Source: Flavobacteriaceae bacterium
GTDB lineage: Bacteria > Bacteroidota > Bacteroidia > Flavobacteriales > Flavobacteriaceae
Assembly (NCBI GenBank): GCA_024644725.1
Contig: JAHEHE010000007.1
Coordinates: forward strand, 1 to 54,635
Direction: 5' to 3'
Length of the DNA stretch: 54,635 bases
Shown: positions 1-54,635 of the stretch, piece by piece
Numbering within the stretch: the first letter of the stretch is position 1
Layout of the letters: each line of letters opens with the position of its first letter
Position numbers and translations under genes: made by a program
The notes under the pieces: generated by a model
Told to the model about the DNA's origin: nothing
Database searches by the model: none
The model's input: only the letters and a program-made list of their open reading frames with translations

Positions 1-113
1 GAAAGTATCACCAATCCAAATTGACAAACAATTTTTTTGAAAAGAAATTAAAAGTGAAAGCCACTACGCGAAATTGGAAAACTGTTTTAAAGTTGTACGA
101 GCTGAGTAAATAA
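1..113 (+). CDS. C-terminal fragment of an unidentified reading frame
   Basis: The third forward frame is open from the window edge to a TAA at 111-113 and encodes 36 residues, ending in TRNWKTVLKLYELSK. It is basic and lysine-rich and could be the tail of a protein whose body lies outside the window. I do not recognise the family. The piece is short, so chance openness is possible. It reads toward the palindromic repeats and the convergent tRNA-Pro. Confidence 0.35.
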   Translation, partial: KYHQSKLTNNFFEKKLKVKATTRNWKTVLKLYELSK

Positions 114-163
114 AACTACCGACAACAATGTGCAAAATGTTCAATATGGCTAAGCGCAACTTT

Positions 164-254
164 CTCCCTTCGGTCGGTGATCCTCCATATTTGGAGTTGC
201 GAGAAAAAAGCTGAACCAATTGAAGGATTACCTCCCTTCGGTCGGTGATCCTCC
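164..254. repeat. Two copies of a REP-like palindromic repeat
   Basis: An exact 23-base word occurs at 164-186 and again at 232-254. The second copy lies in a palindrome at 225-251 whose arms are GGATTACC and GGTGATCC, eight pairs with one G-T. The first copy has lost that left arm but is flanked by CGCAACT (155-161) and its complement AGTTGCG (195-201). Related palindromes occur at 19247-19319, also beside a tRNA-Pro. Apart from these repeats I see nothing in 114-281. Confidence 0.75.
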
Positions 255-281
255 AAGGGAGGGACTTAAGACAAATCCTTA

Positions 282-386
282 AAAACGCTGACGCATTTCA
301 GATTTTTTGTTTCGACCCCTTATGAAAGTAAACTTTCAACGGGCTCGAAACAAAAAATCCTTTTGAACTTCCGTTCAAAAGGATTT
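282..386 (-). other. Three-hairpin 3' trailer of tRNA-Pro(GGG), including its terminator
   Basis: Read on the minus strand, the tRNA is followed by three hairpins. The first (386-355) is a perfect 14-bp stem with a 4-base loop and a T-run, a good intrinsic terminator. The second (351-309) has an outer stem (309-315 with 345-351), a CCC/GGG stem, and an inner stem (324-329 with 332-337). The third (298-283) has a six-pair stem including one G-U on the minus strand. The same order of three hairpins follows the other tRNA-Pro at 19353-19460 with different inner stem sequences. Confidence 0.7.
355..386 (-). terminator. Intrinsic terminator of tRNA-Pro(GGG)
   Basis: The arms at 373-386 and 355-368 pair over 14 bp around a 4-base loop. 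On the minus strand the hairpin ends in six T residues (357-352). It starts seven bases past the tRNA discriminator base. Confidence 0.8.
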
Positions 387-392
387 GTCTTG

Positions 393-467
393 TCGGGGTG
401 AGAGGATTTGAACCTCCGACCTCCACGCCCCCAGCGTGGCGCGCTAACCGGGCTACGCTACACCCCG
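393..467 (-). tRNA. tRNA-Pro (anticodon GGG)
   Basis: On the minus strand this is a full cloverleaf. The acceptor arms CGGGGTG and CACCCCG pair, followed by discriminator A. The anticodon stem CCACG/CGTGG encloses the loop CTGGGGG, giving anticodon GGG. The T arm carries GGTTCAAATCC. The 3' CCA is not encoded (A73 is followed by CAA), so it must be added after transcription. A promoter lies just upstream and a terminator hairpin just downstream. Confidence 0.95.
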
Positions 468-483
468 AAATAAAATGGGACGA

Positions 484-514
484 CAAAGATAATTTTGTAA
501 TCCGTTTAAAACAA
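484..514 (-). promoter_or_regulatory. Bacteroidota-type promoter of tRNA-Pro(GGG)
   Basis: On the minus strand TATCTTTG (491-484) matches the TAnnTTTG -7 box. A TTG (514-512) lies 20 bases upstream, matching the -33 element spacing. The tRNA begins 16 bases past the -7 box. Confidence 0.65.
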
Positions 515-558
515 TAAAATTTTAAATTATTTGACCTTGCCTTTCCCGGGAGAGGGCA

Positions 559-993
559 TTAGTCCTTCACTCCTTCAAACAAAATTTTATAGACCTTGCC
601 CACCGCCCAGTTGCCGGCTGGGAAATAGAGAGCAAAGAATAAAGACATGGCCAGAGAAAAGTTGCGGATATTGAAGAGCCTGTCAAGTATGTTGTGAGGA
701 TACGCATAGGAAGTCTCAAGGGCATATCCGGCAAATTCAAGAAAGCCCATGGCCACCAATCCGTAAGCATATTGCTGAAAAAACGGAAGGCCACGCAACA
801 GGAGCGAGATCGGAACCATGTAGACAAGATAAACGGTAAATACCTGCCACCATTGAGCGAACCTGGCGATTTCTGATTTGGCGCCAATATAATTCATGAC
901 CAATCCCCAGGCGAAATAAAAGATGAGATATACCAGGATCAGTTTGGGATCGACAAAAAGCTTAGACTTGGCGTAGGATATAAAATCTTTCAT
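559..993 (-). CDS. Small multi-pass membrane protein of the type III PKS operon
   Basis: The 144-residue product has about four hydrophobic segments, near residues 16-36, 46-65, 74-92 and 110-132, separated by short polar loops. I do not recognise a family and see no catalytic motif. It is the last gene of the nine-gene minus-strand operon and begins two bases after the PPTase stop, so co-translation is likely. By position it might help move or anchor a lipophilic product, but that is inference from context only. Confidence 0.8.
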   Translation of the reverse strand: MKDFISYAKSKLFVDPKLILVYLIFYFAWGLVMNYIGAKSEIARFAQWWQVFTVYLVYMVPISLLLRGLPFFQQYAYGLVAMGFLEFAGYALETSYAYPHNILDRLFNIRNFSLAMSLFFALYFPAGNWAVGKVYKILFEGVKD

Positions 994-995
994 TT

Positions 996-1592
996 TTAAA
1001 TGGCTACTGCATAGGCTCCGAATCTACCGTGATGACTGATCGAACAGGGTTTGAAGATGCCCTTGCATGCATCAGTCAGAAAGGGAAGACCATTCGTGTC
1101 CTTTTTAAATTCAATTTTATCGGATCTCAAGGTGGAAGTGGCACAAATGGAACGAACCAGGGCATCTATCGTTTTCTCTCGCACCTTATTTGCGGAGTCC
1201 GCTGACACCTCCTCGCTATGGATCATAAAATCCTCACGACCATCAATCGCCGTGGTATGCACAAAATCCTTAGAAAAGATAGAATTTGTCTGATAAACCT
1301 GATCGCCCACCTCTACTCTACCCCTGAATCTTCCTTGAGCATCCAGCTCATAGTCTCTATCAAAAGAGCACCTGAAACGAATGGGGTTCAAAGCACGGGT
1401 CAAATATTTTCTAAAATGCAGCTTATAGGCGCTTTCCTTCATCGACCATAACACCCAGAGAAAGGTGCCCGGATCTTCGGTTTGCGACAAGAACAATTTC
1501 TCTGAAGCCGTAAAGACTTTTTCCAGAAGTCGCTCTTGCCTGTATGCTTCTTTGTCGGCCAGATCGAGATCGACTATGTCATTTCCAACCAC
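996..1592 (-). CDS. 4'-phosphopantetheinyl transferase (Sfp/AcpS superfamily)
   Basis: This enzyme transfers 4'-phosphopantetheine from CoA to the serine of a carrier protein. The 198-residue product shows the N-terminal metal-binding motif VGNDIVDLDLAD and, near residues 49-55, WSMKESAYK, which matches the WxxKE(A/S)xxK signature. Its length fits a single-chain Sfp/HetI-type enzyme better than the short AcpS. It starts three bases after the acyl carrier protein gene, so that carrier is the obvious substrate. A private PPTase suggests the ACP is not served efficiently by the housekeeping enzyme. Confidence 0.88.
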   Translation of the reverse strand: MVGNDIVDLDLADKEAYRQERLLEKVFTASEKLFLSQTEDPGTFLWVLWSMKESAYKLHFRKYLTRALNPIRFRCSFDRDYELDAQGRFRGRVEVGDQVYQTNSIFSKDFVHTTAIDGREDFMIHSEEVSADSANKVREKTIDALVRSICATSTLRSDKIEFKKDTNGLPFLTDACKGIFKPCSISHHGRFGAYAVAI

Positions 1593-1595
1593 GTG

Positions 1596-1844
1596 TCAAC
1601 CCAATTTTTGCTCAATGATCTCAATGGCATTTGACACATTGAGCATCTTTTCCATGGATTCATTGTCAATTTCTATGTCAAAGGCGTCTTCTACGTCGAG
1701 TACCACATCGACCAGGTTGGCCGAATTGATCTTCAAATCGTTTATAAAATCGGTCGATTCGTTCATGTTTTGAAAAGCTTCTTCGTCCTGAATATAGGGT
1801 TTGACGATGGCTTTGAGCTTTTCCACCATTTTTTCTTTTTGCAT
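1596..1844 (-). CDS. Acyl carrier protein
   Basis: The 82-residue acidic protein has the carrier-protein four-helix pattern. The likely phosphopantetheine site is Ser41, in INSANLVDVVLDVED. The usual Asp-Ser-Leu triplet is replaced by Asn-Ser-Ala, while the following helix II (valine/leucine-rich, ending in DVEDAF) is typical. It sits between the ketosynthase and its own PPTase. It probably carries the growing acyl chain in the FAS-like part of this operon. The atypical site sequence may make it selective for the adjacent PPTase, which is inference. Confidence 0.88.
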   Translation of the reverse strand: MQKEKMVEKLKAIVKPYIQDEEAFQNMNESTDFINDLKINSANLVDVVLDVEDAFDIEIDNESMEKMLNVSNAIEIIEQKLG

Positions 1845-1888
1845 TTTTACTTAATTGTTTCTGATTCTTTTTTCACCTTTATTCTATC

Positions 1889-3163
1889 CTAACTGAACTT
1901 TTTAAAAAGGACGCAGGCGTTAACATCCCCAAAACCAAAGCTCGCTTTGGCCAACAGGTTGACCTTTGTTTCAATCATCTTTTGAGGCACGCGCGCCGCA
2001 TCGATTTCGTCAGTGATTTCCGGATGCAAATCCTCACTGTTGATCGAAGGAAAGACAAAATCGTGATAGATCTCCAAAACCGAAGAGACGCATTCCAGGC
2101 TTCCCGAAGCCGCCAGTCCATGTCCGGTCATCGACTTCAGGGAGTTGATGTAAGGAAAATTGGACTTTGTTCTGCCCAGGGCTTCTTTCCAGTTGCGTAT
2201 CTCCGTAGGATCTTTCACGGTGGCGGTCAAATGACCGTTGATCAGGTCGATCTCTTCGGCTTGAACATTCGAATCCTTCAACGCCTCTCGTATGCATCTT
2301 TGTACGGCTTCCGAATTGGGCGCTGTCATGGTTCCTCCCTGACGCTGCCCTCCTGAGTTCACATGGCCGCCCAGGACCTCGGCATAAATACGTGCCCCGC
2401 GTTCCAGGGCGGAATTCAGATCCTCAAGAACCAGAGCTCCGGCTCCTGAACCGGGTACAAACCCGGATGCTGTCGCACTCATCGGTCGTGAACCCCTTTC
2501 CGGGGATTCGTTGTGTTTGTAGGTCAAGACGCGCATGGCGTCAAAGCCGCTCCAGAGATAAGGACCCTGATCGCTGCAACTACCTACCAGCATCCGGTTC
2601 GCCTTGCCGTTTTGTATGCGCTCATAACCCAGTAATACGGCCTCGGTGCCCGTAGCACAGGCCGATGAATTTGTTGTTACCTGGTTCCCCAGGCCGAGGA
2701 TTCCACTGAGGTAGGCGCTTACCCCACTTGCCATGGTTTGGGCAACCGTGGTACTCCCGAGTCGACGAACTTTTCCCGCATCAACCAGGTAAATGCCTTC
2801 CCTGAACTTGTCCACTCCAGAGGTTCCGGTTCCAAAGACGGTGCCGCTTTCAAAATCGACCGTACCCTCAGGTTCAATCAGCAACCCGGCATCCTTCCAG
2901 GCATCAATACCCGCCATGCATCCGTAAAGGATTCCGGAGCTATTGAAATTTCTCAATTGAAGCGCAGTGAGATACTTGAGCTTCATTTCTTCGGTGACCT
3001 CAGGTTTACCGGCAATACAGCAAGAGAAACCCAGGTCCTTGAGGTTTTGAATAAAACGTATTCCTGAGCGGCCTTCCCGCAATCCTTGGAGGAAATCCGG
3101 AAGCCCGACTCCGTTGGGGGACACAACGCCCAGACCCGTGATGACTACTCTTCTTTGTTTCAT
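1889..3163 (-). CDS. Beta-ketoacyl-ACP synthase (KAS I/II-like)
   Basis: This is a condensing enzyme that extends acyl chains with malonyl-ACP. The 424-residue protein spans the full thiolase fold. The nucleophile is Cys169 in NSSACATGTEAV. The two histidines are His311 (NGHLTATVKD) and His348 (SLKSMTGHGLAASG), giving the Cys-His-His triad. The region around His311 departs from the usual NAHGTxTxxxD form. No chain-length-factor partner lies nearby, so it probably works as a homodimer. It lies 13 bases after the dehydratase gene. I infer that it builds or extends the acyl starter unit for the type III PKS. Confidence 0.92.
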   Translation of the reverse strand: MKQRRVVITGLGVVSPNGVGLPDFLQGLREGRSGIRFIQNLKDLGFSCCIAGKPEVTEEMKLKYLTALQLRNFNSSGILYGCMAGIDAWKDAGLLIEPEGTVDFESGTVFGTGTSGVDKFREGIYLVDAGKVRRLGSTTVAQTMASGVSAYLSGILGLGNQVTTNSSACATGTEAVLLGYERIQNGKANRMLVGSCSDQGPYLWSGFDAMRVLTYKHNESPERGSRPMSATASGFVPGSGAGALVLEDLNSALERGARIYAEVLGGHVNSGGQRQGGTMTAPNSEAVQRCIREALKDSNVQAEEIDLINGHLTATVKDPTEIRNWKEALGRTKSNFPYINSLKSMTGHGLAASGSLECVSSVLEIYHDFVFPSINSEDLHPEITDEIDAARVPQKMIETKVNLLAKASFGFGDVNACVLFKKFS

Positions 3164-3176
3164 GGGTTAACCTATA

Positions 3177-3620
3177 TCATAACTGAACCATTCCCGAGAT
3201 TTTTCCCCGGCAAACCAACTCCTTTTTTTCATTGAACATCTGTACAAAGCATCTGAGCTTGCCGAACCTCCAAATTTCTTTTTTCGAAACGACCTCCACC
3301 TTCTCTCCCGGATACACCGGAATGAAAAAATCAATGGCCGTCGACGTCATGGCAATCTTCGGAAAGTCATTCTCAATCTTGTCCTTCAACAAGAAAATCC
3401 CTAAACTGACTACGCCAATCTGGGCCATGGTCTCGGTAAGAATCACGCCCGGTGTCACCGGCATGTCCTTAAAATGACCCCTGTAAAAATCGCTGTCTTC
3501 AGCATAGCGAACAGTACCCCGGACACCCTCCTCACTAAGCTCATCAAGGGTGTCTACAAAAAGAAAGGGATCTGCGTAGGGCAGGATGCTCAAGATATCT
3601 TTATTCTTCATCTGATCCAC
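3177..3620 (-). CDS. FabZ-like 3-hydroxyacyl-ACP dehydratase
   Basis: The 147-residue hot-dog-fold protein should remove water from 3-hydroxyacyl-ACP to give trans-2-enoyl-ACP. The catalytic His49 (YRGHFKDMPVTPGV) and Glu63 (LTETMAQ) match the FabZ HFPGxPxxPG...E(A/T)MAQ pattern. The N-terminal YADPFLFVD corresponds to the FabZ PHRxPFLxVD stretch, with Ala-Asp in place of the usual residues. Length is normal. It lies between the SDR and the ketosynthase genes with gaps of about 14 bases, consistent with one transcript. Confidence 0.9.
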   Translation of the reverse strand: MDQMKNKDILSILPYADPFLFVDTLDELSEEGVRGTVRYAEDSDFYRGHFKDMPVTPGVILTETMAQIGVVSLGIFLLKDKIENDFPKIAMTSTAIDFFIPVYPGEKVEVVSKKEIWRFGKLRCFVQMFNEKKELVCRGKISGMVQL

Positions 3621-3634
3621 TTAAACTCTTCTGA

Positions 3635-4432
3635 TCAATGCAAATGCTCTCCTCCATCGACGACAATTGTAGTGCCATTAATCCAATTCGCTTCAGATCT
3701 GCAAAGCAGGTAAACAGCATTGGCTATGTCTTTTGGCATGGTAATCCGATTTTTAGGATTTCTTTGCTTGGCAATTTCCTTAAGTCTCTCACTTCCAGGG
3801 ATCAAACGCAGAGATCTGGTATCAGTAACGCCTGCCTGAATGCAATTCACATTGATCCCGTAGGGAGCAAATTCAACTGCCATCTGTCGTGAAATGCTTT
3901 CGAGAATCGACTTGGATGCTGAAACCGCCCCATACTTGGCGAAGACCTTGGAATTGCCTTCGCTTGTAAAGCTTATGATCCGCGAATTGCCTGAAAACAT
4001 CTTCTCATCCAGAAGTCGACTGCTCCAATCATAAAGACTGGATCCCATCGACTCTACGGTTTGAAGAATGTCATTTCGCGAAAGTCGGTCTTCAGTCGGG
4101 CCTGTCATGGGTTTGAGATTACCCCGGGCGATGCTGTGAACCAAAACTTTCACGGCATCTTCATTTGATAGCTCTTTTTTGAGCGCATCGATCACCCCTG
4201 AAACATGGTCCTCTCGGCACGCATCTTTGTTAAAACTCAGAAGTCTGACACCTTTTTGCCGAATCCCGTCGAACTCCGCATTAATTTCCTCCATTTCATT
4301 TCTAAGATTCCGGTGTACAATGCAAATATTCATGCCGTGATCCGAAAGTTTCTTGGCTGTTGCCAATCCAAGGCCTGAAGAGCCCCCAAGGATCAACGCC
4401 CACTCGTTTTTAAATTCTTTCATATTTACCAT
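3635..4432 (-). CDS. SDR-family reductase, probably enoyl-ACP reductase (FabL/FabI-like)
   Basis: The 265-residue Rossmann protein has the cofactor motif GGSSGLGLA (residues 16-24). Its catalytic residues are Tyr167 and Lys174 in KYGAVSASK, that is Tyr-x6-Lys. That spacing is the hallmark of FabI/FabL enoyl reductases, whereas ketoreductases use Tyr-x3-Lys. The C-terminus INGTTIVVDGGEHLH is typical of SDR reductases. Start choice is ambiguous between Met1 (overlapping the PKS stop by seven bases) and Met4 at 4423; either is translationally coupled. If it is an enoyl reductase, the operon has no ketoreductase of its own. Confidence 0.82.
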   Translation of the reverse strand: MVNMKEFKNEWALILGGSSGLGLATAKKLSDHGMNICIVHRNLRNEMEEINAEFDGIRQKGVRLLSFNKDACREDHVSGVIDALKKELSNEDAVKVLVHSIARGNLKPMTGPTEDRLSRNDILQTVESMGSSLYDWSSRLLDEKMFSGNSRIISFTSEGNSKVFAKYGAVSASKSILESISRQMAVEFAPYGINVNCIQAGVTDTRSLRLIPGSERLKEIAKQRNPKNRITMPKDIANAVYLLCRSEANWINGTTIVVDGGEHLH

Positions 4433-5487
4433 TCCAATAATATTCTTTGTGCCGAAAACCCGGGCCCGAAACTGAGCATCAAACCCTTTTCACCTTGCAC
4501 CGGTTTACGATTCATAAAACGCTCCAACACATAGAGTACGGTTACGCTGCTCATATTTCCGTAAAGCCTCAACACCTCCTTGGTGTCTTCGATGCTTTTT
4601 CCGAGTACCCCAAACAAATCTTCCACGGTTCGGACTATTTTCTTGCCACCCGGATGAAAAATAAGATGGTCTATGTCTTCAATGCCGAGCCCATTCCGTT
4701 CGAGAAAAGGGTTGATGATCCTCGGGAAATGATCGGCTATCGTTTCCGGAACCGTTTTGTCCAATATCATTTGAAGCCCTGTGTTTCGCAGTTTGAACCC
4801 CATCATATGCTCAGCTCCGTAAAAGTGATACATGGCCTCATCCAATATTTTCGGACCCTCCTGCGCATCCATGGGATTTGAGCTTAAGATGACCGCTGCC
4901 GCTCCATCTCCGAAAATAGCGGCGCTGACTATGTTTACCATCGAAAAGTCGTTGTGCTGAAACGTGGCCATGGGCGATTCAACGGCCACTACCGCCGCCC
5001 TCTTTCCGGGGTTCGCCTTTAAGAAATTATTCGCGTAAATGATCCCTGAAACACCGGCTGCACAGCCCATCTCGGTGACCGGTAGCCTGACAATATCCTG
5101 TTTCATACCCATCCGGTTGATCAGATAGGCATCCAGGGATGGGATCATGATTCCGGTACAGCTCACAGTGATGATAAAATCTAATTCATCCGCTTTAAGC
5201 TCAGCATTGCTCAGCGCCTTGCCCAGGGCCTTTTCTCCAAGCTTGACCGACTCCTGCAAGTACAGCTCGTTTTTCGCTTCAAATGAGGTTGCCTCGAATA
5301 CATCGTCGGCATCCATGATCGAGTAACGCTTGTCGACTCCGGCGTTTTCAAAAATCTTGATGACCTTCCTTTGAAAGCGTTTTTCCTGCCCACTGATCCA
5401 ATTCCGGATATAGGGAATCACCTCATCGGTGGTGCGACTGTATTTCGGAAGCTGTCTGCCTACCGATATGATTCTGGTTTGTGTCAT
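4426..5487 (-). CDS. Type III polyketide synthase (chalcone/stilbene synthase family)
   Basis: The homodimeric enzyme condenses an acyl starter with malonyl-CoA units and cyclises the product to resorcinol, phloroglucinol or pyrone rings. The family triad is visible as Cys142 (TEMGCAAGVSG), His278 (IFHPGGKKI) and Asn311 (YGNMSSVTV); GPGFSAQ near the C-terminus is also typical. An upstream ATG at 5529 exists, but I prefer the one at 5487: it forms an ATGA overlap with the methyltransferase stop and gives 353 residues, the usual bacterial length. Starter and ring type cannot be read from sequence by eye. The nearby ACP, KS, DH and ER genes suggest a custom fatty acyl starter. Confidence 0.93.
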   Translation of the reverse strand: MTQTRIISVGRQLPKYSRTTDEVIPYIRNWISGQEKRFQRKVIKIFENAGVDKRYSIMDADDVFEATSFEAKNELYLQESVKLGEKALGKALSNAELKADELDFIITVSCTGIMIPSLDAYLINRMGMKQDIVRLPVTEMGCAAGVSGIIYANNFLKANPGKRAAVVAVESPMATFQHNDFSMVNIVSAAIFGDGAAAVILSSNPMDAQEGPKILDEAMYHFYGAEHMMGFKLRNTGLQMILDKTVPETIADHFPRIINPFLERNGLGIEDIDHLIFHPGGKKIVRTVEDLFGVLGKSIEDTKEVLRLYGNMSSVTVLYVLERFMNRKPVQGEKGLMLSFGPGFSAQRILLEW

Positions 5488-6188
5488 TGATTCAAAATAA
5501 TCCATTGATAACGAAAAGCCCATCTCCATTTAATGCTGCTTTTCCCTTTTATCTTTTGGGCGTATTTCTCCAGGTCTTTTCTCCTGAAAGCCTTGCGGAT
5601 GGACACCAGGCCGTCATTTCGAGCGACGTGATTGCCAAAAAACAAGCTGATGACCCAAAACAGGGCATATGCCAGTTCGCTTCTATGAAGATCATTGACA
5701 AGCACCCCTATGCGGGATTTTTTCTTTATCCCGGAAATCAGTTCGGTTATTTCCTCGTCACTGAAGTGGTGCATGAACAAGGTAGCAATGGCTATGTCAT
5801 ATTCCATTTCCCTGAATTCTGAGGAGAAAATGTTAATTGTTGAGAAATCCACATTATCCATATCGGCGGAAAGCTCCCTGGCATATGCGACTGATGCCGG
5901 ATTCGCATCGATACCCAGTAACTGAAGATCGTAACCGTTTTTCTTTCCAAAAACATGAAGTTTGCGAAGCATGTCTCCATTTCCGCAGCCCAGATCCACA
6001 ATACGGATCGTTTTCTCTTTCGACAGGGGTTGCAGCATTTTTCCGACCCCATCCCGGGTCAATGCATTTCCCCCCAGCCACAAATTGATAGAGGCCAGAA
6101 GATCGAGTGTGCGCCTCAGCTCAGGACCTGACATGGTCATGTCGTCCATGATTTCGAACTGGTCACTTCTTTCTTTCAGTCCTTTCAT
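5484..6188 (-). CDS. SAM-dependent class I methyltransferase
   Basis: The 234-residue protein has the class I Rossmann motif I VDLGCGNGDML at about residues 64-74, followed by an acidic position in LLGIDANP and the later strand DIAIATLFMHHFSDEE. This resembles the UbiE/COQ5-like small-molecule methyltransferases. It overlaps the FAD oxidoreductase upstream and the type III PKS downstream by ATGA junctions, so the three enzymes are probably made together. I infer methylation of the polyketide ring or hydroxyl; C- versus O-methylation is not determined. Confidence 0.88.
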   Translation of the reverse strand: MKGLKERSDQFEIMDDMTMSGPELRRTLDLLASINLWLGGNALTRDGVGKMLQPLSKEKTIRIVDLGCGNGDMLRKLHVFGKKNGYDLQLLGIDANPASVAYARELSADMDNVDFSTINIFSSEFREMEYDIAIATLFMHHFSDEEITELISGIKKKSRIGVLVNDLHRSELAYALFWVISLFFGNHVARNDGLVSIRKAFRRKDLEKYAQKIKGKSSIKWRWAFRYQWIILNQ

Positions 6189-7333
6189 ACGGTAAGGGCT
6201 GATTTACCATGTGTTGCGCTAATAACACGTTTCAGAACGGCAGGGAAACTTTTCAGTACAGGCAAGAGGAATGAGGTAGTTCTGTAATTTCTGAGAAGAA
6301 GAGCCAATGCACGCCCGGCTCTGAGCCTCGATTTGAAATTCTGATTCCATAGCTTCACGTATTGCTTCTCCACTTCTTCTCTTGTTTTTAATTTTCCGTT
6401 AAAATAAGATAAAATCACCTCAGAAACTAATCGCGCAGCGCCGATGGCCATGCCCATCCCATTCCCGCACAGCGGATGAATCAGGCCTGCACTGTCGCCG
6501 CACATCAAAACGTGATCGACCAGGAGCTCCTTGTCATCAAAAGATATCTGACTGATGCTCAGGGGTCTTTCAAAAACCATTTTTGAATTCACAAGTACGT
6601 CATTGAGATCTTTGTTGCTATTGAGCATCGCTTCCTGAAATCCATCTAAGCTTTTGTATTGTTGAAATACTCGATAGTCAACAATATAACAGACATTGAG
6701 CCTGTTGCCCTCCACATTTGACACGCCACAATATCCGCCTTCAAAGTTGTACAACCCGACAAGGTTCTCAGGGTAATTACCCTGGTAATGAGCCTTTACG
6801 GCCACATAAGAAGACTTTTTTCTTATAAATTCCCTGTCCAGTTTTTTATCGAGAATCGAGCGTTTTCCATAGGCACCGATTACAAATCGACTCGAAAATA
6901 GGCTTCCCTTTTTTGTTCGGGTCAAAAATTTATCGTCTTTAAAATCAATTTTCTCCACCTGATCCTTGATGATGCTGGCGCCTTTTTCCTTCGCCCTTAC
7001 AAAAAGAGCGTGATCCAGCGTAAATCGGCTAATCCCAAAACCGCCGAGAGGTAATGATGATCTCAAAGGGTCCTCACCGGGCACTGAGAAGTCCAATTCA
7101 TCGATGCGAACGGCACCAAGGTCAAAGGGATCGATTCCCAGGGAGGATAAATAGGGCAAGGTTTCATTGGAGACGTATTCCCCGCAAACCTTATGTCTAG
7201 GATAGGCTTCTTTTTCGATCAGCACAACGGTAAGACCATTACTTGATATGTCAATGGCACTGCAGAGTCCGGCCAACCCGCCACCTATGATTAGAACGTC
7301 TGAAAAATGTTCTTTTTCATTGTGAATCTCCAT
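6185..7333 (-). CDS. FAD-dependent oxidoreductase (geranylgeranyl reductase / UbiH-like)
   Basis: The 382-residue flavoprotein begins with the dinucleotide-binding motif VLIIGGGLAGLCSA (about residues 14-27). It carries RHKVCGEYVS, characteristic of the geranylgeranyl-reductase branch, and the second FAD motif CGDSAGLIHPLCGNGMG. It has no signal peptide. It is the first gene of the minus-strand biosynthetic operon. Hydroxylation of the aromatic ring or reduction of an unsaturated chain are both possible for this family. A poor -7-like sequence TATCTTGG lies eight bases before the ATG. Confidence 0.86.
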   Translation of the reverse strand: MEIHNEKEHFSDVLIIGGGLAGLCSAIDISSNGLTVVLIEKEAYPRHKVCGEYVSNETLPYLSSLGIDPFDLGAVRIDELDFSVPGEDPLRSSLPLGGFGISRFTLDHALFVRAKEKGASIIKDQVEKIDFKDDKFLTRTKKGSLFSSRFVIGAYGKRSILDKKLDREFIRKKSSYVAVKAHYQGNYPENLVGLYNFEGGYCGVSNVEGNRLNVCYIVDYRVFQQYKSLDGFQEAMLNSNKDLNDVLVNSKMVFERPLSISQISFDDKELLVDHVLMCGDSAGLIHPLCGNGMGMAIGAARLVSEVILSYFNGKLKTREEVEKQYVKLWNQNFKSRLRAGRALALLLRNYRTTSFLLPVLKSFPAVLKRVISATHGKSALTV

Positions 7334-7356
7334 TGTTCCAAGATAAGGAAAAACGG

Positions 7357-7385
7357 TTGACGCCTGAGATAAAATTCTTAATTTG
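7357..7385 (+). promoter_or_regulatory. Candidate promoter of the PQQ dehydrogenase gene
   Basis: TTG at 7357-7359 and TTAATTTG at 7378-7385 are separated by 18 bases. The latter differs from TAnnTTTG at one position. A possible TTG start at 7383 lies inside this box, which argues for the ATG at 7422 as the real start. Confidence 0.45.
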
Positions 7386-7421
7386 GACAGGCCGAATATT
7401 CAGAATCAAATTTCATGTAGA

Positions 7422-9665
7422 ATGAATCAATGTTCAATCCCCTGCATATTGCGAACCGGGCTCATATGTATTTTTCTCGCTGGTTTTCTTTTCGGATGCA
7501 AAGATCAAAACATTGTAAAGCACGATTACACCGAATGGAAATCATACGCAGGGACCAAAGATGGCATGCGTTATTCAGCCAACGATCAAATTACGAAACA
7601 AAACGTATCGCAGCTCAAAGTAGCCTGGACCTATAGCTCGGGTGACAAGGATTCATTGAACCGATCCCAGAACCAATGCAATCCCATTGTAATCGATGGT
7701 GTTCTTTATGGAACATCTCCGCGGTTGAAGCTTTTGGCACTGGAAGCTGATACCGGAAAGGAGATCTGGGTTTTTGACCCGGCTTCAGAAGATGAATCCC
7801 TGAAAAATGAACCTCTGCGCTATTACAAAGTCAATCGCGGTGTTGCCTATTGGGAATCTTCTAACGGTAAGGACCAAAGACTCTTTTACAATGTGGGACA
7901 TAAAATCTATGCCATAGATGCCTCATCAGGAAAGCCAGAGCGCACCTTTGGTGAGAACGGGTATGTTGATTTGACGAAGGGCCTGGACAGAAACTTCGAA
8001 GGTGTCCGGCCCTTCATTGTCAGCACCAGTCCGCCGATCATCTATGAAGATCTGTTGATTACCGGTTCCCGGGTGGCTGAAACGGCCGATGCTGCTCCAG
8101 GTCATATCCGAGCCTATGATGTCATGACAGGTGAAAGAAAATGGATTTTTCACACCATTCCCCATCCCGGTGAAAAGGGCTATGAAACCTGGAAAGACCC
8201 CGAAGCGTACAAGAAACTCGGGGGAGCCAACAATTGGGCGGGCATGTCTCTGGATCCGCAAAAAGGAATCGTCTACGTTCCAACGGGTTCGGCATCAGGT
8301 GATTTTTACGGGGGTTACCGTGAGGGATCAAATTTGTTCGCCAATTCCCTCGTGGCTCTCAACGCCCGAACAGGAGCGTACGTCTGGCATTTCCAAACCG
8401 TGCATCACGACCTGTGGGACCGAGACCTTTCCGCGAATCCGAACCTGGTCGATCTGAAGCGGGACGGAAAGACCACTGAAGCGGTCGCTCAAATTACGAA
8501 ACAGGGCTATATCTTCATGTTTGACAGAAATACGGGGGAACCCATTTTTGAGATTCAGGAAACACCGGTCAGTCAGAACGCTCTTCCGGGTGAAAAGCCC
8601 TGGCCCACCCAGCCCATTCCTGTGCTTCCCGAGCCTTTTGCAAGGCAGAGATTTGAAGAACAGGATGTCACGACACTTTCAGATTCAACTCATAAGGTCA
8701 TGTTGGAACGCTATCGTCAGATCAAGTACAAAGAAATGTACGCGCCCCCGAGCAAAGCCGGTAGCTGGATCTTCCCGGGATTTGATGGAGGCGGTGAATG
8801 GGGTGGAGCCGCAGTGGACCCCGAGACCCAGATTCTCTATGTGAACAGCAGTGAGATTCCCTGGTCGATGGTCATGGTGGATGCGCCCGGGCGATCGGAT
8901 GAAAATGGGAGCACGAAATCACCTGGGCGATCGGTTTATGACATGCATTGTTTCGCTTGTCACGGGGTTGATTTGAAAGGCAATAGCGCGGCATTCCCTT
9001 CGCTGGTTGACATTGGTAACAAATACAAACCTGAGGAAATCCTTCAAATCCTCAACAGCGGTATCAACATGATGCCTTCCTTTGCTCATTTGAGGCAGCA
9101 GGACAAGGCCAATGTCATTCGATTTTTGACGGGCCAGGATGTAAAGAGCGATGAGAATGCCTCCGTCTCAGGCGGTGATTCGAATAAACTCAAAAAAGAA
9201 CCTGCTTCAGAGCCTTCACAAGAAGGAATTCTGGCAGAAGTGAAGTATCAGATGACAGGCTACAACCGTTTTCTCGACGATCAGGGTTACCCCGGAATCA
9301 AACCTCCCTGGGGAACACTCAATGCAGTGAATTTGAACACCGGGAAGTTGCTCTGGAAAGTGCCCCTGGGTGAATATCAGGAACTCACGGCCCGTGGAAT
9401 TCCCGTAACCGGAACCGAAAATTACGGGGGGCCTGTGGTAACCCAAGGCGGTTTGGTCTTCATCGCCGCGACAAAGGACTCAAAGATCCGGGCTTTTGAC
9501 AAAGACTCGGGTACAGTGCTTTGGGAGGCAGAGCTCCCTGCACCGGGTTATGCCACCCCGGCGGTTTACGAGGTCAATGGAAAGCAGTACCTCGTCATTG
9601 CCTGCGGTGGGGGAAAAATCGGAAGCATTTCAGGAGACGAGTATGTGGCTTTTGCTTTGCCTTAG
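7422..9665 (+). CDS. Lipoprotein PQQ-dependent dehydrogenase with internal cytochrome c domain
   Basis: The family oxidises alcohols or sugars in the periplasm, passing electrons from PQQ to heme. The 747-residue product starts with a lipoprotein signal (lipobox LFGC, then KDQN). Eight-bladed propeller features follow, including WTYSSGD near the N-terminus and FQTVHHDLWDRD in mid-protein. A c-type heme motif CFACH (Cys510, Cys513, His514) has its probable axial Met at 550 or 551 (INMMPSF). Propeller sequence resumes after the heme domain (NAVNLNTGKLLWKV, KIRAFDKDSGTVLWEAEL), so the cytochrome is inserted before the last blades. Substrate is unknown. Divergent from the PKS operon. Confidence 0.9.
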   Translation: MNQCSIPCILRTGLICIFLAGFLFGCKDQNIVKHDYTEWKSYAGTKDGMRYSANDQITKQNVSQLKVAWTYSSGDKDSLNRSQNQCNPIVIDGVLYGTSPRLKLLALEADTGKEIWVFDPASEDESLKNEPLRYYKVNRGVAYWESSNGKDQRLFYNVGHKIYAIDASSGKPERTFGENGYVDLTKGLDRNFEGVRPFIVSTSPPIIYEDLLITGSRVAETADAAPGHIRAYDVMTGERKWIFHTIPHPGEKGYETWKDPEAYKKLGGANNWAGMSLDPQKGIVYVPTGSASGDFYGGYREGSNLFANSLVALNARTGAYVWHFQTVHHDLWDRDLSANPNLVDLKRDGKTTEAVAQITKQGYIFMFDRNTGEPIFEIQETPVSQNALPGEKPWPTQPIPVLPEPFARQRFEEQDVTTLSDSTHKVMLERYRQIKYKEMYAPPSKAGSWIFPGFDGGGEWGGAAVDPETQILYVNSSEIPWSMVMVDAPGRSDENGSTKSPGRSVYDMHCFACHGVDLKGNSAAFPSLVDIGNKYKPEEILQILNSGINMMPSFAHLRQQDKANVIRFLTGQDVKSDENASVSGGDSNKLKKEPASEPSQEGILAEVKYQMTGYNRFLDDQGYPGIKPPWGTLNAVNLNTGKLLWKVPLGEYQELTARGIPVTGTENYGGPVVTQGGLVFIAATKDSKIRAFDKDSGTVLWEAELPAPGYATPAVYEVNGKQYLVIACGGGKIGSISGDEYVAFALP

Positions 9666-9704
9666 TAGATTCAGAATTGATCCGGCTATTGCTGATATCT
9701 GTCA

Positions 9705-9712
9705 TATATTTG
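9705..9712 (+). promoter_or_regulatory. -7 box (TATATTTG) upstream of the doxX-type gene
   Basis: A perfect TAnnTTTG lies 86 bases before the DoxX start. It suggests that the DoxX and Gfo/Idh/MocA genes form a transcription unit separate from the PQQ dehydrogenase. I found no well-spaced -33 TTTG. Confidence 0.45.
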
Positions 9713-9798
9713 TAACCTATGGCGGGCTACCTTCGTTAGGAATTTTTTAATGAATATTGGCTCTGGCCTCATTCAATTGGGAATAAAATACTATCGAT

Positions 9799-10293
9799 AT
9801 GTCTTCAACATCCAACAGGTGGGGACTCAAACAGAGCATCACCTTGTTACGCGTACTAATTGGATGGCATTTCCTCTACGAAGGAATTGTCAAGGTCTAC
9901 AATCCCGACTGGACCAGTTTCGGGTATCTGGCAACAGCCCAGGGACCACTCAAACCCGTATTTCAAGCATTGACCTCGGAAGCCGTTCTTCCCTGGGTGG
10001 ATACCCTGAATTGGGCAGCCTTGATCTTTGTGGGTACTACACTCATCCTGGGCCTATTTGAACGGGCAGGTGCTCTGGTGGGTCTCGGTCTCCTTATGCT
10101 GTATTACCTCGCCCACCCTTCCTGGCCCGGTATGGCCCAGATCAATACAGAGGGTAGTTACTGGATCGTAAACAAGAACCTCATCGAGGCTGTTGCCTGC
10201 CTGGTGTTGTTCTATTACCCCACAGGCAATGTTTTTGGCCTGTCGCGCATTTTTTCAAAAAACAAAGCAACCTCTAAAACTGAATTGTCATGA
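9799..10293 (+). CDS. DoxX-family membrane protein
   Basis: The 164-residue integral membrane protein begins its first helix with the DoxX hallmark LLRVLIGWHFLYEGIVKV. Three further hydrophobic segments lie near residues 70-88, 92-108 and 130-148. DoxX was named for a quinol oxidase subunit, but most bacterial members have no proven reaction. The stop overlaps the next gene's ATG (ATGA), so this protein and the Tat-exported oxidoreductase are probably produced together. That pairing suggests a membrane partner for a periplasmic redox enzyme, which is inference. Confidence 0.88.
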   Translation: MSSTSNRWGLKQSITLLRVLIGWHFLYEGIVKVYNPDWTSFGYLATAQGPLKPVFQALTSEAVLPWVDTLNWAALIFVGTTLILGLFERAGALVGLGLLMLYYLAHPSWPGMAQINTEGSYWIVNKNLIEAVACLVLFYYPTGNVFGLSRIFSKNKATSKTELS

Positions 10294-11888
10294 GCTGGAC
10301 ACGAAGAGAAGCCCTTTTAGGTTTAGGAAGCATCCCCTTACTGGGTGCCGTGTGGTGGGCCGGAGCCTACGGAACGGTTGGAAAAAAACGAGAGCAAGAA
10401 GCATTGCTCGAGCAGTTGAACATAAAGCCCTCCTTGCCATCTCCCATCCCGGCTATTACAGGGGAACCCGTGCGGGTGGGTATTATCGGTTTTGGCATAC
10501 GCGGTGAGCAACTCTGCCGGTCGTTGGGCTATGCCACAGATGAATGGGTTGCTGCCATGGAAGAGGCGGCAGCGCGCGCCAAAAAAGAAGGCCGACCCTT
10601 TACAGCTCTGGAGGATTTTCGCAGCCAGGATCCACTTAATATTCGAATTGTAGGAGTTTGTGATGTCTTTGATGTCCGTGCAGAGAAGGCAGTACGTTCT
10701 TTCAGCACCCCGGAACAAGCCGTGAAAAGGTACACCACCTACACCGACATGATCAGCAGCGGAGATGTGGACGCCGTGGTCATTGCAACCCCAGACCATT
10801 GGCATGCCCCCATGTCGATTGAGGCCCTTCGCAACAACGTACACGTATACGTGGAAAAACCCATGACTCATACTCTTGCCGAGACGTATGAATTGAGGGA
10901 AGCCGTGCGAAATTCCAAAGCCATCTTCCAGGTAGGCCACCAGCACCGACAGACTCTTAGTTTTAAAACGGCACAGGACATCGTCGACAAGGGCGTTTTA
11001 GGGCATGTTTCTCTCATTACGACCAACACAAACCGAAATGATGACAATGGAGCCTGGAACTACGATATCCATCCGGATGCCAATCCTGAGACCATCGATT
11101 GGGGGCAATTCCTGGGATCAGCCCCTGAAATACCATTCAATAAGAATCATTTCTTCCGCTGGAGGAAATGGTGGGCGTATGGCTCCGGGCTTTCCGGGGA
11201 TCTGCTCACTCATGACTACGACCGCCTGAATTGCGTCTTGAAGATGGGTATGCCCCGCTCGGTGATGGCCTCTGGAGGCATCTATACACACCGGGACGGA
11301 CGCAACGTGCCCGATGTGCTGCAGGTGAATTTCGAATTCCCTGACTTCAACACAGGAAGCAGCCAGACACCCGAAAAAGAGCGAGGGATGACCTTTACCT
11401 ACAGTGCTTCTCTGGGCAATGGATTTAACCGTCCTACCATGATTATGGGACATGATGCCTCCATGGAACTGGGCAACCGATTGACCATTTGGCCGGATTC
11501 CGGGTCTACGCGATTTGCCGAACAGCTAAAGGCGGGAAATATGGCTCCCCAAACCCCTATTTACAGATATGACCCTTCCGAAATGGCCCTCGACGGAGTC
11601 TCCTCAGCTACCTCACAGTACTTTGCGGACAAGGGGCTCATGTGGACCTATATTGACGGAAAACGGGTGGATTCCACCTTTCTGCACATGCGGGAATGGC
11701 TCAGTGTGATTCGCAATGGTGGAGACGTCAGCTGTGGTATACAGGAAGGTTTCGAAGAGGCTATGTCGGCGCATATGGCAGGGCTTTCATGGAAATTAGG
11801 CAGACGCATCGAATGGGATCCAAAAGAAGAAATGATTGTTCCTATTGAAGGGGTGGACCTGGACGCAGTGCTTCTTAATAGTGTATGA
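10290..11888 (+). CDS. Tat-exported Gfo/Idh/MocA-family oxidoreductase
   Basis: The 532-residue protein begins with a twin-arginine signal (TRREALLGLGSIPLLGAVWW). Export in folded form, with its nicotinamide cofactor bound, is therefore expected. The Rossmann motif VGIIGFGIRGEQ follows near residue 62, and the family's catalytic-lysine motif is VYVEKPMTH. It is longer than typical cytosolic members (about 330-450 residues). Such exported members in Bacteroidota often act on sugars or glycosides, and GH109-like chemistry is one alternative. The actual substrate is unknown. Translationally coupled to the DoxX gene. Confidence 0.9.
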   Translation: MSWTRREALLGLGSIPLLGAVWWAGAYGTVGKKREQEALLEQLNIKPSLPSPIPAITGEPVRVGIIGFGIRGEQLCRSLGYATDEWVAAMEEAAARAKKEGRPFTALEDFRSQDPLNIRIVGVCDVFDVRAEKAVRSFSTPEQAVKRYTTYTDMISSGDVDAVVIATPDHWHAPMSIEALRNNVHVYVEKPMTHTLAETYELREAVRNSKAIFQVGHQHRQTLSFKTAQDIVDKGVLGHVSLITTNTNRNDDNGAWNYDIHPDANPETIDWGQFLGSAPEIPFNKNHFFRWRKWWAYGSGLSGDLLTHDYDRLNCVLKMGMPRSVMASGGIYTHRDGRNVPDVLQVNFEFPDFNTGSSQTPEKERGMTFTYSASLGNGFNRPTMIMGHDASMELGNRLTIWPDSGSTRFAEQLKAGNMAPQTPIYRYDPSEMALDGVSSATSQYFADKGLMWTYIDGKRVDSTFLHMREWLSVIRNGGDVSCGIQEGFEEAMSAHMAGLSWKLGRRIEWDPKEEMIVPIEGVDLDAVLLNSV

Positions 11889-11997
11889 ACAAAATCCCTG
11901 ATTCACACAATATTAAGCTTCAAAATCTGTTACTTAGTCAGGCATGTAAATCGTCATGATTTAAGAAATATTTAGAGAAATTGAGAATATTTTTTCC

Positions 11998-12005
11998 TAG
12001 CTTTG
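11998..12005 (+). promoter_or_regulatory. -7 box (TAGCTTTG) of the metal-efflux operon
   Basis: A perfect TAnnTTTG ends eight bases before the ATG at 12014, implying a very short leader. A TTG at 11981-11983 is nearer (14 bases) than the usual -33 spacing. Confidence 0.5.
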
Positions 12006-12013
12006 CCGTGCAG

Positions 12014-12430
12014 ATGAAAGAATTGTTTCGTAAAATATCATCCATTTTAATGGCCTTCGTGGTACTGCTATCTACCTTGTCCTTTACGGTAGAAGCGCAT
12101 TATTGTGGGGATACGCTTGTCGATTCTTCGTTATTCCAGGAGGCAGAATCTTGCGGAATGGAAATGCAGAAATCCACTGATGAAGACGGTTGTTCTGTCT
12201 CAATGAAGAACTGTTGCTCGGATGAGCAGCTTGTTCTCGATGGACAAAAGGAATTGAAATCCTCTTCTGAAAACCTGACGCAGGACCAGCAACTTCTCGT
12301 GTTTTCCTTCGTCTACTCTTACCTTGATCTTTTTGAGGAGTTCGAAGAAAATTCCAGCGCTTACCTGGATTATCGACCGCCTCTGGTCACTCACCGGATT
12401 TACAAGCTGGTCGAGTCCTACCTCATTTGA
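12014..12430 (+). CDS. HYC_CC_PP family protein of the metal-efflux operon
   Basis: The 138-residue exported protein carries the three motifs that name this Bacteroidota family: HYC (AHYCGD, just after the signal peptide), CC (KNCCSD) and PP (YRPPL). The signal peptide spans about residues 1-28. Members are usually found just upstream of CusA-like pumps, as here, and may bind or sense thiophilic metal through the cysteines and histidine; no function is proven to my knowledge. I use the ATG at 12014 rather than an earlier ATG at 11981, because a -7 promoter box lies between them and the signal peptide starts naturally at MKELFRK. Confidence 0.85.
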   Translation: MKELFRKISSILMAFVVLLSTLSFTVEAHYCGDTLVDSSLFQEAESCGMEMQKSTDEDGCSVSMKNCCSDEQLVLDGQKELKSSSENLTQDQQLLVFSFVYSYLDLFEEFEENSSAYLDYRPPLVTHRIYKLVESYLI

Positions 12431-12454
12431 TTTTTAAACAATAGACTGAAGTCC

Positions 12455-12475
12455 CCGAATTCAAGCTGAATTCGG
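12455..12475 (+). repeat. Perfect 9-bp hairpin between the HYC gene and the RND pump gene
   Basis: The arms CCGAATTCA and TGAATTCGG pair perfectly around a 3-base loop. No T-run follows, so it is not a standard terminator. It could set the relative expression of the pump or stabilise mRNA ends. Confidence 0.5.
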
Positions 12476-12530
12476 AAAACAACACTTTATCCGTCACTTT
12501 CGATGGTACTGTCTAACTGTTTAAATATCA

Positions 12531-15500
12531 ATGTATATGCTAAATAATAGCATCAAATTTTTAATCGAAAACAAACTCGTTGCGGTCCTATTGTTGATCG
12601 GCCTGCTTGCATGGGGAACAGTCCACGCTCCCTTTAATTGGGACTTCGCTCTCCTGCCGAGGGACCCGGTGTCTGTGGATGCGATTCCGGACATTGGCGA
12701 AAACCAACAAATCGTTTTCACGAAATGGGACGGTCGTTCACCTCAGGACGTCGAGGATCAGATCACCTATCCCTTGACAAGCTCATTGCTGGGAATTCCG
12801 GGAGTAAAAACGATAAGAAGTTCCTCTATGTTCGGTTTTTCGAGTATCTACGTCATTTTTGAGGAGGAGGTAGACTTTTACTGGAGTCGCAGCCGGATTC
12901 TGGAAAAATTGAGCTCCCTTCCAAATGAGCTCTTGCCTGCAGATGCAAAACCTGCCCTGGGTCCGGATGCAACAGGACTCGGACAGATATTCTGGTACAC
13001 CCTGGAGGGACGTGATGAAGAAGGAAATACCACCGGAGGTTGGGACCTGCAGGAGCTTAGAAGCATCCAGGACTACTATGTCAAATATGCACTCTCCTCT
13101 GCCAATGGGGTCTCTGAGGTCTCCTCGATCGGTGGATACGTCCGGGAATACCAGGTGGACGTGAAACCGGAGATGATGAGACAGTACAATATTGGTTTGG
13201 ATGATGTTGTGCAGGCGGTAAGACAAAGCAATCTGGATATTGGCGCGCAAACCCTGGAGATAAACCGGGCAGAATACCTGGTCCGGGGCCTTGGCTATGT
13301 CAAGTCGATAGCGGATATAGAGAACGCTGTGGTCACTTCAGAGGATTTCACCGCAATAAGGGTGAAAGACATAGCCCGTGTATCCCTGGGGCCCGCGGCA
13401 CGAAGAGGCATCCTGGACAAGGAAGGGGCCGAGGTTGTAGGCGCCGCAGTAGTCTCTCGTTTCGGCGCGAATCCGATGGAAGTCATCAACAACGTGAAGC
13501 AGAAGATAGAGGAAATCAGTCCCGGTCTTCCTTCTAAAGTTTTAAGTGACGGCCGAGTCTCTCAACTTACGATTGTGCCTTTTTACGACAGAACTGAGCT
13601 CATCCAGGAAACATTGGGCACATTGAATGAAGCCCTCACCCTTGAAATACTGATCACGGTCCTTGTGATTGTCATCATGGTATTTAACCTCAGGGCATCC
13701 CTTCTGATTTCCGGACTCTTACCTGTGGCCGTATTGATTGTGTTCATAGCCATGAAGCTCTTCGAAGTCGATGCCAACATCGTGGCCCTGTCGGGAATAG
13801 CCATCGCCATCGGCACCATGGTGGATGTCGGAGTCATACTCTCTGAGAACATATTAAGGCATCTGGATGAGAATAAATCCGGGTTACCAGCGAACCAAGT
13901 TGTCTACAACGCGACCACAGAGGTTTCCGGAGCGATCCTGACAGCGGTCATGACGACAATTATAAGCTTTGTTCCGGTTTTCACCATGATTGGAGCCGAA
14001 GGAAAGCTTTTCAGGCCCCTGGCCTTTACCAAGACCTTTGCCTTGGTGGCCTCTATCCTGGTTGCCCTGTTTCTCATCCCTCCATTTGCGGCATTTCTCT
14101 TTGGAAAAAAGGGCGTGAAACGGACCTGGAAGCATATAGCCAATGGGGCGCTCCTGGCGTCCGGGCTCATTGCCCTGGTCTGGGGCTATTGGCTCGGCAT
14201 TGCTCTTATCGCCTACGGAGTGGCGGGCTTTGTGAATTTAAGGGGCAAGCTTTCGGCAGAAAGAACAAGTCTGTTGAATATGGGGATATCCGCTCTTACC
14301 ATCGTTTTCCTGCTTGCAGAATATTGGCGACCTCTCGGCGTTGAACAAAATCTGTTTTGGAACCTTCTTTTTGTTTCTGTGATATGCTTCGGGCTGCTCG
14401 CCGGGTTTCTTCTTTTCAGGAAGCAGTATGCGCGAATCCTGAATTGGGCCTTGTCGAACAAGGTCTTATTCCTTTCACTACCGACATTGTTGGTCATAAT
14501 CGGTTTCTATATCATGAAAAATACGGGAAAGGAGTTTATGCCGGCATTGGATGAGGGGTCGTTCCTTTTGATGCCGACTTCCCTGCCCCATTCCGGTGTT
14601 GAAGAAAACAAACGCGTTTTACAACAGCTGGACATGGCCGTTGCAAGCATACCTGAAGTAGTTACGGTCGTCGGGAAAGCCGGCAGGACAGAATCTGCAT
14701 TGGACCCGGCACCTCTCTCGATGTATGAGAACGTTATACAATACGCCCCGGAATATATGCTCAATGCCAAAGGGCAGCGTCAAAGATACAAGGTGGATGA
14801 AAGAGGGTTATTCGTACTGAAGAACGGAAGTCTGCTTCCCAACGCCAATACCAGAGGGGGATCCGTTGAAGACTCACCTGCAAGACGTTCTTACAGTTGG
14901 ATTAAAAAGCAATTGATTCCCGATAATCGCGGGGAGTTTTATCGCAACTGGCGTCCTGAAATTCAATCGCCTGATGACATTTGGAACGAAATCGTGAAGG
15001 TCACTCGGCTTCCGGGTGTCACCTCGGCTCCCAAGCTGCAACCCATTGAGACCCGTTTGGTCATGCTGCAGACAGGAATGAGAGCACCCATGGGGATCAA
15101 AGTCAAAGGTCAGGACCTGCGCCAAATAGAAGAGTTTGGACTTCGACTGGAAGAAATCCTCAAGGACGTTGAAGGGGTTAAAGAAGAGGCTGTGTTTGCA
15201 GACCGAATCGTCGGCAAGCCCTATCTTCTCATTGACATAGACCGGGAGAAAATTGCTCGCTTTGGCATTTCCATTGAAGAGGTTCAGAACGTCCTTAAAG
15301 TAGCTGTTGGTGGAATGGTGCTCACGCAAACCGTAGAAGGTCGGGAACGCTATGGCGTACGTGTCAGATATCCCAGAGAGCTGAGAGCGAGCCCTAAGGA
15401 TCTCATGAATATCTATGTGCCAGTCGAAAAGGGTAAGCCGATTCCCCTTTCAGAAGTAGCGCAGATCAGATACGAGCAGGGACCCCAAGTGATCAAAAGT

Positions 15501-16265
15501 GAGGATACATTCCTGGTCGGATATGTCCTTTTCGATAAATTGGATGGGTTTGCAGAAGTCAGTGTTGTCGAAAATGCTCAAAATTTAATCCAACGACACA
15601 TTCAAGAGGGTACTTTAACTGTTCCCAAAGGGGTCAATTTTGAATTTACTGGAACGTATGAAAACCAGTTGCGGGCGGAAAAGACACTCGCTGTTGTTGT
15701 GCCTGTAGCCCTTATAATCATTTTTCTCATACTGTATTTCCAGTTTCGATCCGTGAGCACCACGTTTATGGTTTTCTCTGGAATTGCTGTGGCATTTTCA
15801 GGAGGTTTTTTACTCATCTGGCTCTATGGCCAGGACTGGTTCCTGAACTTCAACTTCTTCGGAGAGAACGTAAGAGATTTGTTCCAAGTGCATCCCATCA
15901 ATTTAAGTGTTGCGGTCTGGGTAGGGTTCATTGCCCTGTTTGGAATCGCCACAGATGATGGAGTTGTTATGGCCACTTATCTTACTCAGACCTTCGAAAA
16001 AAACGCTCCCAAGACCCGGGAAATGATCAGGGAGTCCGTAATTGAAGCCGGCGAAAAGCGAATAAGACCTTGCCTGATGACTACGGCAACGACTTTGCTG
16101 GCGCTGATGCCTGTATTGACCTCAAGCGGCAGAGGCAGCGACATCATGATACCGATGGCAATACCCAGCTTTGGAGGCATGCTGTTGGCTTTGATCACGC
16201 TGTTTGTAGTTCCGGTGTTGTTTAGCTGGAAAAAAGAAATTCAAATTAAAAGCAAGAAAAAATGA
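12531..16265 (+). CDS. CusA/CzcA-type heavy-metal RND efflux pump
   Basis: This inner-membrane, proton-driven trimeric pump exports metal ions. The 1244-residue protein shows HME-RND signatures: VDAIPDIGENQQIVF near the N-terminus, SMFGFSSIYVIFEE, the mid-membrane GIAIAIGTMVDVGV, the periplasmic LQTGMRAPMGIKVKG (CusA-like Met site) and IATDDGVVMATYL in the second membrane half. It is about 200 residues longer than E. coli CusA. One insertion with extra hydrophobic helices lies around residues 530-630, and a second extension is periplasmic around 745-800. Cu(I)/Ag(I) is the likeliest substrate given the CusA-like Met motif and the HYC neighbour. Met3 (12537) is an alternative start. Confidence 0.93.
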   Translation: MYMLNNSIKFLIENKLVAVLLLIGLLAWGTVHAPFNWDFALLPRDPVSVDAIPDIGENQQIVFTKWDGRSPQDVEDQITYPLTSSLLGIPGVKTIRSSSMFGFSSIYVIFEEEVDFYWSRSRILEKLSSLPNELLPADAKPALGPDATGLGQIFWYTLEGRDEEGNTTGGWDLQELRSIQDYYVKYALSSANGVSEVSSIGGYVREYQVDVKPEMMRQYNIGLDDVVQAVRQSNLDIGAQTLEINRAEYLVRGLGYVKSIADIENAVVTSEDFTAIRVKDIARVSLGPAARRGILDKEGAEVVGAAVVSRFGANPMEVINNVKQKIEEISPGLPSKVLSDGRVSQLTIVPFYDRTELIQETLGTLNEALTLEILITVLVIVIMVFNLRASLLISGLLPVAVLIVFIAMKLFEVDANIVALSGIAIAIGTMVDVGVILSENILRHLDENKSGLPANQVVYNATTEVSGAILTAVMTTIISFVPVFTMIGAEGKLFRPLAFTKTFALVASILVALFLIPPFAAFLFGKKGVKRTWKHIANGALLASGLIALVWGYWLGIALIAYGVAGFVNLRGKLSAERTSLLNMGISALTIVFLLAEYWRPLGVEQNLFWNLLFVSVICFGLLAGFLLFRKQYARILNWALSNKVLFLSLPTLLVIIGFYIMKNTGKEFMPALDEGSFLLMPTSLPHSGVEENKRVLQQLDMAVASIPEVVTVVGKAGRTESALDPAPLSMYENVIQYAPEYMLNAKGQRQRYKVDERGLFVLKNGSLLPNANTRGGSVEDSPARRSYSWIKKQLIPDNRGEFYRNWRPEIQSPDDIWNEIVKVTRLPGVTSAPKLQPIETRLVMLQTGMRAPMGIKVKGQDLRQIEEFGLRLEEILKDVEGVKEEAVFADRIVGKPYLLIDIDREKIARFGISIEEVQNVLKVAVGGMVLTQTVEGRERYGVRVRYPRELRASPKDLMNIYVPVEKGKPIPLSEVAQIRYEQGPQVIKSEDTFLVGYVLFDKLDGFAEVSVVENAQNLIQRHIQEGTLTVPKGVNFEFTGTYENQLRAEKTLAVVVPVALIIIFLILYFQFRSVSTTFMVFSGIAVAFSGGFLLIWLYGQDWFLNFNFFGENVRDLFQVHPINLSVAVWVGFIALFGIATDDGVVMATYLTQTFEKNAPKTREMIRESVIEAGEKRIRPCLMTTATTLLALMPVLTSSGRGSDIMIPMAIPSFGGMLLALITLFVVPVLFSWKKEIQIKSKKK

Positions 16266-17497
16266 AAACCTTTGAACCTCGTTTACGATTTTATTTGATC
16301 TCAGGATTCCTTGCGCTGAGCGGAATTCTAAATGGCCAGGATCTGCAGGTACTTGTTCAGGAAGCGCTTGAAAGAAATCCTGAGATTCAAGCCTTTGAAT
16401 TGCAATACGACATAGCCTCTGAAAAGGTGAGGGAAGTGAACACGGTGCCCAATACGGAGTTTGGTTTTGGCTACTTTGTAAGCGAGCCTGAAACCAGAAC
16501 CGGATCACAGCGATTCAAGATCTCCGCAATGCAGATGATACCCTGGTTTGGAACAATCACGTCTCGAGAGAATTATGCCAGTTCTCTGGCAGACTCCAAA
16601 TACGAGGACATCGTGATCGCCAAACGAAAATTGATAGCTTCAGTTTCGCGTTCCTACTATGAGCTTTACGCCCTCAAGGCCAAGCAAGTGATTCTGACAG
16701 AAAACATCGATCTGCTCGAGACATATCAGACCATGGCCCTGACTTCCGTGGAGGTAGGTAAAGCTTCTGCGGTCGATGTGCTGCGACTTCAGATTCGTCA
16801 GAATGAACTTGAAGAAATGCTCCAGGTTCTGTCACATCAATACAAATCGAAGCAAATCGAATTCAACAAACTCCTTAATCGAGACGACTACACCCCAGTT
16901 GAAGTCGTTGAGGTTTTAATAGTTCCCGAACAGCCCGAGATGCATCAGCCGGTCAATTTGACGATTCATCCGGAGCTTACCCGGTTCGACAAGCTTTACG
17001 CATCTGTGGAGCAGTCCGAAATCATGAACCAAAAAGAGAGCAATTCTATGATTGGATTCGGATTGGATTATATCTATGTTGAAAAGAGGCCCGATCTGGA
17101 TTTCAGCGACAATGGCAAAGATGTGCTGATGCCCATGATTTCTCTTTCCATACCCATTTTCAACAAAAAATACCGATCCCAAACGAAGCAGAACGAACTG
17201 AAACAACTTGAAATCGAATCTCAGAAAAAGGATCGTCTCAACAAACTCGAATCTCTGCTTCAGAAAGCCCTCAATGAAAGGGAAACGGCTTCAATCAGTC
17301 ATCAAACCCAAACCCGCAACCTTGAGGAGGCAAAGAACGCAGAGGAGATCCTGATCAAGAACTATGAAACGGGCACCATTGACTTTAAGGATGTTCTCGA
17401 CATACAGGAATTACAGCTCAAATTTCAGTTGAGTCAGGTTGAGTCTGTTAAAACCTATTTTGAACAAACGACAATTATTAATTATTTAAGCACTTGA
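16262..17497 (+). CDS. TolC-family outer-membrane efflux protein (CusC-like)
   Basis: The 411-residue protein has an N-terminal signal sequence (hydrophobic stretch 9-22, then NGQDLQ). It has the repeated long amphipathic helices of the TolC/OEP family, for example LQVLVQEALERNPEIQA and the coiled-coil region around residues 310-370. It overlaps the pump gene by four bases (ATGA), so it is translationally coupled. It should form the trimeric outer-membrane channel of the tripartite complex with the pump and the adaptor encoded next. Confidence 0.9.
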   Translation: MKTFEPRLRFYLISGFLALSGILNGQDLQVLVQEALERNPEIQAFELQYDIASEKVREVNTVPNTEFGFGYFVSEPETRTGSQRFKISAMQMIPWFGTITSRENYASSLADSKYEDIVIAKRKLIASVSRSYYELYALKAKQVILTENIDLLETYQTMALTSVEVGKASAVDVLRLQIRQNELEEMLQVLSHQYKSKQIEFNKLLNRDDYTPVEVVEVLIVPEQPEMHQPVNLTIHPELTRFDKLYASVEQSEIMNQKESNSMIGFGLDYIYVEKRPDLDFSDNGKDVLMPMISLSIPIFNKKYRSQTKQNELKQLEIESQKKDRLNKLESLLQKALNERETASISHQTQTRNLEEAKNAEEILIKNYETGTIDFKDVLDIQELQLKFQLSQVESVKTYFEQTTIINYLST

Positions 17498-17519
17498 TCG
17501 TGCATTTAATTCGGCAATT

Positions 17520-19241
17520 ATGAAAAAATACATCATTTATATGGGCATGCTGGCAGCCGGTTTGATTTTGGGCTGGCTGATCTTTGGAAACACTTCCAAA
17601 TTAGAGAATGATCATGAACATATCGAAACAACATCAAACAATGAGATGTGGACCTGTTCCATGCATCCGCAAATCATGCAAAAGGAGGCTGGCGACTGTC
17701 CCATATGTGGTATGGACCTGATTCCCGCATCCTCACAGAATGACGGTCTTGCCGCCAATCAGTTCAGGATGACGGAGAATGCAATGGCGCTTGCAAATGT
17801 TCAAACCCTCGTCCTGGGCGATTCAGACACGGGAGCGAATTCGTTGAGCCTATCCGGTAAAATCGTTGAGAATGAGGAGAGCAATGTGGTTCAGGTGAGC
17901 TATTTCTCTGGGAGGATAGAGCAATTGAATATAAATTTCAAAGGAGAAAACGTAACCAAGGGGCAGTTGCTAGCCACCATTTACTCACCTGAGTTGTATG
18001 CCGCTCAGCAGGAGCTTATAACGGCGTCTTCGATGAAAAGCAAGCAACCAAATCTCTACCGTGCCGTACGCAACAAACTCAAAATTTGGAAATTGACAGA
18101 TGCACAGATCGATCGTATCGAAGAAACGGGAAAGGTCGAAGAAAATTTTCCCATCTACGCAACCGTTTCAGGAACTGTGTCTGAAAAACTGGTGGAACAG
18201 GGAGAAACTGTGAAACAGGGACAGGCTTTGTTCAAAATAGCCGATCTAACTACAGTTTGGGCCAATTTTGACGTTTATGAAAATCAAATCAATCTTTTGG
18301 AAAAGGGACAGGACATCCTGATATCCACCCAGTCTGTTCCGGGCGAAGTCATAAAGGCCAAAGTCGATTTCATTGATCCGATTCTCAATGTGGGCACTCG
18401 GACACTGAAACTCCGAAGTATTTTGGACAATAGGTCGGGAGATCTTAAACCCGGAATGTTTATCGAGGGGAAAGTTCAGGGGATGAACCTGAAGCAAGAG
18501 AAGTCGATCACGGTTCCTGCGACTGCAGTTCTATGGACTGGTGAGCGGTCGGTCGTTTACGTAAAGACCAATCCAGAAGAACCCATTTTTCAGATGAGGG
18601 AAGTCAAATTAGGCAGTGAAAGCCAAGGAACTTATGAAGTTTTGGAAGGGTTGTCCCAGGGCGAGGAGATCGTCGCAAATGGAACCTTTTCAGTGGATGC
18701 AGCGGCACAGTTGAGAGGAAAGAGATCGATGATGAATAAATCTCAAGAGGAAATGGCAGATGGGCACTCCGGTCATGACGGAAGAATGGCGGCTACACCT
18801 GAATTTCAGGAGCAGTTGCAGGAGGTATTTAACGCTTACGTGGAGCTTAAGGAAGCACTGGCCAGGGATGAATTCAAAACAAGTTCGGAAAATGCCCTCG
18901 CCTTTATGGAAAAGCTCGACAAGGTCGAAGACGCGCTTATCGGAGAGCCTGACGCTCAAGGCCAATGGGATCAATTGGCAACAGGGATGGAATCAGCTGC
19001 CAATTCGATCACAAAAGCTTCGGATATCGAGGGGCAACGGAAAAGTTTCAACAGCCTTTCAATAGATCTTACCCAGGCCATACATGTATTTGGAATAGAA
19101 CAAAGGGTTTACAGGCAGTTCTGCCCTATGGTGGACAATAACAAGGGAGGTTACTGGCTCAGCGCAGATAAGGAGATCAGAAACCCTTATTTCGGAAGCG
19201 CCATGCACAGCTGCGGGAATGTAGCGGAGATAATCGATTGA
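17520..19241 (+). CDS. Periplasmic adaptor subunit (CusB-like) with metal-binding and DUF3347 domains
   Basis: The 573-residue membrane-fusion protein links pump and outer-membrane channel. After a signal anchor (residues 5-22) comes a short heavy-metal-binding domain, MWTCSMHPQIM...CPICGMDL, about residues 41-70. The barrel-sandwich and beta-barrel adaptor domains follow (GRIEQLNINFKGENVTKGQLL; PIYATVSGTVSEKLVEQGE). The C-terminal part (about 420-573) resembles DUF3347, with NAYVELKEALA and the Cys/His-containing end FCPMVDNN...SAMHSCG. The extra Cys/His/Met-rich ends suggest direct metal handling. It begins 22 bases after the TolC gene. Confidence 0.92.
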   Translation: MKKYIIYMGMLAAGLILGWLIFGNTSKLENDHEHIETTSNNEMWTCSMHPQIMQKEAGDCPICGMDLIPASSQNDGLAANQFRMTENAMALANVQTLVLGDSDTGANSLSLSGKIVENEESNVVQVSYFSGRIEQLNINFKGENVTKGQLLATIYSPELYAAQQELITASSMKSKQPNLYRAVRNKLKIWKLTDAQIDRIEETGKVEENFPIYATVSGTVSEKLVEQGETVKQGQALFKIADLTTVWANFDVYENQINLLEKGQDILISTQSVPGEVIKAKVDFIDPILNVGTRTLKLRSILDNRSGDLKPGMFIEGKVQGMNLKQEKSITVPATAVLWTGERSVVYVKTNPEEPIFQMREVKLGSESQGTYEVLEGLSQGEEIVANGTFSVDAAAQLRGKRSMMNKSQEEMADGHSGHDGRMAATPEFQEQLQEVFNAYVELKEALARDEFKTSSENALAFMEKLDKVEDALIGEPDAQGQWDQLATGMESAANSITKASDIEGQRKSFNSLSIDLTQAIHVFGIEQRVYRQFCPMVDNNKGGYWLSADKEIRNPYFGSAMHSCGNVAEIID

Positions 19242-19246
19242 TCCGC

Positions 19247-19337
19247 GGATTACCTCCCTCCGGTCGGTGATCCTGAGTTTGGAAGAAACTCCTGATTACC
19301 TCGTTTCACTCGGTGATCCTGAGTTTGGAAGAAACTC
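19247..19337. repeat. REP-like palindromes with a 26-base direct repeat
   Basis: Two palindromes with GATTACC...GGTGATC arms lie at 19247-19273 and 19294-19319; their loops differ from each other. A 26-base sequence is repeated exactly at 19266-19291 and 19312-19337, a 46-base period. Each copy ends in a GAGTTT/AAACTC hairpin. The units are homologous to those at 164-254 near the other tRNA-Pro. Confidence 0.75.
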
Positions 19338-19352
19338 AAACAAAATCCTTTG

Positions 19353-19460
19353 AAAATGCTGAGGCATTTTAGGCTTTTTTGGTTTCTATCGCTTACACAA
19401 GCAAGCTTGTGACGCTCTGAAACCAAAAAATCCTCTCGAACATTCGTTCGAAAGGATTTT
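19353..19460 (-). other. Three-hairpin 3' trailer of tRNA-Pro(UGG)
   Basis: On the minus strand the tRNA is followed by a terminator-like hairpin (19460-19427), a long branched-stem hairpin (19424-19381, inner stem 19396-19402 with 19405-19411) and a 7-bp hairpin (19370-19353). Order and spacing match the trailer at 282-386. Stem sequences differ but remain paired. The one mismatch seen on the plus strand (19435/19452) becomes G-U on the minus strand, which supports an RNA transcribed with the tRNA. Confidence 0.7.
19427..19460 (-). terminator. Intrinsic terminator of tRNA-Pro(UGG)
   Basis: The arms 19446-19460 and 19427-19441 form a 15-bp stem with one G-U pair on the minus strand and a 4-base loop. 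A T-run (19430-19425) follows in the minus direction. The stem starts three bases after the encoded CCA. Confidence 0.78.
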
Positions 19461-19466
19461 GTTTGG

Positions 19467-19541
19467 TCGGGGTGGCAGGATTCGAACCTGCGACCTCCTG
19501 CTCCCAAAGCAGGCGCGATAACCGGGCTACGCTACACCCCG
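19467..19541 (-). tRNA. tRNA-Pro (anticodon UGG)
   Basis: The minus strand folds as a standard cloverleaf. The acceptor arm is the same as in the GGG isoacceptor. The anticodon stem CCTGC/GCAGG encloses TTTGGGA, giving anticodon UGG. The T arm is GCAGGTTCGAATCCTGC. After discriminator A (19467) the sequence reads CCA (19466-19464), so the 3' end is encoded here, unlike the tRNA-Pro at 393-467. Confidence 0.95.
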
Positions 19542-19565
19542 AAGGTCATCGATTTTTTCAGGGTG

Positions 19566-19573
19566 CAAATATA
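19566..19573 (-). promoter_or_regulatory. -7 box (TATATTTG) of tRNA-Pro(UGG)
   Basis: On the minus strand a perfect TAnnTTTG lies 24 bases before the tRNA and after the thioredoxin-like gene stop. The tRNA therefore probably has its own promoter. Confidence 0.5.
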
Positions 19574-19599
19574 GGACTTAATCTCAATATAATCACTAA

Positions 19600-19941
19600 T
19601 CAATTGGAAAAAGCGAGATCGTAAATTCGCTGGATGGCACCCTGCAGCTCGGCCAGGTGAATGTTTCTGCTTCTTCTCAAATACTCCTTTCCATGAACGA
19701 ACAAGAGAATCGTCGGTTCGACAAACACTTGGTAAGCACCCAGGACCTCGGGAGCCGCATTCATGTTGATCCAAACGAATTCAATTTTTGGGTAATCGCG
19801 CGCAATCATATCTCTCACTTTGGGCTCGAGGGCTTCCCCTACGGCGCAACTCAGGGTGGAAAAATAGAAAAGTACCGCCGGATGCTTCTCAAGCGCCTTT
19901 GCAACCTCTGTTACCGATTGGATGCCTCCTTGTGAACTCAT
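19600..19941 (-). CDS. Thioredoxin-fold protein with an altered active site
   Basis: The 113-residue protein aligns by eye with thioredoxin. A strand PAVLFYFS is followed by the active-site position SCAVGEALEPKV, then IEFVWINMNAAPEVLGAYQVFVEPTILLFVHGKE, which includes the cis-proline site (VEPT). The CxxC motif is reduced to Cys-Ala-Val-Gly, so disulfide exchange by the usual two-cysteine mechanism is unlikely. A one-cysteine (monothiol) or binding role fits better. It is divergent from trxB, which starts 151 bases away, but TrxB may not be its partner. Confidence 0.82.
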   Translation of the reverse strand: MSSQGGIQSVTEVAKALEKHPAVLFYFSTLSCAVGEALEPKVRDMIARDYPKIEFVWINMNAAPEVLGAYQVFVEPTILLFVHGKEYLRRSRNIHLAELQGAIQRIYDLAFSN

Positions 19942-20058
19942 GTAAGAAAACTTTGCATTTTACGTCTGATTTCTGTGTTTAAATATAGCCATTCGAAACG
20001 GTTATCTCGTGATCAAAAAAAAAGATTGTGAAAGCTGTTTTAAGCGTGGGCTTTTATC

Positions 20059-20066
20059 TATTTTTG
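20059..20066 (+). promoter_or_regulatory. -7 box (TATTTTTG) of trxB
   Basis: A perfect TAnnTTTG lies 26 bases before the trxB ATG. The AAAAAGAAGAAAG stretch before the start is purine-rich and could help ribosome binding. Confidence 0.5.
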
Positions 20067-20092
20067 TCAATCCAAAATAAAAAGAAGAAAGA

Positions 20093-21040
20093 ATGAGCGA
20101 TAGCATTGAAAGAGTCAAATGCCTGATAATCGGATCAGGACCAGCGGGTTACTCAGCCGCGATCTATGCAGCAAGAGCGGACCTCCACCCGGTTTTGTAT
20201 ACCGGAATGCAGATGGGGGGACAACTCACAACCACCACAGAAGTTGACAACTATCCAGGATATCCCAAGGGAACCGACGGAACTGCGATGATGGAAGATT
20301 TCAAGAACCAGGCGGAGCGTTTTGGCACGGATGTCAGGTTCGGAATGGCCACGGAAGTGGACTTCAGCAAAGAGATTGGAGGAATACACAAAGTAACCAT
20401 AGACGGTTCAAAAGTCATCGAAGCCAAGACAGTTATCATCTCCACGGGTGCCACAGCAAAATACCTGGGCATTGAAAGCGAGCAGAGACTCATAGGCGGC
20501 GGTGTTTCGGCCTGTGCCACCTGCGACGGATTCTTTTACAAGGGTCAGGATGTGATCGTCATCGGTGGTGGAGATACGGCTGCAGAAGAGTCGACTTACC
20601 TCGCAAATATTTGCCGCAAAGTTACCGTACTGGTCAGAAAGGATTATATGAGAGCCTCCAAAGCCATGCAGCACAGGGTGAATAAAACCGAAAATCTCGA
20701 GGTGATGTACAACACCGAGCTTGAAGAAGTTCTGGGAGACAATGTCGTAGAGGGCGTTCGTGTTTTCAACAATGTGACCGGAGAGAAAACGGAGCTTCCC
20801 GTGACGGGGGTATTCGTCGCAATTGGTCACAAACCAAACACGGATATTTTTAAAGGAATTATTGACATGGATGATGTTGGATATCTGATTACCAAAGGTA
20901 AAACTACAAAGACAAATATTCCTGGCGTCTTTGCGGCAGGAGATGTCCAGGACAAGGAATATCGACAAGCCATTACTGCAGCAGGAACAGGTTGCATGGC
21001 TGCGCTGGACGCAGAAAGATACATGGGATCTCTCATATGA
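20093..21040 (+). CDS. trxB: Thioredoxin reductase
   Basis: This flavoenzyme uses NADPH to reduce thioredoxin in the cytoplasm. The 315-residue protein has the FAD motif IIGSGPAGYSAAIYAARA at the N-terminus and the redox-active CATCDGFF about residues 143-150. It also shows the NADPH motif IGGGDTAAEE and the C-terminal FAD motif GVFAAGDVQDKEYRQAITAAGTG. Length and motif order are those of low-molecular-weight bacterial TrxB. It is monocistronic: its own promoter box precedes it and a strong terminator follows. Confidence 0.97.
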   Translation: MSDSIERVKCLIIGSGPAGYSAAIYAARADLHPVLYTGMQMGGQLTTTTEVDNYPGYPKGTDGTAMMEDFKNQAERFGTDVRFGMATEVDFSKEIGGIHKVTIDGSKVIEAKTVIISTGATAKYLGIESEQRLIGGGVSACATCDGFFYKGQDVIVIGGGDTAAEESTYLANICRKVTVLVRKDYMRASKAMQHRVNKTENLEVMYNTELEEVLGDNVVEGVRVFNNVTGEKTELPVTGVFVAIGHKPNTDIFKGIIDMDDVGYLITKGKTTKTNIPGVFAAGDVQDKEYRQAITAAGTGCMAALDAERYMGSLI

Positions 21041-21093
21041 TGAGGTCTGAGACTTGATGAAGAAGTCTATTTCTCACAAGGAAATGTAAGATG

Positions 21094-21121
21094 AAAAAGC
21101 CCGGGAATTCCGGGCTTTTTT
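21094..21121 (+). terminator. Intrinsic terminator of trxB
   Basis: AAAAAGCCCGG and CCGGGCTTTTT pair around a 5-base GAATT loop, ending in a T-run. The structure starts 54 bases after the trxB stop. Being symmetrical, it might work in both directions. Confidence 0.9.
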
Positions 21122-21185
21122 ATTGCTCACAAAATCGATTTCGTAATTAGTCCTGTCATACCGGATAGGAAAAATGCAGAAAACG

Positions 21186-21193
21186 TAACTTTG
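21186..21193 (+). promoter_or_regulatory. -7 box (TAACTTTG) of the DASS symporter gene
   Basis: A perfect TAnnTTTG lies 24 bases before the ATG at 21218. Confidence 0.5.
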
Positions 21194-21217
21194 TGCAACT
21201 AAAAAATCAAAAAAACC

Positions 21218-22669
21218 ATGGCCGATTCAAGGACCGCGTCGATGCGGTATTTAAAAAGGTACCAGCACGTTGTAGACATACAACAGAAAATAATCAACTT
21301 TTTATTGAGTATTATCCTGGCCGGTGGCCTCACCTATTGGCTCAATACCCCCGATCTTGATACGGCACAAATCTATGTTCTTTTTCTCTTGTTCCTCTCG
21401 ATAGGTCTATGGGTGACCGAGGCGGTTCCACCATTCGCCGTGGGCCTCCTCATCTTTGGTTTTTTAATTTTCGCATTGGGAGGGTATTATTACGAGATCG
21501 ACCCGGATAATGCGGCCAAATATGTCAACAAATACGTTCAGACTTTCTCCAACAGTGTGATCTGGCTGATGTTGGGCGGGTTTGTCATAGCGGAAGCCAT
21601 GCAGAAAGTTGACTTGGACAAGACTATTTTTCGCGTGACGATAAAGAAATTCGGATCCAAACCTCGAAATGTGTTACTGGGCATCATGCTTGTGACAGCC
21701 ATTTTTTCCATGATCATGTCAAATACTGCGACTACGGCAATGATGATTGCTTCGGTCATGCCTTTTATCAATACCCTGGAAAAGAACGCTCCTTTCGCCA
21801 AGGGCCTACTGATAGGGATTCCTGCTGCAGCCTCTCTGGGGGGCATGGGAACGATCATCGGATCGCCCCCGAATGCCATCGCAGTGGATGCCATGAAAAA
21901 CTACGGGGTCGAATTCGGTTTCCTGGAATGGATGACCGTGGGCTTTCCGATTGCCATCATCCTGGTAATAATGATGTGGATCTTCCTGATCAACAAGTTT
22001 GTCCCCAATGTGACAGAGATCGATCTCGGATTTCTCAAAAATGAAGAAACACCTGACAATTCCAAAATTTTCAGGATCAAAAGAAGAATCGTATCGGGAG
22101 TGCTCTTGCTGACATTGACACTCTGGCTCACCGGAAATCTGCACGGGATTCCTGCCGCGGCGGTTTCTTTCATTCCAATCATGGTTCTCACCCTGGTTGG
22201 CATCGTTTCGGGAAATGACATCCGGAAGCTTCCATGGGATACTTTGATGCTGGTTGCTGGGGGTCTCTCCCTGGGATTGGCAATACAGGAAACCGGACTG
22301 GCGGAATATTACGTGGGCAAATTGAGTGACTACGACCTGAATCTCTATGCCTTGATGTTCGCGTTTTCCTTTATGACCATTGTATTCTCCAACTTCATGA
22401 GCAATACGGCAACGGCCACTATCCTGATACCGATTGCCATTCTGCTCGTACCCGACAGCCCAATTATTTTACCTCTTGTGATTGGATTAAGTGCGTCCGC
22501 CGCTCTGTTCCTTCCGATATCAACCCCGCCCAATGCCATTGCCTTCAGCACGGGTCGACTCGATCAGAAGGACTTTCGATATGGAGGAATTATTGCCGGT
22601 CTGATTGCTCCTGTGATCATCATCGGAATCGTCCTGATCATCGCCTCTTATTACGGATACGACATCTGA
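21218..22669 (+). CDS. DASS-family (SLC13) sodium-coupled anion symporter
   Basis: The 483-residue inner-membrane carrier has about eleven hydrophobic helices. Both pseudo-symmetric SNT motifs are present (MSNTATTAM and MSNTATATI), each paired with a PPNAIA motif (GSPPNAIAVDA and STPPNAIAFSTG). These form the sodium and substrate sites of SLC13/VcINDY carriers, so a dicarboxylate such as succinate or malate is the likeliest substrate; sulfate is an alternative within the family. It stands alone, convergent with the DUF368 pair. Confidence 0.92.
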   Translation: MADSRTASMRYLKRYQHVVDIQQKIINFLLSIILAGGLTYWLNTPDLDTAQIYVLFLLFLSIGLWVTEAVPPFAVGLLIFGFLIFALGGYYYEIDPDNAAKYVNKYVQTFSNSVIWLMLGGFVIAEAMQKVDLDKTIFRVTIKKFGSKPRNVLLGIMLVTAIFSMIMSNTATTAMMIASVMPFINTLEKNAPFAKGLLIGIPAAASLGGMGTIIGSPPNAIAVDAMKNYGVEFGFLEWMTVGFPIAIILVIMMWIFLINKFVPNVTEIDLGFLKNEETPDNSKIFRIKRRIVSGVLLLTLTLWLTGNLHGIPAAAVSFIPIMVLTLVGIVSGNDIRKLPWDTLMLVAGGLSLGLAIQETGLAEYYVGKLSDYDLNLYALMFAFSFMTIVFSNFMSNTATATILIPIAILLVPDSPIILPLVIGLSASAALFLPISTPPNAIAFSTGRLDQKDFRYGGIIAGLIAPVIIIGIVLIIASYYGYDI

Positions 22670-22687
22670 GTATAACTTGAAAATGGG

Positions 22688-23707
22688 TTATTTGAGGCTT
22701 TTGTTCTTGTGGCCGTACCAATCGATCAGCAAGAGAATGGACAAGCCGAAAAGGACAAAAACGAGGGCCACCCAGGTAGTGGGATCCGAAATCTGGGGCC
22801 AGTACCGCGCGTAGTTCTCGACGATAGGTTGTTGCAAACTGTCGTAAAGCAATTCGCCATTCTCTCGTTTGTAAATGGCTTTTTTCCACGGCCAGACAAT
22901 CCCCAGGGAACCTCCTATGAATCCGATGATAAGAGCTGTGATCGGCTGATGGAACCGCTTGAGCAGATAACCGAGTATGTGCGAGGTTACCACCAAACCA
23001 AACACGGAGCCCAACCCAAAGCTGGCAATGATCTTCATGTAACGCATCCGAACCTGGTCCTGTATGAAGTCGAAGTTCAACGAAGCTACATCCTGCAAAG
23101 TTTTGTATAACTCATTAACCGCATCGACCAGCAATAAGACGTAGTTACCCATCAGGATCAATATGAAAGAACCCGACAAACCGGGCAAAGTCATACCTGA
23201 CACCCCTACGATTCCGCAAAAGAAAACAAACCAGAGATTGTCATTCTCCCGGGCCGGATCAAGCAAACTGATCGAAACTCCGATGAGCACGCCCAGCGAA
23301 ATAAAGAAGATATTGATCTTCCTAAAGTCATTGAAATCCTTGGCCACGTAATAGATGGACCCCAGGATCATCCCAAAAAATGTTGCCCAGACATAGAGCT
23401 CGTAGTGTTTTAGAAAAAAATCCAGAACCCGTGAGACGCTGAAGTAGCTGAAGGTGCTTCCGGCGAAGACCAAGAGTAGAAATCGTCCATTCACATATTG
23501 GGAAAAGCTTTTGAAACGACCTTTCCATAGTAGCATGAAGGCTTTCCTGTTGATCTTTTGCAAGGAATAGATCAGCTCTTCGTAGAACCCGGCGACAAAA
23601 GCGACCAGACCTCCGGATACTCCGGGCACCTTATTGGCCGCACCCATCGCCACACCCTTTAGAAAAAGGATGAGTTTCTGGGCAAGAGTATCAGTCCGTT
23701 CAGGCAT
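22688..23707 (-). CDS. DUF368 polytopic membrane protein (candidate polyprenyl-phosphate translocase), copy 2
   Basis: The 339-residue protein has about nine hydrophobic segments. It carries the two inverted-repeat motifs of DUF368: KGVAMGAANKVPGVSGG near residue 14 and TLPGLSGSFILILMGNY near 160. DUF368 proteins (PopT) have been linked to recycling of undecaprenyl phosphate across the inner membrane. This gene starts directly after the stop of a paralogue at 23708-24628, in the same direction. The first motif has Asn-Lys where the paralogue has Asp-Val. Whether it has the same substrate is not known. Confidence 0.9.
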   Translation of the reverse strand: MPERTDTLAQKLILFLKGVAMGAANKVPGVSGGLVAFVAGFYEELIYSLQKINRKAFMLLWKGRFKSFSQYVNGRFLLLVFAGSTFSYFSVSRVLDFFLKHYELYVWATFFGMILGSIYYVAKDFNDFRKINIFFISLGVLIGVSISLLDPARENDNLWFVFFCGIVGVSGMTLPGLSGSFILILMGNYVLLLVDAVNELYKTLQDVASLNFDFIQDQVRMRYMKIIASFGLGSVFGLVVTSHILGYLLKRFHQPITALIIGFIGGSLGIVWPWKKAIYKRENGELLYDSLQQPIVENYARYWPQISDPTTWVALVFVLFGLSILLLIDWYGHKNKSLK

Positions 23708-24628
23708 TTAATTCGATTTTTGATCAGCCAGGCGTTCCAGCAAAAGAATAAAACCAAAACCGAGAAGTCCAAAGACCAGGGCCATTCCCAGCTGGGGATC
23801 GCCTTCATAGGCATTGGGCAACACGCTTTGCTCTTTCAGGATTTTCAATTTTCCATTGATCATCTCCGATTCGAGGACCTCCTTCCAGGGCCATATCTTA
23901 TTGAGGGATCCCAAAATGAAACCGGTAAGTACCGCCAGTGTCAAATTCTCGTAATGATCAAAGAGCCACTTGAGCAACCTTGAAAAAGAAAGAAGACCGA
24001 CCACGGCTCCTGCCATGAGAACAGCAATCACACCGATATCGCGAAAATGAATAGCATCCAAAACCGGCTTGTACATGCCCAGCAAAAGGAGAATAAAGCT
24101 TCCGGAAATCCCGGGGAGAATCATGGCACAGATCGCAAGTGCTCCGGAAAAAAACACATACGGATAAGTCACATCTGCCTCCTGGGGGGTTAGGGTTGTT
24201 ATATAATAGGCCAGTACTCCACCTGCAATGAGCAGGATTATCGTACCCGGCTGCCATCGCGTTATTTTTTTTCCTACGTAGAGGATGCTCGCAAGGACCA
24301 AGCCAAAGAAAAAAGACCAGATCAAAACAGGTTGGGTTTCTAGGAGATGTCGGATGAGCTTGGCAAGGCTCACTACGCTTATTCCGATCCCGATCAGCAG
24401 GGACAACAAAAAGTTGCCATTGACCTGTTTCCAGGCGCTCGCGATCCCCTCTTTTCTTAAGGTAGTCAAGAGCTTCAGGTTGACCTGGTTGATCGATCCA
24501 ATCAATTCCTCGTAAATACCCGAAATAAATGCAATGGTTCCGCCCGATACCCCGGGCACCACGTCTGCAGCACCCATGGCCACTCCTTTGAGTGATATGA
24601 TCACATAGTCCTTTAAATTCCTTCCCAT
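23708..24628 (-). CDS. DUF368 polytopic membrane protein (candidate polyprenyl-phosphate translocase), copy 1
   Basis: The 306-residue protein has the DUF368 motif pair, KGVAMGAADVVPGVSGG and ILPGISGSFILLLLGMY. It is a paralogue of the next gene, sharing overall layout and a C-terminal extension of similar length. I chose the ATG at 24628 rather than an upstream TTG at 24661: the TTG lies inside a perfect -7 promoter box (24667-24660). Role by family is carrier-lipid recycling for envelope polymer synthesis. Confidence 0.9.
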   Translation of the reverse strand: MGRNLKDYVIISLKGVAMGAADVVPGVSGGTIAFISGIYEELIGSINQVNLKLLTTLRKEGIASAWKQVNGNFLLSLLIGIGISVVSLAKLIRHLLETQPVLIWSFFFGLVLASILYVGKKITRWQPGTIILLIAGGVLAYYITTLTPQEADVTYPYVFFSGALAICAMILPGISGSFILLLLGMYKPVLDAIHFRDIGVIAVLMAGAVVGLLSFSRLLKWLFDHYENLTLAVLTGFILGSLNKIWPWKEVLESEMINGKLKILKEQSVLPNAYEGDPQLGMALVFGLLGFGFILLLERLADQKSN

Positions 24629-24659
24629 GGCAACGAACAATTGAAATTTTTCGAATGCC

Positions 24660-24667
24660 AAAGATAA
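24660..24667 (-). promoter_or_regulatory. -7 box (TATCTTTG) of the DUF368 pair
   Basis: On the minus strand a perfect TAnnTTTG lies 31 bases before the ATG at 24628. No clear -33 TTG at standard spacing was seen. Confidence 0.5.
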
Positions 24668-24697
24668 CTAAAATAAGGGATTGGAGCTTGTTGAAAG

Positions 24698-26095
24698 CTA
24701 TTGATCCGCCCTGAATTTTTGAATCAACGAACAGATCTGTTCATTTTGCTCCAGGGACGGGAAGAGTTTGAGCACCAGGTCGAGATCCTCAAGATCTTCT
24801 TTCAGTGCAATTTCCATGAAATACAGGGATTCCTTTTCTTTTTGAACCATCAGGTGAAGGCCTGCCAATCGATAGGTGATTTCAGAATCGTTCTTGTATT
24901 TCTCTCGGGCGTCGAGGAGCACTCGAATGCCTTCGTGGTATTCGCCGAGAAAATGCAGCACATCCGCAAGGGCGACAAAGACTTCAAGTCGATCGTCCTT
25001 GAGTCCGATGCATTTGTAATAGGCCCTTACTGCCTCCTCAAACAAATTAAGCTTCAAGTTAATCTCGGCAAATTTGTGCCAGTACAGGTTATTCTCCTCA
25101 TCGATGCTGAGCGCTTTGTTCACGTAGAACAGCGCCTTGTGAAAATTGTTGTGCTCTATGAAAATATCGGCCAATGCGAGCCAGCCCTTGTCCAAAAGCG
25201 GGTCCTCATTGACAGTCTTGTTGTAAAAGTCGATAGCGTCGTTCCGGCGGTCGAGTTTCTCATAGCATTTGCCGATTCTGAGAAATGCAAAGGAGGTCTC
25301 CGTATCGAGCTCCATGGTTTTCTGATAGAATTCTATCGCCTCCTCGTAATGCCCCAGTTCCTCAAGCGTTTTTGCTTTTTCCAGGTGGGCCCCGATAAAA
25401 TTCTCATCGATTAAAATGGCATATTCAAAGGCGTGCAGTGCCTTGGCATAGTCGAACACAATATAATACTGACGTCCGAGCTGGTGCCATGCAATTTCGC
25501 TGTACGGATCCTTTTCGATGTAGTCATTGAGATAGTCGATGGCCTGATCATGCTGCTTCATCATGTCGAAACAGTAGATCACGTTGTACAAAGAAGAGTA
25601 ATTCTCGTACTCCACTTCCAGGCTCTTGGCAAAATTCATGCGAGCCGTATCAAACTCCTCCAGGAACAGGTATTCCATTCCGATCATGGACAAGATCTCT
25701 GCATCCTCATCAGCAAACAAAAGGGCTGTTTGAAGACTATCTACAGCCCTTCTGTGCTCTCCCCTCTTTGAGTATATTGTTGCTTGTTGAATAAACACTT
25801 CTTCATTGGAAGGTTCTATTTCCTTAAGATGATCCAGAATCTTTTCCGCTTTATCCAACTTTTCATCCATGATTAGCAATTCTACCTGAATGAGTTTCAG
25901 TGCCACTGAGGCGGGGTGCTGCTCGAGCCCCAATTGAAGTGCTTTTTTGGCCAGGGAGAACTTTCCACTGTCGACATAGAACAGGATGATCTCCTCAAAT
26001 TCGTTGGAGTCGAAGAAGTATACGCTGTTGGTTTTGAGCATCAATTCAAACTTTGATAGTGGGAACTTATCGTCATTATTCGAAAAATGCTGCAT
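24698..26095 (-). CDS. Tetratricopeptide repeat protein
   Basis: The 465-residue soluble protein is built almost wholly from 34-residue TPR units, about eleven to twelve of them (for example AWHQLGRQYYIVFDYAKALHAFEYAI and AFLRIGKCYEKLDRRNDAIDFYNKTV). It has no signal peptide or membrane segment and is acidic. TPR arrays form superhelical scaffolds for protein-protein contacts, so an assembly or adaptor role is likely, but no partner is indicated by its neighbours. It is divergent from pyrR. Confidence 0.9.
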   Translation of the reverse strand: MQHFSNNDDKFPLSKFELMLKTNSVYFFDSNEFEEIILFYVDSGKFSLAKKALQLGLEQHPASVALKLIQVELLIMDEKLDKAEKILDHLKEIEPSNEEVFIQQATIYSKRGEHRRAVDSLQTALLFADEDAEILSMIGMEYLFLEEFDTARMNFAKSLEVEYENYSSLYNVIYCFDMMKQHDQAIDYLNDYIEKDPYSEIAWHQLGRQYYIVFDYAKALHAFEYAILIDENFIGAHLEKAKTLEELGHYEEAIEFYQKTMELDTETSFAFLRIGKCYEKLDRRNDAIDFYNKTVNEDPLLDKGWLALADIFIEHNNFHKALFYVNKALSIDEENNLYWHKFAEINLKLNLFEEAVRAYYKCIGLKDDRLEVFVALADVLHFLGEYHEGIRVLLDAREKYKNDSEITYRLAGLHLMVQKEKESLYFMEIALKEDLEDLDLVLKLFPSLEQNEQICSLIQKFRADQ

Positions 26096-26218
26096 ACTTC
26101 TTCGTTTAGCTTGACACTAAATTAGCATTGTTTCATCCGGTTCGGAAAATGGCATTTAGATTTTCTTAACAATTTAATTAACACTTCAAATTTTCACTTC
26201 CCATCACAAAAAAAACTG

Positions 26219-26226
26219 TAACTTTG
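26219..26226 (+). promoter_or_regulatory. -7 box (TAACTTTG) of the pyrR-pyrB operon
   Basis: A perfect TAnnTTTG lies 31 bases before the pyrR ATG. An in-frame GTG at 26228 lies two bases after it and so cannot be the start of a leadered mRNA. Confidence 0.55.
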
Positions 26227-26257
26227 CTTGTGGATTTCAAGCCACAGGAAAGCTATC

Positions 26258-26806
26258 ATGGCCAAAAAGACTCTACTTGACGAAAAAGAGATGTACATCA
26301 TTCTCCATCGTTTGGCCTGTCAACTCATCGAAAATCACCAGGACTTCAAAGAGACGATTTTGATCGGCATTCAGCCGCGCGGGGTGTTTTTCGCAGATCG
26401 ACTGGTCAAGATCCTAAGCGAGGATTACAAGATTGAAAACATTAAGCTCGGTAAGTTGGACATCACCTTCTACCGAGATGATTTCAGGAGAAGGGAAGAC
26501 CCGATCGCCGCGAGCTCTACGGACATCAATTTCGTTGTAGACAACAAGAATGTAGTTTTTATCGATGATGTTCTGTACTCCGGACGAAGTGTCAGATCAG
26601 CACTGACAGCGATCCAGGCGTTTGGAAGACCTAAAAACATCGAGCTCCTTGTTTTGATCGATCGACGATTCAGCAGGCACCTACCGATTCAGCCGGATTA
26701 CAAGGGAAGGCAGGTTGACGTGATCAAAGACGAGCGTGTGCTTGTGGAATGGAGCGAAAATATGAAAAAAGACAAAGTCTGTATTGTGAGTTCGGAATCT
26801 CCCTGA
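26258..26806 (+). CDS. pyrR: PyrR-like phosphoribosyltransferase (pyr regulator / uracil phosphoribosyltransferase)
   Basis: The 182-residue type I phosphoribosyltransferase has the PRPP-binding motif VVFIDDVLYSGRSVRSAL and the PyrR-type N-terminal part ILIGIQPRGVFFADRL. PyrR binds pyr mRNA in Gram-positive bacteria and also has uracil phosphoribosyltransferase activity; in Bacteroidota the enzymatic role may dominate. It precedes pyrB, as is common in this phylum. I saw no obvious PyrR anti-antiterminator hairpin in the 30-base leader. The start at 26258 is set by the promoter box just upstream. Confidence 0.93.
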   Translation: MAKKTLLDEKEMYIILHRLACQLIENHQDFKETILIGIQPRGVFFADRLVKILSEDYKIENIKLGKLDITFYRDDFRRREDPIAASSTDINFVVDNKNVVFIDDVLYSGRSVRSALTAIQAFGRPKNIELLVLIDRRFSRHLPIQPDYKGRQVDVIKDERVLVEWSENMKKDKVCIVSSESP

Positions 26807-26857
26807 CAAGGGTCTTGACCTCAGATATGGATCATATTAATTAATTGCGCAACAGAA

Positions 26858-27790
26858 ATGGCTAATTTAAGTGTCTCGCACTTACTCGGTATCAAAAATC
26901 TGAAACTCGATGACATTGAATTGATCTTTAAAACCGCTGATCATTTTAAAGAGGTAATCAACCGTCCGATCAAAAAAGTACCGTCATTGCGGGATATTAC
27001 AATTGCCAATCTCTTTTTTGAAAACAGCACACGCACAAGATTGTCCTTCGAGCTTGCTGAAAAAAGGCTATCTGCTGACATCATCAACTTCTCCGCCAGT
27101 CAGTCTTCCGTGAAAAAAGGGGAATCCCTGATCGACACGGTCAACAACATCCTCTCCATGAAGGTGGACATCATTGTGATGCGACATCCCAATGAGGGAG
27201 CAGGTGATTTTCTGTCACGGCACGTCGACGCGAGAATCGTAAATGCGGGAGACGGAGCGCATGAGCATCCCACCCAGGCATTGCTGGACTCCTTTTCAAT
27301 ACGGGAAAAGCTCGGCGAGGTCAGAGGCAAGAAAGTAGTGATCATCGGTGACATTCTGCATTCTCGTGTGGCTCTGTCCAATATTTATGCCCTTTTGCTT
27401 CAGGGGGCAGAGGTCAAGCTTTGCGGGCCCACCACGCTGATTCCAAAATACATTACGAGTTTGGGAGTCAGTTACGAGAACAACCTTAAAAAAGCTCTCG
27501 AGTGGTGCGATGTCGCCAACGTGCTTCGCGTTCAGCACGAGCGCATGGACATCAAATACTTCCCTTCGGTTCGGGAATACACCCAGCTTTTCGGCATCAA
27601 CAGAGAATTACTCGATTCGTTGGACAAAGAAATTGTCATTATGCACCCGGGACCTATTAACAGGGGTGTCGAATTGACAAGTGACGTGGCAGACTCGAAG
27701 CAATCCATTATCCTGAACCAGGTAGAGAACGGAGTCGCAATTCGAATGGCAGTCATTTATCTGCTGGCGCAACAGATTTCGAGAAATTAA
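26858..27790 (+). CDS. pyrB: Aspartate carbamoyltransferase catalytic subunit
   Basis: This enzyme condenses carbamoyl phosphate and aspartate in the committed step of pyrimidine synthesis. The 310-residue protein has the carbamoyl-phosphate motif FENSTRTRLSFE, the SVKKGESLIDT loop with its lysine, HPTQALLD and MHPGPINRGVE near the C-terminus. No regulatory pyrI lies in the window, so an unregulated class C-type trimer is possible. It follows pyrR by 51 bases. Confidence 0.97.
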   Translation: MANLSVSHLLGIKNLKLDDIELIFKTADHFKEVINRPIKKVPSLRDITIANLFFENSTRTRLSFELAEKRLSADIINFSASQSSVKKGESLIDTVNNILSMKVDIIVMRHPNEGAGDFLSRHVDARIVNAGDGAHEHPTQALLDSFSIREKLGEVRGKKVVIIGDILHSRVALSNIYALLLQGAEVKLCGPTTLIPKYITSLGVSYENNLKKALEWCDVANVLRVQHERMDIKYFPSVREYTQLFGINRELLDSLDKEIVIMHPGPINRGVELTSDVADSKQSIILNQVENGVAIRMAVIYLLAQQISRN

Positions 27791-27801
27791 GTCAGTTTGA
27801 G

Positions 27802-28155
27802 ATGAAAAAGAAAGAAACCCCGGAATACACGATCCTATCACCTGATTCCAAGAAGTCCACAAAGGGTGTTGATGAAATCGATGATTTTTTTTCAGAACTT
27901 AAAGAAAATTTCTCTAAATTTAAAAACAGCAACCTGATTTTAGATTTTTCTCATGTTGTTAACACCGATGAAAGAAAAATCTTATTATTTTCGCCAATGT
28001 GTGGGAGGCAGAAAGATCAGAACAAATCTTTTGTAATTGTAAGTGAGGGAATCAATTTAGATGATATCCCTGAAGAAATGGTAGTGGTCCCGACCTTGCA
28101 GGAGGCTCAGGACATAATAGAGATTGAAAATATCGAACGTGATTTAGGATTCTAA
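27802..28155 (+). CDS. Small STAS-like protein
   Basis: The 117-residue cytosolic protein has a pattern resembling STAS/anti-sigma-antagonist folds: a conserved strand NLILDFSHVVNTDERKIL followed by an alpha/beta alternation, ending with an acidic helix. The phosphorylatable Ser of classical antagonists (DxSG) is not visible; the equivalent region reads VVNTDERK. It sits eleven bases after pyrB and upstream of rnz, and homologues here are sometimes labelled ribonuclease Z by neighbourhood. Function unknown. Confidence 0.75.
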   Translation: MKKKETPEYTILSPDSKKSTKGVDEIDDFFSELKENFSKFKNSNLILDFSHVVNTDERKILLFSPMCGRQKDQNKSFVIVSEGINLDDIPEEMVVVPTLQEAQDIIEIENIERDLGF

Positions 28156-28164
28156 ATAGTCTAT

Positions 28165-28530
28165 ATGGTAAAAAAACTACTCTGTCTTATTTTTTTATTA
28201 ACCCTTTCTAACACAGTCTTCGCTCAGGATGACCAGGATGCTCGTGATCTTGAGATACTGGAGAAAGCAGTGATCGGGATACATGACATCGTTGCCTCAC
28301 CGAATCCTTTCAGTGTTACGACGCGTATCCGTTTCATTGCCGATGGTGAGTACGAAATGGACTTCCTTGTCAAGGACCTTCTCGGGAACACCATTCATTC
28401 CCGGAAGCTTGTGACCAAAAAAGGACACAACACCATACCGTTTTTTCGTGAAGATTTGGAATCCGGGATCTATATCTATTCCCTGAAGACCGAAAGCAAG
28501 GTGATTTCGAAGCGTATTGTGATCAAATGA
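28165..28530 (+). CDS. Small exported protein resembling a stand-alone T9SS type A sorting domain
   Basis: The 121-residue protein has a signal peptide (residues 1-20, ending FAQ). The rest resembles the type IX secretion C-terminal sorting domain: SPNPFS, a strand-rich middle with DLLGNTIHSRK, GIYIYSLKT and a C-terminal VISKRIVIK. No cargo domain is attached. It overlaps rnz by four bases (ATGA). It could be a tiny secreted protein, a domain relic, or a protein that only shares the fold. Confidence 0.78.
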   Translation: MVKKLLCLIFLLTLSNTVFAQDDQDARDLEILEKAVIGIHDIVASPNPFSVTTRIRFIADGEYEMDFLVKDLLGNTIHSRKLVTKKGHNTIPFFREDLESGIYIYSLKTESKVISKRIVIK

Positions 28531-29450
28531 GTTTGCGGTTGACCATACTTGGATGCCATTCGGCGACTCCGAGAAGCATGGCCCATCCCTCCGCTCAATA
28601 CCTTGAAATCAACGGAGAGCATCTTCTAATCGATTGTGCCGAAGGGACCCAAATGCAACTCAGGAAATTCGGCGTCAAGTTTTCCAGGATCAAACACGTC
28701 TTTATCTCTCACCTGCACGGCGATCATTTCTATGGCCTGATCGGTCTGATTTCAACCTTCAGCCTGCTTAACCGACAGAATGAATTGCACGTATACGGCC
28801 CTGCAGGACTGAAAGAGATTATCCAAATCCAGCTGAAACTCTCCAAATCATGGATCGATTACCCCCTTCATTTCCATGAGCTGAATTCAAACAAGAGTGA
28901 GCTCATCCTGGATAGTGAGAAAATTGAGGTGCGAACCGTTCCCCTGCGCCATCGCATCTATACCAACGGTTTTCTGTTCCGGGAAAAACCTGCTCCGAGA
29001 AAGCTGAACATGGAAGCCATCTCAAAGCATACGGAGATTGACATTTGCGACTATCAGAACCTCAAAGACGGCAAAGACTTCACTGGTTCGCACGGAACCG
29101 TTTTGACCAATGCGGAATTGACGTTTGACCCTCCTTCCCCCTTGTCCTATGCCTATTGCAGTGACACGACCTATTCCGAGGCAGTGGCGGAAATGATTCA
29201 AAACGTCGATCTTCTCTACCACGAATCGACATTTTTGGAGCAGCATGCTGACCTTGCGGAAACCACGCGGCATTCTACCGCGGCACAGGCGGCCAAAATC
29301 GCTTCAATGGCCGGTGCTAAAAAGCTCATCCTGGGTCATTTTTCGAGCCGCTACAAAGATGTCAACCTGTTTCTGCAGGAAGCTCAGGAGCACTTCGCTG
29401 ACTGCGAATTGTGTGAAGCAGGAAAGGTCTTCGCGGTCGACAATCAATAG
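28527..29450 (+). CDS. rnz: Ribonuclease Z
   Basis: This metallo-beta-lactamase-fold endonuclease trims tRNA precursors at the 3' end. The 307-residue protein has the zinc motif SHLHGDHFYGL (HxHxDH), later histidines in VPLRHRIYTNG and LYHESTFLEQHADLA, and the C-terminal LILGHFSSRY. Length is that of the short tRNase Z form. Its likely substrates include tRNAs without an encoded CCA, such as the tRNA-Pro at 393-467. Confidence 0.95.
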   Translation: MSLRLTILGCHSATPRSMAHPSAQYLEINGEHLLIDCAEGTQMQLRKFGVKFSRIKHVFISHLHGDHFYGLIGLISTFSLLNRQNELHVYGPAGLKEIIQIQLKLSKSWIDYPLHFHELNSNKSELILDSEKIEVRTVPLRHRIYTNGFLFREKPAPRKLNMEAISKHTEIDICDYQNLKDGKDFTGSHGTVLTNAELTFDPPSPLSYAYCSDTTYSEAVAEMIQNVDLLYHESTFLEQHADLAETTRHSTAAQAAKIASMAGAKKLILGHFSSRYKDVNLFLQEAQEHFADCELCEAGKVFAVDNQ

Positions 29451-29577
29451 GCTTGAAGTTGCAGTAAGCTAAAGGCTTAAAATGAGTGGGGAAGCTCGGT
29501 ATTTTAACTGATTTCATTTGCCCTTGGCCATATTTTTTTAGATATTGCGGCTCTAATTCAAAATACTACCGATACAC

Positions 29578-31194
29578 ATGTCGAACAAAATACTTACGCT
29601 TTTACTGCTGTTCCTGCCCTTTTTGACATCCGCTCAGGAGAAGGGGTTGGACGAGAGGATCAACGATAAATTCATGCCTTTGGCCACCTGGTGGGAGAAT
29701 ACTGTACTGACAACTATCCCCGTGGGATCCTACGATATTCCAATTGTTCTGATACTTTTGGTGCTTGGTGCGAGCTTCTTCACGGTGTTTTTCGGTTTTC
29801 CGGCAATTACAAAGTTCAAACTTGCTATTAATACGGTTCGAGGCAAATACGATGCCGTGGATCATCACAGCGTGGAAAAAGTTGAACTGAACGTTGTTGA
29901 CGGCGACCTGGTCGACACGATCAAAGATGAGAGCAAAGACGGAGAAGTCAGTCACTTCCAGGCATTGGCTACGGCTGTTTCGGGTACCGTAGGACTCGGA
30001 AACATTGCCGGGGTGGCGGTAGCCATCGCGGTGGGAGGACCAGGTGCCACTTTCTGGATGATCGTATGTGGTCTGCTGGGAATGTCGACAAAATTTGTAG
30101 AATGCACCCTGGGAGTTCGCTACCGGGATGTGGGTGAAGACGGAACCGTATACGGGGGCCCCATGTACTACCTCAAGCGAGGCCTGCAGGCGCAAAACAA
30201 AGCTGTTCTCGGAAAAGCCCTGGCCCTGATATTCGCCGTACTTTGTGTCGGAGCTTCCTTTGGGGGAGGGAACGCCTTCCAATCGAATCAGGCTGCGGTG
30301 CAGATCGTCAGTCTGCTCGGGATCAGTGGTGGAGGCGTAGGCTTTGTCATCGGTGTAATCATGGCTATTTTGGTTGGAATTGTAATCATCGGGGGCATCA
30401 AGAGAATTGCAAAAATCACCGAAAAGATAGTTCCTTTCATGGCAGTTATCTATGTGGTTGCGGCTCTGATCATCATCTTTTCTAATATCGAACACATCGG
30501 AACGGCAACAAGCATGATCTTCTCGGGAGCCTTCGACCCCATGGCAGGGCTGGGTGGAGTACTTGGTGTGATCATCGTTGGATTTCAACGCGCTGCTTTC
30601 TCCAATGAAGCCGGTGCCGGATCCGCCGCGATCGCGCACTCTGCCGTAAAAACGAAATACCCGGCTTCGGAAGGCGTAGTTGCTTTGCTCGAGCCCTTTA
30701 TAGATACGGTCGTAATCTGTACGATGACTGCCCTGGTAATCATCTTTTTTAACATGGATGCGGGAGCCTTTGATTACGGAAATTCTGCCAACAGTGCGGT
30801 AATGCTGAACTCCTCCGGGGAATACGTGGGAGGGGTCGACCTGACATCGATGGCCTTTGACTCGGTTCTTCCCGGGTTCAGATACATCCTCACTATTGCA
30901 ATCATACTCTTTGCTTTCTCAACTATGATCTCCTGGTCCTACTACGGACTACAGTCCTGGAAATTCCTTTTCGGAAGAGGCAAGGTCGCAGATCTCAGCT
31001 ACAAGTTTCTCTTTCTCGTTTTTGTGATAATTGGCGCCTCTGCTACACTGGATGCGGTCATCAAGTTCTCGGACGCCATGATCCTTGCCCTTGTATTCCC
31101 AAATATGATTGGCCTGATCTTGCTTTATCCAAGAGTGAAGGAGGAAATGAACAGGTACCTCGGAGCCATCAAAGACATGGCCAAAGCAGGATAG
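29578..31194 (+). CDS. Alanine/glycine:cation symporter (AGCS family)
   Basis: The 538-residue inner-membrane carrier couples amino acid uptake to sodium or proton flow. AGCS features include TAVSGTVGLGNIAGVAVAIAVGGPGA, MSTKFVECTLGVRYRD, GGPMYYLKRGL and RAAFSNEAGAGSAAIAHSA. It carries an N-terminal signal-like hydrophobic segment (residues 5-20, ending SAQE) before the first carrier helix, an extension not present in E. coli-type members. Alanine or glycine is the usual substrate. 127 bases upstream are non-coding with no clear promoter consensus. Confidence 0.93.
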   Translation: MSNKILTLLLLFLPFLTSAQEKGLDERINDKFMPLATWWENTVLTTIPVGSYDIPIVLILLVLGASFFTVFFGFPAITKFKLAINTVRGKYDAVDHHSVEKVELNVVDGDLVDTIKDESKDGEVSHFQALATAVSGTVGLGNIAGVAVAIAVGGPGATFWMIVCGLLGMSTKFVECTLGVRYRDVGEDGTVYGGPMYYLKRGLQAQNKAVLGKALALIFAVLCVGASFGGGNAFQSNQAAVQIVSLLGISGGGVGFVIGVIMAILVGIVIIGGIKRIAKITEKIVPFMAVIYVVAALIIIFSNIEHIGTATSMIFSGAFDPMAGLGGVLGVIIVGFQRAAFSNEAGAGSAAIAHSAVKTKYPASEGVVALLEPFIDTVVICTMTALVIIFFNMDAGAFDYGNSANSAVMLNSSGEYVGGVDLTSMAFDSVLPGFRYILTIAIILFAFSTMISWSYYGLQSWKFLFGRGKVADLSYKFLFLVFVIIGASATLDAVIKFSDAMILALVFPNMIGLILLYPRVKEEMNRYLGAIKDMAKAG

Positions 31195-31235
31195 TATGAT
31201 CAACGGGGCAGTATGAAAAAATAGAATTAAAATAC

Positions 31236-32099
31236 ATGCGATTTTACGAATCCCATTTCTGGTACAACAAGAGCCAAAGAAATGGGATTCTGATTTTAGC
31301 AGCCCTCATTACAATCATTCAAATTTTCCTCTATTTTACGGATGAGCTCTTCGCTCCGCCGGAAAGGGCGCACAACGAGGACATGCTTCGAGAAATAGAA
31401 AGAAAGCTCGACTCGATGCAGAGCGAAAGATCCGATGACAGTCGATTTCAAATCTATCCCTTTAATCCGAATTTCATAACCGATTACAAAGGCTATCTCC
31501 TCGGAATGCGCCCTGAAGAAATCGATCGCCTTCTGGCCTTTCGCGAGCAAGGTCGTTTCGTTAGATCTGCTGAGGAGTTTCAAAAGGTAACCGGGGTCAG
31601 TGACAGCCTGCTCGGGCGAATTTCGGTTCATTTCAAGTTCCCAAAATTTGAAAGGAGCGCGTTCAAAACTGCCGCGAACCCCAAAAATGCAGTCTTGAAA
31701 AAGAAAGACCTCAACCGGGCCTCCATTGAAGATTTAAAAAAAGTCAGAGGCATAGGGCCGGTGCTTGCCAAAAGAATAATCTCCTACAGGACCCTCCTGG
31801 GCGGATTCAGCTTTGAGGATCAGCTCGCCGAAGTCTATCACCTCCCTGAAGAGGCCATTGAGAATCTTCAGAGGGAATTTGAGATTCAGGAACCCCCTCA
31901 AATTAAAAGACTCAACATTAACACCGCCAGTTTTAAGCAGATCCTTGATCTGCCTTATATCGACTACGAGCTGACACGCAGAATAATGGCTTTTCGATCC
32001 GAAGAAAAAATCATCACCGATCTCTCTGATTTGAAGAAAATCGACTCTTTTCCGCTCGACAAATATGACAGAATAGCCGTATATTTGTTAGCTGAATAA
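31236..32099 (+). CDS. Membrane-anchored helix-hairpin-helix protein (ComEA-like)
   Basis: The 287-residue protein has one transmembrane helix (residues 18-35) followed by several HhH units. The clearest is DLNRASIEDLKKVRGIGPVLAKRIISYR, about residues 158-185, and a second is LNINTASFKQILDLPYIDYELTRRIMAFR. Such units bind DNA backbones without sequence preference, and ComEA-like proteins help DNA uptake. No other competence gene lies in the window, so the role is inferred from fold only. Confidence 0.88.
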   Translation: MRFYESHFWYNKSQRNGILILAALITIIQIFLYFTDELFAPPERAHNEDMLREIERKLDSMQSERSDDSRFQIYPFNPNFITDYKGYLLGMRPEEIDRLLAFREQGRFVRSAEEFQKVTGVSDSLLGRISVHFKFPKFERSAFKTAANPKNAVLKKKDLNRASIEDLKKVRGIGPVLAKRIISYRTLLGGFSFEDQLAEVYHLPEEAIENLQREFEIQEPPQIKRLNINTASFKQILDLPYIDYELTRRIMAFRSEEKIITDLSDLKKIDSFPLDKYDRIAVYLLAE

Positions 32100-32109
32100 A
32101 AATGATTGC

Positions 32110-33249
32110 ATGAACTTCGAAATTTCAGACACTCAGAAGACAATAGCGCATTCCATCAGGGAGTTCGCGAAGAAACATATCCGGCCCTACATGATGGATT
32201 GGGATGAAAAACAAACGTTCCCAGAAGATCTTTTTCACAAGCTGGGTGAAATGGGATACATGGGTGTACTCGTCCCTGAAAAATATGGAGGCAGTGAAAT
32301 GAACTACCATGAGTACATTACAGTCATCGAGGAGATATCCAAGGTCGACTCATCCATTGGGTTGTCACTAGCTGCTCACAACTCGTTGTGCACCAATCAC
32401 ATCCTGGAGTTTGGAAGCGAAGAGCAAAAGCAAAAATGGCTCCCCAAGCTGGCTCACGGAGAGTGGATCGGCGCCTGGGGACTGACAGAGCACAACACGG
32501 GCAGTGACGCTGGAGGAATGAGCACAACCGCGAAGCCAGACGGGGACCACTACATTCTCAATGGAGCCAAGAACTTCATCACCCATGGAATCAGTGGAGA
32601 CATTGCCGTAGTGGTGGTCAGAACGGGAGAAAAAGGTGACTCCAGGGGAATGACCGCCTTTGTGGTCGAAAAAGGAACGCCGGGCTTCTCATCCGGCAAG
32701 AAGGAAGACAAAATGGGGATGAGAGCCTCGGAAACGGCAGAATTGATTTTCGACAATTGCCGCATCCACAAGGACAACATTCTCGGGGAAGTAGGAGAAG
32801 GTTTCATCCAATCCATGAAGGTTCTGGACGGAGGCCGCATCTCGATAGGCGCATTGTCACTTGGGATTTCTAAAGGGGCTTATGAGGCTTCGTTGAAATA
32901 CGCCAAGGAGAGAGAACAGTTTGGAAGACCGATCAGCCAGTTCCAGGCCATCGCCTTTAAATTGGCCGACATGCTTACCGAAATTGAAGCGTCAGAGCTC
33001 CTTCTTCACAAGGCGGCCAGCATGAAGAACAACGGAGAAAAAGTTGTCAGCATGAGTGCCATGGCCAAGATGTACGCTTCAGAAGTAAGTGTGAAAGTGG
33101 CCAATGAGGCCGTTCAGATTCACGGTGGATATGGATATACCAAGGATTTCCCGGTAGAAAAATTCTATCGTGACGCCAAACTCTGCACGATCGGAGAAGG
33201 AACCTCTGAGATTCAGAAGCTCGTGATCTCAAGAAACATCTTGGCTTAA
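32110..33249 (+). CDS. Acyl-CoA dehydrogenase (short/medium-chain type)
   Basis: The 379-residue flavoprotein oxidises acyl-CoA to enoyl-CoA in the cytoplasm. FAD/substrate motifs include WGLTEHNTGSDAGGM, NGAKNFITHGISGD and REQFGRPISQFQAIAFKLADM. The likely catalytic base is the glutamate in IGEGTSEIQ near the C-terminus. Length is normal. Butyryl-CoA or medium-chain substrates are likely. It starts ten bases after the HhH gene and is convergent with the cca gene. Confidence 0.95.
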   Translation: MNFEISDTQKTIAHSIREFAKKHIRPYMMDWDEKQTFPEDLFHKLGEMGYMGVLVPEKYGGSEMNYHEYITVIEEISKVDSSIGLSLAAHNSLCTNHILEFGSEEQKQKWLPKLAHGEWIGAWGLTEHNTGSDAGGMSTTAKPDGDHYILNGAKNFITHGISGDIAVVVVRTGEKGDSRGMTAFVVEKGTPGFSSGKKEDKMGMRASETAELIFDNCRIHKDNILGEVGEGFIQSMKVLDGGRISIGALSLGISKGAYEASLKYAKEREQFGRPISQFQAIAFKLADMLTEIEASELLLHKAASMKNNGEKVVSMSAMAKMYASEVSVKVANEAVQIHGGYGYTKDFPVEKFYRDAKLCTIGEGTSEIQKLVISRNILA

Positions 33250-33263
33250 TCGATTTCTAAAAC

Positions 33264-34688
33264 CTAATTTGTTTTTGAAAGTCCGAGGGATTCGGCCTTT
33301 TTTACCATGAAGGCATAAGCCTCGTCGTAATCATTGGCGATCTCGCCTTCGAGAATGGCCTCTTTGATCGAATCCTTGATCAGACCGATTTCGCGACAGG
33401 GTTTTAGCTGGAAAGTCTCCATGATGAGCTCCCCGGAAATGGGAGGTTGGAAGTTACGCACATGGTCCCTCTCCTCCACTTCTTTTATTTTCTGCCGGAC
33501 TTGCTTGAAATTATTTAGATATTCCTGCTCTTTCTTTTTGTTTTTCGTTGTGATGTCTGCCTCGCAATGGGTCATCAGGTCATCGAGGTCCTCACCGGCG
33601 TCAAAGATCAGCCGGCGCACAGCGGAATCCGTCACGTTCTCAGCCAAAACCACGGGTCTCGAGCTCATCATGACGATTTTCTGTACGTACTTCATCTTCT
33701 CATTCAAGGGCATTTTCAAACGTTTGAAGATCGTCTTGACCATTTTTGAGCCAACAAACTCATGTCCGTGAAAGGTCCATCCGATTTTTTTGTCAAACTT
33801 TTTGGTCGGAGCCTTGCCAATGTCGTGCAAAAGTGCCGCCCAACGCAGCCAGGGATTATCCGTTTTTTCGGATATGTTATCAACGACCTGAAGGGTGTGG
33901 TAAAAATTGTCTTTGTGCTTTTGACCTCGAATCTGCTCCACCCCTTTCAAGGCAGACAGCTCCGGCAGAATATAAGGCAGGAGGTCGGTCTCAAACAACA
34001 ACTTCAATCCGATAGAGGGCTTCGGGCTCATCAATATTTTATGAAGTTCATCCACGATGCGCTCTTTGCTCACGATGTTTATTCGATCGGAGTTCCTTCG
34101 AATCGAATCCAGGCAAACGGGATCAATGGCAAAGCCTAGCTGACTGGAAAAGCGGATGGCTCGCATCATTCTGAGCGGGTCATCGCTGAAAGTAACATCC
34201 GGGTCAAGAGGAGTTCTTATGATCTTATCCTGCAGGTCCTGAAGACCATTGAACGGATCGAGCAAGCTTCCGTAGCTCTCCTTAATCAGGCTGATGGCCA
34301 TAGCATTAATGGTGAAATCTCTTCGGTTTTGATCGTCCTTGAGCGTTCCTGTCTCTACGCGTGGGTTTCGGCTGTCTTGAGTATAGGATTCTTTGCGGGC
34401 ACCGACGAATTCCACTTCGAGCTGATCATCCTTGAGCATGGCCGTTCCATAGGTCTTGAAAATTTGAACCTTGCGTTCCCCGGGCAAAAGCTCTGCCACC
34501 CGGCTTGCCAGTTCAATGCCACTGCCCACGGCAACGATGTCTATGTCTTTCGATTTTTCCCTATCGAGGATATAGTCTCGCACATAGCCCCCAATGACAT
34601 AGGAATCCACACCAATCTGGGCGGCCGCCTCAGAAATGGTTTCGAAGATGGACAGTGAAATCGCAGATCTATAGTTGTTGTTCAGCAC
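33264..34688 (-). CDS. cca: CCA-adding tRNA nucleotidyltransferase with HD domain
   Basis: The 474-residue enzyme has the polymerase beta-like nucleotidyltransferase motif GGYVRDYILD and the catalytic acidic pair KDIDIVAVG, with RRDFTINAMA downstream. A C-terminal HD phosphohydrolase-type domain follows (LLHDIGKAPTKKF at about 288). It adds or repairs the tRNA 3' CCA. It is probably needed for the window's tRNA-Pro(GGG), which lacks an encoded CCA. It is the last gene of a minus-strand run with tsaC-like, GT2 and dapD. Confidence 0.93.
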   Translation of the reverse strand: MLNNNYRSAISLSIFETISEAAAQIGVDSYVIGGYVRDYILDREKSKDIDIVAVGSGIELASRVAELLPGERKVQIFKTYGTAMLKDDQLEVEFVGARKESYTQDSRNPRVETGTLKDDQNRRDFTINAMAISLIKESYGSLLDPFNGLQDLQDKIIRTPLDPDVTFSDDPLRMMRAIRFSSQLGFAIDPVCLDSIRRNSDRINIVSKERIVDELHKILMSPKPSIGLKLLFETDLLPYILPELSALKGVEQIRGQKHKDNFYHTLQVVDNISEKTDNPWLRWAALLHDIGKAPTKKFDKKIGWTFHGHEFVGSKMVKTIFKRLKMPLNEKMKYVQKIVMMSSRPVVLAENVTDSAVRRLIFDAGEDLDDLMTHCEADITTKNKKKEQEYLNNFKQVRQKIKEVEERDHVRNFQPPISGELIMETFQLKPCREIGLIKDSIKEAILEGEIANDYDEAYAFMVKKAESLGLSKTN

Positions 34689-34694
34689 CTGTTT

Positions 34695-35255
34695 CTACTT
34701 TCTAATGAAAATGATCTGTCCATCCTGATCAATTTTTACGATCTGGGAAGCAGACTCTTGAGTTTCGTGGCGCGACAAATTTACTATATAATCCGCTTCC
34801 GCCAAAAGCTCCTTGTCGATGTCCGAGAAACAGGTTGGCGAAGGTGAGCCGCTGTAATTGGCTGATGTCGATATAATGGGTTTGCCAAAGGCACGTATCA
34901 AATTGACACAGAAATCATTCTGAGGCATTCGAATCGCAATGGTGTTGTCAGAAGATATCGCGTTTGATGCGATTCCTCTCGGGTCGGCATAGATGACCGT
35001 TGTGGGTTTGGTCGCATTTCTCAAAAATTCTGTAACTCCTTCCGGAATGAAAGGTACATAGGTTTTCAACATCTCCCAGTCGCTTACCAGCGTAACCAGG
35101 CTCTTGCTTTCTGCGCGCCTTTTGATTCTATAGATGCGGGCGACGGCATCTTCAGAGGTCGCATCGCAACCGATGCCCCAAATGGTATCGGTAGGGTAAA
35201 TCAAAATTCCTCCCGATTTCAAGGCGTTCAAGGAAGATTCAATTTCTGCAATCAT
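34695..35255 (-). CDS. L-threonylcarbamoyladenylate synthase (TsaC/YrdC-Sua5 family)
   Basis: The 186-residue protein matches the YrdC domain: ILIYPTDTIWGIGCDA near the N-terminus, RIYRIKRRAESKSLVTLVS (the K-R...P-like substrate loop), IAIRMPQNDF and IISTSANYSGS. It makes threonylcarbamoyl-AMP for tRNA t6A modification. The Sua5 C-terminal domain is absent, so it is the short TsaC form. It overlaps the GT2 gene upstream by ATGA. Confidence 0.92.
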   Translation of the reverse strand: MIAEIESSLNALKSGGILIYPTDTIWGIGCDATSEDAVARIYRIKRRAESKSLVTLVSDWEMLKTYVPFIPEGVTEFLRNATKPTTVIYADPRGIASNAISSDNTIAIRMPQNDFCVNLIRAFGKPIISTSANYSGSPSPTCFSDIDKELLAEADYIVNLSRHETQESASQIVKIDQDGQIIFIRK

Positions 35256-36028
35256 AATTTCGGTTTCATATAGACATCAGCATCCTTAGATTGAGCATAG
35301 CGTTCCCCGAGATATCTGTAACGCTTCCAAACACCCAGCGCATGAGCCCTTGCCAACTCATAACCCGCCTTTCCGTCAAGTATGCCCATTCGAATGATAT
35401 AATGCACAAAAAAACGAAAGGCAGGTTTCGCCATCAAGAGCCAGAATCTCGACTTTTGGTTCTTGCGGAAAAGCTCTTCGGCCTGAAGCCGCGCATACAT
35501 TTCCAGTTTCTTCGAATACTGCTCATCGCTTCTGTAGGAATAGTGGTCGAGCCGATTCTTCAAAAACCCAACAGGACCATCGGTGTCAATGGTCTCGTGC
35601 ACAAGTTTTCCGTTGTATCGCCCACTTCCTTTCTTGAAAAGCCGAATGGCCTTGTCTGTCTGCCAACCGCCGTAACGCACCCTCTTATCCTTAAAATAAA
35701 AATTCCTGTAGAGGAAATACGCGACTTTGTCTCCGGGGTTTTCAACAGATCTCACAATTTCGTCCGCCAGCTGATCTGATACCCTTTCGTCAGCGTCGAT
35801 GACAAGAATCCATTCGTGGGATGCCTGCCGAATGGCAAAATTCTTTTGATTGGAAAAATCGTCAAACTTTCGTCGGATGGTATTTACACCCAAATCCCGG
35901 GCGATTTCGACCGTTTTGTCTGAGCTGAAAGAATCGATGACCATTATTTCATCAGCAAAGCTCACCGTCCGGATCGCCTCCGAAATGAAATTCTCCTCAT
36001 TCAAAGTTGGAATAATGGCTGTGATCAT
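35252..36028 (-). CDS. Family 2 glycosyltransferase (WaaE/KdtX-like)
   Basis: The 258-residue protein has a GT-A fold. The N-terminal ITAIIPTLNEENFI and the metal-binding VIDADERV (DxD-type) are visible, with SNQKNFAIRQASHEWIL between them. The C-terminal half has one hydrophobic, membrane-associated stretch. The layout resembles LPS-core glucosyltransferases, so a sugar addition to lipopolysaccharide or another envelope glycan is likely. Not in a surface-polysaccharide cluster; coupled by ATGA to the tsaC-like gene. Confidence 0.9.
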   Translation of the reverse strand: MITAIIPTLNEENFISEAIRTVSFADEIMVIDSFSSDKTVEIARDLGVNTIRRKFDDFSNQKNFAIRQASHEWILVIDADERVSDQLADEIVRSVENPGDKVAYFLYRNFYFKDKRVRYGGWQTDKAIRLFKKGSGRYNGKLVHETIDTDGPVGFLKNRLDHYSYRSDEQYSKKLEMYARLQAEELFRKNQKSRFWLLMAKPAFRFFVHYIIRMGILDGKAGYELARAHALGVWKRYRYLGERYAQSKDADVYMKPKL

Positions 36029-36037
36029 GAAAAAATA

Positions 36038-36853
36038 TTAGACCGCCACCGAATACTCTCTCAATGCGTCGTTCAGTGAGGTCTTTTTATTTGTGCTTTC
36101 TTTTCTGACACCAATGATCAGGGCACAGGGAACCTGAAAGTCACCTGCCGGAAAAGTTTTGGTATAGCTCCCCGGAATCACAACCGAGCGCGCTGGAACG
36201 CGACCTTTCATCTCAACAGGTTCAGAACCGGTCACATCGATGATCTTCGTTGACGCCGTTAGCACCACATTGGCACCCAAAACAGCTTCCTTTTCAACGC
36301 GAACGCCTTCCACCACAATGCATCTGGAGCCGACAAACACGTTGTCCTCTATGATGACGGGAGCGGCTTGAAGTGGCTCCAAAACCCCGCCTATTCCCAC
36401 TCCACCACTGAGGTGCACATTCTTACCAATCTGAGCGCAGCTTCCAACCGTTGCCCAGGTGTCCACCATGGTACCTTCATCTACATAGGCGCCAATATTG
36501 ACATAACTTGGCATCAATATCGTACCCCTGGAGATATAGGATCCGAAGCGAGCCACGGCATGCGGCACAACGCGTATCTCTTTCTCCTTATATCCTGATT
36601 TGAGTGGAATTTTATCGTGATACTCGAAAATACCGGCTTCCATGGTTTCCATCTTCTGAATCGGAAAGTAAAGCACGACAGCCTTCTTGACCCACTCGTT
36701 CACCTGCCAGCCATCTTCTCTGGGTTCGGCTACCCGAAGTGTTCCTTGATCGAGCAACCCAATTACTTCCCGAATTGCCTTTTGGGTGTCTTCCTCCTTT
36801 AAAAGCGACCGGTCCTCAAAGGCTTTCTCAATGGTTTCTCTTAGTATTTTCAT
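36038..36853 (-). CDS. dapD: Tetrahydrodipicolinate N-succinyltransferase
   Basis: The 271-residue hexapeptide-repeat enzyme succinylates tetrahydrodipicolinate in lysine and diaminopimelate synthesis. The left-handed beta-helix part is clear in VNIGAYVDEGTMVDTWATVGSCAQIGKNVHLSGGVGIGGVLEPLQ, with VFVGSRCIVVEGV after it and VIPGSYTK near the C-terminus. Length fits the family. Its promoter is back to back with that of ruvX. Confidence 0.96.
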   Translation of the reverse strand: MKILRETIEKAFEDRSLLKEEDTQKAIREVIGLLDQGTLRVAEPREDGWQVNEWVKKAVVLYFPIQKMETMEAGIFEYHDKIPLKSGYKEKEIRVVPHAVARFGSYISRGTILMPSYVNIGAYVDEGTMVDTWATVGSCAQIGKNVHLSGGVGIGGVLEPLQAAPVIIEDNVFVGSRCIVVEGVRVEKEAVLGANVVLTASTKIIDVTGSEPVEMKGRVPARSVVIPGSYTKTFPAGDFQVPCALIIGVRKESTNKKTSLNDALREYSVAV

Positions 36854-36870
36854 AGGATTTGATTAAGTCG

Positions 36871-36878
36871 CAAATATA
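36871..36878 (-). promoter_or_regulatory. -7 box (TATATTTG) of dapD
   Basis: On the minus strand a perfect TAnnTTTG lies 17 bases before the dapD ATG. It faces away from a matching box for ruvX 57 bases to the right. Confidence 0.55.
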
Positions 36879-36934
36879 AAGAAGCAGATAGAAAAATTCC
36901 ATTTTTTATACATTCTTTTAAATCAAAAAAGAAG

Positions 36935-36942
36935 TAAATTTG
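36935..36942 (+). promoter_or_regulatory. -7 box (TAAATTTG) of ruvX
   Basis: A perfect TAnnTTTG lies 18 bases before the ruvX ATG. The AT-rich 36879-36934 interval between the two divergent boxes would hold both -33 regions. Confidence 0.55.
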
Positions 36943-36959
36943 CCAAAATTCGGGGATAG

Positions 36960-37373
36960 ATGTCACAAATACTGGCGATGGATTATGGAGCCAAGAGAAC
37001 GGGGATCGCGGTCACTGACGACATGCAGATCATCGCCTCCGGACTAACCACGGTAGCCACAGAATCACTTCTTGACTTTCTCGATTCCTATGTAAAGAAA
37101 GAGAAAGTGGAATTGTTTTTGATCGGAGAACCCAAGCAGCGAGACAACAGCCCCTCGGACATTGAATATGAGATCCGACCTTTTTTGAAAAAGCTCAGTG
37201 CGAGATTTCCTGACATCCCCATCGAGAGAGTGGATGAACGGTTTACTTCGAAAATGGCTTTTCAAACAATGATTGACAGTGGGATGAGCAAAGGGAAAAG
37301 AAAAAACAAGGCCCTGGTTGACGAGATCAGTGCCACAATCATTCTACAGTCCTATTTGTCGGGCAGGAAATAA
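36960..37373 (+). CDS. ruvX: YqgF/RuvX-family Holliday junction resolvase-like nuclease
   Basis: The 137-residue RNase H-fold protein begins with the acidic motif ILAMDYGAKRTGIAVTD. It has the later acidic helix VDERFTSKMA and a C-terminal VDEISATIILQSYL, matching the family's three conserved acidic positions. YqgF proteins are linked to pre-16S rRNA 5'-end processing as well as junction cleavage. It heads a plus-strand run with def, DUF5606 and mazG. Confidence 0.93.
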   Translation: MSQILAMDYGAKRTGIAVTDDMQIIASGLTTVATESLLDFLDSYVKKEKVELFLIGEPKQRDNSPSDIEYEIRPFLKKLSARFPDIPIERVDERFTSKMAFQTMIDSGMSKGKRKNKALVDEISATIILQSYLSGRK

Positions 37374-37408
37374 TGAAATGAGGCAATGAACAGAATAAAA
37401 AGAATCTT

Positions 37409-37993
37409 ATGGTATTACCGATTGTAGCGTATGGGGACCCGGTGCTCAGGAGAGTTGGAAAAGACATAAACAAAGATTATCCGGGCCTTGAGGAATTGAT
37501 CGAGAACATGAAAGAAACCATGAAAAACGCCCAGGGAGTGGGTTTGGCTGCCCCTCAAGTTGGACGTGACATTCGCTTGTTTCTGATCGATGCCTCTCCT
37601 TTCTCTGAAAATGAGGAGCTCGAAGAGGAAGAAAGAGCTTTCTTAAAGGACTTTAAGCAAACTTTCATCAATGCCCGGATCGTAGAAGAGCAGGGCGATG
37701 AATGGGCCTTCAACGAGGGTTGTCTCAGTATTCCGAATATCAATGAGGACGTATACAGACCGGAGGTCATTCATGTGGAGTATCTGGACGAAGACTTTAC
37801 AGAGAGACAAGAAACGCTCACCGGTCTGGCCGCACGTATCTTCCAGCACGAGTATGATCACATCGAAGGCATCTTATTTACCGATAAGTTGTCTTCCCTG
37901 AAGAAAAGATTGTTAAAAAAGAAACTGGAAAATATCTCCAAGGGAAAAGTTGATGTTTCGTACAGGATGAAATTTCCAAATATCAAAAAATAA
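37409..37993 (+). CDS. def: Peptide deformylase
   Basis: This metalloenzyme removes the N-formyl group from new proteins. The 194-residue product has all three motifs: GVGLAAPQVG (motif 1), EGCLSI (motif 2, metal-binding Cys) and QHEYDHIEG (motif 3, HExxH-type). An acidic insertion (ENEELEEEERAFLKDFKQ) lies between motifs 1 and 2, common in Bacteroidota members. It follows ruvX by 35 bases. Confidence 0.97.
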   Translation: MVLPIVAYGDPVLRRVGKDINKDYPGLEELIENMKETMKNAQGVGLAAPQVGRDIRLFLIDASPFSENEELEEEERAFLKDFKQTFINARIVEEQGDEWAFNEGCLSIPNINEDVYRPEVIHVEYLDEDFTERQETLTGLAARIFQHEYDHIEGILFTDKLSSLKKRLLKKKLENISKGKVDVSYRMKFPNIKK

Positions 37994-38002
37994 AATCAGA
38001 TT

Positions 38003-38443
38003 ATGAGTTTAGAAAAAGTTATTGCCATATCGGGCAAACCCGGCCTGTTCGAGATTATTTCAAGAACCAAGTCAGGCTTGATTGTTCAATCCATTTCAGA
38101 CGGCAAGCGTTTTCCGGTAAACAGTGTCCATAATGTCAGCACCTTGAGCGACATTGCCATATACACCTACGAGGAAGAAGTTCCGCTCCCGGAAGTGCTC
38201 TCCAACATTTATGGCAAAGAAGAGGGAAAATCTTCGATCGATCCCAAATCCGACAAGCAGACTTTGCTTGAATATTTTGGAGAAGTGCTGCCCGGTTTTG
38301 ATGAGGAGCGCGTTTATCCGTCGAACATCAAAAAAGTGATTTCCTGGTACAACACCCTGGTGGAGGGAAAATTTGATTTTGAAAGCCTCAAAAACGACGA
38401 AACAGAAGAGGATTCAGAGACGGAAGAATCCACTTCGCAGTAA
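38003..38443 (+). CDS. DUF5606 protein
   Basis: The 146-residue soluble protein begins with LEKVIAISGKPGLFEIIS and SISDGKRFPVNSVHNVSTLSDIAIYT, which identify the Bacteroidota-restricted DUF5606 family. The middle is acidic and the last 20 residues are a Glu/Asp/Ser-rich tail. No function is known. It sits between def and mazG, ten bases after def. Confidence 0.9.
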   Translation: MSLEKVIAISGKPGLFEIISRTKSGLIVQSISDGKRFPVNSVHNVSTLSDIAIYTYEEEVPLPEVLSNIYGKEEGKSSIDPKSDKQTLLEYFGEVLPGFDEERVYPSNIKKVISWYNTLVEGKFDFESLKNDETEEDSETEESTSQ

Positions 38444-38456
38444 GAATCCACTTGTG

Positions 38457-39236
38457 ATGAACAACAGACAAGAACAGCTCAAAGCCTTTGGCGAACTCCT
38501 GGACATCATGGACGAGCTTCGGCAGAAATGCCCCTGGGACAAAAAGCAAACCCTTGAATCCCTTCGTCATCTCACCATCGAGGAGACCTATGAATTGGGC
38601 GATGCTATACTCGACAGGGACATGAATGAAATTCGAAAGGAATTGGGCGACTTGTTGCTTCATATTGTATTCTATTCGAAAATAGGATCAGAGACCCGGG
38701 ATTTTGACATCAAAGACGTGATCGATGGAATCAACGAAAAACTGATACACAGGCATCCCCATGTGTTCGGTGACACGGTGGTGGAAGACGAGGAGCAGGT
38801 GGCACAAAACTGGGAACAACTCAAACTCAAAGAAGGCAAAAAATCGATTCTCGAAGGGGTTCCCAAGTCACTTCCTGCCATGATCAAAGCGAGTCGGATC
38901 CAGGACAAAGCAGCCAGTGCAGGATTCGATTGGGAGGAGCCCGGGCAGGTTATGGACAAGGTGAAAGAAGAGCTCGCCGAGCTGGAGCAGGAACTTGAGA
39001 ATCCGGGCAACGATAAGATCGAAGCTGAGTTTGGAGACGTCCTGTTTTCGATGATCAATTTCTCCCGATTTATCAAAGTGGATCCCGAAAGCGCCCTGGA
39101 ACGGACCAACAAGAAATTCATAAAACGCTTCCGGTATCTTGAAGAGGAGGCTAAGAAAAATGGAGAATCGCTCAAAGATCTCACCCTTGAGCAGATGGAT
39201 GTATACTGGAACCAATCCAAAAAGCATTTCGAGTAA
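38457..39236 (+). CDS. mazG: Nucleoside triphosphate pyrophosphohydrolase MazG
   Basis: The 259-residue all-alpha enzyme hydrolyses non-canonical or excess (d)NTPs to monophosphates and pyrophosphate. The first MazG domain has CPWDKKQTLESLRHLTIEE and EETYELGDAI...ELGDLLLHI. A second, similar domain follows (VKEELAELEQEL...EFGDVLFSMINFSRF). The two-domain form and length are typical. The ATG at 38457 follows the DUF5606 stop by 13 bases; an earlier in-frame start would lie inside that gene. Confidence 0.93.
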   Translation: MNNRQEQLKAFGELLDIMDELRQKCPWDKKQTLESLRHLTIEETYELGDAILDRDMNEIRKELGDLLLHIVFYSKIGSETRDFDIKDVIDGINEKLIHRHPHVFGDTVVEDEEQVAQNWEQLKLKEGKKSILEGVPKSLPAMIKASRIQDKAASAGFDWEEPGQVMDKVKEELAELEQELENPGNDKIEAEFGDVLFSMINFSRFIKVDPESALERTNKKFIKRFRYLEEEAKKNGESLKDLTLEQMDVYWNQSKKHFE

Positions 39237-39325
39237 AGTACCCCTGGCTATCTGTGGTCTCGAAAAACATTTCAGGTGCAAAAAATAATCCCTAATTTTA
39301 GGTCTTGATTCAGACCTGTATTTTC

Positions 39326-40087
39326 ATGAAACACCTTTATATCTTTTGTCTTGGCCTTTTATTCCTGCATCAAGGAAGTACGGCACAGGAGCAGAAGACC
39401 GGCTTCCAGGGGGAGACGATACAATTCAATTCGGGAGATGGAATTCGGGTCACGGCCGACCTGTATATGACCGAGAGCGCCGACGCTCCTTTTATCATTC
39501 TATTTCACCAGGCGGGTTACAGCAGGGGCGAGTACCGGGAGATCGCACCTCGTCTCAATGCTTTGGGATACAATTGCATGGCTGTCGACCAACGATCCGG
39601 AAAAGAGGTGGCCGGAATTCAGAACCTGACCCACAAGATGGCAGTCGAAAACAACCTTCCGACCGAATATCTAGATGCCCTGACTGACATTGAAGCCGCC
39701 TATGTCTATGTCAAACACGGGATCAAACCTGGAAAATTGATTCTCTGGGGAAGCTCCTACTCTGCTGCTTTGATGTTTTATATGGGTAGTGAGCATCACA
39801 AAAACATTGCTGGCATATTGGCTTTTGCACCGGGAGAGTATTTCAAAATCAATGGCAAGGAGATAAAAACGTTTGCTTCAAAAGTGACCGCTCCGGTGTT
39901 TGTGACCTCGGCGAAAAACGAGTATCCCAAATGGAAATCCATATACGACGCCGTACAAGCAGAAAAGTTCTCCTATCTTCCCGAAAATGAGGGCAAGCAC
40001 GGCTCAAAGGCACTTTGGAAAAACAATCCGGGACACGAGATGTACTGGGATGCCGTCGAAAAGTTTTTGGCAAAAATCAAACAGTAA
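39326..40087 (+). CDS. Exported alpha/beta hydrolase
   Basis: The 253-residue protein has a signal peptide (about residues 1-21, ending STAQE). The nucleophile elbow is WGSSYSAA, and a DQRSGKE stretch lies before it. The C-terminal His is likely in EGKHGSKALW. It resembles the serine hydrolase group that includes dienelactone hydrolases and esterases. I use the ATG at 39326, where the signal sequence starts, instead of a TTG at 39305, because a -7-like TAATTTTA lies immediately before that TTG. Substrate unknown. Confidence 0.85.
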   Translation: MKHLYIFCLGLLFLHQGSTAQEQKTGFQGETIQFNSGDGIRVTADLYMTESADAPFIILFHQAGYSRGEYREIAPRLNALGYNCMAVDQRSGKEVAGIQNLTHKMAVENNLPTEYLDALTDIEAAYVYVKHGIKPGKLILWGSSYSAALMFYMGSEHHKNIAGILAFAPGEYFKINGKEIKTFASKVTAPVFVTSAKNEYPKWKSIYDAVQAEKFSYLPENEGKHGSKALWKNNPGHEMYWDAVEKFLAKIKQ

Positions 40088-40109
40088 AACATTACAAATT
40101 AACAGGACC

Positions 40110-41210
40110 ATGCACGCATTCATCAAAAGATCAACACTGACAACAATTTTATTTATCGCCGCAGTCGTGACCTCATGTCAGGAAAAACAGAGTCCTGCAG
40201 AGGTGAAGACCGCGCAAAACCAAACTGAGTCAATAACTGAAAAACCTCTTGCGCTCGTCATTCACGGAGGTGCGGGGACCATAAAAAGAGAAAACATGAC
40301 CGAGGAGATGGAGGCGGCTTACCGGGCTAAACTGCAGGAAGCCCTCGATGCCGGTTATGCGGTTCTCGAAGCCGGTGGAACCTCGGTAGAAGCGGTGCGA
40401 AGTGCCATTAACATCATGGAGGACTCTCCGCTTTTCAATGCCGGCAAAGGGGCTGTCTTCAATAGCCTGGGGAAACACGAGCTGGACGCGTCCATCATGG
40501 AAGGTCAAACTTTGAATGCAGGTGCCGTTGCTGGAGTCACAAAGATCAGAAACCCTATCGACGCAGCGATCCTTGTCAAAGACAGCACCCGACACGTCAT
40601 GCTGTCTGGCGCGGGTGCGGAAGAGTTTGTGGGCCAATACGGAATTACCATGGTCGAAACCTCCTATTTCGATACAGAGAAAAGACGGGAGCAATTGCAC
40701 AAGGCGCAAGGCAAGGAAAAAGTTATGCTTGATCATTCCTCACTTCTAGACAAAACCCCAGGTCGCGACGCTGCCCCCATTGACGATCATAAATACGGCA
40801 CGGTAGGTTGCGTAGCTCTGGACAAAGAAGGCAATCTGGCAGCAGGAACCTCTACAGGGGGCATGACCAACAAAAAATTTGGACGGATTGGCGACTCGCC
40901 TATCATTGGGGCCGGAAACTATGCCAACAATTTGACCTGTGGGGTTTCCTGCACGGGCACAGGAGAGTTTTTCATCCGGACCCTGGCTGCCCATGAAGCT
41001 TCAAATCTGATGCTTTACAAAGGAATGAAAGTCGATCAGGCCCTAGAGGAAGTGATCCGTCAGATACAGGAACTCGGGGGCGATGGAGGCATGATCGCCC
41101 TGGACAAGGATGGGAATGTCGCCTGGGATTTCAATACAGCAGGCATGTACAGGGCCTTCAGAAAGTCGACCGGCGAGAATAAAATTGAGATCTATGAGAA
41201 AACGCAATAG
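40110..41210 (+). CDS. Isoaspartyl peptidase/L-asparaginase (Ntn hydrolase), lipoprotein
   Basis: The 366-residue Ntn-hydrolase precursor should cleave itself before Thr231 (DHKYGTVG), giving the nucleophile of the beta subunit. The alpha subunit has the family's VIHGGAGTIKRE and the following helix; the beta subunit holds GNLAAGTSTGGMTNKKFGRIGDSPIIGAG. The signal peptide ends in a lipobox (VTSC, then QEK), so a membrane-anchored periplasmic enzyme is expected. Isoaspartyl dipeptides or asparagine are the likely substrates. I chose 40110 because the lipoprotein signal starts there and the longer frame overlaps the previous gene. Confidence 0.92.
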   Translation: MHAFIKRSTLTTILFIAAVVTSCQEKQSPAEVKTAQNQTESITEKPLALVIHGGAGTIKRENMTEEMEAAYRAKLQEALDAGYAVLEAGGTSVEAVRSAINIMEDSPLFNAGKGAVFNSLGKHELDASIMEGQTLNAGAVAGVTKIRNPIDAAILVKDSTRHVMLSGAGAEEFVGQYGITMVETSYFDTEKRREQLHKAQGKEKVMLDHSSLLDKTPGRDAAPIDDHKYGTVGCVALDKEGNLAAGTSTGGMTNKKFGRIGDSPIIGAGNYANNLTCGVSCTGTGEFFIRTLAAHEASNLMLYKGMKVDQALEEVIRQIQELGGDGGMIALDKDGNVAWDFNTAGMYRAFRKSTGENKIEIYEKTQ

Positions 41211-42492
41211 ATCTCGGGGTACGGGTTCACTTTTTACGCGGCTTGGACTCTGCCTGGTTTTGATTGTTTCACAAACCATGGCGGCTCAGGAAATCGAAAA
41301 AGACCTTCTGATCCGGCTCATGGAAGCACAAGGAGAAGACTTTCAATCGATTCTGAGTGAGCCCGAACGTTATCGAATTCAGATTCTTTACACTCAGATT
41401 GATCGAAATGAAAAGAATGAGCCCAGCTTCAGATCGTACTCATATGGAGTGTCTCCCGATACCTATTTCTATCCCGCAAGCAGCATAAAAATATTTGGAG
41501 CAGCACTTTCATTAGAGAAATTCAATAAGCTGGATATTAATAAATTAAATAGCGATACATATGTCAGTATTGACAGTAGCTTCTCCGGGCAAACCGCTGT
41601 ACTTCGCGATTCGACCTCGGCTTCCGGAAAACCTTCTTTCGGGCATTACCTCAAGAAGCTTCTGGTTTTGAGTGACAACGATGCCTACAATCGAACCTAC
41701 GAATTCATGGGCCAGGAAGCCCTGAATGAAAACCTCCATGCAAAAGGCTATGACCAACTCAGGCTTACTCACAGGTTGTCAATATCTCTGAGCCCCGAGG
41801 AAAATCAAAACACCAATGCCATGATCTTTTACGTTGATGACCCCGACCAACCGGTCTATTCGCAGAAGGCATTGGCCACTTCAAAGGATTTCTCAGCTGA
41901 ATCAGCCATTCTTTTAGGGGACAGTTACGTGAAAGGGGACGCAGTCATCAAAGGCCCCATGGATTTTTCCAAAAAGAATTATTGCACGGTTGAGGAGCTT
42001 CAACGGGCAATCAGATCCCTTATGTTCCCGGAGTCTTTGGAACAGGAAGCCCGATTTGACTTAACGACAGAAGACCTTCGCTTTCTGCGCACCTACATGT
42101 CTCAGCTCCCACGAGAAACCCGGCATCCTGACTACAGCGACAAACCCGACAATTACTGTAAGTTCTTTTTGTACGGGGATGACAATTCTGCCGAAATACC
42201 CGATCATATCCGAATTTTCAACAAGATCGGGCTTGCTTATGGCTTTTGCATCGACAATGCCTACATCGTCGATTTCAAAGAAAATGTTGAATTCATGCTG
42301 ACTGCCGTGATCTACGTGAATGAAAACAACAGGCTGAACGACGGAATCTATGAGTACGAAACCGTGGCTTTTCCGTTTCTGGCTCAGCTCGGGCGCGTGA
42401 TTTATGACCATGAACGCCAAAGAGACAGACCGAATCCACCGGACCTGACTGAATTCAAACTCAGCTATGACATTTCCAAATCTTCCAACTAA
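41194..42492 (+). CDS. Class A beta-lactamase-like serine hydrolase
   Basis: The 432-residue exported protein (signal peptide about residues 11-33, ending MAAQE) has the three penicillin-recognising motifs. These are SSIK (Ser96-Lys99), SDN (Ser160-Asn162) and KIG (Lys344-Gly346), where most family members have KTG or KSG. It is longer than true class A beta-lactamases (about 290), with an insertion between SDN and KIG, so an esterase or peptidase role is at least as likely as resistance. It overlaps the upstream asparaginase gene by 17 bases. Confidence 0.85.
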   Translation: MRKRNRSRGTGSLFTRLGLCLVLIVSQTMAAQEIEKDLLIRLMEAQGEDFQSILSEPERYRIQILYTQIDRNEKNEPSFRSYSYGVSPDTYFYPASSIKIFGAALSLEKFNKLDINKLNSDTYVSIDSSFSGQTAVLRDSTSASGKPSFGHYLKKLLVLSDNDAYNRTYEFMGQEALNENLHAKGYDQLRLTHRLSISLSPEENQNTNAMIFYVDDPDQPVYSQKALATSKDFSAESAILLGDSYVKGDAVIKGPMDFSKKNYCTVEELQRAIRSLMFPESLEQEARFDLTTEDLRFLRTYMSQLPRETRHPDYSDKPDNYCKFFLYGDDNSAEIPDHIRIFNKIGLAYGFCIDNAYIVDFKENVEFMLTAVIYVNENNRLNDGIYEYETVAFPFLAQLGRVIYDHERQRDRPNPPDLTEFKLSYDISKSSN

Positions 42493-42527
42493 TCTGAAAT
42501 ATCCAAGCATACCTTAACCAACCAAGT

Positions 42528-43643
42528 ATGAAAATCAAGCAAATCACACAAATCATTGAAGACCTTTGCCCGCTGCATTATGCGGAGGACTTTGACAATG
42601 TTGGACTTCTGGTGGGAAGCCCGGATCAAAGTGTCACTGGGGTACTGGTGACCCTGGATTGCCTCGAAAAAACGGTAGAGGAAGCGATAGAATCAAACTG
42701 TAATCTGATCGTCAGCTTCCACCCTATCGTATTCTCGGGTTTAAAAAAGATCAATGGGAAATCCTATGTCGAGAGAACGGTGATCAAAGCCATTAAAAAT
42801 GACATTGCCATTTATGCCATGCACACGGCATTGGACAATTCCATCAAAGGCGTGTCCAATAAAATGGCCGAGGTCCTGGGTCTGACCCATAGAAAAGTCT
42901 TGATTCCAAAACCAAAAACACTGAAGAAGCTCTCGACCTACGTCCCTCCTTCTGCAGCTGAAGTCGTCAGAAAAGCCCTTTTTGAAGCTGGAGCGGGCAA
43001 TATAGGCAACTACAGTCACTGCAGCTTCAACGCGCCGGGCGAAGGCACCTATCTTGGAGATGAATCCAGCCAACCCGCAATTGGAGAAAAGGAGGTTCTT
43101 CAAAAGGTTCCTGAACTGCTGATCACAGTCATTTTTGACAGTCATTTGCAGGGAGCGATTCTAAAAGCCTTGCGAGAAAGTCATCCCTATGAGGAAATTG
43201 CTTTTGACATAATCACCGTGGACAATTCCCACCCGGAGATTGGAATGGGAATGATTGGTGATTTGGAAAAAGATGAAAATACAAATGATTTTTTGTCCCG
43301 GCTGAAATCGACCTTTGGCACCCCGGTGATCCGGCATTCAGGCCTGGTTGCGGGTCATGTCAAAAGAATCGCTGTCCTGGGCGGTTCGGGAAGCTTTGGT
43401 ATTGAACGTGCGATTGCTGCTGGAGCGGATGTTTACGTGACATCTGACCTCAAGTATCACGACTTCTTCAAGGCAGAGAATAAGATCCTGCTGGTAGACA
43501 TTGGACACTACGAAAGTGAGCAGTTTACAAAAAACCTTTTGACGGATTATCTTACGAAAAAAATCACTAATTTTGCACCTGCCGTGCCCGAAAGCGGCAT
43601 AATTCTATCAAAAATCAGTACAAATCCTATCAATTACACATAG
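42528..43643 (+). CDS. Nif3-like dinuclear metal-centre protein
   Basis: The 371-residue protein belongs to the NIF3/YbgI family. Metal-binding positions are visible in NLIVSFHPIVF (His), MHTALDN (His/Asp) and DIGHYESEQF (His/Glu). An inserted central domain of about 100 residues (PSAAEVVRKALFEAGAGNIGNYSHCSFN) is typical of the longer bacterial form. Function is unsettled; GTP cyclohydrolase-like activity has been proposed for some members. It begins 36 bases after the previous stop. Confidence 0.93.
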   Translation: MKIKQITQIIEDLCPLHYAEDFDNVGLLVGSPDQSVTGVLVTLDCLEKTVEEAIESNCNLIVSFHPIVFSGLKKINGKSYVERTVIKAIKNDIAIYAMHTALDNSIKGVSNKMAEVLGLTHRKVLIPKPKTLKKLSTYVPPSAAEVVRKALFEAGAGNIGNYSHCSFNAPGEGTYLGDESSQPAIGEKEVLQKVPELLITVIFDSHLQGAILKALRESHPYEEIAFDIITVDNSHPEIGMGMIGDLEKDENTNDFLSRLKSTFGTPVIRHSGLVAGHVKRIAVLGGSGSFGIERAIAAGADVYVTSDLKYHDFFKAENKILLVDIGHYESEQFTKNLLTDYLTKKITNFAPAVPESGIILSKISTNPINYT

Positions 43644-43645
43644 AG

Positions 43646-44419
43646 ATGGCGAAGAAAAAAGAAGTTACCGTTGAAGAGAAGCTGAGAGCTTTGTATGACC
43701 TGCAGCTCATCGATTCCCGTATCGACGAGATCAAGAATATGAGAGGTGAGCTTCCCCTGGAAGTAAAAGATCTGGAAGATGAAATTGCTGGTTTGCAGAC
43801 CCGTTTGAACAATTTCAGCACCGACATTGAAAATCTCGAGACGGCTATCGCCAACAAAAAAAACAATATTGAGGAAGCCCGAGCGCTCACCAAAAAATAC
43901 GAGGAGCAACAGAAAAACGTAAGAAACAACAGGGAGTTCGATTCCATTTCCAAAGAGATCGAGTACCAGGACCTGGAGATTCAACTTGCTGAAAAGCACA
44001 TTCGTGAGTTTGAAGCCAAAATCGCTCAGAAAAATGAGATCATAGATGCGGCCAAAGAAAAAATGACCGAAAAGGAAACGCACCTCAAGCACAAGCAGGA
44101 TGAATTGAAGGCCATCATGGATGAGACAGAGAAGGAGGAGAAGCTCCTTGAGAAAAAATCTGTTGAATTCAGCAAGCAGATCGATGAGCGTTTGCTTCAG
44201 GCGTACCAGCGAATTCGTTCTACAGTGCGCAACGGCCTTGCCGTAGTGACTATAGAAAGAGGCGCCTCCGGAGGCTCATTCTTCACAATTCCACCTCAAA
44301 GACAAGTGGAGATTGCCTCAAGAAAGAAGATCATCACTGACGAACACAGTGGCAGGATTCTGATTGATTCGAATCTGGCGGAAGAAGAGCGCGATAAAAT
44401 GTCAGAGTACATAGGTTAA
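43646..44419 (+). CDS. Coiled-coil protein with a zinc-ribbon domain lacking its cysteines
   Basis: The 257-residue protein has a long charged coiled coil (about residues 25-175), followed by the C-terminal domain of the 'C4-type zinc ribbon' family. That domain keeps its framework (SFFTIPPQRQVEIASRKKII and SGRIL), but all four expected cysteines are gone: the first pair position reads GASGGS, the second DEHSGRI. Metal binding is therefore unlikely. It follows the Nif3 gene by two bases, a pairing common in bacteria. Role unknown. Confidence 0.9.
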   Translation: MAKKKEVTVEEKLRALYDLQLIDSRIDEIKNMRGELPLEVKDLEDEIAGLQTRLNNFSTDIENLETAIANKKNNIEEARALTKKYEEQQKNVRNNREFDSISKEIEYQDLEIQLAEKHIREFEAKIAQKNEIIDAAKEKMTEKETHLKHKQDELKAIMDETEKEEKLLEKKSVEFSKQIDERLLQAYQRIRSTVRNGLAVVTIERGASGGSFFTIPPQRQVEIASRKKIITDEHSGRILIDSNLAEEERDKMSEYIG

Positions 44420-44428
44420 GACCCGCTG

Positions 44429-45949
44429 ATGAGACCAGGGCAATTCCTTTTAATTTTCTTCTTCGCCCTTGCGACTCTAATTTCATGCACAAAAAAGAAC
44501 AATGAAGCCAAAGCAGAATTGCTGTTCCAGGCGCATTGTGCCCGTTGTCACGTAGGTCCGGATATAGGAGCCTTGCCCAAATCCATGTGGGCCGAGCGCG
44601 TTCTTCCTGACATGGCTTCCCGAATGGGTATCAAGGAGGGCGATTACGATCCTTTCAAAGGCATGAGCTTCGAGGAAAAAGAAATTGTCATGAAGGCAGG
44701 GGTTTATCCTTACACCCCTTTGCTTGAACCTGAAGACTGGGCAATTCTCAAAGAATACATTCTAAGCAATGCTCCCGACAGTCTCGCCGGTCAAGCGGAA
44801 AACGTGGAGTATGGCGTACAGGACCACTTCAAATCAGAGAAGATAACGCTGGACGATGCACCTGGCTCCTATTACACCTTTCTGGATTATGATGATAACA
44901 CACAATCGATACGTGTGGGGGATATCTCTGGAAACTTGATCGAACACAGTGTTTCCAGTGGGTCTACGGAAGTTTTGCACAAGGTCAACAGCGCCGTTGT
45001 CGACTACACTCAATTAGATACCATTTCGTTTATAACGGATGTGGGAATACTCGACCCTTCGGAACTCTCATCCGGAAAGATCTTCAGGGCCTATGACGAT
45101 AAGTTGGAGGCCATCCCGGAGATATTCCACCGACCGGTGAACAACCTGGTGACCGACTTTGACGGGGATGGCATAGACGAGCTGGTGATCAGTGAGTTTG
45201 GTCACAGAACCGGGCAGCTGACCCTGATGCGGGGACTGCCCAACGGCAATTACGAAAGAAGAATTCTTCTCACATTGCCCGGAACCATTCGTGCGGTTGC
45301 AGAGGACATGGACAAAGACGGGGATCTCGATATCGTGGCGATCACCTCTCAGGGAGACGAAAGCATCACCATTCTTTATCAGGAAGAAGATTTGCGATTT
45401 CGGGTTGACCGCGCGATTCGATTCAGCCCCATCTACGGAAGCAGCTGGTTTGAATTGCTCGACTACGACCATGACGGTGACATAGACATCGTCACGGTAA
45501 ACGGAGACAACGCTGACAAAACCTATATCGCGAAACCTTATCACGGTCTGAGAATTCATCTCAATGATGGGCAGAATCAGTTCACCGAGGCCTTTTTTCA
45601 TCCGCTGAATGGAGCCACACGCTTTGTCTCAGAGGATTTTGACCAGGACGGTGACTTCGATTTTGCCGTCATCTCTACTTTCCCGGATTACGAAAACGCG
45701 CCAGACCTGGCTCTGGTGTACCTGGAAAACCAGGATGCGTCCAAGTTCAAATTCAAGCCTTTAAAATTTGAGGAGTCCAATTTGAGTCGCTGGTTCCTGT
45801 TGGATAAGGGCGACATTGATGCTGATGGAGACATCGACATCATTCTCAGCGCCTTTACCTATACCTTCACCCCGGTACCTGAAAAATTCAGCAAACAATG
45901 GCAGGACAACAATGTAGATATTCTTCTGCTTCAAAATCAGCTCAAGTAA
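44429..45949 (+). CDS. Lipoprotein cytochrome c with FG-GAP/VCBS repeats
   Basis: The 506-residue exported protein ends its signal in a lipobox (LISC, Cys20). A c-type heme motif CARCH (Cys37, Cys40, His41) follows in a short N-terminal domain of about 90 residues. The rest is a beta-propeller-like array with calcium-binding FG-GAP/VCBS repeats, each carrying an acidic loop (DFDGDGIDELVI, DMDKDGDLDIVAI, DYDHDGDIDIVTV, DFDQDGDFDFAVI, DIDADGDIDIIL). A surface electron carrier fused to a propeller is inferred. It overlaps the convergent UbiA-like gene by eight bases. Confidence 0.87.
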   Translation: MRPGQFLLIFFFALATLISCTKKNNEAKAELLFQAHCARCHVGPDIGALPKSMWAERVLPDMASRMGIKEGDYDPFKGMSFEEKEIVMKAGVYPYTPLLEPEDWAILKEYILSNAPDSLAGQAENVEYGVQDHFKSEKITLDDAPGSYYTFLDYDDNTQSIRVGDISGNLIEHSVSSGSTEVLHKVNSAVVDYTQLDTISFITDVGILDPSELSSGKIFRAYDDKLEAIPEIFHRPVNNLVTDFDGDGIDELVISEFGHRTGQLTLMRGLPNGNYERRILLTLPGTIRAVAEDMDKDGDLDIVAITSQGDESITILYQEEDLRFRVDRAIRFSPIYGSSWFELLDYDHDGDIDIVTVNGDNADKTYIAKPYHGLRIHLNDGQNQFTEAFFHPLNGATRFVSEDFDQDGDFDFAVISTFPDYENAPDLALVYLENQDASKFKFKPLKFEESNLSRWFLLDKGDIDADGDIDIILSAFTYTFTPVPEKFSKQWQDNNVDILLLQNQLK

Positions 45950-46766
45950 GGGCAACGGAAAGGGCCAGCCAAAACATGGGAATGCCCTCCACCCAAAATC
46001 CACTGTAAAATCTGCTCTGATACACCCCGGATTTCAGAATGAATCCCCCGGAGACTGCGGCTGCGGCCAGCCCGGACCACTGTTCCCAGGCCTGGAAAAA
46101 ATCCCCGTAAAAAAACAACAGTGCAAAGCCCAAAAGTGCTCCTAGCGCGAGGATCTTTGACTTGCCCACACCAATCGTTTGGGGCAAGGTGGCGAGATCC
46201 GGGTCATCGAGCTGAAGATCGCGGATATCAAAGGGTATGGTGATGGCCAGCACTATAAGGAAGCGCTGCACCAAAACGACCCATACTTTGCCGTCAAAGG
46301 ACAATTCATTGACCCAAACCGGAAAAAGAACGGTGACTCCAGCCCAAACGGCAGCGATTAAAAAGAGCTTGAAGCCCGGAAGGTTTCGAAGTCCCCTGAG
46401 GCTCCCGCGAGACGGAACGACATAAAACAGAGTCAACAGGAAGAAAGGGATGATAAAAACCAGGTCGCCCCATGAGAACTTCAAGGCCCAGTAGATCGAT
46501 CCAAGAAGGGCAACTGCATTGAGTGCCAAAAGCCAGCTTCGGCTCGAACGCATCCAGTTTGACAGTGAAGGATAGAGCCGCTCCATCTGGACGACACGAA
46601 TGAAATTGTAGGCCAGAACGGTTCCACAAAAAATAAACCAAACACTTCTCTCGTCGCGCAACTGATAAGGCTTCAGGGTGAGCAATACCAGACATGAGGT
46701 GCTGAGTGCCACGTGGATATTGCTGAAGACATAAAAACTGAAGAATCTTTCGATCAGACGCATCAT
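45942..46766 (-). CDS. UbiA-like polytopic membrane protein with a degenerate first Asp motif
   Basis: The 274-residue protein has about eight hydrophobic segments in a UbiA-prenyltransferase pattern. The second acidic motif is intact as DIRDLQLDD. The first (NDxxDxxxD in UbiA) has lost its aspartates: the matching stretch reads YNFIRVVQMERLYPSL. Prenyl transfer by the usual mechanism is therefore doubtful, although a Bacteroidota-specific activity is possible. It is convergent with the cytochrome/FG-GAP gene and divergent from gcvP. Confidence 0.75.
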   Translation of the reverse strand: MMRLIERFFSFYVFSNIHVALSTSCLVLLTLKPYQLRDERSVWFIFCGTVLAYNFIRVVQMERLYPSLSNWMRSSRSWLLALNAVALLGSIYWALKFSWGDLVFIIPFFLLTLFYVVPSRGSLRGLRNLPGFKLFLIAAVWAGVTVLFPVWVNELSFDGKVWVVLVQRFLIVLAITIPFDIRDLQLDDPDLATLPQTIGVGKSKILALGALLGFALLFFYGDFFQAWEQWSGLAAAAVSGGFILKSGVYQSRFYSGFWVEGIPMFWLALSVALT

Positions 46767-46825
46767 TGCATATTACGATGAAAAAAGTTAATAAATTCTA
46801 ATCAATTTATAGCTTTCCGCAGGAA

Positions 46826-46854
46826 TTTGTTTTGGTCAAAAATGAGTATTTTTG
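46826..46854 (+). promoter_or_regulatory. Promoter of gcvP
   Basis: TTTG (46826-46829) and TATTTTTG (46847-46854) are separated by 17 bases, a near-consensus Bacteroidota promoter. The gcvP ATG is 22 bases past the -7 box. Confidence 0.65.
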
Positions 46855-46876
46855 TCACCTCGCAAATAATTATCTT

Positions 46877-49726
46877 ATGCAAACTGATTCTTTTGTTTTA
46901 CGACACCTCGGACCCAACCGGAAAGAGATTAATCACATGTTAAAAACTGTCGGGGTTGAATCCCTCCAGGAACTGGTTCATCACACCGTTCCGGATGACA
47001 TCCGACTCAACGCGGAGCTTGATTTGCCCGAGGCGCTCAGCGAAAATGAATTCGCCTCACACATTCAAAAACTTGGCAACAAGAACAAGCAGTTCAAGTC
47101 TTATATCGGAATGGGCTACCACCCTACCTCTTTGCCCGCCGTCATTCAGAGAAATATTTTTGAAAATCCGAGCTGGTATACGTCCTATACGCCTTACCAG
47201 GCTGAGATTTCTCAGGGTCGCCTCGAGGCGCTGCTCAACTATCAGACCGTGATCACCGACCTGACCGGATTGCCGATAGCCAACTCTTCATTGCTCGATG
47301 AAGGCACAGCTGCGGCTGAGGCCATGCTCATGCTTTTTAACGGAAGGAGCCGGGCGCAAAAGAAGTCAAATGCACTCTCTTTCTTTGTCTCAGAAGAGCT
47401 GTTTCCCCAAACACGTGACATTCTGCTGACCCGTGCCGAACCACTGGGCATCAAACTTGTCTACGGAGATCATGAAGAGGCTCTACTTGACGAGAGCTTT
47501 TTTGGATGTATCGTTCAATACCCCGGAAAGCACGGCAAAATTTGCGACTATACAGAATTTATCAACAAGGCCCACGAACAGGACTGTAAGGTGGTGGTAG
47601 CCGCAGATCTTTTGAGTCTCGCCATATTGAAATCACCTGCCGAAATGGGGGCTGACGTTTGCGTGGGAACCACACAACGCTTTGGAATTCCCCTCGGGTT
47701 TGGCGGTCCTCACGCGGCTTTCTTTGCCACGACCGAATCCTACAAAAGAAATATTCCCGGACGAATCATCGGGGTTACCTTAGACACAGACGGGAACCGT
47801 GCCCTTAGAATGGCGCTTCAGACCCGTGAACAGCATATCAAGAGGGAAAAAGCGACCTCAAACATCTGCACTGCTCAAGTGCTTCTGGCGGTGATGGCAG
47901 GCATGTACGCCGTTTATCACGGTGGTGAGGGAATCAAATACATCGCGAGGCAAATTCATTCCCTGACGAACATTCTGAACGATGCCTGCACCAAACTCGG
48001 ACTGGAGCAGGAAAACCAGAACTTTTTTGACACACTGAAGATCAAGGTTTCAAACGCGCACAAACTGAAAGACATCGCCGAGGCCAAAGAGGTGAATTTC
48101 AACTATGTCGACAACAACACGATCAGCGTCTCGATCAATGAAACGACTACGCTTGAAGACGTCGAGGAAATCATAGACATCCTGGCCCACTCCGAGAACC
48201 TTTACTCGTTTAAAGTAACGGATTGTCCGGTCAGCATGTCGATCCCAACGGGCATGAGAAGGATTTCGAGCTATCTCACCCATGAAGTTTTCAACTCCTA
48301 TCATTCCGAAACCGAAATGATGCGATACATCAAAAGGCTGGAGCGAAAAGACATCTCTCTGGCTGACTCCATGATATCGTTGGGCTCCTGCACGATGAAG
48401 CTCAATGCTGCAACCGAAATGCTACCATTGAGCCAGAGCAATTGGAATTCGATACACCCTTACGTGCCGGTTCAACAGGCACAGGGTTATCACGAGATGC
48501 TGCGCGAGCTCGAATCACAGCTCAATGTAATCACAGGTTTTGCCGGGACTTCTCTGCAGCCGAACTCGGGCGCCCAAGGGGAATACGCCGGGCTGATGGT
48601 GATCCGTGCTTATCACAGGTCCAACGGAGAGGAGCACAGGAACATTTGTCTGATCCCTGCATCCGCTCACGGAACAAATCCGGCTTCGGCCGTCATGGCG
48701 GGTATGAAAGTGGTCGTGACGAAGACATCTGAAAATGGCAACATTGACGTGGATGACCTGAAGGAAAAAGCAGAATTGCACAAGGAAAACCTGGCTGCAT
48801 TGATGGTTACCTACCCTTCTACACACGGCGTTTTTGAGTCAACAATTCGGGAAATTACCGGAATTGTGCATGACAATGGAGGTCAGGTCTACATGGACGG
48901 AGCCAATATGAACGCACAGGTCGGCCTGACGAATCCTGCCCGCATCGGAGCGGATGTCTGTCATTTGAACCTGCACAAGACCTTTGCTATTCCTCATGGA
49001 GGCGGAGGACCCGGAGTGGGCCCGATCTGCGTGGCGGAGCACCTGGTTGAGTTCCTGCCGTCCAACCCGATAATCAAAACGGGAGGATCGAAATCGATTC
49101 ACGCGATTTCAGCTGCTCCCTTTGGATCGGCCCTGGTGGATCTTATTTCCTACAGCTACATAAAAATGCTCGGACCCAGCGGTTTGAAGCGGTCCACGAT
49201 AATTGCCATTCTCAATGCGAACTATCTTAAGTCACTTCTTGAGGAGCACTATCCGATCCTCTACACGGGCGAAAAAGGTTTTGTGGCGCATGAGATGATT
49301 TTGGACCTGAGACAATTCAAAGCCAAGGGAATCGAAGTGGCAGATATCGCAAAACGTCTGATGGATTTCGGATTCCATGCCCCCACAGTTTCTTTCCCGG
49401 TGGCCGGCACCCTAATGATCGAGCCAACGGAAAGCGAGAATAAAAGGGAACTGGACCGATTTGCCGCTGCTATGATTCAGATAAAAAAGGAGATCGATGC
49501 CTATGACGGTGAAGACAGTGTATTGAAAAATGCGCCTCACACTCAGGCCATGCTGACAAGTGACACCTGGGACCACCCCTACTCACGTAAAGAAGCAGCA
49601 TTTGCCCTGGATTTTGTGGCTGAGAACAAATATTGGCCCACAGTTCGCAGGGTAAACGAGGCTTACGGTGACAGACATCTGGTTTGCTCCTGTAACCCCA
49701 TAGAAGATTATATCGAACAGGACTGA
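46877..49726 (+). CDS. gcvP: Glycine dehydrogenase (decarboxylating), P-protein
   Basis: This PLP enzyme decarboxylates glycine and passes the aminomethyl group to the lipoyl H-protein. The 949-residue protein is the single-chain P-protein. It starts with FVLRHLGPN and carries the PLP lysine at Lys701 in NLHKTFAIPHGGGGPG. Other signatures are YTPYQAEISQGRLEALLNYQ and SLGSCTMKLNAA. I chose 46877, after the promoter box; an upstream ATG at 46832 would precede transcription. The other cleavage genes are not in the window, so it is monocistronic here. Confidence 0.97.
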   Translation: MQTDSFVLRHLGPNRKEINHMLKTVGVESLQELVHHTVPDDIRLNAELDLPEALSENEFASHIQKLGNKNKQFKSYIGMGYHPTSLPAVIQRNIFENPSWYTSYTPYQAEISQGRLEALLNYQTVITDLTGLPIANSSLLDEGTAAAEAMLMLFNGRSRAQKKSNALSFFVSEELFPQTRDILLTRAEPLGIKLVYGDHEEALLDESFFGCIVQYPGKHGKICDYTEFINKAHEQDCKVVVAADLLSLAILKSPAEMGADVCVGTTQRFGIPLGFGGPHAAFFATTESYKRNIPGRIIGVTLDTDGNRALRMALQTREQHIKREKATSNICTAQVLLAVMAGMYAVYHGGEGIKYIARQIHSLTNILNDACTKLGLEQENQNFFDTLKIKVSNAHKLKDIAEAKEVNFNYVDNNTISVSINETTTLEDVEEIIDILAHSENLYSFKVTDCPVSMSIPTGMRRISSYLTHEVFNSYHSETEMMRYIKRLERKDISLADSMISLGSCTMKLNAATEMLPLSQSNWNSIHPYVPVQQAQGYHEMLRELESQLNVITGFAGTSLQPNSGAQGEYAGLMVIRAYHRSNGEEHRNICLIPASAHGTNPASAVMAGMKVVVTKTSENGNIDVDDLKEKAELHKENLAALMVTYPSTHGVFESTIREITGIVHDNGGQVYMDGANMNAQVGLTNPARIGADVCHLNLHKTFAIPHGGGGPGVGPICVAEHLVEFLPSNPIIKTGGSKSIHAISAAPFGSALVDLISYSYIKMLGPSGLKRSTIIAILNANYLKSLLEEHYPILYTGEKGFVAHEMILDLRQFKAKGIEVADIAKRLMDFGFHAPTVSFPVAGTLMIEPTESENKRELDRFAAAMIQIKKEIDAYDGEDSVLKNAPHTQAMLTSDTWDHPYSRKEAAFALDFVAENKYWPTVRRVNEAYGDRHLVCSCNPIEDYIEQD

Positions 49727-49804
49727 TGAAATTCGAGTGTGGAAATTGAAGATTTAGGCGGAACTTTGGCCATTTTTTAGGAATCCTTTTTGCTAAAAAA
49801 ATTG

Positions 49805-49812
49805 TATTTTTG
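49805..49812 (+). promoter_or_regulatory. -7 box (TATTTTTG) of the pdhA-pdhC operon
   Basis: A perfect TAnnTTTG lies 23 bases before the pdhA ATG. TTTG elements upstream do not have standard spacing. Confidence 0.5.
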
Positions 49813-49835
49813 CCATTCGAAAAAATGTACGGAAC

Positions 49836-50834
49836 ATGAAAAAAATAACGAAAGAAACCTATGTCAACTGGTACAAAGACATGCTTTTCTGGCGAAAATT
49901 CGAAGATAAGCTCGCTGCAGTTTACATCCAACAGAAGGTAAGAGGTTTCTTGCATCTGTACAACGGACAGGAGGCTGTTTTGGCAGGAGCCTTGCACGCC
50001 ATGGATCTGTCAAAAGACAAAATGATCACCGCGTACAGGAACCACGTGCAACCCATTGGAATGGGAGTTGACCCAAAAAGAGTGATGGCCGAGTTGTATG
50101 GCAAAGTAACGGGGACATCCCATGGAATGGGAGGTTCAATGCATATTTTTTCCAAGGAGAAGGGTTTTTATGGCGGACATGGTATTGTAGGCGGACAGAT
50201 TCCCCTGGGAGCCGGAATTGCATTTGCCGACAAATATTTCGGTCGCGGAGGAGTGACTATCACTTATTTTGGTGACGGAGCGGCCCGACAAGGCTCGCTA
50301 CATGAAACCTTCAACATGGCGATGGCCTGGGAATTGCCCGTTGTGTTTATCGTCGAGAACAACGGATATGCAATGGGAACCTCGGTTGCCAGAACCGCCA
50401 ATCACCCAGACATCTGGAAGCTCGGACTGGCCTATGAAATGCCATCGGAACCCGTGGATGGTATGAATCCGGTTGAGGTCGCCAAGGCCATGGACAAGGC
50501 CATCAAACACGCCCGAAGCGGCAAGGGCCCTTATTTCCTTGAAATGAAGACCTACAGGTACAGGGGTCATTCCATGAGTGATGCTCAGAAATACAGAACC
50601 AAGGATGAAGTTGCGGAATACAAGAAAATCGATCCGATTACCCAGGTTCTAGAGATTATCAAAGAAAAGAAATACCTGAAAGAGGAAGAGATAAAACAGA
50701 TCAATGACGAGGTCAAGGCAATGGTGGCAGAGTGCGAAAAATTTGCCGACGAATCACCATATCCGGAAAAACAGCAATTGTACGACGTCGTTTACGAACA
50801 GGAGGATTATCCGTTTCTGAAGCATCGCATTTAA
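49836..50834 (+). CDS. pdhA: Pyruvate dehydrogenase E1 component, alpha subunit
   Basis: The 332-residue protein binds thiamine diphosphate. The signature GDGAARQGSLHETFNMA...VENNGYAMGT fits the GDG-x(24-27)-NN motif. The phosphorylation-loop region YRYRGHSMSDAQKYR is typical of the alpha subunit. With E1-beta it decarboxylates pyruvate and acylates E2. The beta subunit is not in the window, consistent with Bacteroidota, where pdhB often lies elsewhere. pdhC follows 28 bases later. Confidence 0.96.
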   Translation: MKKITKETYVNWYKDMLFWRKFEDKLAAVYIQQKVRGFLHLYNGQEAVLAGALHAMDLSKDKMITAYRNHVQPIGMGVDPKRVMAELYGKVTGTSHGMGGSMHIFSKEKGFYGGHGIVGGQIPLGAGIAFADKYFGRGGVTITYFGDGAARQGSLHETFNMAMAWELPVVFIVENNGYAMGTSVARTANHPDIWKLGLAYEMPSEPVDGMNPVEVAKAMDKAIKHARSGKGPYFLEMKTYRYRGHSMSDAQKYRTKDEVAEYKKIDPITQVLEIIKEKKYLKEEEIKQINDEVKAMVAECEKFADESPYPEKQQLYDVVYEQEDYPFLKHRI

Positions 50835-50862
50835 AATATCAAGACCGAAAAACTAGAGAAAG

Positions 50863-52518
50863 ATGGCTGAAATAATAACCATGCCGAGACTGAGCGATAC
50901 CATGACCGAAGGCGTTGTGGCCAAATGGCTCAAGCAGGTGGGCGACCAAGTAGAAGAAGGAGATATCCTGGCTGAAATTGAGACCGACAAAGCCACAATG
51001 GAATTTGAATCTTTTCATGAAGGGACACTTCTCCACATTGGAATCCAGGAAGGCGAAACGGCCGATGTGGATTCTCTTCTTGCCGTGATTGGAGAAAAAG
51101 GTGAAGATTTTCAGGCTCTTTTGGAAAGCGACAATGGAAGTGAGAAAGTGCCTGCGAAAGCTGAACCCAAGCCAGAACCTGTTCAGGAAGCTTCAGCGGA
51201 ACCCACGGAGGATGCTTCAAGTGAAGGTGCAGATCTTCCGGAAGGTATGGAGGTCATTACCATGCCCCGGTTGAGCGATACGATGACAGAAGGAACTGTC
51301 GCCAAGTGGTTGAAAAATATAGGAGATACTGTAGATGAAGGTGACATACTCGCCGAGATCGAGACCGACAAAGCCACCATGGAGTTTGAATCCTTTCACC
51401 AGGGCACTTTGCTCTACATTGGTGTTGAGGAAGGAAAAACTGCAGAAGTGGATGCTGTCCTGGCTGTGATCGGTGAAAAAGGGACCGACATGAGCCCCTA
51501 TATGGACAGTCTAGCCCAAAAACCAAAGGTTTCGGAAAAAGCAGCAGAAGCAAAAGATTCCAAGCCTGTTGCAGCTCCGTCTTCCGAGCAAGGCAAATCC
51601 AGTCAGGCCCCTGTTGCCGTTAAATCAGCTCCGGCGGCCCCAGCACCCGTGCAGGTAGGTGCGAATGGACGCATTGTTGCCTCCCCCCTGGCCCGAAAAA
51701 TGGCTGCGGAAAGGAACATCAATCTCAACCAGGTAAGTGGTTCAGGCGAAGGCGGTCGCATCGTCAAAAGAGACATTGAGAATTTCACGCCTGGAGCGGC
51801 TGCTTCGAGTCAAATGCCATTTGTCCCAAAAGGTCAGGAGAGCTTTGAAGAAGTCAGCAATTCACAGATGAGAAAAGTCATCGCCAGAAGACTGGGTGAA
51901 TCGAAATTCACCGCTCCCCATTACTATTTGAATGTGGAGTTCGACATGGACAATGCGATTGCGTTCAGAAACCAATACAATTCGGTGCCCGACACCAAAA
52001 TTTCGTTCAATGACATCGTAGTCAAAGCGACGGCCCTCGCACTGAAACAGCATCCCCAGGTCAACTCCCAGTGGTTTGACGATCGGATCAAGAAAAATCA
52101 CCACGTCCACATAGGAGTCGCAGTTGCTGTTGAGGATGGATTGCTTGTGCCTGTTCTCAAATTTGCGGACGAGCAGACCCTGACTCAAATTGGAGCGCAG
52201 GTAAAAGACTTTGCGGGCAGAGCCAGAAACAAAAAGTTGACTCCCGAAGAGATGGAAGGAAGCACCTTTACGATCTCAAATCTGGGAATGTTTGGCATCA
52301 CGGATTTTACATCGATCATCAATCAGCCGAATTCAGCGATTCTATCTGTAGGCGCGATCGTTCAGAAGCCGGTTGTCAGAAACAATGAGATTGTTGTCGG
52401 CAATACGATGAAATTGACCCTGGCCTGTGACCACAGAACGGTGGACGGTGCAACAGGAGCCATGTTCCTTCAAACCTTGAAGGAATACATCGAGAACCCG
52501 GTTACCATGCTCATTTAG
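50863..52518 (+). CDS. pdhC: Dihydrolipoamide acetyltransferase (E2) with two lipoyl domains
   Basis: The 551-residue E2 forms the core of the pyruvate dehydrogenase complex. Two lipoyl domains have acceptor lysines Lys43 and Lys170 in ETDKATMEFESF, separated by Ala/Pro/Glu-rich linkers. The E3-binding domain follows (ASPLARKMAAERNINLNQV). The catalytic domain ends with DHRTVDG (His524, Asp528). Domain order and spacing are standard. The two lipoyl domains are very alike and probably arose by duplication. A strong terminator lies just downstream. Confidence 0.97.
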   Translation: MAEIITMPRLSDTMTEGVVAKWLKQVGDQVEEGDILAEIETDKATMEFESFHEGTLLHIGIQEGETADVDSLLAVIGEKGEDFQALLESDNGSEKVPAKAEPKPEPVQEASAEPTEDASSEGADLPEGMEVITMPRLSDTMTEGTVAKWLKNIGDTVDEGDILAEIETDKATMEFESFHQGTLLYIGVEEGKTAEVDAVLAVIGEKGTDMSPYMDSLAQKPKVSEKAAEAKDSKPVAAPSSEQGKSSQAPVAVKSAPAAPAPVQVGANGRIVASPLARKMAAERNINLNQVSGSGEGGRIVKRDIENFTPGAAASSQMPFVPKGQESFEEVSNSQMRKVIARRLGESKFTAPHYYLNVEFDMDNAIAFRNQYNSVPDTKISFNDIVVKATALALKQHPQVNSQWFDDRIKKNHHVHIGVAVAVEDGLLVPVLKFADEQTLTQIGAQVKDFAGRARNKKLTPEEMEGSTFTISNLGMFGITDFTSIINQPNSAILSVGAIVQKPVVRNNEIVVGNTMKLTLACDHRTVDGATGAMFLQTLKEYIENPVTMLI

Positions 52519-52565
52519 AGTGTCAATGACACATTTAAGCGGTAATCGCTTTGATTCTAACTTTT

Positions 52566-52591
52566 AAAAACCCGCAGCCGCGGGTTTTTTT
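52566..52591 (+). terminator. Intrinsic terminator of the pdhA-pdhC operon
   Basis: AAAAACCCGC and GCGGGTTTTT pair around a 4-base AGCC loop and run into a T-tract. It starts 48 bases after the pdhC stop. Confidence 0.92.
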
Positions 52592-52680
52592 ATTTTTAAA
52601 CAGCAGCTGACCCATTTTGTGTTAAATTTGAGCGTGATGTGCCTCATGGGCGATATTAACAGGAAAGAAAGAATCTCAAT

Positions 52681-54270
52681 ATGGATCCCGTTTGGTTACT
52701 TTGCGCCTTTGGCTTTGGATACCTGGTGAAACGAATCGGCCTTCCTCCTCTTGTGGGCTTCCTCGCAGCTGGATTTGTTCTGAAGTACTTCGGAGTTGAG
52801 CAGAGCGCGTTGATCGATGAGATCGCTGGTTTCGGTGTTATCCTTCTTTTGTTCACCATCGGACTCAAGTTAGAGCTGAAGCAGCTGCTGAAACCGCAGA
52901 TCTGGCTCACCTCGAGTTTGCACATGGCCATTACCATAGTTTTGCTCAGCTTGGTTATATGGTCGGGCGTGACCGTTAGCCTGGCCGCTTTTTCAGATCT
53001 TACCATAGAGCAGATCTTGTTGATCTCGTTCGCGTTGAGCTTTTCGAGTACAATTTTCGCGGTTAAGATCCTCGAAGAAACCGGCACTTCTACCTCAACA
53101 CACGGAAGAATCGCAATCGGCATTCTTATCATGCAGGATATCTTCGCCGTATTTTTCCTCACCATGACCTCCGATGAGGCTCCCTCCCCTTGGGCTTTTG
53201 GCCTTCTGCTCCTCTTGCTGATTCCCTGGCTCATCAAAAAAACCCCTTTGACAAAGCTGTTGGATGACTCGGGCCACGGGGAATTGTTTCTGCTTCTCGG
53301 CATTCTGATTCCAACCGCGGGAGCCGCCTTGTTCTCGGAAATGGGCCTGAAAGCAGATCTCGGCGCTGTGGTCATGGGTGTGCTTCTGTCGGGACATCAT
53401 CGAGCGGGAGAAATGGCAAAGGCCATGATGAGCTTCAAGGACCTTTTTCTCATTGGCTTTTTTCTGAGCATCGGCCTGTCCGGCATACCCACCTGGCAGG
53501 AAGTGACAATCTCAGTTTTTTTCTCTTTGCTTCTGCCTTTGAAGATGATCTTATTCTTTTTGATCCTGACCCGGCTCAAACTGAGGGCCCGAACCTCTTT
53601 TATAACGACCCTGAACCTGTCCAATTACAGTGAGTTCGGTCTGATCGTCGGTGCTGCTGCCGTGGCCAAGGGCTGGCTGCCTCCACATTGGATGTTGATC
53701 TTTGCACTCTGCATCTCCTTTACTTTTATCCTGGCGGCCCCGATGAATATGGCTGCAGATCGCATATATGCCATATTGCAGAGAAAGTTGCTGCGTTTTG
53801 AAAGTGACGAGCGTCTTCCAGAGGATGAGACCATTGAGTTTCTCAAGGAGGAAGTCGTTGTTTTTGGAATGGGTCGAACCGGAAACCAGGTTTATGAGGT
53901 GATGGAAAAAAAATACGGCAAAAAGGTATTGGGAATCGATCAGAACCACGAGAAGATAGATGCGCTGGTCCTGGAGGGCAAAAATGTGATACAGGGAGAT
54001 GCCATGGATCTCAACTTTTGGCAGCGAATAAATCTGTCGGACGATCCACCGTCAATCATCCTGGCAACTTCCAGTCACGTCACCCATATGCAGGTCATTA
54101 AACAGTTGAACATATTGCACTGTGACCTTGCAGTTGCAGCTATTTCGCGCTTCGAAGATGAAATGATGCAGCTTCAGGAAGCCGGTGTGAAAGTGGTCTT
54201 CAACCTGTACGAGGAAGCCGGAGCCGGTTTCGCGGAACACGCCTTCAATTCGATTTACAAGAAAGAATAA
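52681..54270 (+). CDS. CPA2-type cation:proton antiporter with RCK domain (KefB/YbaL-like)
   Basis: The 529-residue protein has about twelve hydrophobic helices (residues 1-370) in the CPA2 pattern, including FLAAGFVLKYFGVEQ and an acidic position in FSSTIFAVKILEETG. A C-terminal RCK_N/TrkA domain follows, with VVFGMGRTGNQVYEVM (GxGxxG-type) and GIDQN. No RCK_C domain is present. It should exchange K+ or Na+ for protons and be gated by a nucleotide. Substrate is not fixed by sequence. Confidence 0.91.
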   Translation: MDPVWLLCAFGFGYLVKRIGLPPLVGFLAAGFVLKYFGVEQSALIDEIAGFGVILLLFTIGLKLELKQLLKPQIWLTSSLHMAITIVLLSLVIWSGVTVSLAAFSDLTIEQILLISFALSFSSTIFAVKILEETGTSTSTHGRIAIGILIMQDIFAVFFLTMTSDEAPSPWAFGLLLLLLIPWLIKKTPLTKLLDDSGHGELFLLLGILIPTAGAALFSEMGLKADLGAVVMGVLLSGHHRAGEMAKAMMSFKDLFLIGFFLSIGLSGIPTWQEVTISVFFSLLLPLKMILFFLILTRLKLRARTSFITTLNLSNYSEFGLIVGAAAVAKGWLPPHWMLIFALCISFTFILAAPMNMAADRIYAILQRKLLRFESDERLPEDETIEFLKEEVVVFGMGRTGNQVYEVMEKKYGKKVLGIDQNHEKIDALVLEGKNVIQGDAMDLNFWQRINLSDDPPSIILATSSHVTHMQVIKQLNILHCDLAVAAISRFEDEMMQLQEAGVKVVFNLYEEAGAGFAEHAFNSIYKKE

Positions 54271-54294
54271 AACGAGTGTTTCATCAGGCACGGC

Positions 54295-54635
54295 CTATTC
54301 AGGCATGCTGCTTTCAGATGGTGCATCTGACTCTTCAGTTGGATCAATTACTTTGAGTTCCAGACCTTCGTATCGAACAAGGTAGATACCATTGTTCAAA
54401 ATACTACCCGATGTATTCTCGATATAATTGTAACGAGTCGAAAGCCTTTGTGATTTTCCCTGGCTGATCAAGTCCCCATTATAAGCGAGCCGCATAAGCA
54501 AATCATACGTCACGTCAAAGCCTTCAATGGAGTAATCTGTGGGCAATGCCTTGTATCTTCTCCGGTACATGCTCTCAAAACTCTTGTACCCCTGACTGTT
54601 CATATCGACAAACACCGGAGTCGGGTAGTGAAAAT
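54295..54635 (-). CDS. C-terminal part of a PBP1/LysM-type or substrate-binding protein (cut by window end)
   Basis: The minus-strand frame is open to the window edge with no start, so the gene continues beyond 54635. The visible part includes FVDMNSQGYKSFESMYRRRY and DYSIEGFDVTYDLLMRLA, which resembles the end of periplasmic binding-protein (Leu/Ile/Val-type) domains. In Flavobacteria this domain is often joined to an N-terminal LysM domain. The last 15 residues are acidic and Ser-rich. Whether a LysM domain is present cannot be seen here. Confidence 0.7.
   Translation of the reverse strand, partial: FHYPTPVFVDMNSQGYKSFESMYRRRYKALPTDYSIEGFDVTYDLLMRLAYNGDLISQGKSQRLSTRYNYIENTSGSILNNGIYLVRYEGLELKVIDPTEESDAPSESSMPE

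What the first reader, a model, noticed from the sequence alone, without database searches (positions are those of the whole stretch)
559..7333. Nine-gene operon pairing a dedicated type II FAS-like module with a type III PKS
ACP, PPTase, ketosynthase, FabZ-like dehydratase and enoyl-reductase-like SDR genes are packed with a type III PKS, methyltransferase, FAD enzyme and small membrane protein on one strand, with gaps under 45 bases and several ATGA overlaps. Families and active sites are seen directly. Known precedent: type III PKSs make alkylresorcinols and pyrones from fatty acyl starters. The inference is that the module makes a custom acyl starter on its own ACP, giving a new phenolic lipid. 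I know of no characterised product for this gene set.
Basis: partly seen in the sequence, partly recalled or inferred. Interest (0 to 1): 0.75.

Follow-up and report, generated by a model that had tools for sequence, protein, structure and literature searches.

The report
Fatty-tail cassette paired with polyketide synthase
A nine-gene operon, whose core is conserved in about a third of the sampled genomes of its bacterial family (apparently Flavobacteriaceae), joins a small set of fatty-acid-building enzymes to a ring-forming type III polyketide synthase, and probably makes an unknown fat-tailed phenol or pyrone whose tail is built separately from ordinary membrane fats.

Summary
Observation confirmed: nine minus-strand genes (7333 to 559), at most 44 bases apart: FAD enzyme, methyltransferase, type III PKS, FabL-like reductase, FabZ-like dehydratase, FabF-like ketosynthase (KS), ACP, PPTase, membrane protein. 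Catalytic residues tested are invariant in relatives.

Of 299 same-family genomes, 103 carry this PKS. In a phylum sample of 395, the 33 genomes with this PKS are exactly the 33 with its KS partner (over 717 bits). No KS or dehydratase was found in 32 loci of a second PKS clade. Two genomes with a split operon keep the KS elsewhere. A related cassette stands beside the dialkylresorcinol gene darB in two genomes, but only 2 of 33 darB genomes.

Most likely the cassette, with host FabG and other help, builds an acyl-ACP starter. The PKS makes an alkylresorcinol (or pyrone), then tailored by the FAD enzyme and methyltransferase. Product and ACP-to-PKS transfer are inferred. Closest precedents: Azotobacter arsABCD (type I FAS + PPTase + type III PKS) and hidABC. 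New variant of a known kind; ten searches of an open-licence library showed me no product.

The parts
6185..7333 (-). FAD-dependent enzyme, first gene (geranylgeranyl-reductase / flavin-monooxygenase group); predicted ring hydroxylase or oxidase
   Evidence: GG-red-SF 111 bits, cut-off 158.8; QhpG 79 bits, cut-off 240; found with the PKS in 101 of 101 loci
5484..6188 (-). SAM methyltransferase, PRK06202-like; predicted to methylate the ring or a hydroxyl
   Evidence: (147 bits, cut-off 243); 101 of 101 loci
4426..5487 (-). type III polyketide synthase (ORF opens at 5529; conserved start at 5487, ATGA overlap with the methyltransferase)
   Evidence: Cys156/His292/Asn325 (numbering from 5529) in 101 of 101 loci; AF2 model nearest PKS11 and CylI
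3635..4432 (-). FabL-like enoyl-reductase SDR (Tyr167-x6-Lys174)
   Evidence: Tyr and Lys in 92 of 92; not found in 9 of 101 family loci and 23 of 80 named loci
3177..3620 (-). FabZ-like 3-hydroxyacyl-ACP dehydratase (His49, Glu63)
   Evidence: both residues in 96 of 96
1889..3163 (-). FabF-like ketosynthase, Cys169/His311/His348 intact
   Evidence: residues in 95 of 95; a separate FabF-like gene lies on contig C98
1596..1844 (-). acyl carrier protein, Ser41 in an Asn-Ser-Ala context
   Evidence: Asn40-Ser41 in 87 of 87
996..1592 (-). 4'-phosphopantetheinyl transferase
   Evidence: PF01648 43.6 bits, above cut-off 25; a second ACPS-family gene lies on contig C35
559..993 (-). small membrane protein, no known family, predicted helical bundle
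   Evidence: no PDB fold match at E <= 0.001; 26 of 101 loci

Best explanation
The operon makes a fat-tailed aromatic or pyrone lipid whose tail is built on a dedicated carrier. SHOWN: the genes, their intact active sites, and co-inheritance of the KS cassette with this one clade of type III PKS. INFERRED steps: (1) the PPTase arms the ACP. (2) KS, FabZ-like dehydratase and FabL-like reductase lengthen and saturate an acyl chain on that ACP, borrowing host FabD (malonyl loading), FabG (keto reduction) and probably FabH or housekeeping acyl-ACP for priming. (3) The acyl group passes from ACP to Cys156 of the PKS, which adds about three malonyl units and closes the ring, giving an alkylresorcinol (favoured) or alkylpyrone. 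(4) The FAD enzyme and the methyltransferase oxidise and methylate the ring, as proposed for hierridin-type pathways. (5) The membrane protein holds or moves the lipid (a guess). Product and acyl transfer are not demonstrated.
For: 103 of 299 same-family genomes, the window's own included, carry a PKS ortholog (E <= 1.1e-107). In 101 loci read in detail (100 of those genomes plus the window), FAD and MT are found in 101, DH in 96, KS in 95, SDR in 92, ACP in 87. In 395 genomes of the phylum, 33 hold this PKS clade (E <= 1.2e-190) and the same 33 hold the KS ortholog above 717 bits. The 32 loci of the second PKS clade show neither KS nor DH. Of the six loci without a full adjacent KS, four genomes have the KS ortholog elsewhere: two with a truly distant place, two on another contig. 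The PKS-linked KSs form one group (support 92/95). A related SDR-DH-KS-ACP-PPTase set lies divergently beside a darB gene (635 and 615 bits, cut-off 550) in two genomes of other families of the class. The PKS model is closest to PKS11 (Z 43.2) and CylI (Z 41.4), whose entry titles name alkylpyrones and acyl/ketoacyl substrates. Published precedent for acyl-ACP feeding: ArsA to ArsB/ArsC, germicidin synthase and SCO7671 (passages of PMC6274091); ArsD is a PPTase (passages of PMC4824345).
Against: No biochemistry or product. Synteny can reflect vertical inheritance inside one family: the PKS/KS distance correlation of 0.72 does not separate the two. Of 33 genomes with a DarB match at E <= 1e-100 (29 above cut-off), only two show a related KS at E <= 1e-130 beyond the PKS-linked one, so the darB link is rare. 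Five genomes have a more distant KS relative (540-606 bits) without this PKS; in three of them it sits with a GNAT-like protein and a glycosyltransferase. The SDR is missing in many relatives. In Planctomycetota, co-expressing the hid-type methyltransferase and oxidoreductase gave a single methylation only, and the oxidoreductase's role stayed unresolved (PMC10896814 passages), so step 4 is weak. At the position I aligned by hand to chalcone synthase Gly256 the PKS has Phe245, but the pyrone-maker PKS11 is aromatic there too, so ring type is undecided.
Confidence: 0.65

Rival explanations
1. Two separate lipid parts: the PKS takes ordinary housekeeping acyl-CoA or acyl-ACP, while the KS/DH/SDR/ACP set makes a second acyl chain that is later attached to the ring (as flexirubin joins a dialkylresorcinol to a polyene acid).
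For: Flexirubin is such a two-part molecule made by FAS-like genes plus dar genes (abstract and passages of PMC3992019). Planctomycetal hid-type PKSs gave alkylresorcinols in a foreign host without a linked cassette (PMC10896814 abstract and passages). The three annotated plasmid regions viewed around type III PKS genes list no KS or ACP gene (one has an SDR).
Against: No acyltransferase or ligase was recognised in the operon that would attach a second chain. PKS and KS are found in exactly the same 33 of 395 genomes.
Confidence: 0.17
2. The cassette makes the tail, but the PKS releases an alkylpyrone rather than a resorcinol, and the FAD enzyme and methyltransferase act on other positions. 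(A variant of the best explanation; its odds overlap with it.)
For: The best PDB sequence and fold match is the alkylpyrone synthase PKS11. ArsB/ArsC show that a single residue can switch ring type (passages of PMC6274091).
Against: The methyltransferase-oxidoreductase-PKS trio resembles hidABC, whose tested planctomycetal members make alkylresorcinols (PMC10896814). A related cassette beside darB in two genomes points to resorcinols.
Confidence: 0.25
3. The KS/DH/SDR/ACP set is a general specialised-acyl cassette for envelope lipids that merely sits in the operon, with no direct hand-over to the PKS.
For: Related DH-KS-ACP genes occur with a GNAT-like protein and a hopanoid-type glycosyltransferase in L301-L303, without the PKS.
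Against: Those copies are a separate, well-supported group (100/96). The close KS ortholog occurs only with the PKS in 395 genomes, and two genomes with a split operon keep both.
Confidence: 0.12

Closest known systems
Azotobacter vinelandii arsABCD (alkylresorcinol/alkylpyrone lipids)
   Same: A dedicated fatty acid synthase, a PPTase and type III PKSs in one operon; the acyl chain passes directly from the carrier to the PKS (passages seen in PMC6274091, PMC4824345, PMC3098273).
   Different: ars uses a type I FAS and two type III PKSs; here there are separate type II-style proteins, an incomplete set, one PKS, and added FAD and methyltransferase genes.
hidABC hierridin-type operons (cyanobacteria, Planctomycetota)
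   Same: Methyltransferase, oxidoreductase and type III PKS adjacent, PKS third; tested planctomycetal PKSs make long-chain alkylresorcinols (PMC10896814: abstract, section 13 and passages; PMC8086630 passages).
   Different: The passages seen mention no linked KS/DH/ER/ACP/PPTase. Order of the first two genes is FAD then MT here, MT then oxidoreductase in hid.
darAB dialkylresorcinol / flexirubin genes
   Same: A related SDR-DH-KS-ACP-PPTase cassette lies beside darB in L299 and L300.
   Different: The ring-forming enzyme there is DarB (StlD/DarB-type ketosynthase), not a type III PKS. The window's genome gave no DarB match at E <= 1e-100.
cylindrocyclophane CylI system
   Same: A type III PKS fed from a carrier-bound chain to make a resorcinol (PMC8086630 passages); CylI is among the nearest folds (Z 41.4).
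   Different: [quoted passage not shown] no type II KS/DH/ER set is described.

Membership tests
type III polyketide synthase | CHS-like fold and both Pfam domains | tested here: met
   PF00195 and PF02797 above cut-off; AF2 model pLDDT 81.7; the 50 listed chains, Z 37.8-43.2, are type III PKSs by their titles
type III polyketide synthase | Cys-His-Asn catalytic triad | tested here: met
   Cys156, His292, Asn325 in 101 of 101 loci
ars-type dedicated FAS feeding a type III PKS | type I FAS megasynthase | tested here: not met
   Separate KS, DH, SDR and ACP genes
ars-type dedicated FAS feeding a type III PKS | dedicated PPTase in the operon | tested here: met
   PF01648 at 996-1592; variable in relatives, 31 of 101 at the strict profile, 69 of 80 named loci
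ars-type dedicated FAS feeding a type III PKS | direct acyl transfer from carrier protein to PKS | not testable with these tools
   Needs loaded ACP and purified PKS
hidABC-type operon | methyltransferase + oxidoreductase + type III PKS adjacent on one strand | tested here: met
   All three in 101 of 101 loci, same strand, median gaps -4 and -4; gene order of the first two differs from hid
hidABC-type operon | sequence orthology to HidA, HidB and HidC | not tested
complete type II fatty acid synthase | ketosynthase, dehydratase, enoyl reductase and ACP with intact active sites | tested here: met
   Residues invariant in 95 of 95, 96 of 96, 92 of 92 and 87 of 87
complete type II fatty acid synthase | own ketoreductase, malonyl transferase and FabH in the operon | tested here: not met
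   None recognised among the nine genes; FabG (C116) and FabH (C118, C135) elsewhere in the genome
FabL enoyl-ACP reductase | Tyr-x6-Lys motif | tested here: met
   92 of 92
FabL enoyl-ACP reductase | score above the NCBIfam FabL cut-off | tested here: not met
   156.1 bits against 328
dialkylresorcinol (dar) system | DarB ketosynthase present | tested here: not met
   No match in the window's genome (about 90% complete) at E <= 1e-100

The most novel reading that the evidence does not exclude
The KS/DH/ER/ACP(/PPTase) set is a portable 'lipid tail' cassette of Bacteroidota that was plugged into unrelated ring-forming enzymes: DarB in a few lineages and this type III PKS clade in many. The PKS partner has become obligately ACP-fed by it, so that about a third of this family make a still unseen tailored alkylresorcinol/quinone lipid of the envelope. 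This would be the first type III PKS known to be served by its own dedicated type II fatty-acid cassette.
Probability: 0.3. Interest if true: 0.7.

Novelty: new variant of a known kind. Interest (0 to 1): 0.5.

Why it matters
Genome surveys list 'T3PKS' clusters in marine Flavobacteriaceae (0.39 per marine-clade genome; PMC7440613 passages), but the passages I read give no product or mechanism for them. This analysis shows that one conserved PKS clade goes with a dedicated tail-building cassette, and separates it from a second PKS clade of the phylum whose loci lack the cassette. If the hand-over is confirmed, it adds a discrete, easily swapped type II route to the few known ways of feeding type III PKSs from carrier proteins, and gives a widespread family an identifiable lipid or pigment.

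Tried and rejected
Rejected: chance clustering (100 relatives). Rejected: housekeeping FAS operon, since the genome has a separate FabF-like gene on C98 (identity as FabF not family-tested), FabG on C116 and FabH on C118/C135. Rejected: aryl-polyene/flexirubin cluster, because there is no DarB match in this genome and only one KS in the operon. A published 'T3pks-arylpolyene' label for an Aequorivita cluster (PMC6139392 passages) may reflect these FAS-like genes. Rejected: mutual exclusion of DarB and this PKS, since 14 of the 33 genomes with this PKS also have a DarB match.

Led nowhere: the membrane protein's family and fold (Pfam; Foldseek, best E 2.2; VIA, best Z 4.2). Ring-type prediction from the ArsB Trp281/ArsC Gly284 rule: ArsC did not appear in the listed PDB hits, the original paper is not held, and PKS11 and RppA also carry aromatic residues at the position I aligned by hand to chalcone synthase Gly256; the mapping and chalcone synthase numbering are recalled. 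Sigma-70 promoter scan: fewer hits than shuffles. Distance correlations between genes do not separate function from shared ancestry.

Rows dropped and limits: the tree used 29 loci (window plus 28 drawn at random) with KS over 400 aa, 3 loci from genomes of other families, 5 cassette relatives and 1 FabF-like row; one search's correlations used 84 of 101 loci. G073 and G150 also carry the ortholog but were not in the 101. Their loci (L028; L282) show FAD, MT, SDR, DH and KS; G150's PKS is split. In the second-clade set, two of 32 loci (L266, L272) gave no profile hit at all, so my simple ORF caller may have missed genes there, and several stretches end at a contig end. One search lists only E <= 1e-60, so weaker PKSs are not counted; three weaker PKS-like loci of the family sample (L279-L281) show no KS either. 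The named set of 80 (the best 80 of a capped scan) and the phylum sample overlap the family sample, so the three are not independent.

Absence of a published product rests on ten searches of an open-licence library; three lists were cut at 20 (of 22, 1,257 and 51 papers). Papers seen: passages only for PMC7440613, PMC6139392, PMC9860996, PMC3992019, PMC6274091, PMC8086630, PMC12565237, PMC9323603, PMC10752948, PMC3098273 and PMC4824345; abstract, section 13 and passages for PMC10896814.

Full report
WHAT IS THERE. Nine genes lie on the minus strand from 7333 down to 559: FAD enzyme, methyltransferase (MT), type III PKS, SDR, FabZ-like dehydratase (DH), FabF-like ketosynthase (KS), ACP, PPTase and a small membrane protein. 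Family assignments come from Pfam and NCBIfam. The largest gap is 44 bases. FAD/MT overlap by ATGA, and so do MT/PKS if the PKS starts at its conserved Met15 (5487 instead of 5529). Upstream, an ORF of 760 aa on the plus strand opens at 7383; downstream lies a tRNA-Pro (392-467).

ACTIVE SITES. Across relatives, the PKS triad Cys156/His292/Asn325 is present in 101 of 101, KS Cys169/His311/His348 in 95 of 95, DH His49/Glu63 in 96 of 96, SDR Tyr167-x6-Lys174 in 92 of 92, and ACP Asn40-Ser41 in 87 of 87. The roles of these residues are recalled, as is the rule that Tyr-x6-Lys marks FabI/FabL enoyl reductases rather than FabG; the best PDB match of the SDR is an enoyl-ACP reductase, 3oic. The FabL NCBIfam cut-off is not reached (156 of 328 bits). 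Active sites of PPTase, MT and FAD enzyme were not tested.

THE FAMILY. That the family is Flavobacteriaceae is my inference from contigs of equal length among the named loci: G267:C1 and L137 (563,621 bases, Psychroserpens), G244:C1 and L170 (1,567,805 bases, Gelidibacter sediminis).

In 299 same-family genomes, the window's own included, 103 have a PKS ortholog at E <= 1.1e-107 (counted from the listing, next best match 7.9e-53). I read 100 of them plus the window in detail: FAD 101, MT 101, DH 96, KS 95, SDR 92, ACP 87, PPTase 31 and membrane protein 26 of 101. Median gaps between neighbours run from -8 to 5.5 bases, and no pair is on opposite strands. Six loci lack a full adjacent KS. In G190 the KS ortholog lies about 355 kb from the PKS and in G144 on another contig, so those operons are split. 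In G276 and G066 it is on another contig, which may be an assembly break. In G138 and G293 none was found at E <= 1e-100; G293's PKS contig ends inside a KS fragment, and G138's ends in a DH fragment behind inserted genes. A second view, 80 loci with organism names, shows MT and FAD in 80, KS and DH in 78, PPTase in 69, ACP in 67, SDR in 57 and membrane protein in 5 of 80. These include Psychroserpens, Winogradskyella, Polaribacter, Tenacibaculum, Flavobacterium, Aequorivita, Brumimicrobium and MAGs labelled Cyclobacteriaceae and Saprospiraceae. The two sets overlap.

PHYLUM SAMPLE. In 395 genomes of the phylum the PKS profile splits cleanly: 33 genomes at E <= 1.2e-190 (30 of the family, 3 of two other families of the class) and 32 at 4e-61 to 5e-78 (listing cut at 1e-60). 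The KS profile finds the same 33 genomes above 717 bits, plus five at 540-606 bits (cut at 1e-130). Loci of the second PKS clade show no KS or DH in any of 32, with two of the 32 giving no profile hit at all; two others show MT plus weak FAD matches. One second-clade genome, G394, does have a related cassette, but on another contig beside darB. The close cassette therefore goes with one PKS clade, not with type III PKSs of the phylum in general.

A LINK TO RESORCINOLS, AND ITS LIMITS. The five genomes with a related KS but no clade-A PKS were opened. In two (L299, L300) the full set SDR-DH-KS-ACP-PPTase stands divergently beside a gene scoring 635 and 615 bits to DarB, above its cut-off of 550. 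The 300- or 299-aa neighbour had no family match; I believe it is DarA from recall only. DarB is the dialkylresorcinol ketosynthase. But DarB matches occur in 33 of the 395 genomes (29 above cut-off), and only these two show a related KS at E <= 1e-130 beyond the PKS-linked one. Fourteen of the 33 PKS genomes also have DarB, so the systems are not exclusive. In the other three of the five (L301-L303), DH-KS-ACP (with SDR in L301) sits with a GNAT-like protein and a glycosyltransferase, which speaks against a strictly resorcinol-bound cassette. In the tree the PKS-linked KSs are one group (92/95) and the glycosyltransferase-linked ones another (100/96); deeper branches depend on a long FabF-like outgroup.

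HOW IT PROBABLY WORKS. The operon has KS, DH, enoyl reductase, ACP and PPTase, but no recognised ketoreductase, malonyl transferase or FabH. FabG and two FabH genes lie elsewhere in the genome, as does a second ACPS-family gene; FabD was not searched. The cassette would thus lengthen and saturate a chain on its own ACP with host help. The PKS model is closest to PKS11 (Z 43.2, rmsd 2.8, 348 aligned) and CylI (Z 41.4, 2.8, 345), ahead of other listed entries at 39.4 or less. Type III PKSs can take acyl groups from carrier proteins (ArsB/C from ArsA, germicidin synthase, SCO7671; passages of PMC6274091). I therefore favour an acyl-ACP-fed alkylresorcinol, then FAD-dependent oxidation and methylation. 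Steps from ACP loading to final product are inference. The role of the oxidoreductase was not resolved even in the planctomycetal hid-type work (PMC10896814 passages). Resorcinol versus pyrone is not settled by sequence.

WHAT IS KNOWN. Azotobacter arsABCD combines a fatty acid synthase (type I), a PPTase and two type III PKSs (PMC4824345 passages; PMC6274091 passages). hidABC-type operons combine methyltransferase, oxidoreductase and type III PKS; tested planctomycetal PKSs make alkylresorcinols (PMC10896814). The window's operon reads like a union of both ideas with type II parts. Surveys list T3PKS clusters in Flavobacteriaceae: 0.39 per marine-clade genome (PMC7440613 passages); in Aquimarina two gene cluster families plus singletons (PMC9323603 passages), one T3PKS family of that genus reported as unlike any known compound's cluster (PMC9860996 passages). 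Ten searches showed me no characterised product for this gene set; subscription papers and preprints are not covered, and three lists were cut at 20.

VERDICT. Observation confirmed; interpretation strengthened but not proven. New variant of a known kind. Interest is moderate: the strict tie of the cassette to one PKS clade, and its occasional pairing with darB, make a testable modular system, but the chemistry expected is of a known type.

Noticed in passing
L042, L046, L058 and others; upstream of the operon in relatives: In 68 of 101 loci a fused E1 dehydrogenase of about 668 aa (E1_dh plus transketolase domains by Pfam) lies in the stretch read; a lipocalin-like protein and an OmpA/glycine-zipper protein are each found in 64 loci. 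The window's first 16 kb lacks them. A link to branched acyl starters is possible but may be inherited synteny.
   Followed up: partly
L301:8597-13746, L302:6825-11189, L303:7606-11856: The related DH-KS-ACP set (with SDR in L301) occurs with a GNAT-like protein and a HpnB/HpnI-like glycosyltransferase, with no type III PKS in the stretch: apparently another unknown lipid pathway (families scanned for L301 only).
   Followed up: partly
L138:12894-13589, L143:12915-13610, L161:13874-14596, L213:14199-14906: A second copy of the operon-type methyltransferase lies near the membrane-protein gene in four named loci, suggesting doubly methylated products there.
   Followed up: no
Polaribacter/Flavobacterium loci such as L148, L202; also L263: The FabL-like SDR was not found in 23 of 80 named loci, so the host enoyl reductase may serve or the tail may stay unsaturated.
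   Followed up: no
L282 (G150): The type III PKS is split into two frames while the rest of the operon is present: a sequencing error or a recent loss.
   Followed up: no
window 355-386: A 14-pair inverted repeat followed by T-rich sequence, just past the tRNA-Pro on the same strand as the operon: possible shared terminator.
   Followed up: no
window 160-258: A 23-base stretch, 'ctcccttcggtcggtgatcctcc', occurs twice within about 100 bases beyond the tRNA (seen by eye).
   Followed up: no
window 559-993: The small membrane protein is well conserved (63-71% identity to five relatives) yet has no Pfam/NCBIfam family and no convincing fold match.
   Followed up: partly
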